64,000 bases of DNA, taken from a virus. A program made the position numbers and the translations under genes. The stretch covers positions 1 to 64,000 of IMG/VR virus record IMGVR_UViG_3300037264_004281, one strand, 5' to 3'. Below, piece after piece: positions 1 through 64,000 of this stretch (the first letter of the stretch is position 1; each line of letters begins with the position of its first letter). The notes under the pieces were generated by a model. It saw only the letters and a program-made list of their open reading frames with translations. It did not search any database and had not been told where the DNA came from.

Positions 1-19
1 AATCCCACCCCTTCCGCCA
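1..19 (+). tRNA. 3' end of a tRNA cut by the window edge
   Basis: The first bases look like the 3' part of a T-arm, followed by an acceptor strand (CCCTTCC), a discriminator G and an encoded CCA at 17-19. It lies 9 bp before a complete tRNA, as expected in a phage tRNA cluster. The anticodon lies outside the window, so its identity cannot be given. Confidence 0.6.
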
Positions 20-28
20 GTTTTTTGT

Positions 29-119
29 GGATGATTGACCGAGAGGCTTATGGTGCCAGTTTCGAAAACTGGTGTGGCGTTTTTAACCACCGTAGGTTCA
101 AATCCTACATCATCCGCCA
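29..119 (+). tRNA. tRNA-Ser (anticodon CGA)
   Basis: A complete class II tRNA can be folded by eye. The acceptor stem GGATGAT pairs with ATCATCC. The anticodon stem CCAGT/ACTGG encloses the loop TTCGAAA with anticodon CGA. A long variable arm (GTGG/CCAC) marks it as serine, and the T-arm is GTAGG/CCTAC with loop TTCAAAT. The discriminator is G and the CCA end is encoded at 117-119. It reads UCG codons and follows another tRNA end immediately upstream. Confidence 0.95.
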
Positions 120-127
120 ATTTTAAT

Positions 128-397
128 ATGATAATAACAAAATCGTTACCAATAAAAAATAAACTTGGACTTCACGCACGCCCATCAGCGTCTTTTGTAA
201 AATTAGCAAGTACATTTAGTTCTGAAATTACTGTAGAATATGAAGGAGCACGAGTTAATGGAAAAAGTATTCTTGGACTTCTTTTATTAGGGGCATCATC
301 TGGTAAAGAACTTTACATTGAAGCCAATGGAGAGGATGCAAAAAAGGCTATTCAAGAATTAAGTAACTTAGTAGAGTCTAAATTTGATGAAGAGTAA
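128..397 (+). CDS. HPr-like phosphocarrier protein
   Basis: This 89-residue protein matches HPr of the PTS in length and pattern. It has the active-site motif GLHARPS with His16, and the regulatory-site motif NGKSILGL with Ser47 at the position phosphorylated by HPr kinase in other HPr proteins. HPr carries phosphate from Enzyme I to sugar-specific EIIA proteins in the cytoplasm. The open frame extends upstream through tRNA-Ser, so the ATG at 128, just after the tRNA, is taken as the start. No Enzyme I or EII gene is in the window, so it would have to act with host PTS proteins or HPr kinase. HPr is not a usual phage gene. The family assignment is strong; its role in infection is unknown. Confidence 0.85.
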   Translation: MIITKSLPIKNKLGLHARPSASFVKLASTFSSEITVEYEGARVNGKSILGLLLLGASSGKELYIEANGEDAKKAIQELSNLVESKFDEE

Positions 398-404
398 CTT
401 TTAC

Positions 405-433
405 TTGACATCCCACTGAGATTGTAGTATGCT
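405..433 (+). promoter_or_regulatory. sigma70-like promoter, predicted leaderless transcript
   Basis: A perfect -35 TTGACA (405-410), a 17-bp spacer and -10 TATGCT (428-433) lie just before the ATG at 440. Initiation about 7 nt after the -10 box would fall on the start codon itself, so the mRNA would have no leader or ribosome binding site. The same layout recurs at 31562, 50669 and 51650. Confidence 0.7.
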
Positions 434-439
434 TAGGGC

Positions 440-730
440 ATGAAGGATGAGTCTATCTTTATAAAATGCAAATGCGGTGGATGTAGTGTTTTAGAAATTA
501 ATTACGACGATATACTCAATGATTTTAATATAGCAGTTTGGGTTTCTCATCCGGGTGAAAGACCATTATCAAAAACAGAACGGATTCGATGGTGTGATCA
601 CGTAATGAAAACGGGCAAGCCGTGGGCAGACCATACCATTATAACTATACTAGATGCTCAACGGCTTGCTAAATTCCTAGACAAATACCTAAGTCCTACT
701 AAATATGGGAAAAAGAAAAACAAAAAATAA
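440..730 (+). CDS. hypothetical protein with Cys-rich N-terminus
   Basis: A 96-residue protein of unknown function. Near the N-terminus it has a CKCGGC cluster that could hold a metal, although only one further Cys (in RWCDH) is visible, so a zinc site is uncertain. The C-terminus is lysine-rich (YGKKKNKK). A strong promoter-like sequence ends 6 nt before the ATG, suggesting expression by host RNA polymerase early in infection. The last 26 bases overlap the next gene in another frame. Confidence 0.65.
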   Translation: MKDESIFIKCKCGGCSVLEINYDDILNDFNIAVWVSHPGERPLSKTERIRWCDHVMKTGKPWADHTIITILDAQRLAKFLDKYLSPTKYGKKKNKK

Positions 731-974
731 TACCGCCGCACCTGTTGAAGTTGCTCCACAGGTGAATAATACGGACAAATCGGAGCAAAATGATGCAGTA
801 TCTTATGTGGTTGTTAGGGATGGATTAAGAGTATCAGATCAAACATTTGATACTCCAACACATCCTATGGCAGTTTCGGAAAAGGAGTTTTGGACAAGAG
901 TTTCTGACTTTCATTCTATTGGAGAAAAAGTAGAGATTATTGTATATGATTCAAAGAAACATAGGGTGTGGTAA
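705..974 (+). CDS. hypothetical small protein
   Basis: An 89-residue protein of unknown function. It has a basic, low-complexity N-terminus (MGKRKTKNN), a Pro/Val/Gln-rich linker, and a compact C-terminal half that looks folded. It overlaps the preceding gene by 26 bp and is followed at once by a strong terminator, so the two genes probably form one short transcription unit starting at the promoter at 405. Confidence 0.6.
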   Translation: MGKRKTKNNTAAPVEVAPQVNNTDKSEQNDAVSYVVVRDGLRVSDQTFDTPTHPMAVSEKEFWTRVSDFHSIGEKVEIIVYDSKKHRVW

Positions 975-985
975 TGATTCTGAAA

Positions 986-1022
986 GAAAAAGGGGCAGGG
1001 AATTTTCCCTGCCCCTTTTTTT
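986..1022 (+). terminator. rho-independent terminator
   Basis: A perfect 10-bp stem (AGGGGCAGGG with CCCTGCCCCT, 991-1000 and 1007-1016) with a six-base loop is followed by a T-tract. Flanking A's and T's can extend the stem. It closes the unit 440-974. Confidence 0.95.
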
Positions 1023-1049
1023 ATACATGCAAATAAACTAGGTTGAAGA

Positions 1050-1057
1050 TATTTATT
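1050..1057 (+). promoter_or_regulatory. candidate late promoter octamer TATTTATT
   Basis: The octamer TATTTATT lies 3 nt before the ATG at 1061, directly after a terminator. It belongs to a repeated TA(T/C)TTAT(A/T) class found before many genes in this window. With T4-like spacing (element at about -13 to -6), transcription would start at or next to the start codon. Confidence 0.5.
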
Positions 1058-1060
1058 GGT

Positions 1061-1402
1061 ATGGTAAGTAAAAAAGTAAAAAATAAAGAAAATGTTTCAT
1101 ATATCCTTCCATCTACAAACGAGGATCTTCAAACATTTGTAGAAAAAAATAAAATAGATATGATGGAACAGGTGGTTTCTTCTATTGAGTTTGCTTTGAA
1201 AAATAAACTTCCTATGATTGAAGTATTTCAATTCAAAGGATCGAGATTTGTTATTACAATATCAGAAAAAGAATTTGAAGCAAATTTATCTAATGTTTAC
1301 TGCTTTTATATGAAGGATGAAATTTATGAATTGTGTAATAGAGTTTTAAAGGTTCAAGAACTTCTTAAAAGGAAGAATAATGAAAAAGAAAAATCAACAT
1401 AA
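1061..1402 (+). CDS. hypothetical protein upstream of PhoH
   Basis: This 113-residue protein has no recognised domain. It is mixed alpha/beta in appearance, with a charged, Lys-rich C-terminal helix. The open frame could begin at a TTG at 1043, but that codon lies upstream of the promoter-like octamer; the ATG at 1061, 3 nt after it, fits better. The 3' end overlaps the PhoH gene by 23 bp, so the two are probably co-expressed. Confidence 0.6.
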   Translation: MVSKKVKNKENVSYILPSTNEDLQTFVEKNKIDMMEQVVSSIEFALKNKLPMIEVFQFKGSRFVITISEKEFEANLSNVYCFYMKDEIYELCNRVLKVQELLKRKNNEKEKST

Positions 1403-2138
1403 AAAAATCCAAGAAATTTTAACTAATGAAAACTATACTAAAGATAAAAGCCCCATCATTCCTCAACGGTCAAAGTTACGTTCCCCACTTCATATATTTC
1501 AAAGAGAACTTACCCCAAAACAATATGAATTTTTAGAATTGGCTAATAGAAAAGATACTAAACTTATATTTGTTTCTGGTCCGGCGGGCACATCGAAAAC
1601 ATTTCTTGCTATTAAAGTAGCATTAGAACTGATTAATGATAAAAAAGTAAGTGATTTAATTTATATTAGAAGTGCGGTAGAATGTGCGGATAAATCAATA
1701 GGATTTTTACCGGGAGAAGCAAACGAAAAAATGGCACCTTATATTCAACCATTATTAGACAAACTCTCCGAATTTTTACAAAAATCTGAAATTGATATAT
1801 TGTTGAAGGAAGAACGAGTAACCGGAACACCAGTAGGATTTTTACGAGGATTGAACTGGAATGCTAAGGTGATTGTTGCTGATGAATGTCAAAATATGTC
1901 ATACAAAGAAATTTTCACGCTTATCACACGCACTGGACAGTTTAGCAAAGTATTTATGTTAGGTGATCCAGAGCAAAGCGATATCAATGGGAAAAGTGGA
2001 TTCATAAAAATAATTTCTATTTTTGATGATGAAGAGAGTCGTCAACATGGAATTCATGTATTTAGATTTACTGAGGAAGATATTGTTCGCAGTGGATTGG
2101 TACAATTTATTATAAAGAAGGTAAAAAAAGTAATTTGA
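1380..2138 (+). CDS. phoH: PhoH-like P-loop ATPase
   Basis: This 252-residue protein has a clear PhoH-type ATPase core. Walker A is GPAGTSKT at residues 67-74. Walker B ends in DE at 168-169, in the sequence VIVADECQN, and is followed by the sensor-like LGDPEQSD. The core resembles helicase superfamily I. PhoH is widespread in marine and T4-like phages but its exact role is unsettled (suggested roles are in RNA metabolism or phosphate stress). The start has a good Shine-Dalgarno-like AAGGA and lies inside the preceding gene. The ATPase assignment is secure; the physiological role is not. Confidence 0.9.
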   Translation: MKKKNQHKKIQEILTNENYTKDKSPIIPQRSKLRSPLHIFQRELTPKQYEFLELANRKDTKLIFVSGPAGTSKTFLAIKVALELINDKKVSDLIYIRSAVECADKSIGFLPGEANEKMAPYIQPLLDKLSEFLQKSEIDILLKEERVTGTPVGFLRGLNWNAKVIVADECQNMSYKEIFTLITRTGQFSKVFMLGDPEQSDINGKSGFIKIISIFDDEESRQHGIHVFRFTEEDIVRSGLVQFIIKKVKKVI

Positions 2139-2165
2139 AATACTATATATATAGAAGTATCATAT

Positions 2166-3380
2166 ATGTCAAATAAACGCGTATCTTCATTATCTCTTAT
2201 TACAGCCGCCGAGTTGGCTTCGGACGATCTTTTTTTATTAGCAGATGTATCCAATATTGAATCTAAGAAGTTACCGATAGATGAACTTGGTGAGTATATG
2301 CAAGCATATATTACAAGTTCTGGAACATCTAGTTATGCATTAAATGCTTTAAGTGCTTCATATGCTTTAAGTGCTTCATATGCCATAACTGCCTCATATG
2401 CCATAACTGCTTCATATGCCATAACTGCCTCACATGCCATAACTTCTTCTCATGTTGTAAGTGCATCATATGCTATAACTGCCTCACATGCTATAACTGC
2501 TTCATATGCGTTGACATCTTCAGTTGAATTTATGTTTTCGTCGGCGTATGCAGATTATGCTAAAAGTGCATCTTATTTAATTTATTCGGGTATTCCAAAT
2601 GGGACAGCATCTTATACTTTAATTGCAGAGTTAGCAGAGTTGGCCAGAACCTCTAGTTATCTTTATTTTGACGGAGTAAATTCAAATGGAACGGCAAGTT
2701 ATGGAATATTTGCTAAATTGGCAAGTACCGCTTCTTATTTATCTTATCAAGGATATCCAAATGGAACGGCATCATTTGCTTTAATTGCAAATAATGCTAA
2801 CTCAGCAAATTCAGCAAATTTTCTTGTATATGATCCTTTTAATTCAAATGGAACGGCATCGTATGCTATTTCTGCCTCTTATACTATATTGGCAGATAAT
2901 TCTGTTTCTTCTTCTATAGCTGCTACAGCATCATACGCGAAGAATGTAATAGGAAATTATAAATTATATGGACCATTTACAATTTCATTATCTTCTCCTG
3001 ATACTGGAGGATTATCTTTAACATTTACATCATCCATGCAATATCCTCATTTAATATTTGAATTTGATGGAGATGTGTCTACTACCGCATTAACAACTAT
3101 ATATCCTGCTTCTCACAGTAAAATATATGGGGTGGGTACTACTCCGTCCTTGCCTCTAACTAATGTCGAAATATTTAATGCTTTTAATCACGTATATGCT
3201 TCTACTGGCGTATTTCATGTTACCAGAAGTGTATTTTTGAAATCTTTTAATCAAAGTTTTGATTCGAGTTTTAAATGGAATTTAGCTTTTTATGCACATA
3301 ACTCTCAATTTCAATCTGTGTTAAGATCTTTGATGTTATGGGTTTATAGCTATGAATGTGATGATATTAATTTAGGATGA
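2166..3380 (+). CDS. ASYAIT-repeat virion protein, paralogue 1
   Basis: This 404-residue protein is the first of three tandem paralogues. The N-terminus (ELASDDLFLLAD) resembles the DDFFPLV segments of the other two. Next comes a low-complexity stretch of hexads of the type ASYAIT (about residues 55-120), then several longer NGTASYA repeats. The C-terminal domain starts after LYGPFT, a motif shared with the next two proteins. Repetition, Ser/Ala/Thr/Tyr richness and tandem duplication suggest a fibrous tail or surface protein. No chaperone or enzymatic domain was recognised. Virion role is inferred; paralogy is seen directly. Confidence 0.65.
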   Translation: MSNKRVSSLSLITAAELASDDLFLLADVSNIESKKLPIDELGEYMQAYITSSGTSSYALNALSASYALSASYAITASYAITASYAITASHAITSSHVVSASYAITASHAITASYALTSSVEFMFSSAYADYAKSASYLIYSGIPNGTASYTLIAELAELARTSSYLYFDGVNSNGTASYGIFAKLASTASYLSYQGYPNGTASFALIANNANSANSANFLVYDPFNSNGTASYAISASYTILADNSVSSSIAATASYAKNVIGNYKLYGPFTISLSSPDTGGLSLTFTSSMQYPHLIFEFDGDVSTTALTTIYPASHSKIYGVGTTPSLPLTNVEIFNAFNHVYASTGVFHVTRSVFLKSFNQSFDSSFKWNLAFYAHNSQFQSVLRSLMLWVYSYECDDINLG

Positions 3381-3384
3381 TAAT

Positions 3385-4500
3385 ATGTCTTCTATCTATA
3401 TTAGTGAACTCATATCGTTAACGGGAATTTCAAGTGATGATTTTTTTCCACTCGTTCAGAGCAGTTCATTAACGACTTATAGGGTAGATTTTAATGCTTT
3501 AAATGCATGGTTATCTTCTTCTGCAACTGCTTATAGATCTATATATGCTGTTAGCGCATCTGTTGCTGATACCTCGTCTTTATCTATTTCCGCATCGGTA
3601 GCAATAACAGCTTCTTATTTATTATATCAGGGATTTCCAAATGGAACGGCATCATATGCTATAAGTTCTTCTCATGCTGAAACTTCATCTTATATAGATA
3701 CTGCAAATCTAATCATTGGATATGCTCTTTATGCATTGTCGGCATCTTGGGCATCTCAATCATTGTCATGTAGTTATATTACGGCTAGTGGGATAGATGG
3801 GGTAGTTCTTTCTGCTTCATATGCTATTACTGCTTCATATGCTATTACTGCTTCATATGCTATTACTGCTTCATATGCTATTACAGCATCTAATGCAGAT
3901 ACAAGTTCGTATTCTTTGTTTGCAGAAACGACATTAAATAATCCAACATTTTTGTATGGACCATTTACTGCTAGTGCGGCAGATACATCTCCTACAGTTG
4001 GATGGTCGCAATGGGATTATCAGAAGCAAGCTATTGCATTTGCTTTAAATGCACCATCTGATATAATAATAGAATGTAATGTTAATTATGCTATAGATGA
4101 ATTGTCCGGTCAATTTTTTTATGTTGCTGGAATTATAAGAGCAGCAGGATTAGATAGTCCGACAGTTAATCCGCCCGCGTCGGTATCGGAATTTGATAAT
4201 TTTCAATTCCTTTCGTTGTATGGATTTAAAGAAAATGCTAGAGTAGATGGTCAAACTAGATTTTTTATAAAAAGAAATGCTTTAGCCGCAGGATCTTGGG
4301 TATTATATTTATTATTTTATCGTACTACTGCTCCAATTTCTCCTTGGAATATAACAGGGGTTGCTCAAAAATCAGATTTGGATAATTTTCTTATTAGTGC
4401 CCCAATTCAAGAATTAACCCAAGTTCGATTTTATAAATTTTCTAATTCATCTATGATTTATATTCATTCTCTTGCTGAAGTAACGCAAGAAATACTCTGA
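3385..4500 (+). CDS. ASYAIT-repeat virion protein, paralogue 2
   Basis: This 371-residue paralogue of its neighbours begins 4 bp after the previous stop. It has an N-terminal segment with DDFFPLVQSSSLTTY, NGTASYA and ASYAIT repeats, then a globular domain starting LYGPFTAS with a run (SDIIIECNVNY) that aligns with SDIIVKCIVNY in the next protein. The ASYAIT hexads are encoded by nearly perfect 18-bp tandem DNA repeats, which points to recent expansion. Probably a tail fibre or capsid decoration protein; the function is inferred from composition and context. Confidence 0.65.
   Translation: MSSIYISELISLTGISSDDFFPLVQSSSLTTYRVDFNALNAWLSSSATAYRSIYAVSASVADTSSLSISASVAITASYLLYQGFPNGTASYAISSSHAETSSYIDTANLIIGYALYALSASWASQSLSCSYITASGIDGVVLSASYAITASYAITASYAITASYAITASNADTSSYSLFAETTLNNPTFLYGPFTASAADTSPTVGWSQWDYQKQAIAFALNAPSDIIIECNVNYAIDELSGQFFYVAGIIRAAGLDSPTVNPPASVSEFDNFQFLSLYGFKENARVDGQTRFFIKRNALAAGSWVLYLLFYRTTAPISPWNITGVAQKSDLDNFLISAPIQELTQVRFYKFSNSSMIYIHSLAEVTQEIL
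3814..3885 (+). repeat. four 18-bp tandem repeats encoding ASYAIT
   Basis: The unit GCTTCATATGCTATTACT occurs four times head to tail, with a single base change in the last copy. Variants of the same unit lie in the two flanking paralogues (around 2370-2510 and 4951-4995), giving a substrate for recombination between the three genes. Confidence 0.9.
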
Positions 4501-4511
4501 TTTACAAATGT

Positions 4512-5948
4512 ATGGATCTTATCAACATAAGCAAATTAGATTTATTTCCAATAGAAATTACACGCAATGATTTTTTTCCACTAGTTGATAGTCGTTCTCT
4601 TACAACATTTCAAGCAACAATAAATACCTTTGAAAATTGGCTGGAGATTTCTGGAACTGTACTTTTATCACCAACTACTTCTAGAGCAACTTGGGCTAGT
4701 TCTTCTGAATATGCTAGGAATGTTTTATTTTCTAATACTACTTCTTATTTATATTATACTGGATCATTTCCAATAAACGGAACTGCTTCATATGCTTTAA
4801 ATTCAGGATATACTGAGACAGCTTCTTTTTTGGGAAATCCGGAGCAATTTTCTGGTTCTTATGCAATAAATGTTTTTTCGGCATCATGGGCATCCAGTTC
4901 GATTTCTAGCAGTTATATTTCTGCAAGTAACATAGAAGGTATTATTCTTTCGGCATCATATGCTATTACATCTTCCTATGCTATTACAGCATCCAATGTA
5001 GTCACCTCTTCTTATGCAATCTTTGCTTCAAATGTGGAATCTTCATCGTATACACATTTTGCAAAAAATCTATCCACGGTTATTCCGTTTAATCTTTATG
5101 GTCCATTTACTGCTGATCCTAGTACAACTGCTCCTTTTGTTCCATGGGGATTATACGATAGATCAAAACGAAGTGTGGCTTTTATTTTGGATGAATCGTC
5201 TGATATTATAGTAAAATGTATTGTTAATTATAGTAATTATAAAGTATCAAGTGGAACTAATCAAGTTAGATATTTAGGAGCAAAATTAGTTCAAGAAGGG
5301 CAACCAAGTCCTATAGCATCTAAAATAAAAAACAATGAACTGAATACTTTTTGTTTTGCATCCATAAGAGATATTGATGGAGATGGAAATATGGATGGAA
5401 CGGCTGAACTTATATTTAATGTTAATGGATTGGATATAGGGCAATATAGAGTTTATATTATGCCTTTAAATATATCTGAACCTATTGCTCCAGAAAGTGC
5501 AACTTCCGCAAGCAATGATCAAATCCCATCTTATAATTCGTTTTATAATACTGCTATTGCTACGGATGTAGGTTCAAACTTGGATATAAATTTTAGAATA
5601 TATAATTTTTTAAATGCCGTTCAGGTTTTTGTATATTCTAGAAAAAATGTTAGACAGGGACTTTATCCTACTTCAGTTACTACATGGAAAAAATGGAAAT
5701 TAGGATATCGAGTAAGTAATGCTATAATAATTAATGGACTTGCAGAATTTCAATATCAATATACAAGTACTTTAGTAGATGGCGGCACATCTGTAGCATA
5801 TTGGGTAGGTCCCGATGGTCCACCGGGATGGCAAAATGTAATATATTTATGTTTGCCATCTGACCATGTTCCTATACTTCCTTATGGTTGGCCTAAAGAA
5901 GTAGTTACGCCTCCCACAATTACTGATGAATCTTGTATTCCGGTTTAA
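4512..5948 (+). CDS. ASYAIT-repeat virion protein, paralogue 3
   Basis: The longest of the three paralogues at 478 residues. It has the same N-terminal module (NDFFPLVDSRSLTT), fewer ASYAIT hexads, and a C-terminal domain from LYGPFTAD onward that aligns with paralogue 2. It then continues for about 150 extra residues. An EF-hand-like loop, DIDGDGNMDG, sits near residue 290 and could bind calcium. The extra C-terminal domain may carry its specific binding function. Probably a tail or surface fibre component. Confidence 0.65.
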   Translation: MDLINISKLDLFPIEITRNDFFPLVDSRSLTTFQATINTFENWLEISGTVLLSPTTSRATWASSSEYARNVLFSNTTSYLYYTGSFPINGTASYALNSGYTETASFLGNPEQFSGSYAINVFSASWASSSISSSYISASNIEGIILSASYAITSSYAITASNVVTSSYAIFASNVESSSYTHFAKNLSTVIPFNLYGPFTADPSTTAPFVPWGLYDRSKRSVAFILDESSDIIVKCIVNYSNYKVSSGTNQVRYLGAKLVQEGQPSPIASKIKNNELNTFCFASIRDIDGDGNMDGTAELIFNVNGLDIGQYRVYIMPLNISEPIAPESATSASNDQIPSYNSFYNTAIATDVGSNLDINFRIYNFLNAVQVFVYSRKNVRQGLYPTSVTTWKKWKLGYRVSNAIIINGLAEFQYQYTSTLVDGGTSVAYWVGPDGPPGWQNVIYLCLPSDHVPILPYGWPKEVVTPPTITDESCIPV

Positions 5949-5962
5949 AGTCTTAAAAAAAC

Positions 5963-5990
5963 TTGACATTTTTTTGTTTTCTAATATAGT
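5963..5990 (+). promoter_or_regulatory. sigma70-like promoter of the Hsp20 gene
   Basis: TTGACA (5963-5968) is followed by a 16-bp spacer and TATAGT (5985-5990). Unlike the leaderless promoters elsewhere in the window, it gives a leader of about 90 nt before the ATG at 6086, including a hairpin at 6017-6039. Confidence 0.65.
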
Positions 5991-6016
5991 TATAGGCAGG
6001 ATATAATGTCCTATCT

Positions 6017-6039
6017 CTTGTGCCTCTTGTGAGGGCAAG
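6017..6039 (+). promoter_or_regulatory. hairpin in the Hsp20 5' leader
   Basis: CTTG and CCTC pair with GAGG and CAAG, separated by a small internal loop and closed by a TTGT loop. It lies in the predicted 5' untranslated region of the small heat-shock gene. It does not obviously cover the ribosome binding site (AAAGG near 6072), so an RNA thermometer is only a possibility. Confidence 0.35.
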
Positions 6040-6085
6040 TTAAAATATAACTGACAAAATTGTAGTTAAAAGAAAGGTTAGTATT

Positions 6086-6577
6086 ATGAAAAGTTTAGCA
6101 CGATATACTCCGTCGTTTCCATCTTTGTTTTCTCATAAAGATCAAATTGTAACTTCCTTTGATCGAGTATTTAATGATATATTCGGGGAAATATTTCCGG
6201 AATCTTCTAAAGAATTAGGGATGGATCTATTTTCTAAAGGAGCATATCCTAAAGTAAATGTGATAGATGAAGAAAAAGAAACAATTATAGAAGCAGAAAT
6301 TTCAGGATTAAGTAAAGATCAAGTTAAAGTAGAAATTGATGGTGCGGTGTTGACGATTAGGGGAGAAAAGAAAGTAGAAAATAAGGGTGGTAAAGATAAA
6401 ACTTATCTCTATAGAGAGTTAAAACAATCATCTTTTTCAAGGTCATTTCAGTTTAATGAGAATTCCGATTTGGAAAATATCAAGGCAAAATTTGAAAATG
6501 GACTATTAACTTTAACAATTCCGAAAAAAGTTCCAGAACCAAAGGAAAAGAATGTTAAAACAATAACAATAGAATAA
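6086..6577 (+). CDS. Hsp20-family small heat-shock protein
   Basis: This 163-residue protein has a complete alpha-crystallin domain. The core starts near YPKVNVIDEE and includes AEISGLSKDQVKVEI and LTIRGEKK; the C-terminal end of the fold is the typical ENGLLTLTIPKK. Small heat-shock proteins are ATP-independent holdases that keep unfolding proteins soluble. Phage versions are known from cyanophages and other T4-like phages. It stands alone between its own promoter and terminator, with a Shine-Dalgarno-like AAAGG before the start, so it is probably regulated separately from its neighbours. Confidence 0.92.
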   Translation: MKSLARYTPSFPSLFSHKDQIVTSFDRVFNDIFGEIFPESSKELGMDLFSKGAYPKVNVIDEEKETIIEAEISGLSKDQVKVEIDGAVLTIRGEKKVENKGGKDKTYLYRELKQSSFSRSFQFNENSDLENIKAKFENGLLTLTIPKKVPEPKEKNVKTITIE

Positions 6578-6601
6578 TATATTATATAATAAGTTATAGG
6601 C

Positions 6602-6630
6602 AAACCCGTCGGATTTGGCGGGTTTTTTTG
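6602..6630 (+). terminator. rho-independent terminator after Hsp20
   Basis: AAACCCGTC (6602-6610) pairs with GGCGGGTTT (6617-6625), with one G-T wobble and a six-base loop, and runs into a T-tract. Confidence 0.93.
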
Positions 6631-6641
6631 TATTCTGGTGA

Positions 6642-6649
6642 TATTTATA
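6642..6649 (+). promoter_or_regulatory. candidate late promoter octamer TATTTATA
   Basis: The octamer lies between a terminator and the ATG at 6654, with only 4 nt between it and the start codon. It matches the class described in the findings. Confidence 0.55.
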
Positions 6650-6653
6650 AAAA

Positions 6654-7703
6654 ATGAAAGATAAATTGTTGGATAGAATTATTCGGTTTGATAAATTGTT
6701 AGGAATAACTGCTTTATTAATTGCTTTTGGTGCAGCTTTTTTCTCTGTATATGGAATTTCTACTTTATTTGCTGGTGCTTTTAAAGCAACAGCAATTATG
6801 GCATCTTCTTTGGAAATTGGAAAGATTGTAGCTGTAACATTTTTATATAGATATTGGTGCAAAGTTCAATTTTTGTTAAAATCTTATCTAATATTAGCTA
6901 TTTTTGTCCTTATGTTGGTAACTTCTTTAGGTATTTTTGGATATCTATCGGCGGCATATCAAAAATCTTCATTAGAATTTAAAGCAAATCAAGAAAAAAT
7001 TGTAATGATTGAATCCCAGAAGCCGTTTTATACTAATTTAATTGTTCAGTCCGAATCTAGAATAAAAATTTTATCGGAGGCTAGAATTAGCCAAGAAGCA
7101 CGGTTGTCAGATGCATTAACAAATGCATTTTTATCTAGAAATCCACTACAATTAAGACAATTACAAGATCAAACTATTTCATTAATTACGCAGGCAGATG
7201 AAAATATAAAGAATGAAAATGAACAAATAAAGCTGAATCAAGAGAAAATAATGACAATAAATGAAGAAGTTAACGAAATGAAAGTTGTGTCTATTGGAAG
7301 TAAAGATATTAGAACATTTCAATTTGTTGCTGAACAATTCAACATGCCTCTAGATCAAGTAGCAAAATGGTTTATTATAATTCTTATTTTTGTATTTGAT
7401 CCTCTTGCTATAGCATTAATTCTTGGATATAATATTGCTGTCGGCAAAAAAACAGAAATTATAAATCAAAATTTATCAGATAAAATAGAAAATACGCGGA
7501 GTATTCCACCAGAAATTATAATTCCTTCTATTCCTGAACCTTCTATTCCTGAACCTTCTATTCCTGAACCTTCTATTCCTGAACCTTCTATTCCTGAAAT
7601 AAAGCAAGAAATATTACAGGATATTCCCCAAAAACCAAAAAAGATTTTAGAAAAAGAAGATGATACATTAGATCCTTACTGGAAACGAATGTTTAAAAGA
7701 TAA
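6654..7703 (+). CDS. membrane protein with coiled coil and PSIPE repeats
   Basis: A 349-residue integral membrane protein. Hydrophobic segments lie at about residues 14-36, 42-62 and 80-103, and another at about 238-262 (WFIIILIFVFDPLAIALILG). Between them is a charged, probably coiled-coil region (about 105-225). The C-terminal tail holds five tandem copies of a PSIPE pentapeptide and ends in a basic RMFKR. No family is recognised. The topology (N-terminal hairpin, long coiled coil, last helix, proline-rich tail) would suit an inner-membrane protein active during infection, but this is speculation. Confidence 0.65.
   Translation: MKDKLLDRIIRFDKLLGITALLIAFGAAFFSVYGISTLFAGAFKATAIMASSLEIGKIVAVTFLYRYWCKVQFLLKSYLILAIFVLMLVTSLGIFGYLSAAYQKSSLEFKANQEKIVMIESQKPFYTNLIVQSESRIKILSEARISQEARLSDALTNAFLSRNPLQLRQLQDQTISLITQADENIKNENEQIKLNQEKIMTINEEVNEMKVVSIGSKDIRTFQFVAEQFNMPLDQVAKWFIIILIFVFDPLAIALILGYNIAVGKKTEIINQNLSDKIENTRSIPPEIIIPSIPEPSIPEPSIPEPSIPEPSIPEIKQEILQDIPQKPKKILEKEDDTLDPYWKRMFKR
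7524..7598 (+). repeat. five perfect 15-bp tandem repeats encoding PSIPE
   Basis: The unit CCTTCTATTCCTGAA is repeated five times without change. Perfect identity at third codon positions implies recent slippage expansion. The encoded Pro-rich tail is probably an extended linker. Confidence 0.92.
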
Positions 7704-7817
7704 AAAAACTTGACTTATTAGGTTTAATATAGTAAATTAAATGCAATTAAAGTGAAAAAAAATTCATTTTATCAAAGTGACTAAATATATATTTCCGATT
7801 TGACACTATAAAACACT

Positions 7818-7961
7818 ATGGATCAATCTGATATAAAATATATAATTGAGTTGCTTTTAGATGCAAAATTAACAACCGAATGGGATACCGTGGAAGAAGC
7901 CATAGAATCATTAAAAGAATTTTTAGATGAAGATTTTTCTGTGGATCCTGATAACGTATGA
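7818..7961 (+). CDS. very small acidic protein
   Basis: This 47-residue ORF opens at an ATG and ends in TGA overlapping the ATG of the next gene (ATGA). It is acidic and likely helical (TTEWDTVEEAIESLKEFL). The stop/start overlap with a clear downstream gene, and its sensible amphipathic composition, support it as real. Function unknown. The 114-bp gap before it holds a possible TTGACT at 7710 but no convincing -10 box at normal spacing except TAAATT at 7733. Confidence 0.5.
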   Translation: MDQSDIKYIIELLLDAKLTTEWDTVEEAIESLKEFLDEDFSVDPDNV

Positions 7962-8257
7962 TGACTTTATTGTGGATTATTGGAATATTTATATCAATTG
8001 TATCTTTAGTAATTTGTATTTTTCTCATTAAAATTATTAGAATTCAACTTGCTAAGGTTCGTACATATGAATCTTGGATTGTGGAATTTAAGGAAGATGT
8101 AAAGAAAACTTTAGAACACATGGAAGGAATAGACTCTAAAGGAACGTTTGCTACATCCCTAAATGAAAAAGGAATATTTCAATCCGATGATGAGGTTGGT
8201 CAAATTTTTTCGGAAATAAAAGTTTTGATAGAAAAATTAAATCAAAGGACTGAATAG
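7958..8257 (+). CDS. small membrane-anchored protein
   Basis: A 99-residue protein with one strong N-terminal transmembrane helix (about residues 3-26, LLWIIGIFISIVSLVICIFL) and a cytoplasmic-looking charged, helical remainder ending in a short coiled coil. It is translationally coupled to the 47-residue ORF upstream and is followed 4 bp later by the sigma-factor gene. No family recognised. Confidence 0.6.
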   Translation: MMTLLWIIGIFISIVSLVICIFLIKIIRIQLAKVRTYESWIVEFKEDVKKTLEHMEGIDSKGTFATSLNEKGIFQSDDEVGQIFSEIKVLIEKLNQRTE

Positions 8258-8261
8258 GTCT

Positions 8262-9098
8262 ATGAAAAATAAAAAAAAAAGTTATAAAAAAAATATTAAG
8301 AAGATAGTCACCAAAAAGAAATTTAAGAAAAAAATTTCTAAAATATCAAAAAAAGTTAAACCAGAAATTGTAAAAAAAGAAAGAAAGCGTAGAACCAAAA
8401 ATCCAACTAGGATGTATTTTACACAAGAAACCGAAGATGCTATTGTAGAATATAATAATACTGAAGCAGAAGAGGTTAGGAATCAAATTTTTAGAGAGAA
8501 AATTCATTTTTCTTTTCAAAAACTAGTAGAAAACATTTTTAATACTTTTAAGTTTTCTTATTTCGAGACTGGACCGCTGGATGTTCAGAAAGAATGTTTA
8601 TCGCATTTAGTAGCCAATATACACAAATATAAGAAAAATAAAGGAAAGGCGTTTTCATATTTTTCTATTATAGCGAAGCATTATCTTATTTTATTAAATA
8701 ATACAAATTATAAAAAATTTAATCAGAATGTGGAAATTGGAGAAGAACGGGATGAACATACAATACAACTTCAACATGTCGACAAACATCATTTTCAAGA
8801 AGAAATGTCGGATTTTATTAAATTAATAATAAAATTTTGGGATTCAAACATTGATCGTATTTTTACTAAATCCAGAGATTTAAATATAGCAAATGCAGTT
8901 ATAGAATTGTTTAGAAATTCGGATCGAATAGATGCTTATAATAAAAAAGCATTATATCTTTATATAAGAGAAATGGCAGCATGTAAAACTCAACAAATAA
9001 CTAAAGTTATAAATAAAATGAAAGAATATCATACTGATATTCAAAAATCATATGTAGAGGATGGATATTTCGTTTCAGATTCGTTTGGCGTAGTTTAA
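8262..9098 (+). CDS. gp55-like late-transcription sigma factor
   Basis: This 278-residue protein has a very basic, Lys-rich tail of about 50 residues, then a helical domain. Blocks such as RMYFTQETEDAIVEYN, FQKLVENIFNTFKF, VQKECLSHLVANIHKY and KAFSYFSIIAKHYL match the pattern of T4 gp55-type sigma factors (compare the LSKRFNF and HAYITQACFNAFVQRI regions of gp55). gp55 is a minimal sigma that directs host RNA polymerase to a short late promoter element, normally with sliding clamp and co-activator gp33, neither of which is in this window. The gene is followed by a terminator. The TA(T/C)TTAT(A/T) octamers are the obvious candidate target. Confidence 0.75.
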   Translation: MKNKKKSYKKNIKKIVTKKKFKKKISKISKKVKPEIVKKERKRRTKNPTRMYFTQETEDAIVEYNNTEAEEVRNQIFREKIHFSFQKLVENIFNTFKFSYFETGPLDVQKECLSHLVANIHKYKKNKGKAFSYFSIIAKHYLILLNNTNYKKFNQNVEIGEERDEHTIQLQHVDKHHFQEEMSDFIKLIIKFWDSNIDRIFTKSRDLNIANAVIELFRNSDRIDAYNKKALYLYIREMAACKTQQITKVINKMKEYHTDIQKSYVEDGYFVSDSFGVV

Positions 9099-9120
9099 TG
9101 TGTTTAAAAAAATGTAATAG

Positions 9121-9146
9121 ACTCGCTCAATTTGGGCGAGTTTTTC
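9121..9146 (+). terminator. rho-independent terminator
   Basis: ACTCGCTC pairs with GGGCGAGT (one T-G wobble) around an AATTT loop and runs into TTTTT. It ends the sigma-factor unit; a promoter octamer follows directly. Confidence 0.9.
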
Positions 9147-9154
9147 TATTTATG
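9147..9154 (+). promoter_or_regulatory. candidate late promoter octamer TATTTATG
   Basis: It lies between the terminator at 9121 and the ATG at 9160, 5 nt before the start codon. The terminator/octamer/start arrangement is the same as at 6602-6654. Confidence 0.55.
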
Positions 9155-9159
9155 TATAT

Positions 9160-9534
9160 ATGAATAATTTAGATTTTGAAATTTGTGAGAATAAAACGTT
9201 TCGTGAGTTGTGTAAAGACATCATCCATAGGTCTGAAGCCAAAAAAATTCAAATTGATATGATTTTGAATGATGTGAGGACACAAATTAAGGATCAAAAC
9301 AGTGCGCTAATGTTTGTTCCTCAGTTAAAAGCTTTATTAGATACGGGGGTTAAAAACGATGAACAATTAATAAAATTGGCAGCAGTTTTTCAAAGATTAC
9401 AATCCACACAAATTGAAGCATCTGGTGGAGAAGGGTCTGGATTATCCGAAGAAGATAAAGAGCAATTGCTACGGGAGGTAGAAATTGTTAAAAAGGAAAT
9501 AGAAGTTCCAATTAGTCAAAGCCTTTACCTATAA
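9160..9534 (+). CDS. hypothetical protein at head of baseplate operon
   Basis: A 124-residue, mostly helical, acidic protein with no recognised domain. The first 90 residues look like a helical bundle; a Gly/Ser-rich linker (EASGGEGSGL) precedes a final helix. It is the first gene of the long structural cluster and is separated from the spike gene by 7 bp, so a role in tail assembly is possible but not shown. Confidence 0.6.
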   Translation: MNNLDFEICENKTFRELCKDIIHRSEAKKIQIDMILNDVRTQIKDQNSALMFVPQLKALLDTGVKNDEQLIKLAAVFQRLQSTQIEASGGEGSGLSEEDKEQLLREVEIVKKEIEVPISQSLYL

Positions 9535-9541
9535 AAATAAT

Positions 9542-11119
9542 ATGTCCTACTGGAAAGAAAGCGGTAAAAATTTTAGAACTTTAGATAATTTTAGCCTTGT
9601 TACTACTCAAACAAATATAGCAGGAGGAGCACTAGGAGAATTTTATGAATTAGAATTGGGAATTGTTCTTGATATTGTTTTAGATGAAACTCACGCTATA
9701 TTTTCTGTTGGAAATAAATTACATTCGAGTATAGATGCTGACCGTTGGCCTGAAGATTTAGAGGGAAAACTAGCATCACGAAAAGATAAAGACCTTTCGT
9801 GGATTGGGCGAGCACTTATCAGACCTTTACAATCGGAAAAAACAACTGAAAAAGCAAGTTTACCTTGGGCTTTTCCATTAGAAGGAAATTTTTCAGAATA
9901 TCCACTGATTAATGAAACGGTTATTTTAGTAAGATATATAGATAAATGGTTTTATACTAAAAAAGTTAATTTAAAAAATTGGCCGCACGGCGGGTTAGAT
10001 TTTGGAATTGAATCGTCTAATAGTGGAGTACAAAATCCAGAATTATACTCGGATCCTTCTACTCCCTATAAAGGACCAAAATCCGTAACAAAATATCATG
10101 GTGGTAATAATTATGAAGGAGTTGCTGGAAGATATTATATTTCTAATAATAAAATAAGAACTGTAAAACGATATGAAGGAGATTTATTGATAGAAAGTCG
10201 ATTTGGACAGACGATTCATTTTACTTCTTATGATAAAAATAGAAATAACGACATAGGACATTCAGGAAATACAGACTATAGGAACGGTGGGAACCCAATG
10301 ATTTTAATTAGAAATCGCCAACGTCCATTGTTAAAACAAGGCCAGAAATTGGAGCTAAAAAACAGTCCAAACAAATCTTTGATTATAGGTACTGAGGCAG
10401 AAAAAAATGTTGGAGGATATTTAGAAGAAAATATTAATCACGATGGATCTTCTATTCATATTACTAGCGGACAAACTATAAGTGAGTGGGTTACAACCTG
10501 CTACAAAAAAATGTTTGGAAGTGGAGAAGAAGTACCGTCTTTTAATGGAAAAACAGATTTTAAATATCCAGTACAAAACGGAGACCAAATAGTAGTTAAT
10601 ACTGATAGATTGATATTATCTTCTAGGTATGGAGAAACATTTCATTTTTCTAAAAAAAGATATGGAGTAGTTACGGACAATGAATATTCGGTGGATGCAC
10701 ATCAACAAATGGTTTTAACAAGTAATACAAAGGTGGTTATTAATTCTCCGGCAATTTATTTAGGAGAATATGATGTAACCGATGAACCGGCATTATTGGG
10801 TCAAACTACGGTAAATTGGCTTTATGAAATGTGTAATTGGTTGTTAGAACACACTCATTGGTATTTACATTCTCACGTCGATGCTGGGAAAGAATCACCA
10901 TCGCAAACTCAACTTCCTGTTCAAGTCCAACGATTAATATCTTTAAGAGATAAGCTACATACGCTAATGAGTAAACGAGTATTTTTGACTGGGGGTGGAC
11001 TGGCAAAAGGTCAAAATGGAGGAGAAATTACTGATGGTACTCCTCCTGTAAAAATTAATACATCCAACGGAAATGGAGTACCGGGAGGATGGAAAGGTTC
11101 AAACTATAGACCATCATAA
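9542..11119 (+). CDS. probable baseplate hub/tail spike protein (gp5-like)
   Basis: A 525-residue protein heading the baseplate cluster. The N-terminal part (about residues 35-150) reads like an OB-fold, with alternating beta strands (YELELGIVLDIVLD, ETVILVRYIDKWFY). The middle has repeated 'gain'-type strands (LLIESRFGQTIHF and LILSSRYGETFHFS) as in VgrG/gp5 spike proteins. The C-terminal region has a His-rich segment (HTHWYLHSHVDAG) that could bind metal. No lysozyme domain as in T4 gp5 is visible. The gp25- and gp6-like neighbours support a baseplate role. Confidence 0.6.
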   Translation: MSYWKESGKNFRTLDNFSLVTTQTNIAGGALGEFYELELGIVLDIVLDETHAIFSVGNKLHSSIDADRWPEDLEGKLASRKDKDLSWIGRALIRPLQSEKTTEKASLPWAFPLEGNFSEYPLINETVILVRYIDKWFYTKKVNLKNWPHGGLDFGIESSNSGVQNPELYSDPSTPYKGPKSVTKYHGGNNYEGVAGRYYISNNKIRTVKRYEGDLLIESRFGQTIHFTSYDKNRNNDIGHSGNTDYRNGGNPMILIRNRQRPLLKQGQKLELKNSPNKSLIIGTEAEKNVGGYLEENINHDGSSIHITSGQTISEWVTTCYKKMFGSGEEVPSFNGKTDFKYPVQNGDQIVVNTDRLILSSRYGETFHFSKKRYGVVTDNEYSVDAHQQMVLTSNTKVVINSPAIYLGEYDVTDEPALLGQTTVNWLYEMCNWLLEHTHWYLHSHVDAGKESPSQTQLPVQVQRLISLRDKLHTLMSKRVFLTGGGLAKGQNGGEITDGTPPVKINTSNGNGVPGGWKGSNYRPS

Positions 11120-11122
11120 TAC

Positions 11123-11130
11123 TATTTATA
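11123..11130 (+). promoter_or_regulatory. candidate late promoter octamer TATTTATA
   Basis: The octamer begins 3 bp after the spike gene stop and ends 5 nt before the ATG at 11136. It helps decide the start of the next gene, whose frame is open further upstream inside the spike gene. Confidence 0.55.
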
Positions 11131-11135
11131 TACAT

Positions 11136-11753
11136 ATGAAGAAAACTGAACTTACAGAGATTATAAGAGAAATAGTAGCCGAAGAAATTCGAATACAACT
11201 TCCTAGTGCTATTGCGGAAGTATTTCAGAATTTTATGGGAAAAAAGTCTACTATTACAGAGAGAGTGGAATCCAAGAAAAAAGATATTTCTGAAGAAATT
11301 GAACTTAAGAAATCTTTAAAGGAACTTATGGATGGTCCATCTATTATGCCATCTAAATCTTCCATTCCAAAAGCTCCCAGAAAATATACCAAAAACCCAA
11401 TATTAAATGAAGTCTTAAATGAAACCAGACCATTTAATTCTCAAGAAAGATTTCAAAATACTGCTATGGGAGGGGGAATGGTAGCATCAATGCAATCTAC
11501 TTCAGATGTTCCGTTTACAAAAAATACTCCGAATATGGGAGATTTAATTAATAATAATAATAATGAGTTATCGCCTCCCATATCTCACGCAACTTTGTTA
11601 AGAGAAGATCACGCGCCACTATCAGCATTACCAGAAGGAATATCTGTATTAGATGTTAAGCAATCGGCTCCACCCGAAGTTAAAAAAGCACTAACTAGAA
11701 ATTATTCTGAAATGATGAAACTCATTGACAAAAAGAAAAAAGGAATAATTTAA
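11136..11753 (+). CDS. hypothetical protein with capsid-targeting-like N-terminus
   Basis: A 205-residue protein of unknown function. The N-terminal helix KTELTEIIREIVAEE resembles that of other proteins here and the T4 capsid-targeting sequence, with a possible gp21-type cleavage site IVAE/E. The rest is Lys/Glu- and Pro/Ser-rich with Asn repeats, so probably extended. The frame is open from 11073, but that codon overlaps the spike gene; the ATG at 11136 after the octamer is preferred. The stop is 1 bp before the gp25-like gene. Confidence 0.55.
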   Translation: MKKTELTEIIREIVAEEIRIQLPSAIAEVFQNFMGKKSTITERVESKKKDISEEIELKKSLKELMDGPSIMPSKSSIPKAPRKYTKNPILNEVLNETRPFNSQERFQNTAMGGGMVASMQSTSDVPFTKNTPNMGDLINNNNNELSPPISHATLLREDHAPLSALPEGISVLDVKQSAPPEVKKALTRNYSEMMKLIDKKKKGII

Positions 11754-11754
11754 A

Positions 11755-12177
11755 ATGCCCATTGTGAAAAACACTCCAATTGGAATAGTATTGCCGATCC
11801 AGAATGGACCGAAAAGCGGGTATTTTGACCAATCGTTTGACTCATTTACGCAAATGAGAATGAATATAATAAATCTTCTTAGAACTGTTCCGGGTGAAAG
11901 GAGAATGCAACCTATTTTTGGATGTAGATTGTGGAATGTAGTATTTGAACAAAATACAAAAGTCCTTGAAGCACAGATTAACAATATAATAAGAGAAGAT
12001 GTAACACGATGGATTCCCGGAATATCTATAAAAGATATTACTACTAAATATTATTCAGATGATGGAAGAGTAAATTTAGTTGATATTTATAAAATATATG
12101 TTTCAATTCAATTTGTGATTGAGGCGATAAATCAAGATGATGTCGTTGAGATTTATTTAGACCGAGGACTTGTGTAA
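11755..12177 (+). CDS. 25: baseplate wedge protein, gp25-like
   Basis: A 140-residue protein of the GPW/gp25 family. It shows the family hallmarks: an early Met-rich helix followed by INLLRTVPGERRMQPIFGC, then a conserved helix and closing beta strands (KIYVSIQFVI). gp25 is a structural part of the baseplate wedge and sheath initiator in contractile tails and resembles T6SS TssE. The neighbouring gp6-like gene fits the T4/T6SS pairing of these proteins. The length is normal for the family (T4 gp25 is 132 residues). Confidence 0.9.
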   Translation: MPIVKNTPIGIVLPIQNGPKSGYFDQSFDSFTQMRMNIINLLRTVPGERRMQPIFGCRLWNVVFEQNTKVLEAQINNIIREDVTRWIPGISIKDITTKYYSDDGRVNLVDIYKIYVSIQFVIEAINQDDVVEIYLDRGLV

Positions 12178-12181
12178 AATT

Positions 12182-14158
12182 ATGCCAACTACAACTGATA
12201 AATCATTTACCCCAACAAGTAAAGAAGTTAGATATATAAACAGAGACTTTGGGCAATTGAAAGAAGCGTTGATTTCTTTTAGTAAAACTTATTTCCCAAA
12301 TACTTATAAAGATTTTTCTCCTTCTGCTCCAGGAATGATGTTTATTGAAATGGCTTCTTATGTTGGAGATGTATTAAGTTATTATACGGATTATGCATTT
12401 AAAGAAGGACTAATTCAATATGCAACCGAAAGAAAAAATATCATTTCTTTAGCGAAGTATTTGGGATATGTTCCAAAACCATCTAAATCTTCAACGGGAC
12501 CATTGGATTTGTTTCAATTATGTCCTTCTAAAGATACTGGGACTGGAGATTATACTCCAGACCCAGATTATATGTTGAATGTTAAGGAAAATTCTCAGTT
12601 TTCAAATAACCAAGGAAGTTATTATGTTTTAAAACAAAGCGTTGATTTTTCTTTAAGTTCATCATTGTCCCCAAGAGTTGATTCAGTATATTCAAGAAAT
12701 GCAGATGGAACTCCTCAGTTTTTTATATTAAAGAAACAAGGTACTATAGTATCTGGCCAAGTTTTAACGAAGCAACAAACAATAACAACTCCGTCTCAAT
12801 TTTTAAAAATTTATTTGGATGAAGACAATGTATTAGGAATTGTGGATGTTGTAGATTCAGATAATAACAAGTGGTATGAAGTTGATTATTTAGCACAAGA
12901 ACTCGTTCCTACCGTTGTTCCGAACGATGTTTCTTACGAAGGAACTTTATCTCAGTATAAAGATTCTATTCCATATATTTTACATTATTTAAAAACTTCT
13001 CGCAGATTTACTAAAATCGTAGATGAAAATAATCTTACATATTTAGAATTCGGAGCGGGTGTGGATGGAATAGATGATGAGATTGTAACATTTAATCCGG
13101 CTTTAATAGGAGTTGGATTAACAAATATTAATAATGTTAATGTTCCTTTAGATCCTAGTAACTTCTTGAAGGGCGAAAGCTACGGAATTGCTCCATCAAA
13201 TACAACATTAACAATTAGATATTTAGTCGGTGGAGGAATACAATCTAATTGTGCATCGGACGACGTTAAAAATATAATTTCTGTGGATTTTGCCAATTCA
13301 TCCGAAGGGTTATTACCTGAAAAATCCAATCTTCTCAATACAGTTAAGAATTCTTTAGCAGTTACTAATCCAGAACCATGTACGGGAGGAGACGATGCGG
13401 AAACCAATGAACAAATTAAATTAAATGCAATATCTAATTTTTCTGCCCAAAACAGAGCAGTTACAAGGGAAGATTATTTAGTACGTGTTTATTCTTTGCC
13501 ACCCCATCTTGGATCTATTGCCAAAGCTCAGGTTATTTCAGATGTAAGCTTACATAAAGAAGTTAATAAAATTTTAGTTGGATCCATTGGTAATACGGTA
13601 ACGACTTTGATAGATAATAATATAAATAATTATTTTAGACGCTTATCATACGATATAACTAACCCATTTAGTATTAATATATATATTCTATCCTATGATG
13701 GAGATAAGAAATTAACCAAACCAAATGAAGCATTGGTAACTAATCTTATTAGTTACTTAAAGCAATATAAAATTGTAAGTGATGGAATAAATATAATAGA
13801 TGGATATATTATTAATATAGGCGTGGAATTTGCCATAACTGTATATAAAGGATTTAATAAAAAAGATGTACTTTTGGATTCAATAAATGCTGTTAAGAAC
13901 TTTTTTAACATTGACCAGTGGAATTTTTCTCAACCTATTAATACTAGTCAATTACAATTGGAAATTGCAAAAGTAGAAGGAGTACAATCAGTAGTAAATG
14001 TGAAAATTGTAAATAAAACTATATTAGATGGAAATTATTCAGTTATAGAATATGATATCAAATCTGCTACTAAAAATGGTATTATTTATCCATCGGTGGA
14101 CCCATCTATTTTTGAAGTGAAATATCCGGATTCTGATATTAAAGGTACTTGCTTATAA
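12182..14158 (+). CDS. 6: baseplate wedge protein, gp6/J-like
   Basis: A 658-residue protein. The N-terminus has RYINRDFGQLKEALISFS and DFSPSAPGMMFIEMASYVGD, typical of T4 gp6-like wedge proteins (the gpJ/TssF-type core). A conserved segment near ETNEQIKLNAISNFSAQNRAV and REDYLVRVY fits the gpJ-like domain. gp6 forms the ring joining the baseplate wedges. A TTG at 12170 lies in frame but inside gp25; the ATG at 12182, 4 nt past the gp25 stop, is preferred. It has no evident ribosome binding site. Confidence 0.85.
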   Translation: MPTTTDKSFTPTSKEVRYINRDFGQLKEALISFSKTYFPNTYKDFSPSAPGMMFIEMASYVGDVLSYYTDYAFKEGLIQYATERKNIISLAKYLGYVPKPSKSSTGPLDLFQLCPSKDTGTGDYTPDPDYMLNVKENSQFSNNQGSYYVLKQSVDFSLSSSLSPRVDSVYSRNADGTPQFFILKKQGTIVSGQVLTKQQTITTPSQFLKIYLDEDNVLGIVDVVDSDNNKWYEVDYLAQELVPTVVPNDVSYEGTLSQYKDSIPYILHYLKTSRRFTKIVDENNLTYLEFGAGVDGIDDEIVTFNPALIGVGLTNINNVNVPLDPSNFLKGESYGIAPSNTTLTIRYLVGGGIQSNCASDDVKNIISVDFANSSEGLLPEKSNLLNTVKNSLAVTNPEPCTGGDDAETNEQIKLNAISNFSAQNRAVTREDYLVRVYSLPPHLGSIAKAQVISDVSLHKEVNKILVGSIGNTVTTLIDNNINNYFRRLSYDITNPFSINIYILSYDGDKKLTKPNEALVTNLISYLKQYKIVSDGINIIDGYIINIGVEFAITVYKGFNKKDVLLDSINAVKNFFNIDQWNFSQPINTSQLQLEIAKVEGVQSVVNVKIVNKTILDGNYSVIEYDIKSATKNGIIYPSVDPSIFEVKYPDSDIKGTCL

Positions 14159-14170
14159 GGAATAAAAAAT

Positions 14171-17100
14171 ATGCATCATTTTATATATCCATCCAAAGAT
14201 ACTTACATATCAAATCGTGCCGGATATGCCGAAAAAAATTTCGGCATAGATGAATTATTACAAATCGGCACCTCAAATGTTACTACAAAAACATTGGCAA
14301 CAACAAGAGATTATAACTATACAAGTAATTATGTTAATGAGTATCCAGTTCAGGATTTTACTGGAATTTTTACTGGGTCACTAAAAGGTATAGCAACAGT
14401 TTATGGTAATTTGAGTGGTTTATCTTTATTTACTTCTTCTTACTTTAGTGGATCAATAGATGGTGAAATAATTGCTGAATATAGTGGAAGTATTTCTGGT
14501 AGTTTAGTTGGATTTTTAAGTAGTTCGCTAGATACTGATAATACATGGGTTGGAGAATTTACCGGACAACTTACTAGTTCCAACGGATGTTTGACTGGAA
14601 CATTAACAGGAACCGAAACAAGAAGTGAAAATTATTGGGTAAATACTACTGCCAAATATATTGATCGTTCTCTATTGCATTTTGATCTTACTAGTATTTT
14701 TGATGCAATTACAAGTGGATTAATTTTAAATCCAAAATTTCACTTAAAATTAAAAGTATGCAAAGAATATGAATTGCCTATAGCATATTCAATATATGCA
14801 CTACCTATAAGCCAAAGCTGGAATATGGGTGATGGATATTTTTCAGATGGAGGATCTTCCGTAGGAGCAAGTTGGCGATATAAAGATTGCGATAGTGGAA
14901 CACAATGGTATAGTCCTTATTCAAGTTCTGCCAGACCCCCAATTGATTTTATTTCTAATCCAGCGTTTTCTACTGGGTCTTTTGAATATGGTGGTGGAAC
15001 ATGGTATAGTGGATCATCTTGTTCTCAAAGTTTTAATTATGAGGCGTCTGATATTGACATGGATGTTACTTCTATTGTGGAACAGTGGTTAACCGGAAGT
15101 ATGCCAAATGAAGGATTTATTTTATTACATTCAGAAGAATTACAATCTACTGGTTCTGGATTTACATTGATGTTTTATAGCAGAGATACAAATACAATTT
15201 ATTCACCGTATTTGGATGTAATGTGGATGGGCAATGGAGAACCTTCAGGATCGAATTTTTTCACAACGGGTAGTTTTTCTACTGGTAGTGTTACAATTAC
15301 TACAGCATCTGTCGGAATTAATGGAAAAATTCAAAGTGGATCTACATTTGTTATTGATGGAGGAGTTAATGGAACGTTTTCCGCTAGTGTTTTTGCAAAA
15401 ATTTCTCCATATTATATTACCCAAAACAATTCTCTTATTAATCAGGAAGTTACATTATTTACGGGAAGTTTTACTGGTTCTTTAAATGGATTTGCCGTTA
15501 ACGTTTTGGGAACATTGAGTGGAAGCGGAATATTTACTTCATCATATTTTAGCGGATCTATAGATTTAAATCCAGAAATTTATGAAGTCTCCAATAATAT
15601 AACATTAAATACTTATGCTGGAATTTTTGACGGAACATTCACTGGGTCCTTGGATGGAGTTGCATTAAATGCATCTGGAACGTTGAGTGGAAGTGGAGTA
15701 TTTATATCGGAATATTTCAGTGGTTCTATTGATATAAATCCTCGTATTTTTGAACTCAATAATGCGGAAATATCTAGTAGTTTTATTAATGCATTAATCA
15801 GTGGATCTATTACCGGAAGTATATCATCATTGATTGGACAAGTTAGTAATTTTACTGGATCATTATCGGGAAATGTCAATGGAGGTTTGGATGGAGTTTC
15901 TACTAATATTTTAGGAACTTTAAGTGGAAGTGGAATATTTACTTCATCATATTTTAGTGGATCTGTTGATTATGTGTTAGTTGAATCGAATAACATCGGA
16001 GTATCTGGTAGTTTTGTTGAAGGATTATTAAGTGGGTCTATTAACACCACAGGAAGTATTTACTTGTTTAATGGACAGGTAAATAATTTTACGGGAAGCC
16101 TTAGGGGAAGTTTAACGGGATCACTAAACGGAACGTTCAACACGGATTTTAGTAATTTGGTTGGCAGAGGAATACTTACTTCTTCTTACTTTAAAGGATC
16201 AACCGATTCAATTCCGTTTATTTATGAATATAATAATGTTGAAATATCTAGTAGTTTTATTAATGCATTAATCAGTGGATCTATTACCGGAAGTATATCA
16301 TCATTGATTGGACAAGTTAGTAATTTTACTGGCTCATTATCGGGGAGTGTTAGTGGACCTTTAGATGGAGTTTGTACTAATATTTTAGGAACTTTAAGTG
16401 GAAGCGGAATATTTACTTCATCATATTTTAGTGGATCTATTGATTATGCTTCATTTGAATTGAATGATGTGGGTGTATCTGGTAGTTTTATCGAAGGATT
16501 ATTAAGTGGGTCTATTAACACCACGGGAAGTATTTACTTGTTTAATGGACAAGTAGATAATTTTACGGGAAGCCTTAGTGGAAGTTTAACGGGATCACTA
16601 AACGGAACGTTCAATACGGATTTTAGTAATTTGGTTGGTAGCGGTGTGTTTACTTCTTCTTATCTCAGTGGATCAACCACTGAATTTAGTTTGCTAATTT
16701 ATGAGTTAAACAACGCTTTAATATCTGGAAGCTTTATAAATGGAATATTGAGTGGATCTCTTAGTACAACGGGAAGTGTTTCTATATTTACGGGACAGTT
16801 AAGTGGATTTGGTGGAGTGTTGTCCGGAAGTATTTTACCGTTACCAATTTATATATCTGGAAGCAATCTTAATTTGCTAATAAGTGGGTCTATAGTCACA
16901 ACAGGAGATATTTCAATATTTTCTGGACAAGTAAATGATTTGACTGGAAGTTTTGGTGGAAATTTAACAGCATCATTAGGGGGAACATTTACGTCTAATT
17001 TTGGAATAATAAGTGGGAGTGGAATGTTTACATCTTCTTATTTCAGCGGATCCTTTGATTTAATTCCTAATATTGTAGAAGTTAATAATGTTGAAATTTC

Positions 17101-19372
17101 TAGTAGCATTGTAAACGGAATAATAAGTGGATCTCTTAGCACAACAGGAAGTATTTCTATATTTACTGGAGATGTGGTAAATTTAAGTGGAAGTTTTGAT
17201 GGAACATTGACGGGTTCATTAAATGGAATTGCTACAAGTTCACTGGGAACTTTATTAGGAAGTGGAATGTTTACTTCTTCTTATTTTAGTGGATCTATTG
17301 ATTTAGATCCAGCAACTTATGAATTTCCTACTGGTGCAGAAATTTCCAGTAGTTTTGTTAATGGGTTGTTAAGTGGGTCCGTTAATACTACAGGAAGTAT
17401 TTACTTGTTTAATGGATTTGTAGATAATTTTACTGGTTCGTTATCTGGAAGTATTGTTGGAGCATTTGATGGAGTATCTACATATGCATATGGAACCTTA
17501 TCTGGAAGTGGAATATTTACTTCTTCTTACTTTAGTGGATCTGTTGATTATATTTCATATGAAGTAAATGATTTGGGTATATCTGGTAGTTTTGTAGAAG
17601 GATTAATAAGTGGGTCCGTTAATACTACAGGAAGTATTTACTTGTTTAATGGATTTGTAGATAATTTTACTGGTTCGTTATCTGGAAGTATTGTTGGAGC
17701 ATTTGATGGAGTATCTACATATGCGTATGGAACATTATCTGGAAGTGGAATATTTACTTCTTCTTACTTTAGTGGGTCTATTGATTTAACTCCGTTTACT
17801 ATAGAAATCAACAATGTTGAAATTTCTAGTAGCATTGTAAACGGAATAATAAGTGGATCTGTCAATACTATCGGAGACATTTCATTATTTACCGGACAAA
17901 TTGCAGGATTTGGGGGAATAATGTCTGGTAGTATTGTAGGAGTGTTAAGTGGAGCATCTACTTATATTTCCGGAACTTTGTCTGGAAGTGGAGCATTTAC
18001 ATCTTCTTATTTTAGTGGATCTTTCGAGTTAATTCCTAATATTGTAGAAGTTAATAATGTTGAAATTTCTAGTAGTATTATAGATGGAATAGTAAGCGGA
18101 TCGGTTACTGGAAGTATTCCGAGTTTCGTTGGAAATATATCTGGATTTAATGGAATGTTATCTGGAAGTGTTGTAGGAACATTAAATGGAGTTAGTACTT
18201 CAAGTATCGGATTTTTATCTGGTAGTGGAGTATTTACATCTTCTTACTTCAGTGGGTCAATTGATAATATTTTACAAATTTATGTGGTAAATGATACTGG
18301 AATATCTAGTAGCTTTATTAATGGATTAATAAGTGGATCTCTAAATACTACTGGAAGTATTTATTTATTTATGGGACAAGTAACTAGTTCCGCAGTATTT
18401 CTTTCCGGAACGGTAACAACAGGACAATATCTAGATCTTTATAATTATACTATTAGTGGAATAGTTGTTGGAGAGGGATTAAGCGGAAATATAGACGAAT
18501 TACCCATTATTGGAAATTTTAAAGGAATTGTTTCGGGACAACCTTATTTAGTGACAGGACCATGTGGAAATTCATTTAGTGCCTCTTTTGTTACAGCATC
18601 TTTGACATCTGGTATATTCAGCGGAAGTACATTTACTACATATTATATAGATTATAAATTTGAAAATGCACATCTTACTGGATCTTGGACTGAAGCAGCT
18701 TTGGTTGGATCTACAGTATGGATTCCATTACCATCTGGAATAGATCCCTATGCGTATGCTTACGTGACTGGGGTATATGTTTATGGAACTGCGATGGGGG
18801 ATTATGTAATTTCAGGATCTATAAGTGGTAGTGTTGGATCTGATAGTGCTAGTTTTTCTGGACAGTTTATTAATGGTCCATTAATTGGAGGATATTTAAA
18901 TGTTCAAATAAGTGGTAGTGTTTTTTATACATCTTCATATTCTTATACGAGTAGTGTAGAAATGATTAGTTCATCCTTTTATCCATTAAATACAAATAAA
19001 GCATTTAATGTATCTCTTCAAAGTGTTCGACCTACTTATAAAACAGGAGATATTGCTAAAATTGGAGTTTTTGGACGTAAACAATATCCATTAAAAACAT
19101 TTGGAATATCTACGCAACAAGAACAATATGTTATACCAGAATATTTGCCTACATCTTCTTTTTATGCATTAAAAGACCACGAAACTGGTGAAATTATTGT
19201 GGATTTCGATAATTATACTCAGTTGAGTTGTGAATATCCAGAAGGAAATTATTTTGTAATAGATACGACTGGTATTCCGCAAGAAAGATATTATAGAGTT
19301 CTTATTAGAGTGGAAAACGGAGGAAGAATCTATACAACCGATACAGGGAAAACATTTAAATTAACGAGATAA
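14171..19372 (+). CDS. giant Gly/Ser-repeat tail or adhesin protein
   Basis: A 1733-residue protein. The N-terminus (about residues 1-360) resembles DNRLRE-type surface modules: an opening strand (YPSKDTYISN), LLHFDLTSI, SQSWNMGDG, and a final DVTSIVEQWLTGS followed by NEGFILLHS. Residues about 400-1420 are a long array of 79-residue units with the signature SGSGIFTSSYFSGSID, seen about 13 times. The C-terminal about 150 residues differ and look globular. No protease or lectin motif was recognised. Position in the baseplate cluster suggests a tail-tip, fibre or adsorption protein. The beta-rich repeat could form a long rod. The function is inferred. Confidence 0.65.
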   Translation: MHHFIYPSKDTYISNRAGYAEKNFGIDELLQIGTSNVTTKTLATTRDYNYTSNYVNEYPVQDFTGIFTGSLKGIATVYGNLSGLSLFTSSYFSGSIDGEIIAEYSGSISGSLVGFLSSSLDTDNTWVGEFTGQLTSSNGCLTGTLTGTETRSENYWVNTTAKYIDRSLLHFDLTSIFDAITSGLILNPKFHLKLKVCKEYELPIAYSIYALPISQSWNMGDGYFSDGGSSVGASWRYKDCDSGTQWYSPYSSSARPPIDFISNPAFSTGSFEYGGGTWYSGSSCSQSFNYEASDIDMDVTSIVEQWLTGSMPNEGFILLHSEELQSTGSGFTLMFYSRDTNTIYSPYLDVMWMGNGEPSGSNFFTTGSFSTGSVTITTASVGINGKIQSGSTFVIDGGVNGTFSASVFAKISPYYITQNNSLINQEVTLFTGSFTGSLNGFAVNVLGTLSGSGIFTSSYFSGSIDLNPEIYEVSNNITLNTYAGIFDGTFTGSLDGVALNASGTLSGSGVFISEYFSGSIDINPRIFELNNAEISSSFINALISGSITGSISSLIGQVSNFTGSLSGNVNGGLDGVSTNILGTLSGSGIFTSSYFSGSVDYVLVESNNIGVSGSFVEGLLSGSINTTGSIYLFNGQVNNFTGSLRGSLTGSLNGTFNTDFSNLVGRGILTSSYFKGSTDSIPFIYEYNNVEISSSFINALISGSITGSISSLIGQVSNFTGSLSGSVSGPLDGVCTNILGTLSGSGIFTSSYFSGSIDYASFELNDVGVSGSFIEGLLSGSINTTGSIYLFNGQVDNFTGSLSGSLTGSLNGTFNTDFSNLVGSGVFTSSYLSGSTTEFSLLIYELNNALISGSFINGILSGSLSTTGSVSIFTGQLSGFGGVLSGSILPLPIYISGSNLNLLISGSIVTTGDISIFSGQVNDLTGSFGGNLTASLGGTFTSNFGIISGSGMFTSSYFSGSFDLIPNIVEVNNVEISSSIVNGIISGSLSTTGSISIFTGDVVNLSGSFDGTLTGSLNGIATSSLGTLLGSGMFTSSYFSGSIDLDPATYEFPTGAEISSSFVNGLLSGSVNTTGSIYLFNGFVDNFTGSLSGSIVGAFDGVSTYAYGTLSGSGIFTSSYFSGSVDYISYEVNDLGISGSFVEGLISGSVNTTGSIYLFNGFVDNFTGSLSGSIVGAFDGVSTYAYGTLSGSGIFTSSYFSGSIDLTPFTIEINNVEISSSIVNGIISGSVNTIGDISLFTGQIAGFGGIMSGSIVGVLSGASTYISGTLSGSGAFTSSYFSGSFELIPNIVEVNNVEISSSIIDGIVSGSVTGSIPSFVGNISGFNGMLSGSVVGTLNGVSTSSIGFLSGSGVFTSSYFSGSIDNILQIYVVNDTGISSSFINGLISGSLNTTGSIYLFMGQVTSSAVFLSGTVTTGQYLDLYNYTISGIVVGEGLSGNIDELPIIGNFKGIVSGQPYLVTGPCGNSFSASFVTASLTSGIFSGSTFTTYYIDYKFENAHLTGSWTEAALVGSTVWIPLPSGIDPYAYAYVTGVYVYGTAMGDYVISGSISGSVGSDSASFSGQFINGPLIGGYLNVQISGSVFYTSSYSYTSSVEMISSSFYPLNTNKAFNVSLQSVRPTYKTGDIAKIGVFGRKQYPLKTFGISTQQEQYVIPEYLPTSSFYALKDHETGEIIVDFDNYTQLSCEYPEGNYFVIDTTGIPQERYYRVLIRVENGGRIYTTDTGKTFKLTR
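15767..17780 (+). repeat. 237-bp (79-residue) repeats inside the giant gene
   Basis: Near-identical blocks begin at 15767 and 16241, 474 bp apart (2 x 237), and at 17371 and 17608, exactly 237 bp apart. Within the last pair only scattered third-position changes are seen over most of the unit. The regular 237-bp period in frame shows recent duplication or gene conversion between units. Confidence 0.9.
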
Positions 19373-19374
19373 TT

Positions 19375-19848
19375 ATGGCATATACATCTAGTCAAAATTT
19401 TGATTTAGAAATAGAAAATTTTAAAAAATATGGAATATATAAATACAAATTTGATCCGGTTGGGAATCTTATTTTTAATAGTTCTTCAATAGATTTTTCC
19501 CGAGTTTATTTGTCCTTTCCTTTAGAATCTATTTTTTATAATAAAGAGAAAATAAATCATTTTTATAATGTAGAATTTGAAGAGTTTATTCCCGCGCCCA
19601 TAACAGGATCTGTTGTAAATGTAGAAGAAATTCAAGAACAATTAACAGTATTAGAACAAGAAAATATTACATTAAAAGAAAGATTAGATACATTAGCAAT
19701 TCAATCGGAAAATTCAATGGGAGAATCTGAAAAATTAGCGAGTAAACAAGTAATATTTGAATTAAGAAAGTCTTTGGGCGAAGGGAGAGTTGATTCTGAT
19801 TTTTCAGAAGATTTCCCATATGCTCCAATTAAAAAGGAAACACGATAA
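19375..19848 (+). CDS. hypothetical structural-cluster protein
   Basis: A 157-residue protein with no recognised domain. The N-terminal about 75 residues look beta-rich and aromatic; residues about 85-115 form a clear coiled-coil heptad pattern (VEEIQEQLTVLEQENITLKE). The stop overlaps the next start (TAATG), so translation is coupled to the 1552-residue tail protein. A trimeric coiled coil joining tail parts is possible. Confidence 0.6.
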   Translation: MAYTSSQNFDLEIENFKKYGIYKYKFDPVGNLIFNSSSIDFSRVYLSFPLESIFYNKEKINHFYNVEFEEFIPAPITGSVVNVEEIQEQLTVLEQENITLKERLDTLAIQSENSMGESEKLASKQVIFELRKSLGEGRVDSDFSEDFPYAPIKKETR

Positions 19849-22800
19849 TGGAATATGTTTCATATCAATTAGTATCTGAGAATACTGGTAGTTTAAATTC
19901 AGGATCATATCTGAATGAAAACGAAGTTTCTTTATTTTTCGAAGGAACCCTTCCTGATGTGTGGTATGGACTATCTCCATATGATGTTACTGAATTGGGA
20001 GTTTTTGATTTGGAACAGAATCTTTTGGCATGGAAAGTTTTAGATGGAAATGTAAACTTTGTCAGCAAAACCAGTTCTTATCTTAACGGATTAGATATTC
20101 CCATTACATATTCTTATTCGGAACTAAAACAAGATTTAATTTTATACAAAAATCAGAAACTTTTAGTTAATCCTCCAACCCAATTAATGCAATCATTTGG
20201 CATTGAATCGGGAAGTTATGTGTTGAGTTATAATTTTGTAAGAAACATGGCTGGAAGTATTAATTCCCCTCTTCTTATAAATGACATCTCGCCTTCTAGA
20301 AAAGAAGTTAAATTGCTTCCTGTAGGACAATCTACACGGCAATATGAAGCATTTTGCAAGAAAAAGATTTTAATTAATGATGTATCTCCTTTGTATATAG
20401 AATCTACTTGGGAATGTCCATATAATAATATTTATAACGAAATACGTTATCGATATATTTCGGAAATTAATACATTAAAATTTTTATTTTTTTTAAATAC
20501 CGATGGAGAAGTTCTTACTTTTTTAAAGAATTTATATGAAGATCATATTGTCTTCACACGACCTACAGTAGACGCCGAAGGAGTTATTACTATTGATCCC
20601 GAGAAGGTGTTTAGAATACAAGGAATTAGAACATCTTTTAATAACTATTTGTTGGTTAACAGTGATAGTATTGTTGATTTTTTGGATATTGACGCACAAT
20701 TCAATGCTTTTGTTGTAACATCTATTGAAAGAAAATTTTATCCTATTGGAAAAAATCCTTTGCCTGAATATGCACAGGCAAAAACATTTATTTATGATTT
20801 TTTTATAAAATATTTTTATAAATCAATTTCAGAAAAATTATCAGCATTTTATATTGAAAAATATTTTTCCTCATTAAAAAATGCATTAAACATTGGTTTT
20901 GGTAAATTATTCCCGGTTATAAATCACGGATATTTAGATGAACGAACGAATGGATCTGGATCATTAACATTACTTGTAAAACTTCAATCTGAATTGCCAA
21001 CTGAAATTTCAGTTCAAACAAATTGTTGGGTTTCTAATATTTCGTTAACTCCGTATGTAATTGACACTATAATTAAAAAAGACAGTGACACAACATTATT
21101 TACAATTGGTCCACCTAATTTTGCACTTCCATTATCTAATGCAACAATTCAAAATGTTAATAAATTATATACAAAGTCTGATTTATCCGTTAATGAACAG
21201 GTAGATAGAGAACTAGAAATAGGTAGAAAAATAAACGAGCTTTCGGTGGATTATACTGATTTCAAGAATTTTATTATATTTTCTTCTGCTGGAATAAGAG
21301 TAAATATTTTTAAAAACAAAGTTATTCAACTATCTTCGTTAACATCATCTCTTCAAGAACTGGAGAATAAGAATAATGTATTTGTTTCTGTTAGTGGAAG
21401 CTTATATCCATTTTACACTCAAGAATATAACACTATTCAAGGACAAATGGATAGTATCATAGATTCATTTGATGGATATGAATCTTATTTATATAAAAGT
21501 AAAAATTATATTTATGCAAGTGGAAGTTTTGTTAATTCGATTTATGTAGAAGAAATCGATACTTCCGCCAGTTATTATGATAAATATAATAGAGATAGTT
21601 TAGTTAATAATACTCCACAGCACATTATCTTAGATGAAAACAACAGTGATTATCTTATATTTTTGTCTATGATAGGTCATTTATTTGATAATATATACAT
21701 TTATATTGCATCTTTGCCATCTGAAAAATCTATAAATCAAAATTCTCAGGAAACATTTTCAAATTTGATTATAAATCATATGTTGGAAACGTTTGGGTGG
21801 GATTTAAGTGACACGATAGAAACAAATACTTTGGTCGAAAATTATTTGACTTCGGAAGAAATTAGCGGTTTAAATGAATTATCATCTGAAGATAGAATTA
21901 GAATTATTCGTAATAGATTATTGCTTACTTTACCTCAAATTTATAAGACAAAAGGCACAGAAGCGGCGGTTAAATTATTGATATCATGCTATGGAATTCC
22001 TTCTGCTTTACTTACAATAAGAGAATTTGGAGGAATAGATTATAGCGAACAAAACGCCTCTTATACAAAATATGAAAAAGCATTTTTATATCAATGGCAT
22101 AGTTCGTCTAGATATGATCATTTTAGACTTCCATATCCAGGAAAGGTTAAAACTATAGAATATAAATTTTCTATTCCAAATTCCGACCCATATACATATA
22201 GTCAGGAGCAAATTCAATGGGGTGTAGTTCCTGATGCCGTGCTTGCTAATAGTATAAGTGGAAGTGGGAAAATCCATGGTGGATTTGTTAAAGAGCGTGG
22301 TGGTAGAAATTTGGGTAGAGTATTTTTTTCATTTGGTTATAAAGGGCACGAATCCGCAAAAATTTATAGTAATTTGATTCCTATTTTTGATGGGAATGTT
22401 TACAGTGTAATGGTTCGTAGAAATGATCCGGATTTATTTTATCAATTTGCCGAAAATACAAATTATGTACCAACAAAATATGATTTATATGTTCAACGCA
22501 ACGAAGGAGGACGCAAAATTATCTGCTCTACTTCAAGTTACATAAATTATGATATACAAAATAATATAGATTTTGATGGTGTTGGATATTTTATGATTGG
22601 TGGTTGGTTTGCTGAACATAATCAAACGGCATATACCGGAACTTTTGATAAATTACTGTTGTGGGGCGATCCCATCACTGACTCAAATTTTGAAGATCAT
22701 GTAAATAATATTAGTTCCTACGCATTCAATGGTTCTCGCGAGGGATATAAATCATTATTATTTAGAATGCATACGGATTATCCATTTAATTTGCGCCAAT

Positions 22801-24506
22801 ATCCACCCGGAACTGTTGCTCCGTATGTCGGAGAAAGTACTGAGTGGTGGGGGGGTTGGGAAAATGCTAATGGATATTATAATACAGCAGATTCAATTAA
22901 TAGATTTACCAATGAATATGGAAGTGTTCCACTAGGACCGCTAAATAAAATGTACTCATGGGGAGCATGGAATGGAGCACAAAAAATTACAACCGGAGAA
23001 TGTGGAGATGTTTCTCAATCTGTTTATCCATATCAATTTAAAATTATAGAATATCCAGCAACTAATACTATTTCTAAATATGGTCCTAATAAGTTTCGAA
23101 ATGAAAAAATAAAACATACATCCCAATCAATAGCCACAAGATTTGATTCGGAATATAGGTCTACTTATGATGATTCTTATCCTTCTCCGGATTCTAATTT
23201 ACTTGGGTTTTTTGTAGATCCGATGGATTTTACAAACAATGATATTGTTAGATATTTTGGAAATTATAATTTTGTAAATGATATTGCAGATCCAAGTTTA
23301 TTATTTTCTTCAACATATGATTATCTAAGGAATCTTCGCTATGAATATGCTAACGCATACAACGGAACTAGTGGAAGTAATCATATATTAAATGAAATGT
23401 TAACAATTTATAAATTATATTTCACTCGCGGGATATTTGAATCCATTAAGAATTTGGTCCCAGCCAGAAACAACATTGCTTTTGGAATAGTGATTGAGCC
23501 TACAATTTTAGAGCGGCCAAAATATCAACATAAGCCAGTTTTTAGTGAAATGAATTCTGGGTCTGTTGCTTATTTTGATATTACCGCTAGTAAATATTTT
23601 AGAGATCCTAATACAAAAATAGTTAGAATTTCTCAATTTCTTGAATTTGCCGATTTTAAAATGGATTTAACACAAGAAGGATCGGATTTTGATGTATCTA
23701 CGCTGCCTCCAACCCGAATTATTAATTTAGATGTGTCTTATATTAATGATCCAAGCATAATATATCCGTTTAATTATTTACCGTCAGGTAGAGTTGTGAG
23801 TGATTTCCTAGATGCATATCAATTTGGACATGTTGGATCAAATAATTCGTTGGTAACTGGTCAAATTCCATTTGATATGATTCATCAAACCCATGCAACT
23901 GGTTCAGAAAAGTATTATCTTTTAAAGGAATGGAATACATATACAATTTATAATAAATCGGGACCATGGATCAGAACGTCAACTCCAAAGGAAAATACAC
24001 ATTCTACGAATTCTATTCAATTATATAGATATGTTTCCGTTTCTGGTGATTATTTTAATTCTGTAATTTATTCAGATGCTACAAAGGATGATACAATTTC
24101 CAACATTCCTGTGGAGGATAATAAATTTACACATAATCCTAATACATTTAAAAATACACCAAATCAAAGCAGAAACGATATTAAAGTTTCGTCTTTATTT
24201 AATGGAGTTAGGACTTTATTAGATCCAGCAACTTATAGAAGAACAAACCCAACCTCTATTTTTGAAATTGTTAGTGGATATCCAAGAAATCATTATACTC
24301 ATAAAAGATCTATTTTCTCTCCTTATAAAGTTAGAAGTTTAGGAGACGAAAATGGCACACTTAAATCCGGATCGTATATTAGGTCTCAACAAACCGCAGA
24401 AACAACGGTTGGGGTTGATGGTTTGGGGGATAACACTTTTCCAGTAGAAACGACAGAGGTTGGCAATGTTAATTTAGTTCAAAGCGATAACGTAATAAAT
24501 CAATAA
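19848..24506 (+). CDS. giant tail/baseplate protein with gpI-like and lectin-like segments
   Basis: A 1552-residue protein. Residues about 690-725 contain LPQIYKTKGTEAAVKLLISC, which resembles the conserved core of P2 gpI-type tail proteins that link baseplate and fibres. Residues about 840-960 have the strand order and GGWFAEH/FDKLLLWG motifs of a LamG/concanavalin-like jelly roll. The rest is mixed and unrecognised. Its place after the gp6-like gene parallels T4 gp7, which is also very large, but no sequence link to gp7 could be seen. Most likely a peripheral wedge or fibre-attachment protein. Confidence 0.6.
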   Translation: MEYVSYQLVSENTGSLNSGSYLNENEVSLFFEGTLPDVWYGLSPYDVTELGVFDLEQNLLAWKVLDGNVNFVSKTSSYLNGLDIPITYSYSELKQDLILYKNQKLLVNPPTQLMQSFGIESGSYVLSYNFVRNMAGSINSPLLINDISPSRKEVKLLPVGQSTRQYEAFCKKKILINDVSPLYIESTWECPYNNIYNEIRYRYISEINTLKFLFFLNTDGEVLTFLKNLYEDHIVFTRPTVDAEGVITIDPEKVFRIQGIRTSFNNYLLVNSDSIVDFLDIDAQFNAFVVTSIERKFYPIGKNPLPEYAQAKTFIYDFFIKYFYKSISEKLSAFYIEKYFSSLKNALNIGFGKLFPVINHGYLDERTNGSGSLTLLVKLQSELPTEISVQTNCWVSNISLTPYVIDTIIKKDSDTTLFTIGPPNFALPLSNATIQNVNKLYTKSDLSVNEQVDRELEIGRKINELSVDYTDFKNFIIFSSAGIRVNIFKNKVIQLSSLTSSLQELENKNNVFVSVSGSLYPFYTQEYNTIQGQMDSIIDSFDGYESYLYKSKNYIYASGSFVNSIYVEEIDTSASYYDKYNRDSLVNNTPQHIILDENNSDYLIFLSMIGHLFDNIYIYIASLPSEKSINQNSQETFSNLIINHMLETFGWDLSDTIETNTLVENYLTSEEISGLNELSSEDRIRIIRNRLLLTLPQIYKTKGTEAAVKLLISCYGIPSALLTIREFGGIDYSEQNASYTKYEKAFLYQWHSSSRYDHFRLPYPGKVKTIEYKFSIPNSDPYTYSQEQIQWGVVPDAVLANSISGSGKIHGGFVKERGGRNLGRVFFSFGYKGHESAKIYSNLIPIFDGNVYSVMVRRNDPDLFYQFAENTNYVPTKYDLYVQRNEGGRKIICSTSSYINYDIQNNIDFDGVGYFMIGGWFAEHNQTAYTGTFDKLLLWGDPITDSNFEDHVNNISSYAFNGSREGYKSLLFRMHTDYPFNLRQYPPGTVAPYVGESTEWWGGWENANGYYNTADSINRFTNEYGSVPLGPLNKMYSWGAWNGAQKITTGECGDVSQSVYPYQFKIIEYPATNTISKYGPNKFRNEKIKHTSQSIATRFDSEYRSTYDDSYPSPDSNLLGFFVDPMDFTNNDIVRYFGNYNFVNDIADPSLLFSSTYDYLRNLRYEYANAYNGTSGSNHILNEMLTIYKLYFTRGIFESIKNLVPARNNIAFGIVIEPTILERPKYQHKPVFSEMNSGSVAYFDITASKYFRDPNTKIVRISQFLEFADFKMDLTQEGSDFDVSTLPPTRIINLDVSYINDPSIIYPFNYLPSGRVVSDFLDAYQFGHVGSNNSLVTGQIPFDMIHQTHATGSEKYYLLKEWNTYTIYNKSGPWIRTSTPKENTHSTNSIQLYRYVSVSGDYFNSVIYSDATKDDTISNIPVEDNKFTHNPNTFKNTPNQSRNDIKVSSLFNGVRTLLDPATYRRTNPTSIFEIVSGYPRNHYTHKRSIFSPYKVRSLGDENGTLKSGSYIRSQQTAETTVGVDGLGDNTFPVETTEVGNVNLVQSDNVINQ

Positions 24507-24523
24507 AAATTACTTTTGGACGA

Positions 24524-24544
24524 TACTTATACATAGTACTTATT
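24524..24544 (+). promoter_or_regulatory. two candidate late promoter octamers, TACTTATA and TACTTATT
   Basis: Two octamers of the TA(T/C)TTAT(A/T) class (24524-24531 and 24537-24544) lie in the 50-bp gap before the ATG at 24557. The second ends 12 nt before the start. Confidence 0.45.
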
Positions 24545-24556
24545 ATATAAAAGCAT

Positions 24557-25198
24557 ATGGCATATATAGACAATCAAACAATAACAGTAGATGCAGTTTT
24601 AACTAGGAAGGGGAGAGAATTACTTGCTAAAACCGGAAATATAAGAATTACTTCCTTTGCTTTGGCCGATGATGAAATAGACTATTCTCTTTATCAACCA
24701 AATCATCCCAATGGAAGTGCATTTTATGACATTGCCTTGCGTAATGTGCCGGTTTTTGAGCCACTTACCGATGAAACTCAAGTTATGAAATATAAACTTG
24801 TGACTCTTAATTTGGGGGTAAGTTCTATTCCGGTTATTACTATTGCTCAAACCGAAATAATAGTTCCGAGAGATTATACAGGGGAAATTATTATTAGTCC
24901 AAGTACAAACCCTGCTTATAATGTGTCTGCTGGATATACTGCTATTCTTGGAAATAGAAATGTGGGTACTTTAATTGTCGAAGAAACTAACTCCATCAAT
25001 TCTATATCTAATACTATTCCAACCTTCGCTGGAGATATTAATACTACAAGTGCTCAGGTGGTAGTAGGTAGAAAATTCAGATTTATACCAAATAGTAGTT
25101 TGGGAAGAACAACTTCTACTAATTTAACAATTATTGGAAACGAATCGGGTGGAAGCGTTTCGATCGAAACCACCGTGACAGTTCCAACAACCACTTAA
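24557..25198 (+). CDS. conserved virion structural protein
   Basis: A 213-residue protein. The N-terminus TVDAVLTRKGRELLAKTG and SFALADDEIDYSLY is a pattern I associate with a protein family common in T4-like environmental phages. The remainder is beta-rich (an Ig-like or jelly-roll appearance from about residue 100), ending in a Thr-rich strand. It is separated from the next gene by 7 bp. Probable tail or baseplate component; exact role unknown. Confidence 0.6.
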   Translation: MAYIDNQTITVDAVLTRKGRELLAKTGNIRITSFALADDEIDYSLYQPNHPNGSAFYDIALRNVPVFEPLTDETQVMKYKLVTLNLGVSSIPVITIAQTEIIVPRDYTGEIIISPSTNPAYNVSAGYTAILGNRNVGTLIVEETNSINSISNTIPTFAGDINTTSAQVVVGRKFRFIPNSSLGRTTSTNLTIIGNESGGSVSIETTVTVPTTT

Positions 25199-25205
25199 TT
25201 GACAT

Positions 25206-26330
25206 ATGATATTTAAACAATTTGAAGAAGCGGATATTGTAGCCGGGAGAGTAACCCGAGTTTCAAGCGGATTTTGGCTAAACGGGTCTGCGACGGCGGA
25301 ACAAAGTCTATTTGAAGATGATTTTTATTCATTAACCACAGTAGATACTCCATCTCCTTCTTATGGCGTGTCTGTTTATGATGTCAGAAGAACAATGTAT
25401 TATTTGAATGTTTTTCCTACTGCTACTGAAAAAACAAATAATGATCCTTATTTTTCTATAACATATGGGAATTTCTATGGAAATTTAGGAAGTGGATCTT
25501 TTGGAACTGAAACATCCAGTATTTATGCTAATCCAACAAAAGAAATATATACGCAATATCAAAACATCTTACTTGGAACTGCTGATCTAGATGGGCGATT
25601 TACCATGAAAAGTGGAAGCACTACAGTTAATGCTGATGACATTTGGGTTATCACATTTTCTACTTATAAAATGAAAGATAGGATAGATGAAGGTCTTATA
25701 GAATTATCATTTAGCGGATCTACCAATGGGATTACTTTAATAGATGATTCTTATTATACTACTCAGGCACAATCTTCTTATCAAATAATAGAAGGAACTT
25801 TGGAAAATCAACCTTCTCCTCCGATATATGGCGGGTTTGGTATTTTATATCCACAAAATGGCATGGTAGTGTTAAATGCGGCGCGTTTATCTGAAAAATT
25901 GGGGTTGTGGAATTCTACAACAAAAACAAGTACCGGCACCGTTAATGGATGGGATTATAATCCCGGATTATCGTCCGGCGAATTTACTTATAATCACAAA
26001 ACTTTATTTGAATCTATGAAGTTATGTGTAAACAATACTGCCAAAGTCCGCAAAAGCGAATATGTGCCAGCCAGACATTATTTCGTTAGAATTAAAAATA
26101 GAGACTTTAACTATAGTAACAATCCAACTTATGTATATGATGGAAGTGATGGGATTCATGCTAAAGGAACCATAAGAAATACAGATTTCATAGAAAACCC
26201 TCAAACTTATATTACTACTATTGGATTATATAATGAAAGTAACGAATTGGTTGCCGTAGCCAAATTAAGCCGACCAGCCGTTAAAACTTTTTCTGATGAA
26301 CTTTTATGTAAAGTTCGATTGGATTTTTAA
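25206..26330 (+). CDS. virion protein with shared VAVAKL C-terminal module
   Basis: A 374-residue probable structural protein. The N-terminal part contains VAGRVTRVSSGFWLNG. The last about 40 residues (TTIGLYNESNELVAVAKL ... KVRLDF) closely match the C-terminus of the large protein at 27425-30109 (TTIGLYHGLDLVAVAKL ... KMDF). A shared C-terminal module in two otherwise different proteins suggests a common docking site in the tail. No enzymatic motif is evident. Confidence 0.6.
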   Translation: MIFKQFEEADIVAGRVTRVSSGFWLNGSATAEQSLFEDDFYSLTTVDTPSPSYGVSVYDVRRTMYYLNVFPTATEKTNNDPYFSITYGNFYGNLGSGSFGTETSSIYANPTKEIYTQYQNILLGTADLDGRFTMKSGSTTVNADDIWVITFSTYKMKDRIDEGLIELSFSGSTNGITLIDDSYYTTQAQSSYQIIEGTLENQPSPPIYGGFGILYPQNGMVVLNAARLSEKLGLWNSTTKTSTGTVNGWDYNPGLSSGEFTYNHKTLFESMKLCVNNTAKVRKSEYVPARHYFVRIKNRDFNYSNNPTYVYDGSDGIHAKGTIRNTDFIENPQTYITTIGLYNESNELVAVAKLSRPAVKTFSDELLCKVRLDF

Positions 26331-26415
26331 CAATAAGAATATATTGTAAAGTTATAAAATGGTGGGGGAATTTAATAAGGGTGTATCTATAATCACGAAT
26401 TCCTTAAAATGACTA

Positions 26416-26423
26416 TATTTATA
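26416..26423 (+). promoter_or_regulatory. candidate late promoter octamer TATTTATA
   Basis: In the 100-bp gap between two structural genes, ending 7 nt before the ATG at 26431. The rest of the gap holds no ORF or terminator that I can see. Confidence 0.5.
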
Positions 26424-26430
26424 TTTAGCA

Positions 26431-27420
26431 ATGATAAAAAATATAAATTATCAGAATGTCTTGACTACTCCATTTGTTGTTCGAAAAGACTGGAGTTTAT
26501 CTAGTATTCAAAATGATGATTTGGTACTTATAGAACAATCGGCATCCGTTGAAGAAATACCAGTTGCATTAGATTATATAGATTATTACGGATCTTCTTT
26601 TTCTTTTGTCAATTCGGAGTGTAGTATTGCTTTAGAGCAACAAACCCCCGATACGGTTATTTATAGAGAAGGAGAGAAAAGATCTGGAATATTTTATCCA
26701 GAATTAGAACCTCAAAATATAGATGGAACATATAAAAGATTGGTATATTCTCAGTTAGAAAAGGCATTTTATAATTTTTATAGGAATCCCCTTCAAATTT
26801 TTGGAATAGAAAATATAGACTTTCAACTAGGAAAAACAGAAAGATATATATCAGAATTTTTTAGAGAATTTGAGGTTCCTCAATATATTTTTGGAGATAA
26901 AATTACCAAAGGCACGGTAATATTGACTGATAATTCGTTAGATGATGTTGTAGTAGTTCAGGATGACGCTTATGGTAATTTATATGCTAAAGAAAACCTT
27001 TTCTCCAAAATACAAGAAGTAAGACATCTTGGAAATGTTATATTGGATGGGTATGTTGATCATGGATGTATTGTTCCTATTTTTAAAGTTTATGAGCCTC
27101 CTACATTATTGATAGCTTCAGCAACTTCCTCGACTTTCGGCGGCGATCCCATTTATCCATATACAATAAGTTTGGATTGGAGTGATAATTCTTCAAACGA
27201 AGATGGGTTTTATATTTATAGAAAAGTAACCGCTGATAATATTTCGTGGACAAATTGGACTCACTTAGCAACAAAAGGACAAAATGTAACTCACCATTTA
27301 GATATTATGTTTGATACGTTTGTTTCCATGTCATATAAAGTTTCAGCATATAATGTTTTAGGAGAAACCCCATATTCTAATACAGCAAGTGTAGATATAG
27401 ATAGCGCACTTGTTCCATAA
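26431..27420 (+). CDS. tail protein with C-terminal fibronectin type III-like domain
   Basis: A 329-residue protein. The first about 215 residues are unrecognised, with an aromatic-rich middle (YSQLEKAFYNFYRNP). From about residue 222 an FN3-like domain is visible: an opening PPTLLIAS, the strand ISLDWSDNSSNEDGFYIYRK with its central Trp, and SYKVSAYNVLGETPYSNTAS at the end, which is the classic YxVxAxN...SN pattern. FN3 and Ig-like domains are common in phage tail and surface proteins and often bind cell-surface sugars. Its stop lies 5 bp before the start of the adhesin gene. Confidence 0.7.
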   Translation: MIKNINYQNVLTTPFVVRKDWSLSSIQNDDLVLIEQSASVEEIPVALDYIDYYGSSFSFVNSECSIALEQQTPDTVIYREGEKRSGIFYPELEPQNIDGTYKRLVYSQLEKAFYNFYRNPLQIFGIENIDFQLGKTERYISEFFREFEVPQYIFGDKITKGTVILTDNSLDDVVVVQDDAYGNLYAKENLFSKIQEVRHLGNVILDGYVDHGCIVPIFKVYEPPTLLIASATSSTFGGDPIYPYTISLDWSDNSSNEDGFYIYRKVTADNISWTNWTHLATKGQNVTHHLDIMFDTFVSMSYKVSAYNVLGETPYSNTASVDIDSALVP

Positions 27421-27424
27421 TATT

Positions 27425-30109
27425 ATGTACGCTAAAATTAAAAATGAAAATTATGGATATTCGGTGGCAACATTTGGAGATTATGTTGCTGTAGGAAATC
27501 CAGCAATTGTTCGGTATAATCCAGAAAGTTCGAGTGTTTATTGGTCTGGATCTGTAGATGTATTTCAATATAACTATACAATAGATGCTCATGAGCATGT
27601 TGTAACATTATATAAGGATGATGTATTTCATGAAATTTTATTAGCACAAGAAATAGCCGGTGCTGCTATAGCTGCATTAAGCACAGAATTTAGCGGATCT
27701 CCATACACAAGCAATAAAGATATTTTAATTGACAAAAACGCTTATACTAATATGGTAGAAGATGGGTTTGGTGTTTCCATTGATATTAACGATAATATTT
27801 TAGTAGTTGGAACCTCCTATTATTTACAACGCGTAGAAACAACTAGTGGATTTTTGAGCGTAACTACTGGATCATCGGTCGATATCTTTGATTTAAGTAG
27901 GTTTAAAGAAGATGAATTAAATACAAATTCTGTCACAGAAAGTCCGGCTGGTATAGCTTTGGGGACTGGTTCTTATGCTGGATATATAAAGATTTATACT
28001 AACAGTGCTCCTAGTGGATATGATTTTGTAGAAGTTTTAGTATCCGAAAATCAACCCGGACCATATAATCAAGTAATATTAAAAGATATACCTCCTCCTG
28101 AAGGAGGATATATAGAATATTATTTTTCTCTTGCTATGTTACCTCCGGTATCTGGATTTTTCTTATTGAGATTTTCTCGGAAAAAAACCTCTTATGTATT
28201 GACTTTAAATAATCCAGACCTTGCTTTAACTGGGTCATTTGGAAGCGCAGTTTCAATAAACGATGGGTGGATAGCAGTTGGATCTCCTTTATTAAATAAT
28301 TCGGATGGAGCGGTTTACCTGTATAAAAACGACAGTACTGAAAATACTATATCTTGGTCACTCCAACAAAAAATTACAATAAATGAATTTGGATTAATGT
28401 TTGGTGCTAGTTTAGAATTAAATAAAACCGAAGATCCTTCTAGTGGAAGCTTAATTGTTGGAATTGGAAATATCAGTGGAAGCAAAGCATTTTTATTTGA
28501 ATATATAAGTGGAAGTTGGACACAAACTTATACGTTTCTTCCAGATATTCCAAAGGAATATCCTCTTACTTTTAACGGATATTTTCCATATTTCACTCAA
28601 TATAGTGATTCGGGTTCTTATGGAACGGCGGTTTCCATATATAGTCATTCAGTAATAATTGGTGCTCCAAGCGAAAGATATGTTACTGAATATTCTACCT
28701 CTCTGAATTACCACCAAGGCGCGGTTTATATTTATGAAAAATGTACAGATGTTCCAGATTTATTATATGATTTAGTATTTAAATCATATGGAAATGAAAA
28801 TACATTAAAAAACAATCGTTTAGGAGAGTCCGTTGGAATTCATAAAACCAATGCTCTCGCTGGATCTCCGAAAACAGAAACTTCTTTATCTATTTGTTAT
28901 TTAGAAACAACATTAGAACAATTACATTATTGTGATTCCGATTTGGAGAATACTTTGGTTGGACAAGCAATGTTTATTCAAAAAGACACTGGTTCTAATA
29001 ATTGGGAAATTACAAATGTGTATCAAAGAAAAAAGAAATTCTTAAGACCACATCGTTTATTTGGATATGCCGTAGATATTGCAGATAAATCCATGGTTGT
29101 TGGCGCACCAATGATTTTGGCAGATCCAGTAAGTAGAGAAATAAATGTTTCAACAACTCAAAGCTTGGGATATACTTTGGAAGATCTTGCGGGCAAAGCA
29201 TATATCTATAATTTTAATGATTTTAGAAACCAATTTCATGTCGGAAATGTATTTTATAGAAATGGAAAAGTTGTCTTGATGACTTCTGGATCGGACTTTG
29301 ATAGGTTATTTTTTGACCCTATTTCTCCCTATACATACGAATATATGCTAGATTTTAAAGGTGAACATTTAATATATGAGAACCAAGTTGTATGTGCCGT
29401 TTCTCCGGGGGAGTTTAATGTTAGTACAAATCCAACGGCAATAACAAAGGAAACTTCTATATGGGATATTAATGAGAATGGAGTTTTTGATTTTCAAGAT
29501 GCGGATGTATTGTTGAGCTATATGCAATATAAAAATACAAAATTATTTGGATCTACAATTTCTACAAATTGGAGTTCTTCTATAGTTACTGCTGACGATG
29601 AAAAAAGTTGGATGGCATATCTTCAATATTCATCTGAGGCTGGATATCAATCAACATATAACGGAACGCATACAAGTGTATTAATAAGTGAAAGTATTCA
29701 AAGATTTGAATTTGAAGATACTTGGATGCAAACAGAATTAGATTTAAATCAAGACAGTAAAATAGACACAAATGATTTGTATATTATGTGGAAGTATTTT
29801 TCGAATAGATTAACTCAAGAAAACTATTCTTCATATATCAACCCATCTTCTAAGAGAAAAAATTTCAGCGATATTATAGATTATATGGATAATACGAGTC
29901 AAAAAAAATCTATTCCCCTGATACGTTCTGAGTTTTTTGATTATGAAAGATTAGCATCTACGGATAAGACTGGCTCGTATTTAGCTCCATTTGTAACTAC
30001 GATTGGATTGTATCACGGTTTAGATTTAGTTGCTGTAGCCAAATTAGGAAGCCCAATAAAAATAATTCCCGATCTTCCTATTAATTTTATTGTAAAAATG
30101 GACTTCTAA
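27425..30109 (+). CDS. FG-GAP-like propeller and dockerin-like adhesin
   Basis: An 894-residue protein. At least six repeats follow the integrin-alpha FG-GAP pattern: FGSAVSINDGWIAVGSP, YGTAVSIYSHSVIIGAP and FGYAVDIADKSMVVGAP are clear examples, often followed by GAVYIYE strands, suggesting a beta-propeller. Residues about 680-800 carry two dockerin-like calcium loops, DINENGVFDFQDADVL and DLNQDSKIDTNDLYIMWKYF. The last 40 residues share the VAVAKL module of the protein at 25206. A TTG at 27410 is in frame but overlaps the previous gene; the ATG at 27425 is preferred. Likely a tail-tip receptor-binding protein. Domain calls are by pattern only. Confidence 0.7.
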   Translation: MYAKIKNENYGYSVATFGDYVAVGNPAIVRYNPESSSVYWSGSVDVFQYNYTIDAHEHVVTLYKDDVFHEILLAQEIAGAAIAALSTEFSGSPYTSNKDILIDKNAYTNMVEDGFGVSIDINDNILVVGTSYYLQRVETTSGFLSVTTGSSVDIFDLSRFKEDELNTNSVTESPAGIALGTGSYAGYIKIYTNSAPSGYDFVEVLVSENQPGPYNQVILKDIPPPEGGYIEYYFSLAMLPPVSGFFLLRFSRKKTSYVLTLNNPDLALTGSFGSAVSINDGWIAVGSPLLNNSDGAVYLYKNDSTENTISWSLQQKITINEFGLMFGASLELNKTEDPSSGSLIVGIGNISGSKAFLFEYISGSWTQTYTFLPDIPKEYPLTFNGYFPYFTQYSDSGSYGTAVSIYSHSVIIGAPSERYVTEYSTSLNYHQGAVYIYEKCTDVPDLLYDLVFKSYGNENTLKNNRLGESVGIHKTNALAGSPKTETSLSICYLETTLEQLHYCDSDLENTLVGQAMFIQKDTGSNNWEITNVYQRKKKFLRPHRLFGYAVDIADKSMVVGAPMILADPVSREINVSTTQSLGYTLEDLAGKAYIYNFNDFRNQFHVGNVFYRNGKVVLMTSGSDFDRLFFDPISPYTYEYMLDFKGEHLIYENQVVCAVSPGEFNVSTNPTAITKETSIWDINENGVFDFQDADVLLSYMQYKNTKLFGSTISTNWSSSIVTADDEKSWMAYLQYSSEAGYQSTYNGTHTSVLISESIQRFEFEDTWMQTELDLNQDSKIDTNDLYIMWKYFSNRLTQENYSSYINPSSKRKNFSDIIDYMDNTSQKKSIPLIRSEFFDYERLASTDKTGSYLAPFVTTIGLYHGLDLVAVAKLGSPIKIIPDLPINFIVKMDF

Positions 30110-30113
30110 TAGA

Positions 30114-30121
30114 TATTTATA
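30114..30121 (+). promoter_or_regulatory. candidate late promoter octamer TATTTATA
   Basis: It lies 4 bp after the adhesin stop and 16 nt before the ATG at 30138. The short gap after it contains a purine-rich AAGAGAAAGA that can serve as ribosome binding site. Confidence 0.45.
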
Positions 30122-30137
30122 AGAGAAAGAATAAAAT

Positions 30138-30446
30138 ATGCCTACACCATCACAAAGACCATCATTATCTACTGATTTAGAAACACGATATGAAAATCAA
30201 CGAGTTGGTAGTGCGTTTGATATAAAAGATGTACTTAAAAATCCCCATTCTGCTCCAAGTGCTGGAGATAGAGGACCAGTTGAGGGAAATGAGAATCTCT
30301 ATTCAGTAAATGATTTTGCTATAAAACAACCAACTGGTGTTACTGAATTTTTAGATGCATTAGACGCAAATGGATCAACCGCTGCCCAATCAAAACAATT
30401 ATCTAGATATATGAAGGGGTTTGATAATAGAAAATATAAGCGTTAA
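30138..30446 (+). CDS. hypothetical protein ending the structural cluster
   Basis: A 102-residue hydrophilic protein with no recognised domain. It has a Ser/Pro-rich N-terminus and a likely helical C-terminal third (VTEFLDALDANGSTAAQSKQ) ending in basic residues. A strong terminator follows 18 bp later, so it is the last gene of the late structural operon. A small virion or assembly protein is possible. Confidence 0.55.
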   Translation: MPTPSQRPSLSTDLETRYENQRVGSAFDIKDVLKNPHSAPSAGDRGPVEGNENLYSVNDFAIKQPTGVTEFLDALDANGSTAAQSKQLSRYMKGFDNRKYKR

Positions 30447-30463
30447 TTTCGTCAAAGATCTCC

Positions 30464-30500
30464 AAACAAAACCGCAACACATGTTGCGGTTTTGTTTTAT
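30464..30500 (+). terminator. strong rho-independent terminator
   Basis: A perfect 15-bp stem (30464-30478 with 30483-30497) and ACAT loop, with A-rich and T-rich flanks. The symmetrical flanks could allow termination from both directions. It separates the structural cluster from the DNA-metabolism genes. Confidence 0.93.
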
Positions 30501-30518
30501 AATATATATATATCAAAT

Positions 30519-31025
30519 ATGATACTAGGATTAGATGCATCTACAACTACGGTGGGATATTCATTTTATGACGGAACAGATATTCTAGACGCGGGATTTA
30601 TAGATATTTCCAAACTGTCAACAAACAAAGAAAAGTCATATCATGTTATGGATTATCTGGATGAATTACCATACGCAATAACCGAAATACATTTAGAAAG
30701 TGCTTTATCTGGTTTTATGATGGGAAGAACCAGTCAACAAATTATTATTAAATTGATAAGATTTAATGCAATATTTGAATATATTTTATCAGAACACTAT
30801 GATGCACCAATTTATTTAATTGGTGCTATGACAGCAAGAAAATCCGTATTTGGAAAAGCAAGAATACAAGGTATGGATCCAAAAACATTTGTAAAATCTC
30901 ATCTTTCTAATATTTTTGATTTGACAAAATTTGATAAAAAGAATAAAATAGGAAATTGGGATAAGAGAAACGCTGATATGTATGATGCAATAGTAATCAG
31001 CGCCGCTCGTTATGAAAAACAATAA
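30519..31025 (+). CDS. RuvC-like Holliday junction resolvase
   Basis: A 168-residue protein with an RNase H-like fold pattern. It opens MILGLDASTTTVGYSF with the catalytic Asp6, a second acidic residue Glu60 (EIHLESALSGF) and a late Asp pair in NADMYDAIVISAA. These correspond to the acidic quartet of RuvC-family nucleases, which cut four-way junctions during recombination and before packaging. A longer frame from 30492 would start inside the terminator, so the ATG at 30519 is preferred. The 3' end overlaps a GIY-YIG ORF by 14 bp. Confidence 0.8.
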   Translation: MILGLDASTTTVGYSFYDGTDILDAGFIDISKLSTNKEKSYHVMDYLDELPYAITEIHLESALSGFMMGRTSQQIIIKLIRFNAIFEYILSEHYDAPIYLIGAMTARKSVFGKARIQGMDPKTFVKSHLSNIFDLTKFDKKNKIGNWDKRNADMYDAIVISAARYEKQ

Positions 31026-31209
31026 GTATTATGTTTATAGTTTAATTGATCCAAGAACCAATGTTCCGTTTTATATTGGAAAAGGAATTGGAGCAAGATT
31101 ATACAGACATGAAAAGAATGTAATAAATGGAAAAATACCTAATGATAATAATTATTTATTTAATAAAATAAGAAAACACCATAAGGGATGGAAAAAATTT
31201 ATAAGTTAA
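31012..31209 (+). pseudogene. truncated GIY-YIG domain protein
   Basis: This 65-residue ORF contains the start of a GIY-YIG-type nuclease domain: YYVYSLIDPRTNVPFYIGKG followed by ARLYRHE. The domain normally continues well beyond the point where this ORF stops (after KGWKKFIS), so the later catalytic Glu region is missing. It looks like a decayed fragment, although a small functional form cannot be excluded. It overlaps the resolvase gene and sits beside a second GIY-YIG relative. Confidence 0.55.
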
Positions 31210-31213
31210 TTAA

Positions 31214-31522
31214 ATGAAAGCTGGTTATTTATACATTATTACAAATCCTTCTTGGAAAAATTGGGTAAAAGTAGGAACTACTTGGAATCTTAAAGATAGA
31301 TTACACATTTATCAGACCGGAGATCCTTTTCGTCAATATAAGTTAGAATATTCCTTACATCATCCCTGTTTTAGAGAAGCAGAGAAAAAAATCAAAGAAG
31401 TAATGAAACATTTCGCATTGGATATAAAAGGAGAATGGTATCAAATTGATTTAGAGTTCGCCAAGAGTCGTTTGCATGAGCAACTGGATGATTATAATAA
31501 TGGAGAGGGAAAATGGGTATAA
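31214..31522 (+). CDS. T5orf172/GIY-YIG-superfamily nuclease-like protein
   Basis: A 102-residue protein with GYLYIITNPSWKNWVKVGTT followed by LKDRLHIYQTGDPFRQY. This is the pattern of the T5orf172/MUG113 branch of the GIY-YIG superfamily (Tyr pair, V-K-V-G, Arg, then an acidic REAEKKI helix). Such proteins are often free-standing homing or DNA-processing nucleases in phages. It lies between the resolvase and primase and stops 40 bp before the primase promoter-start unit. The family is fairly clear; the target is unknown. Confidence 0.75.
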   Translation: MKAGYLYIITNPSWKNWVKVGTTWNLKDRLHIYQTGDPFRQYKLEYSLHHPCFREAEKKIKEVMKHFALDIKGEWYQIDLEFAKSRLHEQLDDYNNGEGKWV

Positions 31523-31526
31523 AAAG

Positions 31527-31555
31527 TTGATTTTGAGTGTAAAATCTAGTACAGT
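31527..31555 (+). promoter_or_regulatory. sigma70-like promoter, predicted leaderless transcript
   Basis: TTGATT (31527-31532), a 17-bp spacer and TACAGT (31550-31555) end 6 nt before the GTG start of the primase at 31562. The expected transcription start is the GTG itself. Confidence 0.6.
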
Positions 31556-31561
31556 CCGAGC

Positions 31562-32512
31562 GTGTTATTACAATCCAAACTTATATTCTTATTTGATGAA
31601 GTATTAAACCAGCAGGCTAGATTGAGAAAAGCCGGGACTCAAGCTACTTATCATTGTCCGTTTTGTTCAGATAAAAATCCAATAACACAAAAACTTGAAA
31701 TAGCAATTGGAGGAAGTCACTTAGGAAGTTATCATTGTTGGAGGTGTGATACAAAAGGAAGAAGTTTTGGAAGTTTGCTTCATAAACTCAAGGCACCACC
31801 AAAATATCGAAAAGAATTATTTAAATTAACTGGTGATATTAAATTAGAAAAGAAAGAATATTTCTCTTCTAAAGATACAGAAGTTTCTTTGCCGGAAGAG
31901 TTTTATCCATTATATCAACCCAAAAATTCACTTGAATATAAAAATGCATTATTCTACTTAAAGAAGAGAAAAATTTTACGTGAAGATATTTTTAGATATA
32001 ATATTGGATATTGTGAATCTGGTCCATATGCTAACCATATTATCGTTCCGTCATATGATGATGAAGGAAAATTGAATTTTTTTATTGGACGGCGATATTA
32101 TAAAGAGGATAGAGGAATTCCTCATAAGAAGCCAGATGTATCAATGAATATAATTGGATTTGAAAGTTTTATTAATTATAATGAACCTCTTAATTTAGTG
32201 GAAGGAGTTTTTGATGCTATTGCTGTTCGTAATAATGCTATTCCATTATTTGGAAAGTACCTTCAGCCTAAATTAAAGACGGCAATTATACTTCATAAAG
32301 TAAAAAGAGTAAATATGATTTTGGATAAAGATGCAATGAAAGACTCCATTGATAATTACCAATATTTACAGCGTCTTGGTATAGACGTTCATATAGTAAA
32401 ACTTGACGGGAAAGATCCATCTGTATTAGGATTCGAACGAATACATGCACTCATTAGAGAATCCAAACCATTTGAATTTAAAGATTTATTAGAATTTAAA
32501 ATGAAAATATGA
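31562..32512 (+). CDS. DNA primase (zinc-binding plus Toprim)
   Basis: A 316-residue protein with both primase modules. The N-terminal zinc ribbon has CPFC and CWRC pairs (within YHCPFCSDK and GSYHCWRCDTKG). The Toprim core has the glutamate in LVEGVFDAIAV and the acidic MILDKDAMKD. It makes RNA primers for lagging-strand synthesis, as T4 gp61 does; length is similar (gp61 is 342). It starts with GTG placed 7 nt after a -10 box, predicting a leaderless mRNA. It overlaps the next gene by 4 bp (ATGA). No helicase is encoded in this window. Confidence 0.85.
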   Translation: MLLQSKLIFLFDEVLNQQARLRKAGTQATYHCPFCSDKNPITQKLEIAIGGSHLGSYHCWRCDTKGRSFGSLLHKLKAPPKYRKELFKLTGDIKLEKKEYFSSKDTEVSLPEEFYPLYQPKNSLEYKNALFYLKKRKILREDIFRYNIGYCESGPYANHIIVPSYDDEGKLNFFIGRRYYKEDRGIPHKKPDVSMNIIGFESFINYNEPLNLVEGVFDAIAVRNNAIPLFGKYLQPKLKTAIILHKVKRVNMILDKDAMKDSIDNYQYLQRLGIDVHIVKLDGKDPSVLGFERIHALIRESKPFEFKDLLEFKMKI

Positions 32513-33108
32513 TATTAAACGAAGCATATATTCCAAAACAAGTAGTACCTGAAGTTGTTCAGATTCCATATAAAAAAGTTAATTTAAATACTTTGCAAGT
32601 GATCGTGGATAAAGAAGAATACGAAATGTGTGAAACATCTTCCAAAAATATGTGGGCAAATTCAAAAAAAGGATTGTGGGGAAGAGGGTATATAAATACG
32701 GAAGATGATCCAAGACGAGTAGAAAGAGTCGGAAGATTGGGTGAAATGGCACTATGTAAAATATCTAATACTCCTATTGATTTATCGTATGTTTCTGGGG
32801 GAGATAAACATGACACAATAGTTAAGAACAAAAGTATTAATGTTAAAACGGCTATAAAATTATATGGTGTTGTAATGATTAGATGTGAAATGTATGGAAG
32901 AACTATTCCATTAAAGTCTGATTTTTATGTTTTTTGTTATTTGTCAGCGGAAAATAAAAATGAAAAAAGAGCTATATTAAATATTTTAGGATATTTACCA
33001 AAATCTGAATTGATTAAAAAAGAAAAAATTTCTAGAAGAGAATGGGTTAACTATGAGTGTCCTTATAATGAATTAAAAGATGTTAATGAATTAATTAAAA
33101 ATGAATAA
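32509..33108 (+). CDS. PD-(D/E)XK-like nuclease, possible restriction enzyme
   Basis: A 199-residue protein. The centre reads as a PD-(D/E)XK nuclease core: an N-terminal helix glutamate in RLGEMAL (Glu79), then GGDKHDTIVKNKSINVKT with Asp102 and the VK pair at 112-113. The second acidic residue of the (D/E)XK motif is replaced by Asn (NVK), a tolerated variation in some families but a caution. It overlaps the primase upstream by 4 bp and the adenine methyltransferase downstream by 8 bp. That pairing suggests a restriction-modification unit or a DNA repair nuclease. Function is inferred. Confidence 0.55.
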   Translation: MILNEAYIPKQVVPEVVQIPYKKVNLNTLQVIVDKEEYEMCETSSKNMWANSKKGLWGRGYINTEDDPRRVERVGRLGEMALCKISNTPIDLSYVSGGDKHDTIVKNKSINVKTAIKLYGVVMIRCEMYGRTIPLKSDFYVFCYLSAENKNEKRAILNILGYLPKSELIKKEKISRREWVNYECPYNELKDVNELIKNE

Positions 33109-33985
33109 AATAAAGACAAAAATCACTCCGGTTAGATATCCTGGCGGAAAATCGAACGCTTTAAAATTTCTCAATAATTATCTTCCGAAAGATTTTGAAG
33201 AATATAGAGAACCTTTTTTTGGAGGAGGGTCTGTTGGTCTATATCTTATGCAAACTTGTAAAAATGCTACATATCATATTAATGATTTATTTTATCCAGT
33301 ATATTGTTTTTGGAAAATTTTGTATGAAGATCCAACGAGTATGGTTGAGTTTCTTTTAAAGAAAAAGAAATTGTATTCTAATCATACTGATGCCAAAGAA
33401 CTTCATTCATGGTGCCGAACAAATATAGATGGAGCATCTGAATTTGATACTGCTTGTCTTTGGTATATTCTTAATAAAACATCATATTCTGGAATGTCTA
33501 TGATTGGTTCTTATGCTAAACAGGCATGGGATCAGAATTTTAGTGAAAATTGTATTGCCAATCTTCCCAAAGTATCTGATTTAATGCATAGTGTAGAAAA
33601 TGTAAAAATTACAAATGATGATTATGTATCATTACTTAATAACAATGGAAAAAATGTATTTATTTTTCTCGATCCTCCGTATAAAATTCCACATAGCTTG
33701 TATGGAAAAGATGGAGAATTGCATAGAGCATTTAATCATCAAAAATTTCTAAATAATATTAAAGATTGTAATCATAAATGGATGATTACATATAATGATG
33801 ATTTCGATATTAAGCAATGGTATTCGGAATATAAGCAATTACCATGGTCATTGACTTATACAATGAAATCTGCTGAGAGAACAGAAAATATAGCTACAAT
33901 AAAAGCTGGAAATTTAGCAAGAGAAAATAATAGAACTGAAAAAACAGGAAAAGAAGGAAAAGAACTTCTTATTTGGAATTGGTAA
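33101..33985 (+). CDS. Dam-type DNA adenine-N6 methyltransferase (D12 class)
   Basis: A 294-residue protein with the two hallmark motifs of D12-class adenine methyltransferases. The SAM-binding motif I is FFGGGSVGLY (about 39-48), preceded by RYPGGKSNAL, and the catalytic DPPY is at 191-194. It transfers methyl groups to adenine N6 in a short DNA sequence, perhaps GATC-like, though the target cannot be read from sequence. It overlaps the putative nuclease gene by 8 bp. It may protect phage DNA from host nucleases or from the adjacent nuclease. Confidence 0.9.
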   Translation: MNKIKTKITPVRYPGGKSNALKFLNNYLPKDFEEYREPFFGGGSVGLYLMQTCKNATYHINDLFYPVYCFWKILYEDPTSMVEFLLKKKKLYSNHTDAKELHSWCRTNIDGASEFDTACLWYILNKTSYSGMSMIGSYAKQAWDQNFSENCIANLPKVSDLMHSVENVKITNDDYVSLLNNNGKNVFIFLDPPYKIPHSLYGKDGELHRAFNHQKFLNNIKDCNHKWMITYNDDFDIKQWYSEYKQLPWSLTYTMKSAERTENIATIKAGNLARENNRTEKTGKEGKELLIWNW

Positions 33986-33989
33986 TTAT

Positions 33990-36900
33990 ATGATAAGGAT
34001 ATTATCTACAAAAACACCAAAGTTTACTCATATATTTCATGTCGCGGATATTCATATTCGTCTAAATAAACGACATGACGAATACAAAGAGGTATTTAGC
34101 GAACTTTATAAAGAAATAAAACAAACGCCAGAGACAACGATCATTGCTGTATTGGGAGATGTATTTCATTCAAAATCTGATTTATCGCCAGAATGCGTGC
34201 AAATGGCATCTGATTTTTTTGTCTCTCTTGCTAATATTCGTCCTACAGTTCTTATTGCCGGTAATCACGATTGTACACTGATGAATAAAAATCGTTTGGA
34301 TAGTTTAACTCCAATCGTGGATGCATTAAATCATCCAAATTTCTTTTATTTTAAAAATACTGGATTATATGGATTTGGAAATATATTATTTAACGTAATG
34401 GGAGTTTTTGATTCTGTAGATAAATACATTCATGGAAAAGACATTCCCCCTATTTATCGTAATCAATATGAACATGTTATAGCATTATTTCACGGTCCTA
34501 TAGATGGAGCTTCATTAGAAACTGGATTTAGAATTAGTAATCCATCTGTTATGGTTCCTCTCTTTGATAATCACGATATGGCATTGTTGGGAGATATTCA
34601 TAATAAACAAGATATGCAAGATTATATTCCCGACGAATGTAAACCTTGTATTCATTATCCTGGCAGCTTGATACAACAAACCCACGGAGAATCTCTTAAA
34701 AACCACGGATATTCTCTATGGAATTTAGCAACTCGTTCTTATAATTTTTATGAAGTTCCAAATAATTATGGATACTTTACAATAGAAATTAATAAAGGGC
34801 AACTCATAACTAATTTAGATAGTTTACCCAAAAAAGTAAGATTAAGAGTTAAATGTCTCGAAACTATAGCGGGAGAAGTAAAAACAGTTATTGCTTCTAT
34901 CAAATCTAAAAATGAAGTGATAGAAACAACTTATATTAGGATGGACCAAGAAAAAGATAAAAAATCTCTTACAATTTGTAAAAATATTGTTCTTACCGAC
35001 CTTCAAGGTGTAACTTATCAAGGAAAACTTCTTGCCGAATATCTTAAAGAAAAACATAAAATAACAGATGAGAATAAAATCAAAGATATATTGGAAATTA
35101 ATAAAAAAACTAATGGGTTGATTAAAAAAGATGAATTTTCCAGAAATTTAAAATGGAAACCTATACGTTTTGAATTTGATAATATGTTTTCTTATGGGGA
35201 AGGCAACGTTATAGATTTTACTGGAATGAACGGTGTTTATGGTATTTTTGGTCCTAATAAATCTGGAAAATCTAGTTTGTTATCCGCAATGACGTTTTGT
35301 CTATTTGATAAATTTGATAGAGGATTTAAAGGATTACACGTAAGAAATGTAGAAAAATCCGGATTTAAATGTAAATTTGAATTGGAAATTTCGGGGATCA
35401 GATACTTCATACAGCGCACGGGGGAGACAATGCGGGGAGGGAATGTTAAGGTTGACGTAAAGTTTTGGAGAGTAAAAAATGATATAGAGGAAGAATTACA
35501 TGGAAATGCTAGAAGAGATACAAATGAAGTTATTAGAGATTATATTGGAAGTTATGAAGATTTTATCCTAACTGTATTATCAGTTCAATCTTCTAAAAAT
35601 AATATATCTTTCGTTGATATGGGACACGCGGAAAGAAAAGATCTTTTGGTTCAATTTATTGGGTTGAATATTTTTGATAGATTACAAGAATCTGCGGCAG
35701 AACGTAATAAAGAACTTAATACTTTATTAAAAATACATAAAGATAAGAATTATACATTCGAAAAAACAGAAATTGAAGAAGCTTTGGTAAGAACTAAAGG
35801 TCTATTTGATGAAACTAAAAAAACAACTGATGATCTTCAAAAACAAATTGTTGATGTTAATGAGCAGATTGTAAAAGAAACACAGAATATCATAAAATTA
35901 GATGATGATATTCCTGTTAATTTAAATGCATTAAAAGATAAAAAGATTACAACGGAAAACTCAATTAAGCAGAAAAAACAATTAATAGAAACAAATAGAA
36001 ATTTATTATCAATTGTAGATGAAAAATTGGATGGAATAAATATAAAAATTTCAGAGATAGAAGCGTCTGATTTGGTAGAAAATCATAAAAATTATAAAAC
36101 AGTTCAAATTAAAATTAATGAAACAAATCAAAAAATTCAACTTAAGAAAATGGAGGCTAAAGGAAAGTGGGAGAAAAGTGAAAGATTAAAAACGCACAAA
36201 TACGATCCCAATTGTAAATTTTGCGTAGATAACGATTTCGTAAGAGATGCTACTAAAGCGAAAGAAGAATTAGAAGAAGATAAAAAAGTTATTCATTCTT
36301 TAATGCAGGCGTTAGAATCGTTAGAAGAAGAAAATAAGAAATATGAATGGGTAGAAAAAATCTATGATGAATATACAAAGTTATTAACTAATAAGAGTAA
36401 ATTGAAAGATGACCAATCTATTTTAACTACAAATCTTTTAACTGATGCAATTGCTTTGGAAAAATTAGAAACAAGTCTTAGAGAAACTACTAAACAGTTA
36501 GAAGTATATTATAGGAATGAAATTTCAGTCCAAAATAATATTAAAGTTAATTCTATTATAGGAGCATTTAGAGTTTCCTTGGTTCGTCTTGATGTAGAAT
36601 ATCAAAAAAATAATAGAAGTTTATTAGATTTATCAGGAAAGATATCTCAATATGAGGCTAAAATAAAAGAATTGACAGAAACTTTGGAAAAGATTAAGAA
36701 TTTAGAATATGAATTTGATTCATACCAACTTTATTTATCTTCTGTTGGAAGGGACGGTATACCTTATGAAGTTATAGTTAACACAGTCCCAGAAATAGAA
36801 AAAGAAGTTAATTCTATATTAAATCAAGTTGTTGATTTCACTGTTGAACTTGAAACCGATGGTAAAAATGTAATTCCTTATATTGTATATGAGCAAAGAA

Positions 36901-37193
36901 AATGGCCTATTGAAATGTCGTCTGGATTTGAAAGATTTGTGACATCATTGGCTATTAGAGTAGCATTAACTGAAATTTCTAATCTTCCAAAATCCACTTT
37001 TTTGTCAATTGATGAAGGTTTCGGGGTATTAGATGGTGATAATATGTCTGGAATGACTACTTTATTTTCATATCTAAAAACTAGATTTGATTTTATATTA
37101 ATTGTATCTCATATAGATGCTCTTAAAGATGCCGTGGACAAACAGATAGAAATAAAACGGGACGGAAATTTCTCCAAGGTTATTTTTGCATGA
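33990..37193 (+). CDS. single-chain Mre11-Rad50 (gp47-gp46/SbcD-SbcC) fusion
   Basis: A 1067-residue protein joining two normally separate recombination subunits. Residues about 15-280 are a Mre11/SbcD phosphoesterase: HVADIHI, GDVFHSK, AGNHD and a later LFHGPID and GDIHNKQ provide the metal-binding Asp/His/Asn set. From about residue 388 a Rad50/SbcC ATPase begins, with Walker A FGPNKSGKSS, a long coiled coil with a zinc-hook NCKFC near residue 740, a signature region (MSSGFERF), and Walker B FLSIDEGFG near the C-terminus. The T4 equivalent processes DNA ends for recombination-dependent replication. No internal stop or frameshift is seen. Confidence 0.92.
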   Translation: MIRILSTKTPKFTHIFHVADIHIRLNKRHDEYKEVFSELYKEIKQTPETTIIAVLGDVFHSKSDLSPECVQMASDFFVSLANIRPTVLIAGNHDCTLMNKNRLDSLTPIVDALNHPNFFYFKNTGLYGFGNILFNVMGVFDSVDKYIHGKDIPPIYRNQYEHVIALFHGPIDGASLETGFRISNPSVMVPLFDNHDMALLGDIHNKQDMQDYIPDECKPCIHYPGSLIQQTHGESLKNHGYSLWNLATRSYNFYEVPNNYGYFTIEINKGQLITNLDSLPKKVRLRVKCLETIAGEVKTVIASIKSKNEVIETTYIRMDQEKDKKSLTICKNIVLTDLQGVTYQGKLLAEYLKEKHKITDENKIKDILEINKKTNGLIKKDEFSRNLKWKPIRFEFDNMFSYGEGNVIDFTGMNGVYGIFGPNKSGKSSLLSAMTFCLFDKFDRGFKGLHVRNVEKSGFKCKFELEISGIRYFIQRTGETMRGGNVKVDVKFWRVKNDIEEELHGNARRDTNEVIRDYIGSYEDFILTVLSVQSSKNNISFVDMGHAERKDLLVQFIGLNIFDRLQESAAERNKELNTLLKIHKDKNYTFEKTEIEEALVRTKGLFDETKKTTDDLQKQIVDVNEQIVKETQNIIKLDDDIPVNLNALKDKKITTENSIKQKKQLIETNRNLLSIVDEKLDGINIKISEIEASDLVENHKNYKTVQIKINETNQKIQLKKMEAKGKWEKSERLKTHKYDPNCKFCVDNDFVRDATKAKEELEEDKKVIHSLMQALESLEEENKKYEWVEKIYDEYTKLLTNKSKLKDDQSILTTNLLTDAIALEKLETSLRETTKQLEVYYRNEISVQNNIKVNSIIGAFRVSLVRLDVEYQKNNRSLLDLSGKISQYEAKIKELTETLEKIKNLEYEFDSYQLYLSSVGRDGIPYEVIVNTVPEIEKEVNSILNQVVDFTVELETDGKNVIPYIVYEQRKWPIEMSSGFERFVTSLAIRVALTEISNLPKSTFLSIDEGFGVLDGDNMSGMTTLFSYLKTRFDFILIVSHIDALKDAVDKQIEIKRDGNFSKVIFA

Positions 37194-37213
37194 GGATAAT
37201 ACGTATTCCAGTA

Positions 37214-37221
37214 TATTTATT
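37214..37221 (+). promoter_or_regulatory. candidate late promoter octamer TATTTATT
   Basis: In the 45-bp gap after the recombination gene, 17 nt before the ATG at 37239. It marks the switch back to structural genes. Confidence 0.45.
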
Positions 37222-37238
37222 ATATACGAAGAATACAT

Positions 37239-40007
37239 ATGGATTTACTGCCAAGTTTTGGAAAAGAGGGTGTTGCTCTTGGTTTATTAACCAAGAAGGT
37301 AGATATTGAAGATACCGAACATCTTTCTAAATATTTCAATGTAGTAGAATTTAACTCTGTTTTAACCGCAGGGCGTAATCCCGTTGCTTTTAATGGAACT
37401 TCTTATTTAAAAGATGGGTCTGAAATTCAAGTTGAATGCATAGATTCTGAAGGAAATTCCCTCTACATAGAGCGAGCCAAAGCTAAAGATTCCCAGTATA
37501 CGGATGTAGCGAACTTTGTTATTTCTATTCATGTTTATGATGAAATAGCAAATGGTGGCGGAAAATTAGCAATTGTTGGTACAACCAAATTAGGAGAAAT
37601 TGTTAGATGGATAGCGAATATTTCGATAGACAAAACATTAACAAATTCTTCCAAAGTAAGAATATATAATACTCCTGTATTAGACGTTCGTCCATTACTT
37701 TATCCTGTTGTAGATACAGATTTGGCAAAGGTAGAATTTCCTTTACCTCCTCCAAACAGAACCGCAACTGCAACTGCCACAATATCTAGTAAAGTTAGTT
37801 ATATAACTGTTACCAATGGAGGTAGTGGGTATGTATCTACGGATGTTGTAGTTATTGATGGTGGAGGTGGAAGCGGTGCAACGGCCACATTGGTTGTAGA
37901 AGGTGGAATTATTGCAGCAATAACTGTTACTAATGGAGGTAGTGGATATATATCTATTCCAACAGCTACTGTTTTTTCTGCTACTGGAACAGGAGCAGTA
38001 GCAGTTATTAATTTATTAAGTATAGTTACTTCTATTACAGTTACTGATGGTGGATTTGGATATGTTGATGCCCCTTCTGTTATTATTTCGGGAATAGGCA
38101 GCAAGGCCGAGGCATATTCTGTAGTAACTGATGGAGCAGTTACCAATGTAGTCATAACTAATCCCGGATTTGGATATTTAACAATTCCTACCGTTATTAT
38201 TGCAAGTCCCCCAGAACCTCCTCCTCCAGTATTAAATATACCAGTATCTTTTTCTTCCAATTTTTATGGAATTGCGGTAGCACCAAAAAAAGATACAAAT
38301 AAGCAAACTTTGGATAAAAAAAGAATAGATGTTGATTATAGAATTACGCTGACTGATCTATCTATAGAAGACGCTCAACCTTCTATGTATCCAACAAATG
38401 TGTTTAATACACAAATGGAAGGTGCAACAATAACATTAAATGTCGGGAAAATTCAAGTTCCCTTTTCTAATACCGAAGCGCAAACAGACATAACATCTTC
38501 CTTTACAATAAAAAAGGTAATAGATTATAAAACGGCTATATTAAATACTGCATTTTTTTATACAGTTGGAAAAGATCAGATAGTTACGAATATTATTCAC
38601 GGAATTTGTAATTCTGACTATACTTTTATTCAATATAATACAAATCCAGATTCTACATTAACCGTAAAAAATTCTTCAGGTGAAGAGGTAAATGTTAAAG
38701 AATCCTATGCTGAAATAACTTATAGAAATCTTAGAACTTATTCTGGTAGAATTGCCAGACACAAACTCTATAGAAAAAGTTTATTTTATCCTGGCGATTT
38801 TAAGCTTATTTCAGATGAACCTCTAGGAGCGATAGAGTTATTAGAAGACACAGTTACTTTTAATAAAGCATATAGTAAAATGGGATATTTTTACCATTTA
38901 GCTCATATTTCAAAATATTGGTTTCCAAGTTCAACGGATATAACATTAAACACAAAAAATGATCCCATAAATTCGGTTTATATTAAAAGTGATAATTTTT
39001 TAAATTTAGATGGACATAAATATATTATTGCTAAGAATGATTCTATAGGAATTATTAATGATAGCGTATATTATCCTTATGATCAAGAGCAAGTGGACAG
39101 ATTATCGGGGGAATCTTATAATTCCAATTTTATAACTTTAAAAAAAGATGCATTATATTCGTTAACATTTAATCTGGCCGTAGAAAAAGATAAATTGGAT
39201 AAGAATGCAAAGATTTCTTTTTATTTTACTAGTTCCACGGATGGAATTCAAAAAGAAAAAACTTTTGACCTGGAATATGGGATGAAATTGGGGGAAGTAG
39301 CAGTTGCAGAGGAAGTTTCTACAAAATATTTTTCTGACAAACAACAGTTATATTTTAGTCCTACATCAGATTATTATGGAACATTAGTAATAGTTCCATA
39401 TCATTGCAATATTATACTTTCAGAATTATCTTTTAAAGTTTACGGTGATCACGGATTTTCTCCAGATGTATTATTTATTAGAATTCCTTTCCCCATCAAT
39501 GTAAAGAACGAGACATTTGAAATAAGAGCAGAATTATTTGATATTAATTCTAATTTAATATATTCTGGATTAAGAGACATAGAAACCTTTGATCCTAATG
39601 GAGAAAGTTTATTTATACTTCAATCTCAATCGGGAGTTTCAGATATTTTTGATGCTATTGATATAATTGTTAATGACAATGGAGAAACCGATATTCACTT
39701 CCCGAGTAATAGTCTTACTATAGATGGAGATGTATTTTTAGATTTGGATTTAAATGAAGAGGATCCTCAGAGATTTGTAGGATGGAAATATCCAGTAGGT
39801 GAAAATCCGGGTCAACTTGTTTATACAAATGTTGCAAAATTGATAGTACTTAATAGCGATTATATTGAATTAACATCAGTTCAATCTGGAGTTGAATATA
39901 AAGAAAAGGCACTGGCTATTAAGTACGATGGTGCGGCAAGCGTAGGGAGAAGAATATATGTAATTGAAGATGGTAGTTTAAGTGGAATTAAAGTTAAATT
40001 ACCTTAA
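37239..40007 (+). CDS. tail/virion protein with GGSGY repeats
   Basis: A 922-residue protein. Residues about 185-325 hold four repeats of about 38-39 residues, each with a strand-turn such as ITVTNGGSGYV followed by a Gly- or Ala-rich strand; this repeat type is common in phage tail and fibre proteins. A proline-rich linker (PPEPPPPV) follows. The N-terminal domain and about 600-residue C-terminal part are unrecognised but beta-rich. It precedes the terminase genes, outside the main tail cluster. It may be a fibre, whisker or neck-associated protein; no enzymatic motif is visible. Confidence 0.65.
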   Translation: MDLLPSFGKEGVALGLLTKKVDIEDTEHLSKYFNVVEFNSVLTAGRNPVAFNGTSYLKDGSEIQVECIDSEGNSLYIERAKAKDSQYTDVANFVISIHVYDEIANGGGKLAIVGTTKLGEIVRWIANISIDKTLTNSSKVRIYNTPVLDVRPLLYPVVDTDLAKVEFPLPPPNRTATATATISSKVSYITVTNGGSGYVSTDVVVIDGGGGSGATATLVVEGGIIAAITVTNGGSGYISIPTATVFSATGTGAVAVINLLSIVTSITVTDGGFGYVDAPSVIISGIGSKAEAYSVVTDGAVTNVVITNPGFGYLTIPTVIIASPPEPPPPVLNIPVSFSSNFYGIAVAPKKDTNKQTLDKKRIDVDYRITLTDLSIEDAQPSMYPTNVFNTQMEGATITLNVGKIQVPFSNTEAQTDITSSFTIKKVIDYKTAILNTAFFYTVGKDQIVTNIIHGICNSDYTFIQYNTNPDSTLTVKNSSGEEVNVKESYAEITYRNLRTYSGRIARHKLYRKSLFYPGDFKLISDEPLGAIELLEDTVTFNKAYSKMGYFYHLAHISKYWFPSSTDITLNTKNDPINSVYIKSDNFLNLDGHKYIIAKNDSIGIINDSVYYPYDQEQVDRLSGESYNSNFITLKKDALYSLTFNLAVEKDKLDKNAKISFYFTSSTDGIQKEKTFDLEYGMKLGEVAVAEEVSTKYFSDKQQLYFSPTSDYYGTLVIVPYHCNIILSELSFKVYGDHGFSPDVLFIRIPFPINVKNETFEIRAELFDINSNLIYSGLRDIETFDPNGESLFILQSQSGVSDIFDAIDIIVNDNGETDIHFPSNSLTIDGDVFLDLDLNEEDPQRFVGWKYPVGENPGQLVYTNVAKLIVLNSDYIELTSVQSGVEYKEKALAIKYDGAASVGRRIYVIEDGSLSGIKVKLP

Positions 40008-40073
40008 ATTTGTTGGTTTATAAATTAGTATGTAAATATATATCAGTATGAATTTTACAGAAAGAAAACAGTT

Positions 40074-40727
40074 ATGAAAAGAGGAATGGGAAAAAGTAAT
40101 ATAGATATTGTAAAAGATTATTTAAACAATCAAAGACCATTTGTCACGATTGGATATGCTGGAGAAAAAAATAAATATAGAACAGAGGGAGAGACATGGG
40201 AAGATTTCAAAGGCATAAAATGGCAAAAAGTAAATGGAAAAAATGTAAAATTAACAAAAACTCAAAGCGATATTATAAGAGAGGCCATCGGAACTCGAAA
40301 ATGTAAATGTGGTCTTGATATAAAATTTGGAAATAGATTTGATCAAAAATTATTTGCAAAAACGGGAATGTGTCAAGATTGTCTTGTCGAATATGAAACT
40401 AATCTTACAATAGCAGGATTGTTCCCTGCTTATGAGCGATATAAATTACTTTCAAATGAACTTGGATTGTTGAATGATTTCAAAGAAAAATTAAAAGAAA
40501 CTATTAGATATTTTGGTAAAGAAGATTCTTCCATAGAAATTTTGTGTAATTCCAGTGGATTTCAGGAAAAATTTCATGGAACCAACAAAAAACAAATATT
40601 AAAAAATGCGAAAGAAGATTTGAAAAAATTAAACTTAAGATTGTCGGAAGTTAAAAAGATGAAATCCTTTGAAAAGAAAAAATTAATGCTGGGGGCAAAG
40701 GAATTTAAGATAAAATTATATGTCTAA
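40074..40727 (+). CDS. zinc-finger protein in the small-terminase position
   Basis: A 217-residue basic protein with a CKCG...CQDC metal-binding-like motif around residues 79-103, flanked by a Lys-rich N-terminal region and a C-terminal half that looks like paired helices. It overlaps the terminase large-subunit start by 8 bp. The small terminase (gp16) often occupies this place in T4-like phages, but gp16 does not normally have a zinc motif, so this identity is only a possibility. Other options are a packaging accessory or DNA-binding protein. Confidence 0.5.
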   Translation: MKRGMGKSNIDIVKDYLNNQRPFVTIGYAGEKNKYRTEGETWEDFKGIKWQKVNGKNVKLTKTQSDIIREAIGTRKCKCGLDIKFGNRFDQKLFAKTGMCQDCLVEYETNLTIAGLFPAYERYKLLSNELGLLNDFKEKLKETIRYFGKEDSSIEILCNSSGFQEKFHGTNKKQILKNAKEDLKKLNLRLSEVKKMKSFEKKKLMLGAKEFKIKLYV

Positions 40728-43700
40728 TAACCAAGTTTCTTATCAGGATTTAATTAAACAGGAATATAAAAAATGTTTAGGTTCTCCTGTTTATTTCATG
40801 AAAAAATATGTTAAAATTCAACATCCTATAAGAGGAAGTATTTTCTTTGATTTATATCCTTTTCAACAAGATGCATTACAAGATTTTCATGATTTTAATT
40901 TTAATATTATTCTAAAATCTCGTCAAATGGGAATATCTACCCTTGTTGCTGCATATTCTTTGTGGCAAATGATTTTTAATAAAGATAAAAATATTTTAAT
41001 TATTTCCTTAAAACAAGAAGTTGCAAAAGAAATTATAACTAAGGTAAGATTTGCCAACGACAATTTACCTCCTTGGTTAAAAGTTAAGTGTGATGAAGAT
41101 AATAGACTGTCGTTAAAATTTGTAAATGGATCTCATATTAGAGCAACATCTACAACTAAAAAGTCAGGCGTATCGTTGGCACTTTCATTACTCATCATTG
41201 ATGAAGCCGCTTTAATTGAAGATGCTGGAGAATTGTGGACTTCTGCCCAGCCCACATTAAGTACTGGAGGGCGCGCCATCATATTGTCTTGTGTAACTAA
41301 AAATACAATCGTAATGACGGATAAGGGATTAAAACAAATTGGAGATTTTATTGATAATAAAAAAATGGGAGGATACGAAATTCAACCATATAGTGTTTTA
41401 GGAAAAAATATATTAAGACAAGGAAATTTAATTCAAAATAATGGAATTAAACAAACAAAAATAATAAAAACAAAATTTGCAGAGTTAGAATGTACTGAAA
41501 ACCATAAATTATGGGCATATAAAAATAAAGAAAGTAAGTTTGGGTGGTATAAAAGCGAAGATTTAGAAATTGGAGATTATCTTTGCCAACAAATTGGAAA
41601 AAGAATATGGGGAAATTCAGATGAAATTGTTGAATTTAATCCAACCATATCATCAAAAATTCATTATTCCTTTTATCCTACACAATTTTATCCCGATTTA
41701 TGTTATTTTTTAGGATTATATATTTCCGAAGGAAGTTCTTATAAAGTATTAAATAAAAACGGAAATATGGTTGGAGGATCTATTACTATTACTTGTGGGG
41801 ATGATATATCTTTAGTGTTTGATAGATTAAATTTATCATATAGTTGTTGGGATAAATTACATTATACAATTTCTAATAAAAATTTAGTAGAATTTATGGA
41901 ATATATTGGATTTGACTTATCTAAAAAAGCAAATCAAAAAGAAATTCCCAGTAGATTATTAGAATTGTCTGAAAAAAATATAATATATTTACTCCGTGGG
42001 ATTTTTGATGGTGATGGGTCCGGAACTAAAGATGGTAGAGTAAATTTAACATCTACTTCAAAAATATTAATAGATCAAATTAGAATTATTTTATCTAATT
42101 TTGGAATTGTTGGATCTGTTTATAAAGAATTAATAGAAAAATTAAACAATAGAAATCATAAAATAAAATATAATTACGATTCTTATAAATTAGAAATTTG
42201 CGGGAGAAATGCTTTAAAATATTACAATTTAATTGGGTTTAATTTAGATAGAAAACAAAAAAATAAAGATATTTTATTGAAAAAAAATTTAGATCGAGCG
42301 TGCAGTAGAGATATTATACCATCTTCCTTGGATTTAATGAAAAAATTAATTAATTTATCGGAATTAACATTTTATCAAATAAAAAAAGAATATAATTTAC
42401 AAGTGAATTCTTATTGTAATTCAAAGAAAAAACATAAAACTAATGACATTTCGCGTGATAATATTTTATTATTATATAATTTATTTAAAGAAAAATTGTC
42501 AGAAGAAGAACAAAACTATTGGGATAAAATTATTGATGAAGATTTGGTTTGGTCTCAAATAAAATCTATAGAAAATTCGGAAAATGAAACATTTGATTTT
42601 TCTTTACCTTATAACCCAAATGATTTTTGGTGTCATTCTATAATTTATAATTCTATATTAGGACATCAAACTCCAAGAGGTGTTGGTAATTGGTTCCATA
42701 AAATGTGGCAAGGATCGGAAGAAAATAACGATGGAAAAATAGGAAAAAATGGATTTCACCCGATTAGGATGCCTTGGCATTATCATCCAGAAAGAGATGA
42801 AGAATGGAGAAAAATTGAAGGAGAAAAAATTGGAGATCCTAAAAAAGCCTCTCAAGAATTTGATTGTGATTTCTTGGCATCTGGTGAAAACGTTGTAGAT
42901 TTGCGTATTATTGAATGGTATAAGAAAAATCGTAAATCTGATCCAGCAGATGTTAGAGGTGCAGACCATGGATTATGGGTTTGGCAATACCCCGATTATT
43001 CAAGAAGTTATATTGTTACAGCAGACGTTGCTCGCGGTGATGGATCTGATTTTTCTGCTTGTCATGTAATAGATGTAGTAACTTTAGATCAATGTGCCGA
43101 ATATAAAGGAATGTTAGGAACAAAGGATTTTGGAAATTTTTTGGTTGGACTCTCTACAGAATATAATAATGCCTTACTTATTGTAGAACGAGAAAATGTA
43201 GGATGGGCAACATTGCAAGCTATTATAGATAGAAATTATCCTAATACTTTTTATAGTTCAACCGAACTTAAATATGTTGATGTTCAGCGTCAACTTCAAA
43301 ATAAATACGATTCGGAAGATAAAAAACTAGTTCCTGGGTTTAGTACAAATATAAAAACTCGTCCGTTGGTTATAAGTCATCTTGAACAATATTGTCGTGA
43401 AGAATTTAACTCTGGATCGGGTATAAAGATTTATTCTCAACGAACATTGTCAGAATTGGAAACTTTTGTTTGGAAAAATGGTAAAGCACAAGCAATGGAA
43501 GGATATAATGATGATTTAGTTATGTCACTTGGTATTGGATTGTGGGTTAGAGATACAGCATTAAGATTGCGGCAAGAAGGCATAGACCTTACCAAAGCTA
43601 CTTTATCACATATAGATATGACAAAAAGCGAAGTAAAGCCTTATTATAAATCCCAAGCAGCCGAAATTGGATATAAATCATGGATTATGAAAACTGGAAG

Positions 43701-43752
43701 GCAAGGATTTGGACAACATGGGGATGAAGATATACGGTGGCTTATTAACTGA
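40720..43752 (+). CDS. 17: terminase large subunit interrupted by an intein
   Basis: A 1010-residue precursor; removing residues 191-650 leaves a 550-residue gp17-like terminase. The packaging ATPase has Walker A SRQMGIST (about 67-74) and Walker B LLIIDEAA (about 158-165). The intein lies after GGRAIILS, the ATPase motif III region, and the chain resumes with TPRGVGNWFHKMW. The C-terminal RNase H-like nuclease has acidic residues in TADVARGDGSDFS and in GYNDDLVMS. The enzyme cuts concatemeric DNA and pumps it into the prohead. Splicing is required for function because the intein interrupts the motor. Confidence 0.93.
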   Translation: MSNNQVSYQDLIKQEYKKCLGSPVYFMKKYVKIQHPIRGSIFFDLYPFQQDALQDFHDFNFNIILKSRQMGISTLVAAYSLWQMIFNKDKNILIISLKQEVAKEIITKVRFANDNLPPWLKVKCDEDNRLSLKFVNGSHIRATSTTKKSGVSLALSLLIIDEAALIEDAGELWTSAQPTLSTGGRAIILSCVTKNTIVMTDKGLKQIGDFIDNKKMGGYEIQPYSVLGKNILRQGNLIQNNGIKQTKIIKTKFAELECTENHKLWAYKNKESKFGWYKSEDLEIGDYLCQQIGKRIWGNSDEIVEFNPTISSKIHYSFYPTQFYPDLCYFLGLYISEGSSYKVLNKNGNMVGGSITITCGDDISLVFDRLNLSYSCWDKLHYTISNKNLVEFMEYIGFDLSKKANQKEIPSRLLELSEKNIIYLLRGIFDGDGSGTKDGRVNLTSTSKILIDQIRIILSNFGIVGSVYKELIEKLNNRNHKIKYNYDSYKLEICGRNALKYYNLIGFNLDRKQKNKDILLKKNLDRACSRDIIPSSLDLMKKLINLSELTFYQIKKEYNLQVNSYCNSKKKHKTNDISRDNILLLYNLFKEKLSEEEQNYWDKIIDEDLVWSQIKSIENSENETFDFSLPYNPNDFWCHSIIYNSILGHQTPRGVGNWFHKMWQGSEENNDGKIGKNGFHPIRMPWHYHPERDEEWRKIEGEKIGDPKKASQEFDCDFLASGENVVDLRIIEWYKKNRKSDPADVRGADHGLWVWQYPDYSRSYIVTADVARGDGSDFSACHVIDVVTLDQCAEYKGMLGTKDFGNFLVGLSTEYNNALLIVERENVGWATLQAIIDRNYPNTFYSSTELKYVDVQRQLQNKYDSEDKKLVPGFSTNIKTRPLVISHLEQYCREEFNSGSGIKIYSQRTLSELETFVWKNGKAQAMEGYNDDLVMSLGIGLWVRDTALRLRQEGIDLTKATLSHIDMTKSEVKPYYKSQAAEIGYKSWIMKTGRQGFGQHGDEDIRWLIN
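41290..42669 (+). mobile_element. intein with LAGLIDADG endonuclease in terminase
   Basis: A 460-residue intein. Block A starts at Cys191 (CVTKNTIVMTDKGLKQIGDF), block B has TENHKLW, and the C-terminal end is SILGHQ before Thr651. The usual final Asn is replaced by Gln, a known but less common variant. Two LAGLIDADG-like helices are visible, YFLGLYISEG and LLRGIFDGDG, so the homing endonuclease is probably of that class. It sits at the conserved ATPase motif III site, a frequent insertion target in terminases. Confidence 0.9.
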
Positions 43753-43769
43753 TTCACCTTTTATATACA

Positions 43770-43777
43770 TATTTATA
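43770..43777 (+). promoter_or_regulatory. candidate late promoter octamer TATTTATA
   Basis: In the 77-bp gap between terminase and portal. It leaves a leader of about 50 nt before the ATG at 43830, with a purine-rich GAAAAGAAAG as possible ribosome binding site. Confidence 0.4.
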
Positions 43778-43829
43778 TGACAAACGGATTGATTCAATAC
43801 ATATATACTGAAAAGAAAGATAATAGTCT

Positions 43830-46800
43830 ATGGCGACTCCTTTGGTAAAAGCATTCGAAGATGAGGTAATAAATGTAAAACAGCAATCGTTGTATGCTCG
43901 ATTACGTAGGTTATTTTCTACAGATGTTATTGTTAGAAACATTGGTGGTAAACAACTTAAAATAAAAGATACCGACAATGTAATGTATGCAACGGATAGG
44001 AATTCGTTGCGTGATAGATTTAATCGTATTCGCTCAACTGCTTATAATGCTTATACTAGAGATTTTGCATTATCCTACCAAGCAGCAAGAATGGACCTTT
44101 TTCGCGATTATGACTGCGTAGGTCCAGATACGATTATCCCTCTGCCAGACGGAACTTATCCTACTATAGCAGAATTAACAGAGAAATATAAGGACAAACC
44201 ACAAGAGCGATTTTATGTCTTCTCTTATGACCATAAAACCGATTCTATAAAGTTAGGTAAAGCATTCCATCCACGCAAGAAAAAAGGAACCAGAATGGGG
44301 TATAAAGTTACTTTTGATAACGGTCAATATGTTATCGGAAGCATAAAACACCCGTTCTTGATGCGAGACGGTACATACAAACGTATCCTTGAACTTCGTG
44401 TTGGTGATTCTGTAATGCCATTTTATCAACACGAATATGGTTATAAAAAGAATGGAATTAAACCTTATAGAAAGATTTATAACTTTTCTAAGGGGTATCA
44501 GTCGGCACATAAAATAGTCGTTGAACAATTTCAAAGGAAGTTGATTGGAGACGAGGTAATTCATCATAAAGATTTCAATGGATTTAATAATTCTCCTGAA
44601 AACTTACAAATAATGAACCGAAAAGATCATGATGAATTTCATGCGAATCATAGTAAAAATGTAATATGGGGACCGAAAAACTATGAAAATCAACTTAATA
44701 AGTTAAAATCTCATCCTAATTATATTAATAGAAAGTTCCATCAATGGAATGGTGAACGACAAGGTGAAAATAATCCTTTTTATGGCAAAATCCATACAAT
44801 GTTATCTAATGAATTTCGTTCCAAAACTCTCAAAGAAGTTTTTAAAGATAGAGATCAAACTGGAGAAAATAATCCAAAATATAGAGATGATCTTACAATA
44901 GAAGTATTGAAAGTTAAAGCAGCAGATCATTATAAGAAAAATGGAAAATTAACTTCTTGGGGTCTTGTGAAAGATTTAGGATGTGATTATTCTGTTCTAC
45001 AAAACCGATTAAAGTCTTCCAATATTAATTGGAATTCATTCAAAGATGAAGTAGTTTCTACATTAAATCATAAAGTAGTTTCTATTGAATGTATAGGTCC
45101 AATTGATGTTTATGATGTCACTGTTGAAGAATATCATAATTTTGCGTGTGATAGTTGTATCCTAAAAAACACAATGGATATGGATCCGATCATTGCTTCA
45201 TGTCTCGATATTTATTCTGACGAGTGCTTGACTTATAATGAAATGGGCAAAGTTTTAACTGTTCATTCAACCAATAATAATGTTAAACAAATCCTTGAAA
45301 ATCTATTTGGAGATATTTTAAATATTCAACACAATTTGTGGTCGTGGACTAGAAATATGTGTAAATATGGAGATTTCTTTCTTAAACTTTATATTACACC
45401 AGAGTATGGTATTTACATGGTAGATCCTATTTCAGCATATAATGTTGAAAGAATAGAAAATTCCGATCCTTATAATAAGCGTTATGTAAAATTTCAACTT
45501 CGTCCTACGGATACCGCCCAAGCAGAAGTGTGTGAGAATTATGAAATAGCTCATTTTAGGTTAATGAGTGATTCTAATTTTCTTCCTTATGGAAAATCCA
45601 TCATTGAAGGTGCTAGGCGGGTATGGAAGCAATTAAGTTTGATGGAAGACGCAATGTTAATTCATCGTATCATGCGTGCGCCTGAAAAGCGTATTTTTTA
45701 TACTGATATAGGAAATATTCCTCCGAATGAAGTAGATACTTTCATGAGAAAACAGCAGGATATGATGAAAAAAGTTCCTTATATGGATGAAGTAACAGGA
45801 GAGTATAATCTTAGATTTAATTTAATGAATATGGTTGAAGATTATTTTATTCCTGTTCGTGGTAGTGATAGTGGAACTAGAATTGATACTCTTAATGGAA
45901 TGGCTTGGACCGGAACGGATGATATTGAATATCTAAAAAACAAGTTAATGGCGGCTCTTAAAATTCCAAAGGCATTTTTAGGATATGAAGAGGGAATTTC
46001 TGGTAAAGCAACTTTGGCATCTGAAGATGTGAGGTTTGCAAGAACGATTCAAAGAGTTCAAAGAATATTAACTTCTGAGTTGACGAAAATAGCTATTGTT
46101 CATTTATATGCCCAAGGATATAGAGATGAAAGTTTAGTTGATTTTGATCTAGAATTAACAAATCCAAGTACAATATTTGAGAAGGAGAAACTTGAGATTT
46201 GGTCTGATAAAGTTAGTGTTGCGGTTGATATGATGGAGGCTAAATTATTTTCTAAGGATTGGATTTATAAGAATGTCTTTAATATGTCAGAGGATGATGG
46301 TAAATCTCTAAAGGATGAGGTTATTGAAGATACGAAGCAAATGTATAGGTTGACTTCTATTGAAGAAGAAGGAAATGATCCAGCAAAACCATTTAATAAA
46401 ATTGACGGAGGTGGCGGTAAAAAGGGTGATGGTGGTGAGGGCGGTCTTGGAGGAGGTGGTGGTGGGTTAGGGGGTCTTGGAGGTGGTGGTGGTCTGGGCG
46501 ACATAGAAGATTTGGAAGGTGGAGGACCGCCCGGTGAGGAAGAAGTGCCGCCCGGTGAGGAAGAAGTACCGCCCGGTGAGGAAGAAGTACCGCCCGGTGA
46601 GGAAGAAGAGGAAGAAGAAATCCCAGTAGTTACAGAAATACACAAAGAAAGAGATCAATCTGGGGAACATAAAGCAAGTTCACATGTATTTGGTGAAGAC
46701 CCACTTGGCGAGAAAGAACTTCATGAGAAACCTAAAGAAAGAAGTGAAGGAAAACGAAAAAGTGAAATTAGACACAATTTTGCTAAAGGATCTCCATTAT

Positions 46801-46964
46801 CGGTTAGAGAAAATAGAATAAACCCAGACGGGGTTTTAATGAGAAGTTTATCGGAATTTGATAATAAAACTAGAAAAGATATAGAAAAAGAACTCATAGC
46901 AGAAACCCAAGGCAGTGGAAGCAGAAGGAAATCATTGCTAGACGAGTCTAACATATTGGAATAA
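43830..46964 (+). CDS. 20: portal protein (gp20-like) interrupted by an intein
   Basis: A 1044-residue precursor; removing residues 96-447 leaves 692 residues. Extein blocks such as MDPIIASCLDIYSDECLT, DPISAYNVERIEN, FLPYGKSIIEGARRVWKQL and GKATLASEDVRFARTIQR fit T4 gp20-type portals, the dodecamer at the packaging vertex. After the core comes an unusual tail: a Gly-rich stretch, four perfect PPGEEEV-type repeats and a run of Glu, then a basic C-terminus. The intein is placed near the N-terminus, after LFRDYD. The call is based on the conserved core and on its position between terminase and prohead protease. Confidence 0.88.
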   Translation: MATPLVKAFEDEVINVKQQSLYARLRRLFSTDVIVRNIGGKQLKIKDTDNVMYATDRNSLRDRFNRIRSTAYNAYTRDFALSYQAARMDLFRDYDCVGPDTIIPLPDGTYPTIAELTEKYKDKPQERFYVFSYDHKTDSIKLGKAFHPRKKKGTRMGYKVTFDNGQYVIGSIKHPFLMRDGTYKRILELRVGDSVMPFYQHEYGYKKNGIKPYRKIYNFSKGYQSAHKIVVEQFQRKLIGDEVIHHKDFNGFNNSPENLQIMNRKDHDEFHANHSKNVIWGPKNYENQLNKLKSHPNYINRKFHQWNGERQGENNPFYGKIHTMLSNEFRSKTLKEVFKDRDQTGENNPKYRDDLTIEVLKVKAADHYKKNGKLTSWGLVKDLGCDYSVLQNRLKSSNINWNSFKDEVVSTLNHKVVSIECIGPIDVYDVTVEEYHNFACDSCILKNTMDMDPIIASCLDIYSDECLTYNEMGKVLTVHSTNNNVKQILENLFGDILNIQHNLWSWTRNMCKYGDFFLKLYITPEYGIYMVDPISAYNVERIENSDPYNKRYVKFQLRPTDTAQAEVCENYEIAHFRLMSDSNFLPYGKSIIEGARRVWKQLSLMEDAMLIHRIMRAPEKRIFYTDIGNIPPNEVDTFMRKQQDMMKKVPYMDEVTGEYNLRFNLMNMVEDYFIPVRGSDSGTRIDTLNGMAWTGTDDIEYLKNKLMAALKIPKAFLGYEEGISGKATLASEDVRFARTIQRVQRILTSELTKIAIVHLYAQGYRDESLVDFDLELTNPSTIFEKEKLEIWSDKVSVAVDMMEAKLFSKDWIYKNVFNMSEDDGKSLKDEVIEDTKQMYRLTSIEEEGNDPAKPFNKIDGGGGKKGDGGEGGLGGGGGGLGGLGGGGGLGDIEDLEGGGPPGEEEVPPGEEEVPPGEEEVPPGEEEEEEEIPVVTEIHKERDQSGEHKASSHVFGEDPLGEKELHEKPKERSEGKRKSEIRHNFAKGSPLSVRENRINPDGVLMRSLSEFDNKTRKDIEKELIAETQGSGSRRKSLLDESNILE
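44115..45170 (+). mobile_element. intein with HNH endonuclease in the portal
   Basis: A 352-residue intein from Cys96 (CVGPDTIIPLPDGTYPTIAEL) to Asn447 (CILKN), followed by Thr. Block B is GSIKHPFL, with Ser where Thr is usual, and the residue before the final Asn is Lys rather than His. The inserted endonuclease is an HNH type (VIHHKDFNGFNNSPENLQIM) followed by NUMOD3-like motifs (GENNPFYGK and GENNPKY). It therefore differs in origin from the LAGLIDADG inteins in the terminase and SWIM genes. Confidence 0.88.
46527..46610 (+). repeat. four 21-bp repeats encoding PPGEEEV in the portal tail
   Basis: The unit CCGCCCGGTGAGGAAGAAGT(G/A) occurs four times, with changes only at the last positions of the units. 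It is notably GC-rich against an AT-rich background and follows a Gly-rich segment. Confidence 0.92.
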
Positions 46965-47010
46965 TAAGGATATACATTAATATTTGCATAAGTTTTAAAA
47001 TCTATGCCGA

Positions 47011-47018
47011 TATTTATA
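47011..47018 (+). promoter_or_regulatory. candidate late promoter octamer TATTTATA
   Basis: In the 81-bp gap after the portal, 27 nt before the ATG at 47046. It would drive the head accessory genes through the prohead protease. Confidence 0.45.
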
Positions 47019-47045
47019 TTTTAGTTAAAGATTAAATCTAACATT

Positions 47046-47933
47046 ATGCAGAAAAGAATGCGCCATTCAAAGTTTAGAAATACCGGCATTCTGTTTGAGT
47101 TACTTACTCGGCAAGTAACCGCAGATATTATTGCTGGAAATGACACATCAAATGCCAGAGATTTACTTTATCGGTATTTTAAGGAGAATACCGAACTAGG
47201 TAAAGAGTGGCAGTTATATAGCACTCTGTTAAATGAAAAAATTAAAGATGAAGTACATGCTGAACGCCTTCTCTCTGTTGTAGTAGATACTAGGAAAAAG
47301 ATTAATAATAAGAAATTATTACAAGAAAAATATGCATTAATCAAAGAAATTAAAGAAAATTATCCCATAGACGAAATGCTAAAATCTCCTGTGCGTAATT
47401 ATCGTCTTTTAGCATCAATTTATAAAACATTTGAAAATGGAACATCTAATGATGTAAAGTTTAATGTTAAAGAAGCATTTCAAGCAAAAAATTGTATAGT
47501 AGAGAATATTTGTGATAAACCCAAAAATAATAATGAAGACGAACTTATCAATTATTATCGAAATCAGTCGGAAGAAATTCGTCTTTTATCCTATAAATTA
47601 TTAGTTGAAAAATTAAATGATAAATATAGTAGTCAATTAGATGAGGAACAACGAGCGGTATTAAGAGAATATATTTGTAATGTTGCCAACACAAATCAAT
47701 TTGGTGAATATGTTAAAAATAAAGTTTTAAATATAAAGGAAACTTTAAATGAACTCTCCGAGAAAATTAAAGATTCTGATGTTATAAAAATAAAAATCAA
47801 AGAAGTAATCAATCAATTAGATAAAATTCATCCCGGAAAAATTGTTAAAGATAATCAGGTTATGGTATTGATGCTTTCTTATGAATTATTAAAAGAAGTT
47901 AAAAAACAATTGGAGGGTAAAAATGTCATCTAA
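47046..47933 (+). CDS. conserved hypothetical head-cluster protein
   Basis: A 295-residue, almost entirely helical, basic and charged protein with no recognised domain (opening KRMRHSKFRNTGILFELLTRQ). It lies between portal and prohead protease, where T4 has small prohead core proteins, but its sequence does not identify it as one. It overlaps the next gene by 11 bp. Confidence 0.6.
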   Translation: MQKRMRHSKFRNTGILFELLTRQVTADIIAGNDTSNARDLLYRYFKENTELGKEWQLYSTLLNEKIKDEVHAERLLSVVVDTRKKINNKKLLQEKYALIKEIKENYPIDEMLKSPVRNYRLLASIYKTFENGTSNDVKFNVKEAFQAKNCIVENICDKPKNNNEDELINYYRNQSEEIRLLSYKLLVEKLNDKYSSQLDEEQRAVLREYICNVANTNQFGEYVKNKVLNIKETLNELSEKIKDSDVIKIKIKEVINQLDKIHPGKIVKDNQVMVLMLSYELLKEVKKQLEGKNVI

Positions 47934-48825
47934 GAATCCTAACACGCCAAACAATCCTAGTAATAATCCAGATTTTCAAGCCGCCAAGGCACAACTTATA
48001 GAAAAGCTTGGGGAATATTATATAACACCGTTGAATGGCGCGGTTAAAATAATTGCTGCACTAAATGCTAGAATTAAAGCTCCTGACCAGCTTGACAAAG
48101 TATTACAAAGTAATACTTATGTTTGGAGTTCGTTCTCACAAACATATAAAAACAGAAATACTAAACATGGAAGTGTAATAGCCGCTTTGCCGGGTGACGT
48201 GTTCATATGGATTTCTAATTTATCGCCTTATGGAATTTATGAGTCTGTTGCTAAAGTATTAAAAAATGCACAAAAGTTAGCAATTTGGGTAGGAGGTAGA
48301 GAAGATACATTTTTTAATGAACTGGATGCCATATCTGGAGAAGCACCCGCCGCCAAACCAAAGGTAGATTCTTCAAAATTGACACCAATATCCAAAGCAG
48401 AGAAATTGCTTAAGACAGTAACTCCGGGTCAACGTATTCCTCAAGATGATATACTAGATCTTTATCAACTTGGTAAAGAAAGAGGCGATCAAAAAATATT
48501 AGATTTAGTTAAAACTCTTCTACCACTGGAAGAATCTATTAGTAAACGGAATTTAAAAAATCTTTTGAGAGAAATTGTTAAGGGAATTTGTAAAGAGATG
48601 TCAGTAACCGCTGCGGTTTCTCCGGTTTCAACGCCAAAGGCATTTTCTAAAAAAAAAGATATAGATGAAATGACAGTTACAGGAGATGTTACAGGATATA
48701 ATGTTCCCGGATTTCTTTCTCGTAGAGGTGGTAGTCAAAAAGGCGTGGTGGGATCTAAAAAACTTGGTTATGATTTAACTCCAATTGGAAAAAAAGAAAT
48801 GGAACGACCCGGAGATAGATTGTAA
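47923..48825 (+). CDS. hypothetical head-cluster protein
   Basis: A 300-residue protein with no recognised domain. The first half looks globular and helical. Residues about 205-225 carry SKRNLKNLLREIVKGICKEM, which resembles the N-terminal targeting-like helices of other proteins in this window but sits internally. The last 60 residues (EMTVTGDVTGYNVPGF) look extended. It starts within the preceding gene behind a strong Shine-Dalgarno GGAGGG. A head or neck role is suggested only by position. Confidence 0.55.
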   Translation: MSSKNPNTPNNPSNNPDFQAAKAQLIEKLGEYYITPLNGAVKIIAALNARIKAPDQLDKVLQSNTYVWSSFSQTYKNRNTKHGSVIAALPGDVFIWISNLSPYGIYESVAKVLKNAQKLAIWVGGREDTFFNELDAISGEAPAAKPKVDSSKLTPISKAEKLLKTVTPGQRIPQDDILDLYQLGKERGDQKILDLVKTLLPLEESISKRNLKNLLREIVKGICKEMSVTAAVSPVSTPKAFSKKKDIDEMTVTGDVTGYNVPGFLSRRGGSQKGVVGSKKLGYDLTPIGKKEMERPGDRL

Positions 48826-48831
48826 AAGCAT

Positions 48832-49644
48832 ATGATATCATTATCTAGAATTTTAGAACAACAAGGATTAGAAGGTCAGTTTTATGACTTAGGAAAAGAT
48901 TTTGCTGATTTTAAAAGGGCTTTAGATGGAAATAATGAAATTATCAAGCAAAAATACGAACGTTCTATAAATTCCAAATTGGGAGGTAAAAGAGTTAGAG
49001 CGCGAGCATCCAAAGGATATAAGCAATTTGAGAAAGATTATGAATTTTTGGTATCTAGGGTAACAATAGACGATTATTATGATAATTTTGTTATTGTAGC
49101 TCATGATGATTCCGATCCTAAAAAATCAAAAGAATATTTTATAAAGCCCGGATTTAAGATTCAAGTAATAGGATTAGCAGGAAATCCTACTCAAACACCT
49201 GATGGAATGAGTAGGAAAACCCCTAAAGTTTTAGCTACCCCGGAACAACCACCTCCTCCAAAATCTACTGTCCCAGTTAGAGAAGAAGCAAAATATCATG
49301 ATATTTATTCTATGGAGGATATTATAGATGATATTAAGCCTTGGGTTTCTCAACTAGTTAAAGATAAGCATAGAGAACCAAGGGAGTTCGTTAAAACTTT
49401 GGGAGGATTAAAGGATTTTGGAGATGGTAGAAAAGTAGCAATGTATGATGTTAAAATTCCAGATGGAACTTTAAAAGTTAAATTAACTGATACTGGAATG
49501 CAATCTATTTTAGATAAAGTCAGTCGTCCGGATAAAAATACAGAAATTAGATATAAATTGGTGAAATTTGACGATGATAAAGAGGGATATAAGATGAGAA
49601 TAAAGAAAACAATGACAAAATCTCCTGAAGAAATTCCAAGTTAA
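48832..49644 (+). CDS. hypothetical head-cluster protein
   Basis: A 270-residue basic protein of unknown function. It opens MISLSRILEQQGLEGQF, a start that recalls MISLLEIL and MISFKKIM of other genes here. A Pro-rich linker (PEQPPPPKSTVP) at about residues 137-148 separates two charged domains. It begins 6 bp after the previous stop and ends 5 bp before the prohead protease, so it probably belongs to the same transcript. It may be an internal head protein. Confidence 0.5.
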   Translation: MISLSRILEQQGLEGQFYDLGKDFADFKRALDGNNEIIKQKYERSINSKLGGKRVRARASKGYKQFEKDYEFLVSRVTIDDYYDNFVIVAHDDSDPKKSKEYFIKPGFKIQVIGLAGNPTQTPDGMSRKTPKVLATPEQPPPPKSTVPVREEAKYHDIYSMEDIIDDIKPWVSQLVKDKHREPREFVKTLGGLKDFGDGRKVAMYDVKIPDGTLKVKLTDTGMQSILDKVSRPDKNTEIRYKLVKFDDDKEGYKMRIKKTMTKSPEEIPS

Positions 49645-49649
49645 AATAT

Positions 49650-50276
49650 ATGAATGATAATAGAAAACTTTTAGTAGAATGCATTACATTTGAAGCAGAA
49701 CCATCTCTGCTAAAAGAAGCATTAAACAATCCAACTCAGCCATTTAAAGTAAGCGGAGTTTTACAGCGCAAAGGTAGAAAAAATCAAAATGGCAGAATTT
49801 ATCCCGATGAAGTATTGGAAAGAGAAGTTCAAAAATATGCAGATACTTTTATTAGAGAACGTAGAGCAATGGGAGAGTTGGACCATCCAGAAACTTCAGT
49901 TGTAAATCTTAAAAATGTTTCCCACAACGTTGTTTCAATGCAATGGCAAGGGGATGATTTAGTTGGTACTGTAGAAGTTTTAACTACTCCAAATGGAAAT
50001 ATTTTAAGGGAATTATTTCGTAACGGTATTAAATTAGGAATTTCAAGTCGTGGACTTGGGACATTAAAAAAAGGAGTGTCGGAAGGTACTTCTATTGTTG
50101 GAGATGATTTTGAACTAATTGCTTTTGATTTTGTATCCAATCCATCTACTCAGGGAGCATTTATGGCTCCACAAGGACAGGTTCCTATTGCTGAAAGTAT
50201 TGTAAAAAATCCTATAACAAATAAATGGGAAAGAACCGATGAAATAATCAGAAATATCTTATCCGAATTGATTTAA
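49650..50276 (+). CDS. 21: prohead maturation protease (gp21-like)
   Basis: A 208-residue protein of the T4 gp21 family of herpes-type serine proteases. It has KNQNGRIYPDEVL near the N-terminus, the catalytic His79 in MGELDHPE, and the nucleophile region KLGISSRGLG (Ser132/133), followed by a beta strand ending in DFVSNPS. gp21 cleaves scaffold, capsid and internal proteins at (L/I)xE sites when the prohead matures. Scaffold and major capsid genes lie downstream at 55296 and 56751, and several proteins here carry N-termini that look like its substrates. Confidence 0.9.
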   Translation: MNDNRKLLVECITFEAEPSLLKEALNNPTQPFKVSGVLQRKGRKNQNGRIYPDEVLEREVQKYADTFIRERRAMGELDHPETSVVNLKNVSHNVVSMQWQGDDLVGTVEVLTTPNGNILRELFRNGIKLGISSRGLGTLKKGVSEGTSIVGDDFELIAFDFVSNPSTQGAFMAPQGQVPIAESIVKNPITNKWERTDEIIRNILSELI

Positions 50277-50277
50277 T

Positions 50278-50625
50278 ATGAAAAAGTCGCAACTTAATAA
50301 ACTTATCGAAGAATGTATTTTAGAATATATTAGCGAGCAATCCTCCGCCCCTCTTTATAAAAACTTGTCTGATGCATTGCGAGCGGTAGAAGAATATGTT
50401 ATAAAAAATAGCATTCAAGTAGATATATCAGAACACCCTTCTAATGAAGCAGATGAGTTTGGAATTAGAGGTCCATTTTTGTATGGTGGAATTCCATATG
50501 AACAGAAAAAAGATGCTCATTATAAATTGTTAGTATATAAAGGTAGACCTACCAAAAAATATCTTCATGTTTCTGTTTATCGTATGCCAAGTGGAAATTA
50601 TGAATTGACATGTTATGTTTCATAA
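50278..50625 (+). CDS. small protein with capsid-targeting-like N-terminus
   Basis: A 115-residue protein starting 1 bp after the protease stop. The N-terminal helix MKKSQLNKLIEECILEYISE matches the recurrent KxxLxxLI pattern seen in several proteins here, with possible gp21-type sites (ILE/Y, ISE/Q). The rest is a compact beta-rich domain (LLVYKGRPTKKYLHVSVY). Function unknown. Location beside the protease fits an internal head protein, but that is inference. Confidence 0.6.
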   Translation: MKKSQLNKLIEECILEYISEQSSAPLYKNLSDALRAVEEYVIKNSIQVDISEHPSNEADEFGIRGPFLYGGIPYEQKKDAHYKLLVYKGRPTKKYLHVSVYRMPSGNYELTCYVS

Positions 50626-50631
50626 AAAAAG

Positions 50632-50660
50632 TTGATTTTCGTGGAAAATTCGCATATGAT
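50632..50660 (+). promoter_or_regulatory. sigma70-like promoter, predicted leaderless transcript
   Basis: TTGATT (50632-50637), a 17-bp spacer and TATGAT (50655-50660) end 8 nt before the ATG at 50669. The predicted start site is only 1 or 2 nt before the start codon. Confidence 0.6.
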
Positions 50661-50673
50661 CTTCACATATGCG
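50651..50673 (+). promoter_or_regulatory. perfect inverted repeat across the -10 box and start codon
   Basis: CGCATATG (50651-50658) and CATATGCG (50666-50673) are perfect 8-bp arms with a 7-bp centre. They cover the -10 hexamer and the first codon of the GMP reductase gene. The site could be a repressor operator on DNA. It cannot fold fully in the mRNA because the left arm precedes the start site. Confidence 0.55.
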
Positions 50674-51613
50674 ACATTATGATACTGTATTTTGTTATGA
50701 CGATATGTTTCTTCGTCCTAGATATTCTGAACTTGAAAGCAGAAGTCTAGCGGATACTTCAGTTGATTTTTTAGGAAAGAAATATAAACTTCCAGTAATT
50801 CCTTCCAATATGGAAGATGTTATATCTATAGATAACGCTAAACAATTAGCGTCTAATGGATATTATTATATAATGCATAGGTTTGGTGATATTAAATCTA
50901 GATATGAAGAATTAGATGCGTCTGAAATGAATATTAGTATAGGAGTTACTGATGATGATAAAAGGTTTATAGAAGGTTTTATTTATACACCATTTTCTAT
51001 AACAATAGATGTGGCACACGCGCACCATTCTAATGTAAAATCTATGGTAGATCATTTAAAACATGTCTATAGAGGAGAATCTTATAATAATCGTCCAAGA
51101 ATTATTGCAGGAAATGTTGCCACGGCTGATGGATTTAAATTTTTATATGATTTAGGAGTAGATGCGATTAAGGTTGGTATTGGAACCGGAAGCATTTGTA
51201 CTACCAAATATAAAACAGGATTTCATTTACCGATAGCATATTCCATATATGAATGTGCCAATTTAAGATTACATATTCCTCTTATTGCCGATGGAGGACT
51301 TAGACATTATGGAGATGTTGCGAAAGCATTGACATTAGGAGCGACAATGGTTATGGGTGGTGGATGGTTTGCGTCTTGTATTGATTCTCCCGCTAAAATT
51401 ATTCATGGTAAGAAAATATATAGAGGGTCAACTTCTTTTGAAGCAAAGGGGCATAATAGTCATGTGGAAGGTCGGGCATTAGAATTGGATGAAGGTATTA
51501 CTTATATGGAAAGAATGGAAGAAATAAGGCAATCTTTAGCAAGTTCTATTTCTTATGCTGGTGGAAAAGATTTGACTGCGTTTAATCATGTTGAATGGAG
51601 TCTTCAGAAATGA
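50669..51613 (+). CDS. guaC: GMP reductase/IMP dehydrogenase family enzyme
   Basis: A 314-residue TIM-barrel enzyme of the GuaB/GuaC family. It has the N-terminal YDDMFLRPRYSE, the phosphate loop and catalytic-cysteine loop KVGIGTGSICTTK (Cys177), and LIADGGLRHYGDVAKAL. It lacks the CBS domains of most IMP dehydrogenases. GMP reductase converts GMP to IMP with NADPH and would feed purines into phage DNA synthesis. Family membership is secure; GMP reductase rather than a minimal IMP dehydrogenase is favoured by length and the missing CBS domains. The N-terminal motif shows that the leaderless ATG at 50669 is the true start. Confidence 0.85.
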   Translation: MRHYDTVFCYDDMFLRPRYSELESRSLADTSVDFLGKKYKLPVIPSNMEDVISIDNAKQLASNGYYYIMHRFGDIKSRYEELDASEMNISIGVTDDDKRFIEGFIYTPFSITIDVAHAHHSNVKSMVDHLKHVYRGESYNNRPRIIAGNVATADGFKFLYDLGVDAIKVGIGTGSICTTKYKTGFHLPIAYSIYECANLRLHIPLIADGGLRHYGDVAKALTLGATMVMGGGWFASCIDSPAKIIHGKKIYRGSTSFEAKGHNSHVEGRALELDEGITYMERMEEIRQSLASSISYAGGKDLTAFNHVEWSLQK

Positions 51614-51616
51614 TTC

Positions 51617-51644
51617 TTGACATTTTAAGTTTGTCTGGTATAGT
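51617..51644 (+). promoter_or_regulatory. sigma70-like promoter, predicted leaderless transcript
   Basis: TTGACA (51617-51622), a 16-bp spacer and TATAGT (51639-51644) end 5 nt before the ATG at 51650. Both boxes are near consensus; initiation should fall on the start codon. Confidence 0.7.
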
Positions 51645-51649
51645 TAGGT

Positions 51650-52858
51650 ATGAACTTAGACTGGTTACCAGACAATTTAATTTATGTGACTCTCCACGGG
51701 TCGCAGGCTTATGGACTCAACAATGAACTTTCTGATGTTGATGTTAAAGGTATTTGTATTCCTCCTCGTAAAGTGGAAAATGATCTTTTTTGTCGTTTTG
51801 AACAGGCGGAAAACCATCCTCTTGTAGAGGAAAAATTAGGACATTTAAGAAATCCTAAAAATCCTAAATTTGAGAGTACTATTTATTCTCTTCGCAAATT
51901 CTTTTTATTAGCCGCCAATGTCAATCCTAATATTATAGAATTGCTTTGGACTGATCCTGTGGATCATTTTGTAAAAACTCCTTGGATGGAGACATTACTA
52001 GCTCGCAGGAATGAATTTTTATCAGCAAAAGCTAAATTTACTTTTTCTGGATATGCATATTCCCAAGCAGCTAAAATTGAGCGGCATAGGAAATGGATTG
52101 TTTTGGGTGACGTAAAAGAACCAAAACGAGAAGATTTTGGTTTGCCTCCTACTGTTGCAAAGGGGATAGATGAAGTATTTGGATATATTAAATCAAAAGT
52201 AGAAGAATGGAATTTAAATCAGTTCGCTCTTGAGGAGAAAGATCGTTCTGAGCTTAAGGAAACTATCTGGGATTTAGTTTATACATTAACCAATAAGCAA
52301 GTTACGTGGGATAATTGGCCGGACGCTTACGCACAAGGCGTTACGCATAATGTTAAATGCGATCTATCTCTTAAAGAAGAAGTTGTAGATTTGATCCAAA
52401 AAGAAAGAGCATATTTCAAAGCTCAAACAAATTATAATTCGTGGTTGAAATGGAAAAAAGAAAGAAATCCTGCCCGACGAGAATTAGAAGTAAAATCTGG
52501 GTATGACACGAAACATGCTTCTCATTTAGTGAGACTTATGAGAATGGGTTACGAAATATTAACCGAGGGTAAAGTTATTGTTAAAAGACCGGACAGAGAA
52601 GAACTTTTATTTATAAAAAATGGTGGGTGGTCATATGAAAAAGTAATGGATTATTCTAAAGAAATGCAAAAAAAGTTAGACGAAGTATATAAAGTTACTA
52701 CTTTAAGAAAAAGTGTTGATTTTAATTATCTTAATAATTTGTACCATTTACTAACCGAGTCAATTTTTAAACATCATCCTTTAATGAATGAAGATACAGA
52801 ATATAAAAATCATCGTGATGCTATGGAAAGTGCTTTTGGATGGCACGGACAAGGATAA
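51650..52858 (+). CDS. predicted nucleotidyltransferase (COG3541-like)
   Basis: A 402-residue protein. The start of a Pol-beta-type nucleotidyltransferase fold is clear: LHGSQAYGLNNELSDVDVKGI contains the G-S motif and the metal-binding Asp pair in SDVDVKG. The remainder is helical with conserved-looking YSLRKFFLLAANVNPNIIELL and a later KHASHLVRLMRMG. Such proteins are common in phages; proposed roles are RNA repair or modification, none firmly established for this branch. It has its own leaderless-type promoter and is probably expressed early. Confidence 0.75.
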   Translation: MNLDWLPDNLIYVTLHGSQAYGLNNELSDVDVKGICIPPRKVENDLFCRFEQAENHPLVEEKLGHLRNPKNPKFESTIYSLRKFFLLAANVNPNIIELLWTDPVDHFVKTPWMETLLARRNEFLSAKAKFTFSGYAYSQAAKIERHRKWIVLGDVKEPKREDFGLPPTVAKGIDEVFGYIKSKVEEWNLNQFALEEKDRSELKETIWDLVYTLTNKQVTWDNWPDAYAQGVTHNVKCDLSLKEEVVDLIQKERAYFKAQTNYNSWLKWKKERNPARRELEVKSGYDTKHASHLVRLMRMGYEILTEGKVIVKRPDREELLFIKNGGWSYEKVMDYSKEMQKKLDEVYKVTTLRKSVDFNYLNNLYHLLTESIFKHHPLMNEDTEYKNHRDAMESAFGWHGQG

Positions 52859-52861
52859 ATT

Positions 52862-53032
52862 ATGAAACAATATATTGATATTGCAATTGAAGAAGATGGT
52901 GATGAAATTTTTACGAAGGTAAAGTATTGTACAAAATGGCCATGTTGTTGGGAAAAGAAACCTTTAATAAAAAATCATAACGGATTTATGATATGTCCTA
53001 TTTGTAAAGGATCATATGGAAAAAGAAAATAA
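52862..53032 (+). CDS. mini zinc-ribbon protein
   Basis: A 56-residue ORF starting 3 bp after the previous stop. It has two cysteine clusters, CTKWPCCW and CPICKG, with spacing compatible with a small zinc ribbon, and a basic end. The 3' end overlaps the next ORF by 17 bp. Coding sense is supported by the paired Cys motifs and tight packing; function unknown. Confidence 0.55.
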   Translation: MKQYIDIAIEEDGDEIFTKVKYCTKWPCCWEKKPLIKNHNGFMICPICKGSYGKRK

Positions 53033-53198
53033 TAAAGAAAATAAAAAAGAAAATAAAAAAGAAAATAATAAAGGGCGTTATGTCTGTCCGTATTGCGGAA
53101 AGACAGATAACTATCCATTGAATAATCACAATTGTTGGCAGAAAAATAGTAAGCCAATGGGTCCGAATGAAAATGGGTTATATCCGGATGAATATTAA
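53016..53198 (+). CDS. small zinc-ribbon protein with Lys/Asn/Glu-rich N-terminus
   Basis: A 60-residue protein. The first 19 residues are a low-complexity repeat of KEN-type triplets (NKENKKENKKENNK); this is followed by VCPYCGKTDNYPLNNHNC, which looks like a C2HC zinc knuckle. It overlaps the previous mini zinc-ribbon gene in another frame. The ATG at 53016 is the only in-frame start. Nucleic-acid binding is likely but unproven. Confidence 0.55.
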   Translation: MEKENNKENKKENKKENNKGRYVCPYCGKTDNYPLNNHNCWQKNSKPMGPNENGLYPDEY

Positions 53199-53201
53199 AT
53201 A

Positions 53202-53426
53202 ATGCAATATATTTTACAAAAAACTGAATTGATAGATTTTAAAAATAATTTATTAAAATCGGTTGGTGAATTTTTTACTTCTATGATAAAAATAGGAAGT
53301 AGAAAGAATTTTAATAATTTATATTCATCTCCGGACGAAATTGAAATTAGATTAAGTAAAAGAGAATTTGATGAAATAGTTGGTAAATTACACGACGATT
53401 TAAATAAAGTAATTCAAGAATTATAA
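53202..53426 (+). CDS. hypothetical small helical protein
   Basis: A 74-residue charged protein, probably all helical, with no recognised motif. It begins 3 bp after the previous stop and ends 1 bp before the 3' end of a convergent minus-strand gene. It is the last member of the short early-type cluster 51650-53426. Confidence 0.5.
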   Translation: MQYILQKTELIDFKNNLLKSVGEFFTSMIKIGSRKNFNNLYSSPDEIEIRLSKREFDEIVGKLHDDLNKVIQEL

Positions 53427-53427
53427 A

Positions 53428-53937
53428 TTAAGCTATTTGTGGTGCTGGTGCAGGTGTTGGTTTTACGTCAATTTTTTCTGTAGGAGGATAAACATCTGCT
53501 TGAACAAAATCTTCTTGAAGTTTCTTTAAATTATAATAACGTCCTGCAACATGTTTAATGTCTTCATAAAGAACTCCTAATTGCTGCATTTTAGCATAAG
53601 CTTCTTGTGCAACCTTTTGATATTCTTTAACTTTTTGTTTCATTGATCCCATGTCTTTTTTGACAATTTCTTGCTGAAACCAATCTCCACATTCGTTTAT
53701 AGCATAGGATTCTGCTAAAGTAGCAAATTCTGACATTTGTTTAGCTGAATTCATAAGTGACTCTTCACGCCCCAACGCTTCTCCAAATGATTCAAACATT
53801 GATGCCATTTCTAACAATTTCTTTTTTTCTTCTGTTGATAATTTTGGGGTTTCTGTTGAAAATCCTTTGGAGGGAATATTTCCGAGATTTTCAACAATTC
53901 TTCGTAAGGTAAATTCTTTAGTCTTTGGTGTGTTCAT
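53428..53937 (-). CDS. hypothetical helical protein on the minus strand
   Basis: A 169-residue protein, almost entirely helical and acidic in the middle, with a Pro/Ala-rich tail (PTPAPAPQIA). No family recognised. It has its own promoter-like octamer 5 nt upstream of its start, on the minus strand, so it is probably expressed with the late genes despite the opposite direction. Confidence 0.6.
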   Translation of the reverse strand: MNTPKTKEFTLRRIVENLGNIPSKGFSTETPKLSTEEKKKLLEMASMFESFGEALGREESLMNSAKQMSEFATLAESYAINECGDWFQQEIVKKDMGSMKQKVKEYQKVAQEAYAKMQQLGVLYEDIKHVAGRYYNLKKLQEDFVQADVYPPTEKIDVKPTPAPAPQIA

Positions 53938-53942
53938 ACGTT

Positions 53943-53950
53943 TATAAATA
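53943..53950 (-). promoter_or_regulatory. candidate late promoter octamer TATTTATA (minus strand)
   Basis: Reading the minus strand, TATTTATA is followed by 5 nt (AACGT) and the ATG at 53937. This shows the motif turns with the gene, which argues for a directional signal rather than general AT-richness. Confidence 0.6.
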
Positions 53951-53968
53951 TCTCAGGGAAATGTATTC

Positions 53969-54298
53969 TTATATATTTTTCTCTATGTCCGGTTGAGAAT
54001 ATGTATCAAAGTAATTGATAATATTTTCAAAATCTTTAAATCTCTTTGTATCTTTCTTATCTTTTTTTGTTTCTTCTAAATAAAAATATTGCACTTCTTT
54101 GCCGTCTTCTCCTTTTTCTTTCTTTTTATATATACTCATAATAGGAGGTTTATTTGTAGTCAATTTATAATCTCCATTAAAATCAAATCCCATCTGTTTT
54201 AAATGGTCTACGTCTGGCCAACGCCAGTCATCTATACAAACCAATCCACTTTCTTTTTCTTCTCCAATAGTATGTAGTATTTCTAATAATGATATCAT
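53969..54298 (-). CDS. hypothetical protein on the minus strand
   Basis: A 109-residue protein opening MISLLEILHTIGEEKE, an N-terminus of the same style as others here (MISLSRIL, MISFKKIM). The rest is charged and Lys-rich with no recognised domain. Its ATG overlaps the stop of the upstream minus-strand gene (ATGA), so the two are translationally coupled. Confidence 0.5.
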   Translation of the reverse strand: MISLLEILHTIGEEKESGLVCIDDWRWPDVDHLKQMGFDFNGDYKLTTNKPPIMSIYKKKEKGEDGKEVQYFYLEETKKDKKDTKRFKDFENIINYFDTYSQPDIEKNI

Positions 54299-55119
54299 AA
54301 ATCAAGAGTATGTAATAGATCAGATAAAATATTCGCACCATTTATTTCATCCGTAAATGTAATTGTTTTCGAAACTATGATTTTATTTTTACCTTCGCCA
54401 TTGGATATTTCTTTAATTGGTGGAGGAGCGGGCGGAAGAGAAGGGGTTGGTTTATCTCCACTTGAAGGTTTAGTTCCTGTTGTTGGTTTTTTTGCTCCTT
54501 TTGTAGATGGCGGTGATCTTTTTACAGATGGTTTTTCTTGTGGTTCTTCTTCGGGTTCTTCTTGGGGAGTGTGTTTGGTAAAAACAACAAAAACCAAAGC
54601 ATTTGGTCCTTGAAAATATTTTTTAATTACCATAGTACTATTATTTCCAAAAGCATCAACATTTTCATATCTCACCATAAATGGATCTTGAGCTGTTGGT
54701 GTAGCTTTATCTTTAAAACGCTGTAATGTTTCTAATTCTTTAGATGTAAATTGTATTCCTCTATTTCTATTTACATATTCATTAAAATCGTCATCTACAG
54801 TAAATTGTTTAGATATTATATTTCTTCTTTTATAAGGCATATCTTCTTCAAGATGCATTGGTTCTTGTGGAGAAATAGAAGACATATACCCTTCTTTTTT
54901 TAATTTTCTTTTTAATAATCTCAATCCCAATAATAATTTCTTTTTTTGTTCTAATGAAAGTTTCCCTTCTTTCATTTTCATAAATTGTGTAAAAATATTT
55001 AATGGTTGTTTGGATATACTTTGAACGGATTGGTCTGCTTTTTCTTTAGGAAACCTTCCGGCAGCAACGGCACCAGCTATTTGTGACGATCTCTGTTGTT
55101 TTTGAGAAGTACTAGGCAT
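54295..55119 (-). CDS. DUF3008-like N-terminus with proline-rich linker
   Basis: A 274-residue protein. The first about 30 residues (MPSTSQKQQRSSQIAGAVAAG) resemble the DUF3008 family of small phage proteins of unknown function. It continues with a basic helix, a folded domain (about 95-180), a Pro/Lys/Thr-rich linker (about 185-240) and a short C-terminal strand. A weaker octamer TATTTACC lies 6 nt before the start. The function is unknown. Confidence 0.55.
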   Translation of the reverse strand: MPSTSQKQQRSSQIAGAVAAGRFPKEKADQSVQSISKQPLNIFTQFMKMKEGKLSLEQKKKLLLGLRLLKRKLKKEGYMSSISPQEPMHLEEDMPYKRRNIISKQFTVDDDFNEYVNRNRGIQFTSKELETLQRFKDKATPTAQDPFMVRYENVDAFGNNSTMVIKKYFQGPNALVFVVFTKHTPQEEPEEEPQEKPSVKRSPPSTKGAKKPTTGTKPSSGDKPTPSLPPAPPPIKEISNGEGKNKIIVSKTITFTDEINGANILSDLLHTLDL

Positions 55120-55295
55120 ATATTAGGTAAATATCTATTCAATAAATATACTTGATTTTTTTTATATTTATGTATTTCGTATTAATACTTATTATATGAA
55201 ATGCAACAACTTCTTTGTTGCCGACAGATAGTGACAAATAACCTTCATTGGACTTCTAATAAGTTCAGAATCTTATAAGGATTAAATAAAAAACT
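55120..55295. promoter_or_regulatory. divergent regulatory region before the scaffold gene
   Basis: This 176-bp gap separates divergent transcription units. Toward the minus-strand gene lie the octamers TATTTACC (55126-55133) and TATTTATT (55141-55148). Toward the scaffold gene lie TATTTATG (55165-55172) and TACTTATT (55186-55193). The plus-strand leader contains a 7-bp hairpin, GCAACAA/TTGTTGC (55203-55221), which would be near the 5' end of the mRNA and may stabilise it. A Shine-Dalgarno-like AAGGA precedes the ATG at 55296. No gene is seen in the gap. Confidence 0.5.
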
Positions 55296-56714
55296 ATGGA
55301 CTCAAACCTTTTAAAAGAAGCTATCGCAGATGCGAAAGCAGTTAGAGCTACAGCATTGGCAAATGCTAAAGTAGCATTAGAGGAAGCTTTTGCTCCTCGT
55401 TTTGAAGCAATGTTCTCTGAAAAATTGAAAGAGGAAGCAGGAGTAAATACTCCGTCATCTATTCCTCCAGCAATGGAAGAAGAACAAGAAGTATCTGAAT
55501 CAGAAGTTGATGAATTAATCAAAGAACTTGAAGCAGAAGTTGGGGGAGAAGAAGATGAATTGGGAGTAGGAACTCCAGACACAGGGGAAGAGACACCTAC
55601 GGATGTACCGCCAGAAAGTGATTTGGATCCAACAGATGATTTGCCTCCAGTTGGTGGCGATGTTTCGCCAACGGGCATGGGAGCGGAAGGTGGAGCACCA
55701 CTTACAGCAGGGACATTAGTAAGATTAGTACCTGTAAATCAGGGAGAAGCAGGATTGATGGGCGGTCCTTCGGGAGCCCCAGTTCCTCCAACTCCTCCAG
55801 TTCCATCCGCCGGTGGTGTTCCGGGGGCAGAAGGAGAAGAACTTCCTCCATCTGAGGGAGCCCCGGAAGATGAAGAAGAAGTAGATTTAAATGAATTATT
55901 GGAGAGTCTCAAAGAAGAGGCTGAAAATGAAGAAGCAGTAAATGAATCCGTCCCAGTAGGAACTTCTGCTATTGGTGGAAGTAAAGCCGGTGGTACAGAT
56001 AATAAAAAACCATCCTCAGATGCAAGTCAGTCATCTCATGTTGAGAATGCTGGTAAGGATAGAGTTGCTGGTGGAGAAGGATATAAAGGTGGTCCAGCAG
56101 ATCCAACACAAGCTTCTAGACCAAATCAGGGCAAAAATGTGACCAAGACAAATCTTTCAACTCCAGGTGGAGCATTAAAAGAAGATATAGAAAATGGAGT
56201 ACCGGATGGCACAGTAACTTCAAAAGAACCGACCGATGCGGATAGACCAAATCAAGCTCCTCATGCGACAAAGACAGATTTATCTACGCCAGCACTCAAA
56301 TGTGAAAACGTTGCTCTTAAGAGACAACTTGCAGAAGCATATGAGACGGTAAAATACATCAAAGGACAACTTAATGAGATTAACTTGCTGAATGCCAAGT
56401 TGCTTTACACGAACAAGCTACTTAAGGAATTCAGTATGACCAATGAGCAGAAGATGCGAATTGTGGAAATGTTTGATCTCTCGAAATCAGTTCGTGAAGT
56501 AAAACTAACCTACGCGACGATGGCAGAGTCCCTTAATTTCAGTGGAGATATGAGAAAGAAACCTGTTGTTTCTTCCTCCGTTCAAAGCATCACTGAAGGA
56601 ATTGCATCCAAGCCCGTGGCATCAACTAAGCCTTCAAAAGTAATCATTACTGAAGGCAATAAGTTCGCTGCAAGAATGAAACAACTCGCAGGCATTCGCA
56701 GCGAAAAGAAATAA
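55296..56714 (+). CDS. 22: prohead core scaffolding protein (gp22-like)
   Basis: A 472-residue protein directly upstream of the major capsid gene. The N-terminal helix (NLLKEAIADAKAVRATALA) and the C-terminal coiled coil (VALKRQLAEAYETV, LNEINLLNAKLLYTNKLL) match the pattern of T4 gp22-type scaffolds. Between them is a long acidic, Pro/Gly-rich, disordered region much longer than in T4 gp22 (269 residues in total). The scaffold shapes the prohead and is then degraded by the gp21-like protease; LLKE/A near the N-terminus is a possible site. Codon choice towards the 3' end shifts to that of the capsid gene. Confidence 0.82.
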   Translation: MDSNLLKEAIADAKAVRATALANAKVALEEAFAPRFEAMFSEKLKEEAGVNTPSSIPPAMEEEQEVSESEVDELIKELEAEVGGEEDELGVGTPDTGEETPTDVPPESDLDPTDDLPPVGGDVSPTGMGAEGGAPLTAGTLVRLVPVNQGEAGLMGGPSGAPVPPTPPVPSAGGVPGAEGEELPPSEGAPEDEEEVDLNELLESLKEEAENEEAVNESVPVGTSAIGGSKAGGTDNKKPSSDASQSSHVENAGKDRVAGGEGYKGGPADPTQASRPNQGKNVTKTNLSTPGGALKEDIENGVPDGTVTSKEPTDADRPNQAPHATKTDLSTPALKCENVALKRQLAEAYETVKYIKGQLNEINLLNAKLLYTNKLLKEFSMTNEQKMRIVEMFDLSKSVREVKLTYATMAESLNFSGDMRKKPVVSSSVQSITEGIASKPVASTKPSKVIITEGNKFAARMKQLAGIRSEKK

Positions 56715-56750
56715 CTTGTGAGAGAAAAACCTTAAGATAAAGAAAAAATT

Positions 56751-58484
56751 ATGGATAACGTAAAAGAACTGTTGACCAATGCTCTTAATCCTCAGGCCCG
56801 CCTCATGCAAGAGACCCGTGGTTTGGTTTCTAAATGGGAAAAGACGGGATTACTTGAAGGACTTAAGAATGACATTGAAAAATCTAATATGTCTGTTTTG
56901 CTTGAATCACAAGCAAAACAACTTATTGAAGAATCCTCTGTTACCGGGACTCAAGGTAACGCCGAACAATGGGCAGGAGTGGCACTTCCACTCGTTCGCC
57001 GTGTGTTTGCAGAAATCGCGGCAAAAGAATTTGTCTCGGTTCAACCAATGAATCTCCCATCAGGACTAGTTTTCTACTTGGATTTCAAGTATGGAACTAA
57101 TAATGGTGTATTTACGGCAGATTCTGCAACCAATTATTCATCGCTATTTGGTGGTACTGGTGTTAAATCGGGATCTACAGATTCTCCAACCGGAGGTCTT
57201 TATGGCCCGGGTCGTTTCGGATATACTGTAAATGATCAAACCGTGTGGGTTACCGCAACATCGGCATCAGCAACATTGTCTGATATCAATTTTGATACTG
57301 GAAATGCTAATGATCCGACAAAACAAAGTATCTCTTCTTCGTATGCCGCAGGACGTTTGTTCACATTGACTACTGTTGGACTTACAACCAATGCATTGGC
57401 AGGATCAGGAAGCGCACCAGATCATAATGGAGTTCGTTCATTTAAACTAGTTGCTACCGGATCTAACGGTGGTGGACCAGGAACTCCAGGTAACTTAGTA
57501 TACTTCCCAGGATTTACTAAAACAAATGGTACAGAAGTAACATTCGTTGTTAGTGCATCTAATGCAACAGATGCTAATTATGCAAAATCAGGATCAAGTG
57601 CAATTTATGTAAATCTTTCATTACAACCAAAAGATACTGCTCGCGGTGACTTTGAAGATAAACTTGGGGCTTCAACATCAACCGATACTGGCCTTAACAA
57701 AGATATTGGCATCCCAGAAGTCAATTTGGAACTTCGCTCCGAACCAATCGTAGCCAAGACTCGTAAATTGAAAGCAGTTTGGACGCCAGAACTTGCTCAA
57801 GATCTTAACGCTTACCACTCGGTAGACGCTGAGGCTGAGTTAACTGCTCTATTGTCCGAATATGTTTCTATGGAAATCGACCTTGAAATCTTGGATATGT
57901 TAATTGTTAACGCTCCAGATATTAACAAGGAACGATGGTCTGCCAAACTTAACCGTGAAATTATCAAGACGGGAACCAATTCCTATACAATTGTCGATGC
58001 AACGGCTGCGGGAACTGGTGGATATTACACAAAGGCAACATGGTATCAAACCCTCGGAAATAAGATTCAAAAGGTATCTAACAAGATTCACCAATTGACT
58101 CTCCGTGGTGGTGCTAACTTCCTGGTTGTCGGACCAGATGTTGCTACAATCCTTGAATCTATTCCTGGATTCGTAGTAAATACAGATGGCGATAGCGCGA
58201 AATTCGCAATGGGTGTAAGTAGAGTTGGTAGCTTCGCAAGTCGCTTCCAAGTCTATAAGAATCCATATATGCAAGAAAACTTGATCTTGCTCGGATTCCG
58301 TGGAAATAATTTCCTAGAAACAGGTGCGGTATATGCCCCATATATCCCACTTATCCAAACTCCTCTAGTATACGATCCAGTTAACTTCACACCAAGACGT
58401 GGAGTTATGACTCGTTATGCTAAGAAAATAGTCAGGCCGGAATTTTACGGACTTATATATGTATCTGACGTTGATCAGGTCTAA
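56751..58484 (+). CDS. 23: major capsid protein (gp23-like)
   Basis: A 577-residue HK97-fold major capsid protein of the T4 gp23 type. Recognisable blocks include NAEQWAGVALPLVRRVFAEI, LPSGLVFYLDFKYGT, VWTPELAQDLNAYHSVDAEAEL, LVVGPDVATILE and the C-terminal EFYGLIYV. A likely gp21 cleavage site, LIE/E at residues 60/61, removes the N-terminal delta region as in T4 (65/66). Codon use differs from the neighbours: more CGT/CGC for Arg and AAC for Asn, as expected for the most abundant protein. A terminator follows. Confidence 0.95.
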   Translation: MDNVKELLTNALNPQARLMQETRGLVSKWEKTGLLEGLKNDIEKSNMSVLLESQAKQLIEESSVTGTQGNAEQWAGVALPLVRRVFAEIAAKEFVSVQPMNLPSGLVFYLDFKYGTNNGVFTADSATNYSSLFGGTGVKSGSTDSPTGGLYGPGRFGYTVNDQTVWVTATSASATLSDINFDTGNANDPTKQSISSSYAAGRLFTLTTVGLTTNALAGSGSAPDHNGVRSFKLVATGSNGGGPGTPGNLVYFPGFTKTNGTEVTFVVSASNATDANYAKSGSSAIYVNLSLQPKDTARGDFEDKLGASTSTDTGLNKDIGIPEVNLELRSEPIVAKTRKLKAVWTPELAQDLNAYHSVDAEAELTALLSEYVSMEIDLEILDMLIVNAPDINKERWSAKLNREIIKTGTNSYTIVDATAAGTGGYYTKATWYQTLGNKIQKVSNKIHQLTLRGGANFLVVGPDVATILESIPGFVVNTDGDSAKFAMGVSRVGSFASRFQVYKNPYMQENLILLGFRGNNFLETGAVYAPYIPLIQTPLVYDPVNFTPRRGVMTRYAKKIVRPEFYGLIYVSDVDQV

Positions 58485-58512
58485 TAATTAACCGTATAAA
58501 TTGTTAATAATC

Positions 58513-58542
58513 AAGGACTTCCGTAAGGAAGTCCTTTTTTTA
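58513..58542 (+). terminator. rho-independent terminator after the capsid gene
   Basis: A perfect 10-bp stem, AAGGACTTCC with GGAAGTCCTT, with a GTAA tetraloop and a T-tract. Confidence 0.95.
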
Positions 58543-58586
58543 TTCTAAAAATTATAATAACTTGATTAAACCATAGAAGTAGTATA

Positions 58587-58594
58587 TACTTATT
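58587..58594 (+). promoter_or_regulatory. candidate late promoter octamer TACTTATT
   Basis: It ends 5 nt before the ATG at 58600, between the capsid terminator and a homing-type endonuclease gene. The context TACTTATTGGTATATG closely parallels TATTTATTGGTATGG at 1050. Confidence 0.5.
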
Positions 58595-58599
58595 GGTAT

Positions 58600-59370
58600 A
58601 TGAAAAGTGGAATATACAAAATAACGAATAAAGATACAAATAAATTTTACATTGGAAGTGCTATTGATATAGATTGGCGTTGGACTCTTCATAGAAGAGA
58701 ACTGAGAGCTAATCGTCATTGTAATCCAAAATTACAACATTCATGGAATTATCATGGAGAAGATAAATTTTCTATTTCTATATTAGAAGAGATAGAAAAT
58801 CCAAATCAGATTAAACTATTTGAACGAGAACAATATTATTTAGACACTTTCAAACCATATGAATGAGAAATTGGATATAATATTGGTTCTAAAGCTATAG
58901 GAGGAGATAATATAACACATCACCCAAATAGAGAAGCTTTTATAGAAAAAATGAAAATTATAACTATGGGAGAAAACAACGGTATGTATGGAAGAGAACA
59001 TTCGTCAGATGCTATTAAAGAAATGAAAGTTAAGGCGGAAGGACGATATACATTAGATTGGTTCGTGAATAGGTATGGAAAACGAGAAGGGAAAAATAAA
59101 TATTATAAACGAAAAAAGATGTTGTCAAATAGAAAAATAAACCACATTTATGATAATGGACAAAGAGGAAAATCTAAAGGAATACCATCTATATTGACGC
59201 GAGAACGTATTTCACAAGTAAAAGAAAAAATGATAACGATAAAATCTGATCTTATAAAAGATATTAAATCAGAAAAATATACAATAAAACAACTATGTGA
59301 AAAGTATGATATAGGACCAACAGCGGTAAAATATAATAAAGCAAAACTTAAGAAAGAAGAAGTTATATGA
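58600..59370 (+). pseudogene. GIY-YIG homing endonuclease split by an in-frame TGA
   Basis: Residues 1-88 are a GIY-YIG domain (SGIYKITNKDTNKFYIGSA, then an Arg helix, and FEREQYYLDTFKPYE with the late Glu). A TGA at 58864-58866 stops this frame. The same frame continues without shift: EIGYNIGSKAIGGDN, a NUMOD3-like GENNGMYGREHSSDAIKEM (from 58951), and a C-terminal helix-turn-helix (YTIKQLCEKYDIGPTAVKYN) to 59370. Together they form one typical about 256-residue homing endonuclease. TGA is a normal stop elsewhere in the window, so recoding to Trp is unlikely. Inactivation or read-through are the remaining options. The 3' end overlaps the ATP-grasp start (ATGA). Confidence 0.8.
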
Positions 59371-60044
59371 ATTGGAAAGATTATTGTAAAGGGTTTGCTA
59401 TTCAGCGTAATTATTCTGGGTGGGAAACCAAGTGTTTAACTACAGTGGCGGTATTAAATAAAATTCCATTTAGAGGAATTCGTAATCCTGATTATGTAGA
59501 AGATGGGTGGATTCCTAGTGGTACAGTTGCGTGGGTTTCATCTGTACTTGGAGAAAATATAACTCCAAATTATTTTCCGAAATTTCTAAAAAAGGATTGG
59601 GTAAAGAGGAAAGTTTGGTATCAAGAGAAGTGGTCTTTACAAAAAGTTTTTATTAAACCCGCTGACAAATATAAACGGTTTGATGGATTTATTACATCTG
59701 GCGGATGGGATGGAAAAAAGAGAGGACCATACTGGTGTTCAGAAGTTGTTAAGTTTATAGATGAGTGGAGATATTATATAGCGTATGGTAAAGTGATAGG
59801 AGGATATTGGTATTTAGGAATAGATGATGATCCTAAATCAACTCCGGAATTAAATATTAAATATCCAGATAATTGGTGTGGTACAGCAGATTTTGGAAGA
59901 TTGGAAGATGGAGATATAGAATTGATAGAATGTCATTCGCCTTTTGCGTGTGGGTGGTATGGAAAAAATCATGAAGAGTATGCGGAGTTTTTGACATTAG
60001 GATGGAAGTGGTTAACGGAAAAGAGTTACAAAGAAACCTTTTAA
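59367..60044 (+). CDS. ATP-grasp-like protein (DUF4343-type)
   Basis: A 225-residue protein whose second half matches the ATP-grasp pattern of the DUF4343 group. It has a lysine strand (KVFIKPADKYKRFDGFI), an EWRYYIAYGKVIGGYWYLG stretch and the metal-binding end FGRLEDGDIELIECHSPFACG. ATP-grasp enzymes join a carboxylate to an amine or thiol using ATP. The substrate cannot be told; modification of a peptide, cell-wall precursor or small molecule are possibilities. It starts within the stop of the broken GIY-YIG gene. Confidence 0.7.
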   Translation: MNWKDYCKGFAIQRNYSGWETKCLTTVAVLNKIPFRGIRNPDYVEDGWIPSGTVAWVSSVLGENITPNYFPKFLKKDWVKRKVWYQEKWSLQKVFIKPADKYKRFDGFITSGGWDGKKRGPYWCSEVVKFIDEWRYYIAYGKVIGGYWYLGIDDDPKSTPELNIKYPDNWCGTADFGRLEDGDIELIECHSPFACGWYGKNHEEYAEFLTLGWKWLTEKSYKETF

Positions 60045-60059
60045 TCATCAAGTGTTTAA

Positions 60060-60067
60060 TATTTATA
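60060..60067 (+). promoter_or_regulatory. candidate late promoter octamer TATTTATA
   Basis: In the 36-bp gap before the SWIM-protein gene, 13 nt before the ATG at 60081. Confidence 0.45.
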
Positions 60068-60080
60068 TTAGATACAATAT

Positions 60081-62057
60081 ATGATTTCTTTTAAGAAAAT
60101 AATGAGACAAGTTTTATCTGAAGTTATGTCTTTTAGAGATTTGTTGGGAAGAAGTGATCCGGCAAGAAAAGATAGAGCAAAACATGTTAGGACAAAATCT
60201 CTTGGAGTAAAAACAATGGATAATAATGAAGCTTGGACTTTTTCTTATAAATCCGAGCCAAGTTGGTCAACTACCGGACAGAGATGGCGGGGGTATGTAA
60301 GATTTTTAAAAGAAGATGTAAAACAAGCAGAGAATGCTGAAGATTTAAATTGTATGGTGGATTGTACTTGTTTTTCTGGGGATGTATTAGTATTAATGGG
60401 TGATGGAACATATAAACCAATAAAAGATATAAAAATAGGAGATTTGGTATATACTCATAAAGGTAGAATAAAAAAAGTAATAAATACGGTTACAAAAAAA
60501 GTAACTACTAAAGATTTAATGTATAGAATAAGAGTATGTGGATTTCCGCATGAAATGATAGTGACCGGAGATCACCCATTTTATACTTTGAGAGGAAATG
60601 ATTTTTGTTTATGTGGATGTCAAACTCCTATATGGGAATCCGTATATTCTCACGAATGTTCTTCACCAGATTTAATTTTAAGCAGAAAATATGCAAAAGG
60701 ACATTATAGAGGAATTAGAGGAAATATTCCTGAAGATAATTGTAAGGGCACATTTAAGTGGATTTCCGTTAAAGATTTGCGAGTTAATGAATGGTTTTTA
60801 ACGCCTTGGTTTGAAAGTGGAAAATTAAAATCTGATTCGGATTTTTCAAGATTAGTAGGATATTATATTGCAGAAGGATGTATTCCGTCTACGCGAGGTA
60901 CAACGGTTAGATTAACTTTTAATATAAACGAATGGAATACCTTGGGAAAAGATGTTTCTAATATATGTAAAAAACTTGGGTATAAATTTTCATTATTTAA
61001 AAGTAATCATGGGAATTGGTTTGATGTTAGAATTAATGATAAATCGTTTAAAAATTTTTGCATTGAAAATGTTGGAGTTGGTTCTTTAACAAAGAAAATT
61101 TCTCCTAAAATAATGGAATTTGATAACGATTCATTGAAAAATATATTCATTGGATCTATATTGGGAGATGGGTGGATAGATCCTCTTAAAGGAATGAAAT
61201 ATGTTTCTATAAATTTTAATTTAATATCTCAAATTTCTACCATATTAAACAAACTTCATATTAGACATACCATCTCTATATCGAATAAAAATAATAATAA
61301 TAAATTGCGACATACACTATTTCAAGTGGTTATTCCTAGAGGGGAAAATGCAGAAATAGTTAGAGATTGGTTAAAACCATATCTTAGAGAAAAAGATTTA
61401 TTTATATCTTCTCAAGATGATTTAAGATCTAAACATCATAGTAGATCGGAAGGATATCTTAAATCTATAAAATTGTATGAAAAAATACAATATGATGGAT
61501 TAGTATATGACATCACTGTAGAAGATGATGAATCTTTTATAGCAAACGGAATAGCAGTTCACAATTGTCCTGATTATAGATTTAGGTGGGCGTATAGGAA
61601 TGCGGAAGCGGATGCGGGAGCGTTAGGACCGGGGGCGTGGAATAAAAATAATGGAAATCCACCAAGGTATCCTAATACAGATTTAGGCACGGGAATGTGT
61701 AAACATTTAATTTCTCTTGGAGAATACTTAAAAACAAAAATAGATCCTACTGCACCAGAACCTCCGGAAGAACCAGTTTCAAAAAAACCAGTTAAACCAA
61801 TAACAAACCCCAGAGCATATGTGCCGCCTAAAGAAAAATTGCCCATTCAACCAAAATTAGGTGTAGCACCAGAACCTCCGAAAGATCAAAAAAAGCCAGT
61901 TAAACCAATAACGCCTATAACCCCAACTCCTTATTCAGATACAAGGTCGGGTGATTTATTAGAAGGAAAAAACAAGTTGTACGGAGAAATGGAAAAGTTT
62001 GTTAAAGATAATCCTGAATTTGAAGTACCATATGAAGATGAACCAGAAAGATCTTAA
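60081..62057 (+). CDS. SWIM zinc-finger protein interrupted by an intein
   Basis: A 658-residue precursor; removing residues 97-495 leaves 259 residues. The N-terminal helix MISFKKIMRQVLSEVMSF is targeting-like with a possible VLSE/V cleavage. The extein carries a SWIM motif CxCx(n)CxH: Cys95-Thr-[intein]-Cys496-Pro-Asp-Tyr, then GMCKHL with Cys540 and His542. SWIM domains bind nucleic acid or protein. A Pro-rich repeat tail (EPPEEPVSKKPVKPI, KKPVKPITPI) follows. The intein separates the zinc ligands, so the finger forms only after splicing. The role in the phage is unknown. The 3' end overlaps the next gene by about 20 bp. Confidence 0.8.
   Translation: MISFKKIMRQVLSEVMSFRDLLGRSDPARKDRAKHVRTKSLGVKTMDNNEAWTFSYKSEPSWSTTGQRWRGYVRFLKEDVKQAENAEDLNCMVDCTCFSGDVLVLMGDGTYKPIKDIKIGDLVYTHKGRIKKVINTVTKKVTTKDLMYRIRVCGFPHEMIVTGDHPFYTLRGNDFCLCGCQTPIWESVYSHECSSPDLILSRKYAKGHYRGIRGNIPEDNCKGTFKWISVKDLRVNEWFLTPWFESGKLKSDSDFSRLVGYYIAEGCIPSTRGTTVRLTFNINEWNTLGKDVSNICKKLGYKFSLFKSNHGNWFDVRINDKSFKNFCIENVGVGSLTKKISPKIMEFDNDSLKNIFIGSILGDGWIDPLKGMKYVSINFNLISQISTILNKLHIRHTISISNKNNNNKLRHTLFQVVIPRGENAEIVRDWLKPYLREKDLFISSQDDLRSKHHSRSEGYLKSIKLYEKIQYDGLVYDITVEDDESFIANGIAVHNCPDYRFRWAYRNAEADAGALGPGAWNKNNGNPPRYPNTDLGTGMCKHLISLGEYLKTKIDPTAPEPPEEPVSKKPVKPITNPRAYVPPKEKLPIQPKLGVAPEPPKDQKKPVKPITPITPTPYSDTRSGDLLEGKNKLYGEMEKFVKDNPEFEVPYEDEPERS
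60369..61565 (+). mobile_element. intein with LAGLIDADG endonuclease inside a SWIM motif
   Basis: A 399-residue intein from Cys97 (CFSGDVLVLMGDGTYKPIKD) to Asn495 (SFIANGIAVHN), followed by Cys496. All canonical splicing residues are present: the first Cys, block B TGDHPFYT, the penultimate His, the final Asn and the +1 Cys. Two LAGLIDADG-like motifs, LVGYYIAEGC and IFIGSILGDGWI, mark the homing endonuclease. It appears fully functional for splicing by sequence. Confidence 0.93.
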
Positions 62058-63060
62058 AACTTTAATTAGACAAATAATTAAGGAAGCGATTAATATAGTA
62101 GAGAAACTCCAAGGAGGAGAATGGTGGATTTATCCTGGTGGCGATGTTCAATTTGCGGATATTAATATAGGAGATTCTGGACATGAAGGATATGTCATTC
62201 AACATTTATCTGGAGAAATATTAAGTCATTTCGGACTTGAAATAGATGAACCGGGGTTATTAGCACAGCATGAAGAAGAACTTAAGCAGGCTTTAATAAA
62301 TGATGGAAAATTATCTCCAGAAGAACAAGAAGAATGGGAAATGAAAAGTCCATCGGAAATTATTTTGAGAAAAGTAATTGAAACGGGGTTGTATAAAGAT
62401 GCTAAACAAGCGGAAGATGCAGTTTATATAGCTTATGGATCGTCATCCAGAGATGGAAGAGATTATGCTATGAAGTATTTAGGATGGAAAAGATTAGATA
62501 TAAGAAGTTCTGGCGCATATGTTCAAACTTGGTTTTTAACTCCCGAGGATCTTGGAGATATTGCTTGTGGTGTTTCAGATGCGGGGGAAGATTATGGAGA
62601 AGAACCAGGAGAAGAAGATACTCAAACAGTTGAAATAGAAGTTAGAAGTAATAATAAAAGATATATAAATATTCCTTTAGATGTATTACATCAACCGGAT
62701 GCTATGAATGCTCTTGGTGATTATAAAGCAAAAACATCTTGGATTAATGAATCCATTTTCCATGAAAATAAAGATTGGATAATGTATGAAGGAGACGGTA
62801 AAGTTACTACTCTTTTTAAAGATAAGTCAAGGTTAGCGTTGGAAGTTAGATATCACGATAAGAGAGGCATTGATAAAGATAAATATAAAAGCAAGGCAGC
62901 AAGTAGATGGAAATCTATTGCTAGAGAAATTTATAATGGAACGGGATTAAGTGAAGGAGGAAATCCTATTATTAAACCTTGGAAAGTCTGTTTTCAAGAA
63001 GCGTTAGATGATCCGAGAATGAAAGAATTTATTAAAAAGGATTTTAATCCTATATTTTAA
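62038..63060 (+). CDS. hypothetical protein with capsid-targeting-like N-terminus
   Basis: A 340-residue acidic protein. The N-terminal helix NQKDLKTLIRQIIKEAINIVEK matches the recurrent pattern closely, with a gp21-like site IIKE/A. It is followed by GGEWWIYPGGDVQFADINIG. The remainder contains a charged middle and a C-terminal domain with no recognised fold. The frame is open from 61999; ATGs at 62032 and 62038 both precede the helix, and the later start gives the best fit to the family of N-termini. It overlaps the SWIM gene and converges with the minus-strand gene at 63057. Confidence 0.6.
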   Translation: MNQKDLKTLIRQIIKEAINIVEKLQGGEWWIYPGGDVQFADINIGDSGHEGYVIQHLSGEILSHFGLEIDEPGLLAQHEEELKQALINDGKLSPEEQEEWEMKSPSEIILRKVIETGLYKDAKQAEDAVYIAYGSSSRDGRDYAMKYLGWKRLDIRSSGAYVQTWFLTPEDLGDIACGVSDAGEDYGEEPGEEDTQTVEIEVRSNNKRYINIPLDVLHQPDAMNALGDYKAKTSWINESIFHENKDWIMYEGDGKVTTLFKDKSRLALEVRYHDKRGIDKDKYKSKAASRWKSIAREIYNGTGLSEGGNPIIKPWKVCFQEALDDPRMKEFIKKDFNPIF

Positions 63061-63332
63061 AGTTCGGTTGTAAATGCCTTGGCAATCATATTTCCAGTGT
63101 TTGTTATAGAAAATTTCTTTGTGTACCCAGCATCAATTACTTTAACGCCTTTCAAATATACAGTCCCATTTGGAGTTACCCTAACTTGTTCAGCAAATCC
63201 ACTATTTTCTATTATCTGATGCGCGTATATTGAATCGGCAATTACATTATAATAAAATGTATTGATAGCAGGACCAGTACCACCAAAATTAATATTAGGA
63301 AATGGACCGGGATTTGTTAATGCAAAGTTCAT
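63057..63332 (-). CDS. hypothetical small beta-rich protein
   Basis: A 91-residue protein that looks beta-rich and Gly/Asn-rich, typical of small virion proteins (NINFGGTGPAINTFYYN). Its start overlaps the stop of the upstream minus-strand gene by 4 bp (ATGA). It converges with the plus-strand gene, overlapping its end by 4 bp. No family recognised. Confidence 0.55.
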   Translation of the reverse strand: MNFALTNPGPFPNINFGGTGPAINTFYYNVIADSIYAHQIIENSGFAEQVRVTPNGTVYLKGVKVIDAGYTKKFSITNTGNMIAKAFTTEL

Positions 63333-63997
63333 ATTGTACTATTATACGATCTTCCTGCATGTGTTGTATCCTGAACTGCTTCAACATACATTGGAATACT
63401 TCTGTCATACCAAGACATTGTATATTGTCCACCAGCTATTGTTGTTCCATACTTAACTAATTCCCCAGTATCTGCACGGTGAAGTCCTACAGTTATTCCT
63501 GACCCACCACCAGTATATCCAGAAATACTACCCGTAACATTTGTAATAATAGAATGATATGTTATTAAATCACTAAACGCTGTGTACCAAGGATCTACTA
63601 ACATATAACTTCTTGTCGTTTCTGGATTGAATGTAGCATACCAAGGATTTGCTGATGAAGTAGGTTGACCCGGATATCTTGCCATTAATCCAGATTGATC
63701 TGGTTGGATAACATCTGTCATTCCTGATTCTGCCGCAGCAGCAGAAGTAGAGACTCCATCTTCACTTAGTTGTATTGTACTAGGTCCATAACTTTGAGAA
63801 TTAAAATAATCATTTACAGTTGCTAAAGGCGCAATATATTTTCTTGACGTTCTTACGGCATCATAATTTTGTACTGCCTTAATCCAATATCCAAATGCGT
63901 TGATATAATAATCATCTTCGGGTAATGTATTATCAACTTGATTATCTTCTATTAAACTTCTTACATATGTTAATCCAGTTTCCCTAGATCCGGTCAT
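63329..63997 (-). CDS. probable virion protein with Ig-like C-terminal domain, possibly partial
   Basis: At least 222 residues; the frame has no stop between the ATG at 63997 and the window edge, so the real start may lie outside. The last about 70 residues (GSISGYTGGGSGITVGLHRAD, then YTMSWYDRSIPMYVEAVQD) look like a carboxypeptidase-regulatory or Ig-like beta sandwich, common in phage surface proteins. The upstream part, rich in Tyr, Asn and Ser with PNPWY/DPWY-like motifs, is unrecognised. It is translationally coupled to the 91-residue gene downstream. Confidence 0.55.
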   Translation of the reverse strand: MTGSRETGLTYVRSLIEDNQVDNTLPEDDYYINAFGYWIKAVQNYDAVRTSRKYIAPLATVNDYFNSQSYGPSTIQLSEDGVSTSAAAAESGMTDVIQPDQSGLMARYPGQPTSSANPWYATFNPETTRSYMLVDPWYTAFSDLITYHSIITNVTGSISGYTGGGSGITVGLHRADTGELVKYGTTIAGGQYTMSWYDRSIPMYVEAVQDTTHAGRSYNSTI

Positions 63998-64000
63998 TTG

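Follow-up and report, generated by a model that had tools for sequence, protein, structure and literature searches.

A probably mobile LAGLIDADG intein at a predicted metal-ligand cysteine of a SWIM-like viral protein

A gene in the viral DNA analysed here carries an intein exactly at the codon of a conserved cysteine in a CxC...CxH motif. The stretch (hereafter the window) is 64,000 nucleotides long and lies within a virus record of 66,960 bases. We put the probability at roughly 0.84 that this is a mobile class-1 LAGLIDADG intein which occupies a conserved metal-ligand cysteine and splices out to leave a SWIM-like zinc motif. The insertion is not an isolated case, as unrelated inteins have repeatedly invaded this one motif in viruses, at two of its ligand cysteines. 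The insertion site is new, as is the convergence on two ligands of a single motif, whereas the kind of element is already known.

The intein and its junction

The precursor ORF (60081..62057, plus strand, as are its parts below; 658 residues; Pfam and NCBIfam matches) consists of a 259-residue SWIM-like extein split by a 399-residue intein. Alignment with L001, an intein-free homologue on another viral contig, delimits an N-extein of residues 1-96 (60081..60368) that ends in Cys95-Thr96. Cys95 (60363..60365) is the first cysteine of CxC and predicted zinc ligand 1. The intein spans residues 97-495 (60369..61565), from its Cys1 to His398-Asn399. The C-extein (61566..62054) starts with Cys496 (codon 61566-61568), which is at once the +1 nucleophile and the second cysteine of CxC, and it contains the CxH half of the motif as Cys540-Lys-His542 (61698..61706) within GMCKHL. 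The first-pass annotation had placed a 399-residue intein between Thr96 and Cys496; its coordinates and numbering are exact, its span of 60363-61568 is the intein plus Cys95-Thr96 and Cys496, and profiles, fold and L001 all agree with it.

The identification as an intein is based on Pfam, NCBIfam and Foldseek, and on the intein-bearing relatives L010, L018 and L022 discussed below. Within the insert, Pfam Intein_splicing (5.2e-11) and LAGLIDADG_3 (1.2e-7) were matched, as were the NCBIfam models of the C-terminal region (TIGR01443, 1.7e-10) and the N-terminal region (TIGR01445, at residues 97-169). An AlphaFold model of the precursor is confident mainly across the intein, with low confidence in the extein parts, and a Foldseek search with this model retrieved PI-SceI and the TliVMA intein (E about 4e-17) in addition to LAGLIDADG nucleases including I-DmoI. 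The architecture is that of class 1: block A begins with Cys1 (CFSGDVLV from residue 97), the block B TxxH is TGDH (residues 162-165; 60564..60575), in which T66, G67 and H69 are invariant in the intein alignment (A3), and block G has the penultimate His494 and terminal Asn495 (61560..61565), reading VHN immediately before the cysteine. The endonuclease has both LAGLIDADG motifs, LVGYYIAEG (60852..60878) with the catalytic Glu265 and FIGSILGDG (61146..61172) with the catalytic Asp363, and these two acidic residues are invariant among the aligned intein relatives.

In its Hint fold, Cys1, TxxH, His-Asn end, +1 cysteine and two-motif LAGLIDADG endonuclease, the window's intein resembles PI-SceI/VMA, TliVMA and PI-PkoII. 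It differs from inteins of the PI-SceI/TliVMA type in its host, which is not an ATPase or polymerase but a small protein of a phage that bears a zinc-finger-like motif, and in an added CLCGC...GH element past block B. The CLCGC part lies at 60606..60620 and the accompanying Gly-His at 60699-60704; C80, C82, G83, C84, G111 and H112 are invariant in A3, among four inteins of the window's lineage, and the element is kept in the more distant intein L057/L089. The element resembles a small zinc knuckle and may serve the endonuclease in DNA recognition.

Across the junction, the extein reads ...NCMVDC-T/C-PDYRFRW...GMCKHL. L001, which is 59% identical over its length and, like the window, has the major capsid gene upstream, reads DCMVDC-D-CPDYRYRF...GMCKHL. 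As L001 is uninterrupted across the site, it fixes the exact junction. At E 0.01, 71 phage records contain intein-free relatives more distant than L001, with Erwinia, Dickeya, Pseudomonas, Burkholderia and Achromobacter phages among them; in Bacillus phage SP-15 the intein-free site reads HCTCPDFHYRF...GVGCKHI. When the extein of another locus, L113, was used as query, 88 phage records matched, and among the matches listed the extein is unbroken. No intein-bearing case was found among the phage isolates searched.

The motif, its metal and the fate of the precursor

In an alignment of nine homologues from very divergent phage proteins (A1, in spliced numbering), C95, C97, C141 and H143 are invariant. 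As all four motif positions are invariant, the +1 cysteine of the intein is the conserved cysteine at the second ligand position of CxC...CxH, as the first-pass annotation had held. That claim would have fallen had intein-free homologues lacked CxC...CxH, and they retain it. The annotation had also expected CTCP at the junction; the CxC part holds, but a strict CTC does not, as the residue between the two cysteines can be T, D, S, M or N. In the spliced reading, the CxC...CxH ligand pattern is kept in 13 of the 13 loci that we tabulated.

The annotation called this a SWIM motif, and here we retain the ligand pattern and soften the name. Pfam SWIM recurs as a weak match in seven of the nine homologues (best E 0.0021). 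The window's extein gave no match to this model (PF04434), and among the intein-bearing exteins that were scored the best reached 17.9 bits, below the cut-off of 19.6. In the founding definition of SWIM, about 6-25 residues separate the two halves; in the intein-free phage homologues, the spacer from CxC to CxH is 37-47 residues, which is outside that range. Because of the long spacer and the sub-threshold Pfam scores, we refer to the motif only as SWIM-like. The AlphaFold model of the intein-free L001 (pLDDT 44) was too poor to use, and a profile search with A1 found no solved structure.

If the intein behaves as its residues predict, Cys97 would form a thioester, Cys496 would attack it, and cyclisation of Asn495 would release the intein and join the exteins into CTCPDYRFRW...GMCKHL with the CxC...CxH ligand set intact. 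We infer from its sequence that the window's intein splices and homes, and that the spliced CxC...CxH product binds zinc. The first-pass annotation had gone further and argued that zinc could bind only after splicing. That need not hold: Cys97, the first residue of the intein, itself restores C-T-C in the precursor before splicing, and this makes a metal site near the splicing centre of the precursor conceivable.

Three other readings have to be weighed against this one. An intein that has decayed and is inherited as a splicing-dead domain, so that the protein lacks function or undergoes cleavage instead of splicing, is very improbable. The splicing residues are all intact (Cys97, TGDH, VYD, His494-Asn495 and the +1 Cys496), as are both LAGLIDADG acids, the frame is open, and the extein remains conserved on either side of the intein. 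It is also unlikely, though less remote, that the CxC...CxH motif is no zinc site and that the intein simply sits at a conserved cysteine kept for redox chemistry, say, or for another metal. The spacer, longer than in classical SWIM motifs, and the Pfam scores below threshold speak for this reading, but the invariance of four ligand positions across such divergent proteins and the repeated weak SWIM matches speak against it.

In the remaining reading, which we consider quite doubtful, the half-formed site of the precursor captures zinc and thereby holds the splicing nucleophiles. Cys95 together with Cys97 and/or Cys496, possibly with Cys540/His542, would serve as ligands, and splicing would await the zinc state of the cell, as a post-translational switch. 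Zinc could gate splicing here because in a mycobacterial DnaB intein zinc binds the initiating cysteine and reversibly blocks splicing (PMC7360933), although the zinc ligands of that intein are residues of the intein, whereas the junction studied here is a predicted pair of zinc ligands in the extein. The ligand cysteine and the two nucleophiles are neighbours in the sequence, and gating is compatible with recurrence at two ligand positions. However, the ordinary inhibition of cysteine inteins by zinc requires no extein ligand, conserved cysteine codons predict the recurrence equally well, and insertions at the third cysteine, which split CxH differently, occur too. If gating were true, the splicing centre and the zinc site would be a single device and activation of the phage protein would depend on zinc; repeated capture at two ligands would then reflect retained regulation beyond mobility alone. 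These inteins are natural precursors for asking whether extein metal ligands tune splicing.

Recurrence and origins of inteins in the motif

With the window's intein alone as a single-protein query, no relative was found in viral contigs, so pattern scans and the A3 and A4 alignments were used instead. We scanned viral contigs, and bacterial and archaeal genomes totalling 257 billion bases, for an intein end followed immediately by CPD. Twelve of the 15 matches in viral contigs, counts that describe strict-pattern matches and not a prevalence, are inteins whose +1 cysteine is the second cysteine of CxC, with CKH 38-46 residues downstream of it. The other three (L016, L017 and L021) were rejected because they have no CxC-intein start upstream. 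None of the 27 matches in the bacterial and archaeal genomes was a SWIM-like intein at the second cysteine (Fisher p 4e-8; 1e-6 with duplicates collapsed). Collapsing the duplicated contigs (L009/L015/L023 and L013/L020) left nine distinct loci: L009, L010, L011, L012, L013, L014, L018, L019 and L022. For L012, this includes only the C-side junction, as the N-side falls outside the fetched stretch. A pattern for the second cysteine of the jumbo-phage variant (HN/CE[NS]) gave five matches and the one pattern tried for insertion at the first cysteine (HN/CxCP) gave four, with no SWIM case in either.

The inteins at the second cysteine belong to two unrelated lineages. The window's own lineage comprises LAGLIDADG inteins of 399-412 residues (the window, L010, L018 and L022) that are mutually 39-53% identical, the other three having 40-48% local identity to the window's intein. 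As these relatives interrupt the same residue, chance is excluded as an explanation for the site in the window. The second lineage contains mini-inteins of 140-146 residues (L009 and L014) and inteins with an HNH-type insert (L011, L013 and L019), supported by an HNH_3 match in L019 (5e-8) and, in L011 and L013, by visual recognition of the motif. In the splicing-domain tree, a starred branch separates this HNH/mini group from the LAGLIDADG group, and the HNH/mini group joins inteins of portal proteins, including the window's own portal intein. A tree in which all second-cysteine inteins form one clade was rejected by the AU test (p 4.9e-6; 2.0e-6 without long-branch rows).

A further insertion site emerged when we scanned with the window's intein lineage. 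The intein of L057 (on the same contig as L089) is 31% identical and sits just before the cysteine of CxH. A scan for the pattern HN/CKH added three more inteins at this third cysteine (L096, L109 and L113), which brings the total there to four loci; their spliced readings restore CxC...CxH. In L113, the intein interrupts the version of the protein that occurs in jumbo phages, whose gene adjoins that of a phage sigma factor. Most other matches to the third-cysteine pattern were set aside as other proteins or chance, among them a CKHFSKAKG family (DNA-methylase-like), a CKHxPA family and others. In the tree, L089 adjoins the window's lineage and L109 adjoins L013, while L096 and L113 fall elsewhere. 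A single clade was rejected for the third-cysteine inteins (p 3.6e-5) and for all inteins in the SWIM-like motif together (p 4.6e-5).

This means that LAGLIDADG, HNH and endonuclease-free inteins share one cysteine and that several lineages occupy a second ligand, a convergence seen in viruses and absent from the bacterial and archaeal genomes scanned. Three properties of the site may explain it. The host would already provide the +1 cysteine nucleophile, the DNA at invariant ligand codons would be conserved enough to serve as an endonuclease target, and imprecise loss of the intein would remove a ligand, so that only exact deletion would be tolerated. Together, these advantages would suffice for repeated capture of the motif by unrelated inteins at its second and third cysteines. 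This leads to a broader, testable idea, namely that inteins are drawn to ligand cysteines for these three reasons.

Related insertion sites and genomic context

The first-pass annotation regarded a SWIM metal site as a non-standard insertion point. In our literature search, which was limited to open-licence papers, we found none that links inteins with SWIM motifs, and in this respect the claim stands; the nine further viral loci at the same cysteine and the four at the CxH cysteine show that the site is not used by one intein only. A metal-ligand site as such is not unusual in kind, as it has a precedent in the inteins of Rv2578c-type radical-SAM proteins (NCBIfam NF038136), where a metal-ligand cysteine likewise doubles as the +1 residue. 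The NF038136 model is interrupted at the third cysteine of CxxxCxxC, and an intein-free Rhodococcus homologue reads GCSHACRYC/FARP. That case differs in that it concerns the [4Fe-4S] motif of a bacterial enzyme and, as far as tested, one ligand position only. Mobile inteins of phage genes for terminase, portal, RNR and DNA methylases lie at conserved residues, often beside invariant motifs (PMC5050341), and in the window, too, the terminase and portal genes bear inteins. The word SWIM is absent from that paper, and here unrelated lineages strike one motif at two ligands. Given the radical-SAM precedent and the commonness of phage inteins beside invariant motifs, we describe a new site and not a new kind of element: a zinc-finger-like motif can be added to the sites at which inteins are known to insert.

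Upstream of the intein-bearing gene, the window encodes, on the plus strand, a terminase large subunit (40720..43752) interrupted by a LAGLIDADG intein (about 41290-42669), a T4-like portal protein (43830..46964) interrupted by an HNH intein (about 44115-45170) and the major capsid protein Gp23 (56751..58484). The portal intein ends in Lys-Asn before Thr, and the terminase intein has an apparent terminal Gln before Thr-Pro-Arg-Gly. The head-related genes of this one fragment thus contain three inteins with two endonuclease types. Between the capsid gene and an R2K-clade ATP-grasp gene (59367-60044; 4.7e-19), which is directly upstream of the intein-bearing gene, lie a short GIY-YIG nuclease ORF (58600-58866; 4e-12) and a second ORF that matches NUMOD3 weakly (58951-59370). 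These two ORFs may represent a free-standing homing nuclease that was broken or split.

In Bacillus phage SP-15 and Listeria phage LIS04, the gene of the host protein is flanked by neck and tail-sheath genes; it is preceded by a T4-like portal gene in L011, and lies near a sigma factor in L113 and Salmonella phage Sen-NF. From these positions, our guess is that the protein helps to express late genes or to assemble the virion. Near the SWIM-like gene of L001, positions 2872-3372 encode an RF-1 domain protein (2.5e-28), a GGQ-type peptide release factor.

The scans also uncovered inteins in other viral proteins. L058, L060, L062 and L063 have related 420-residue inteins in a phage protein with the junction HN/CEHVQIPELSKG, again with a +1 cysteine; the host is labelled as a prohead protease in our tree, which is a guess. 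Viral inteins were also seen in a protein with the pattern SPD/C...HN/CKHFSKAKG, which looks like a cytosine methyltransferase (L077, L081, L088, L092-L095, L103, L106-L108, L111 and L122).
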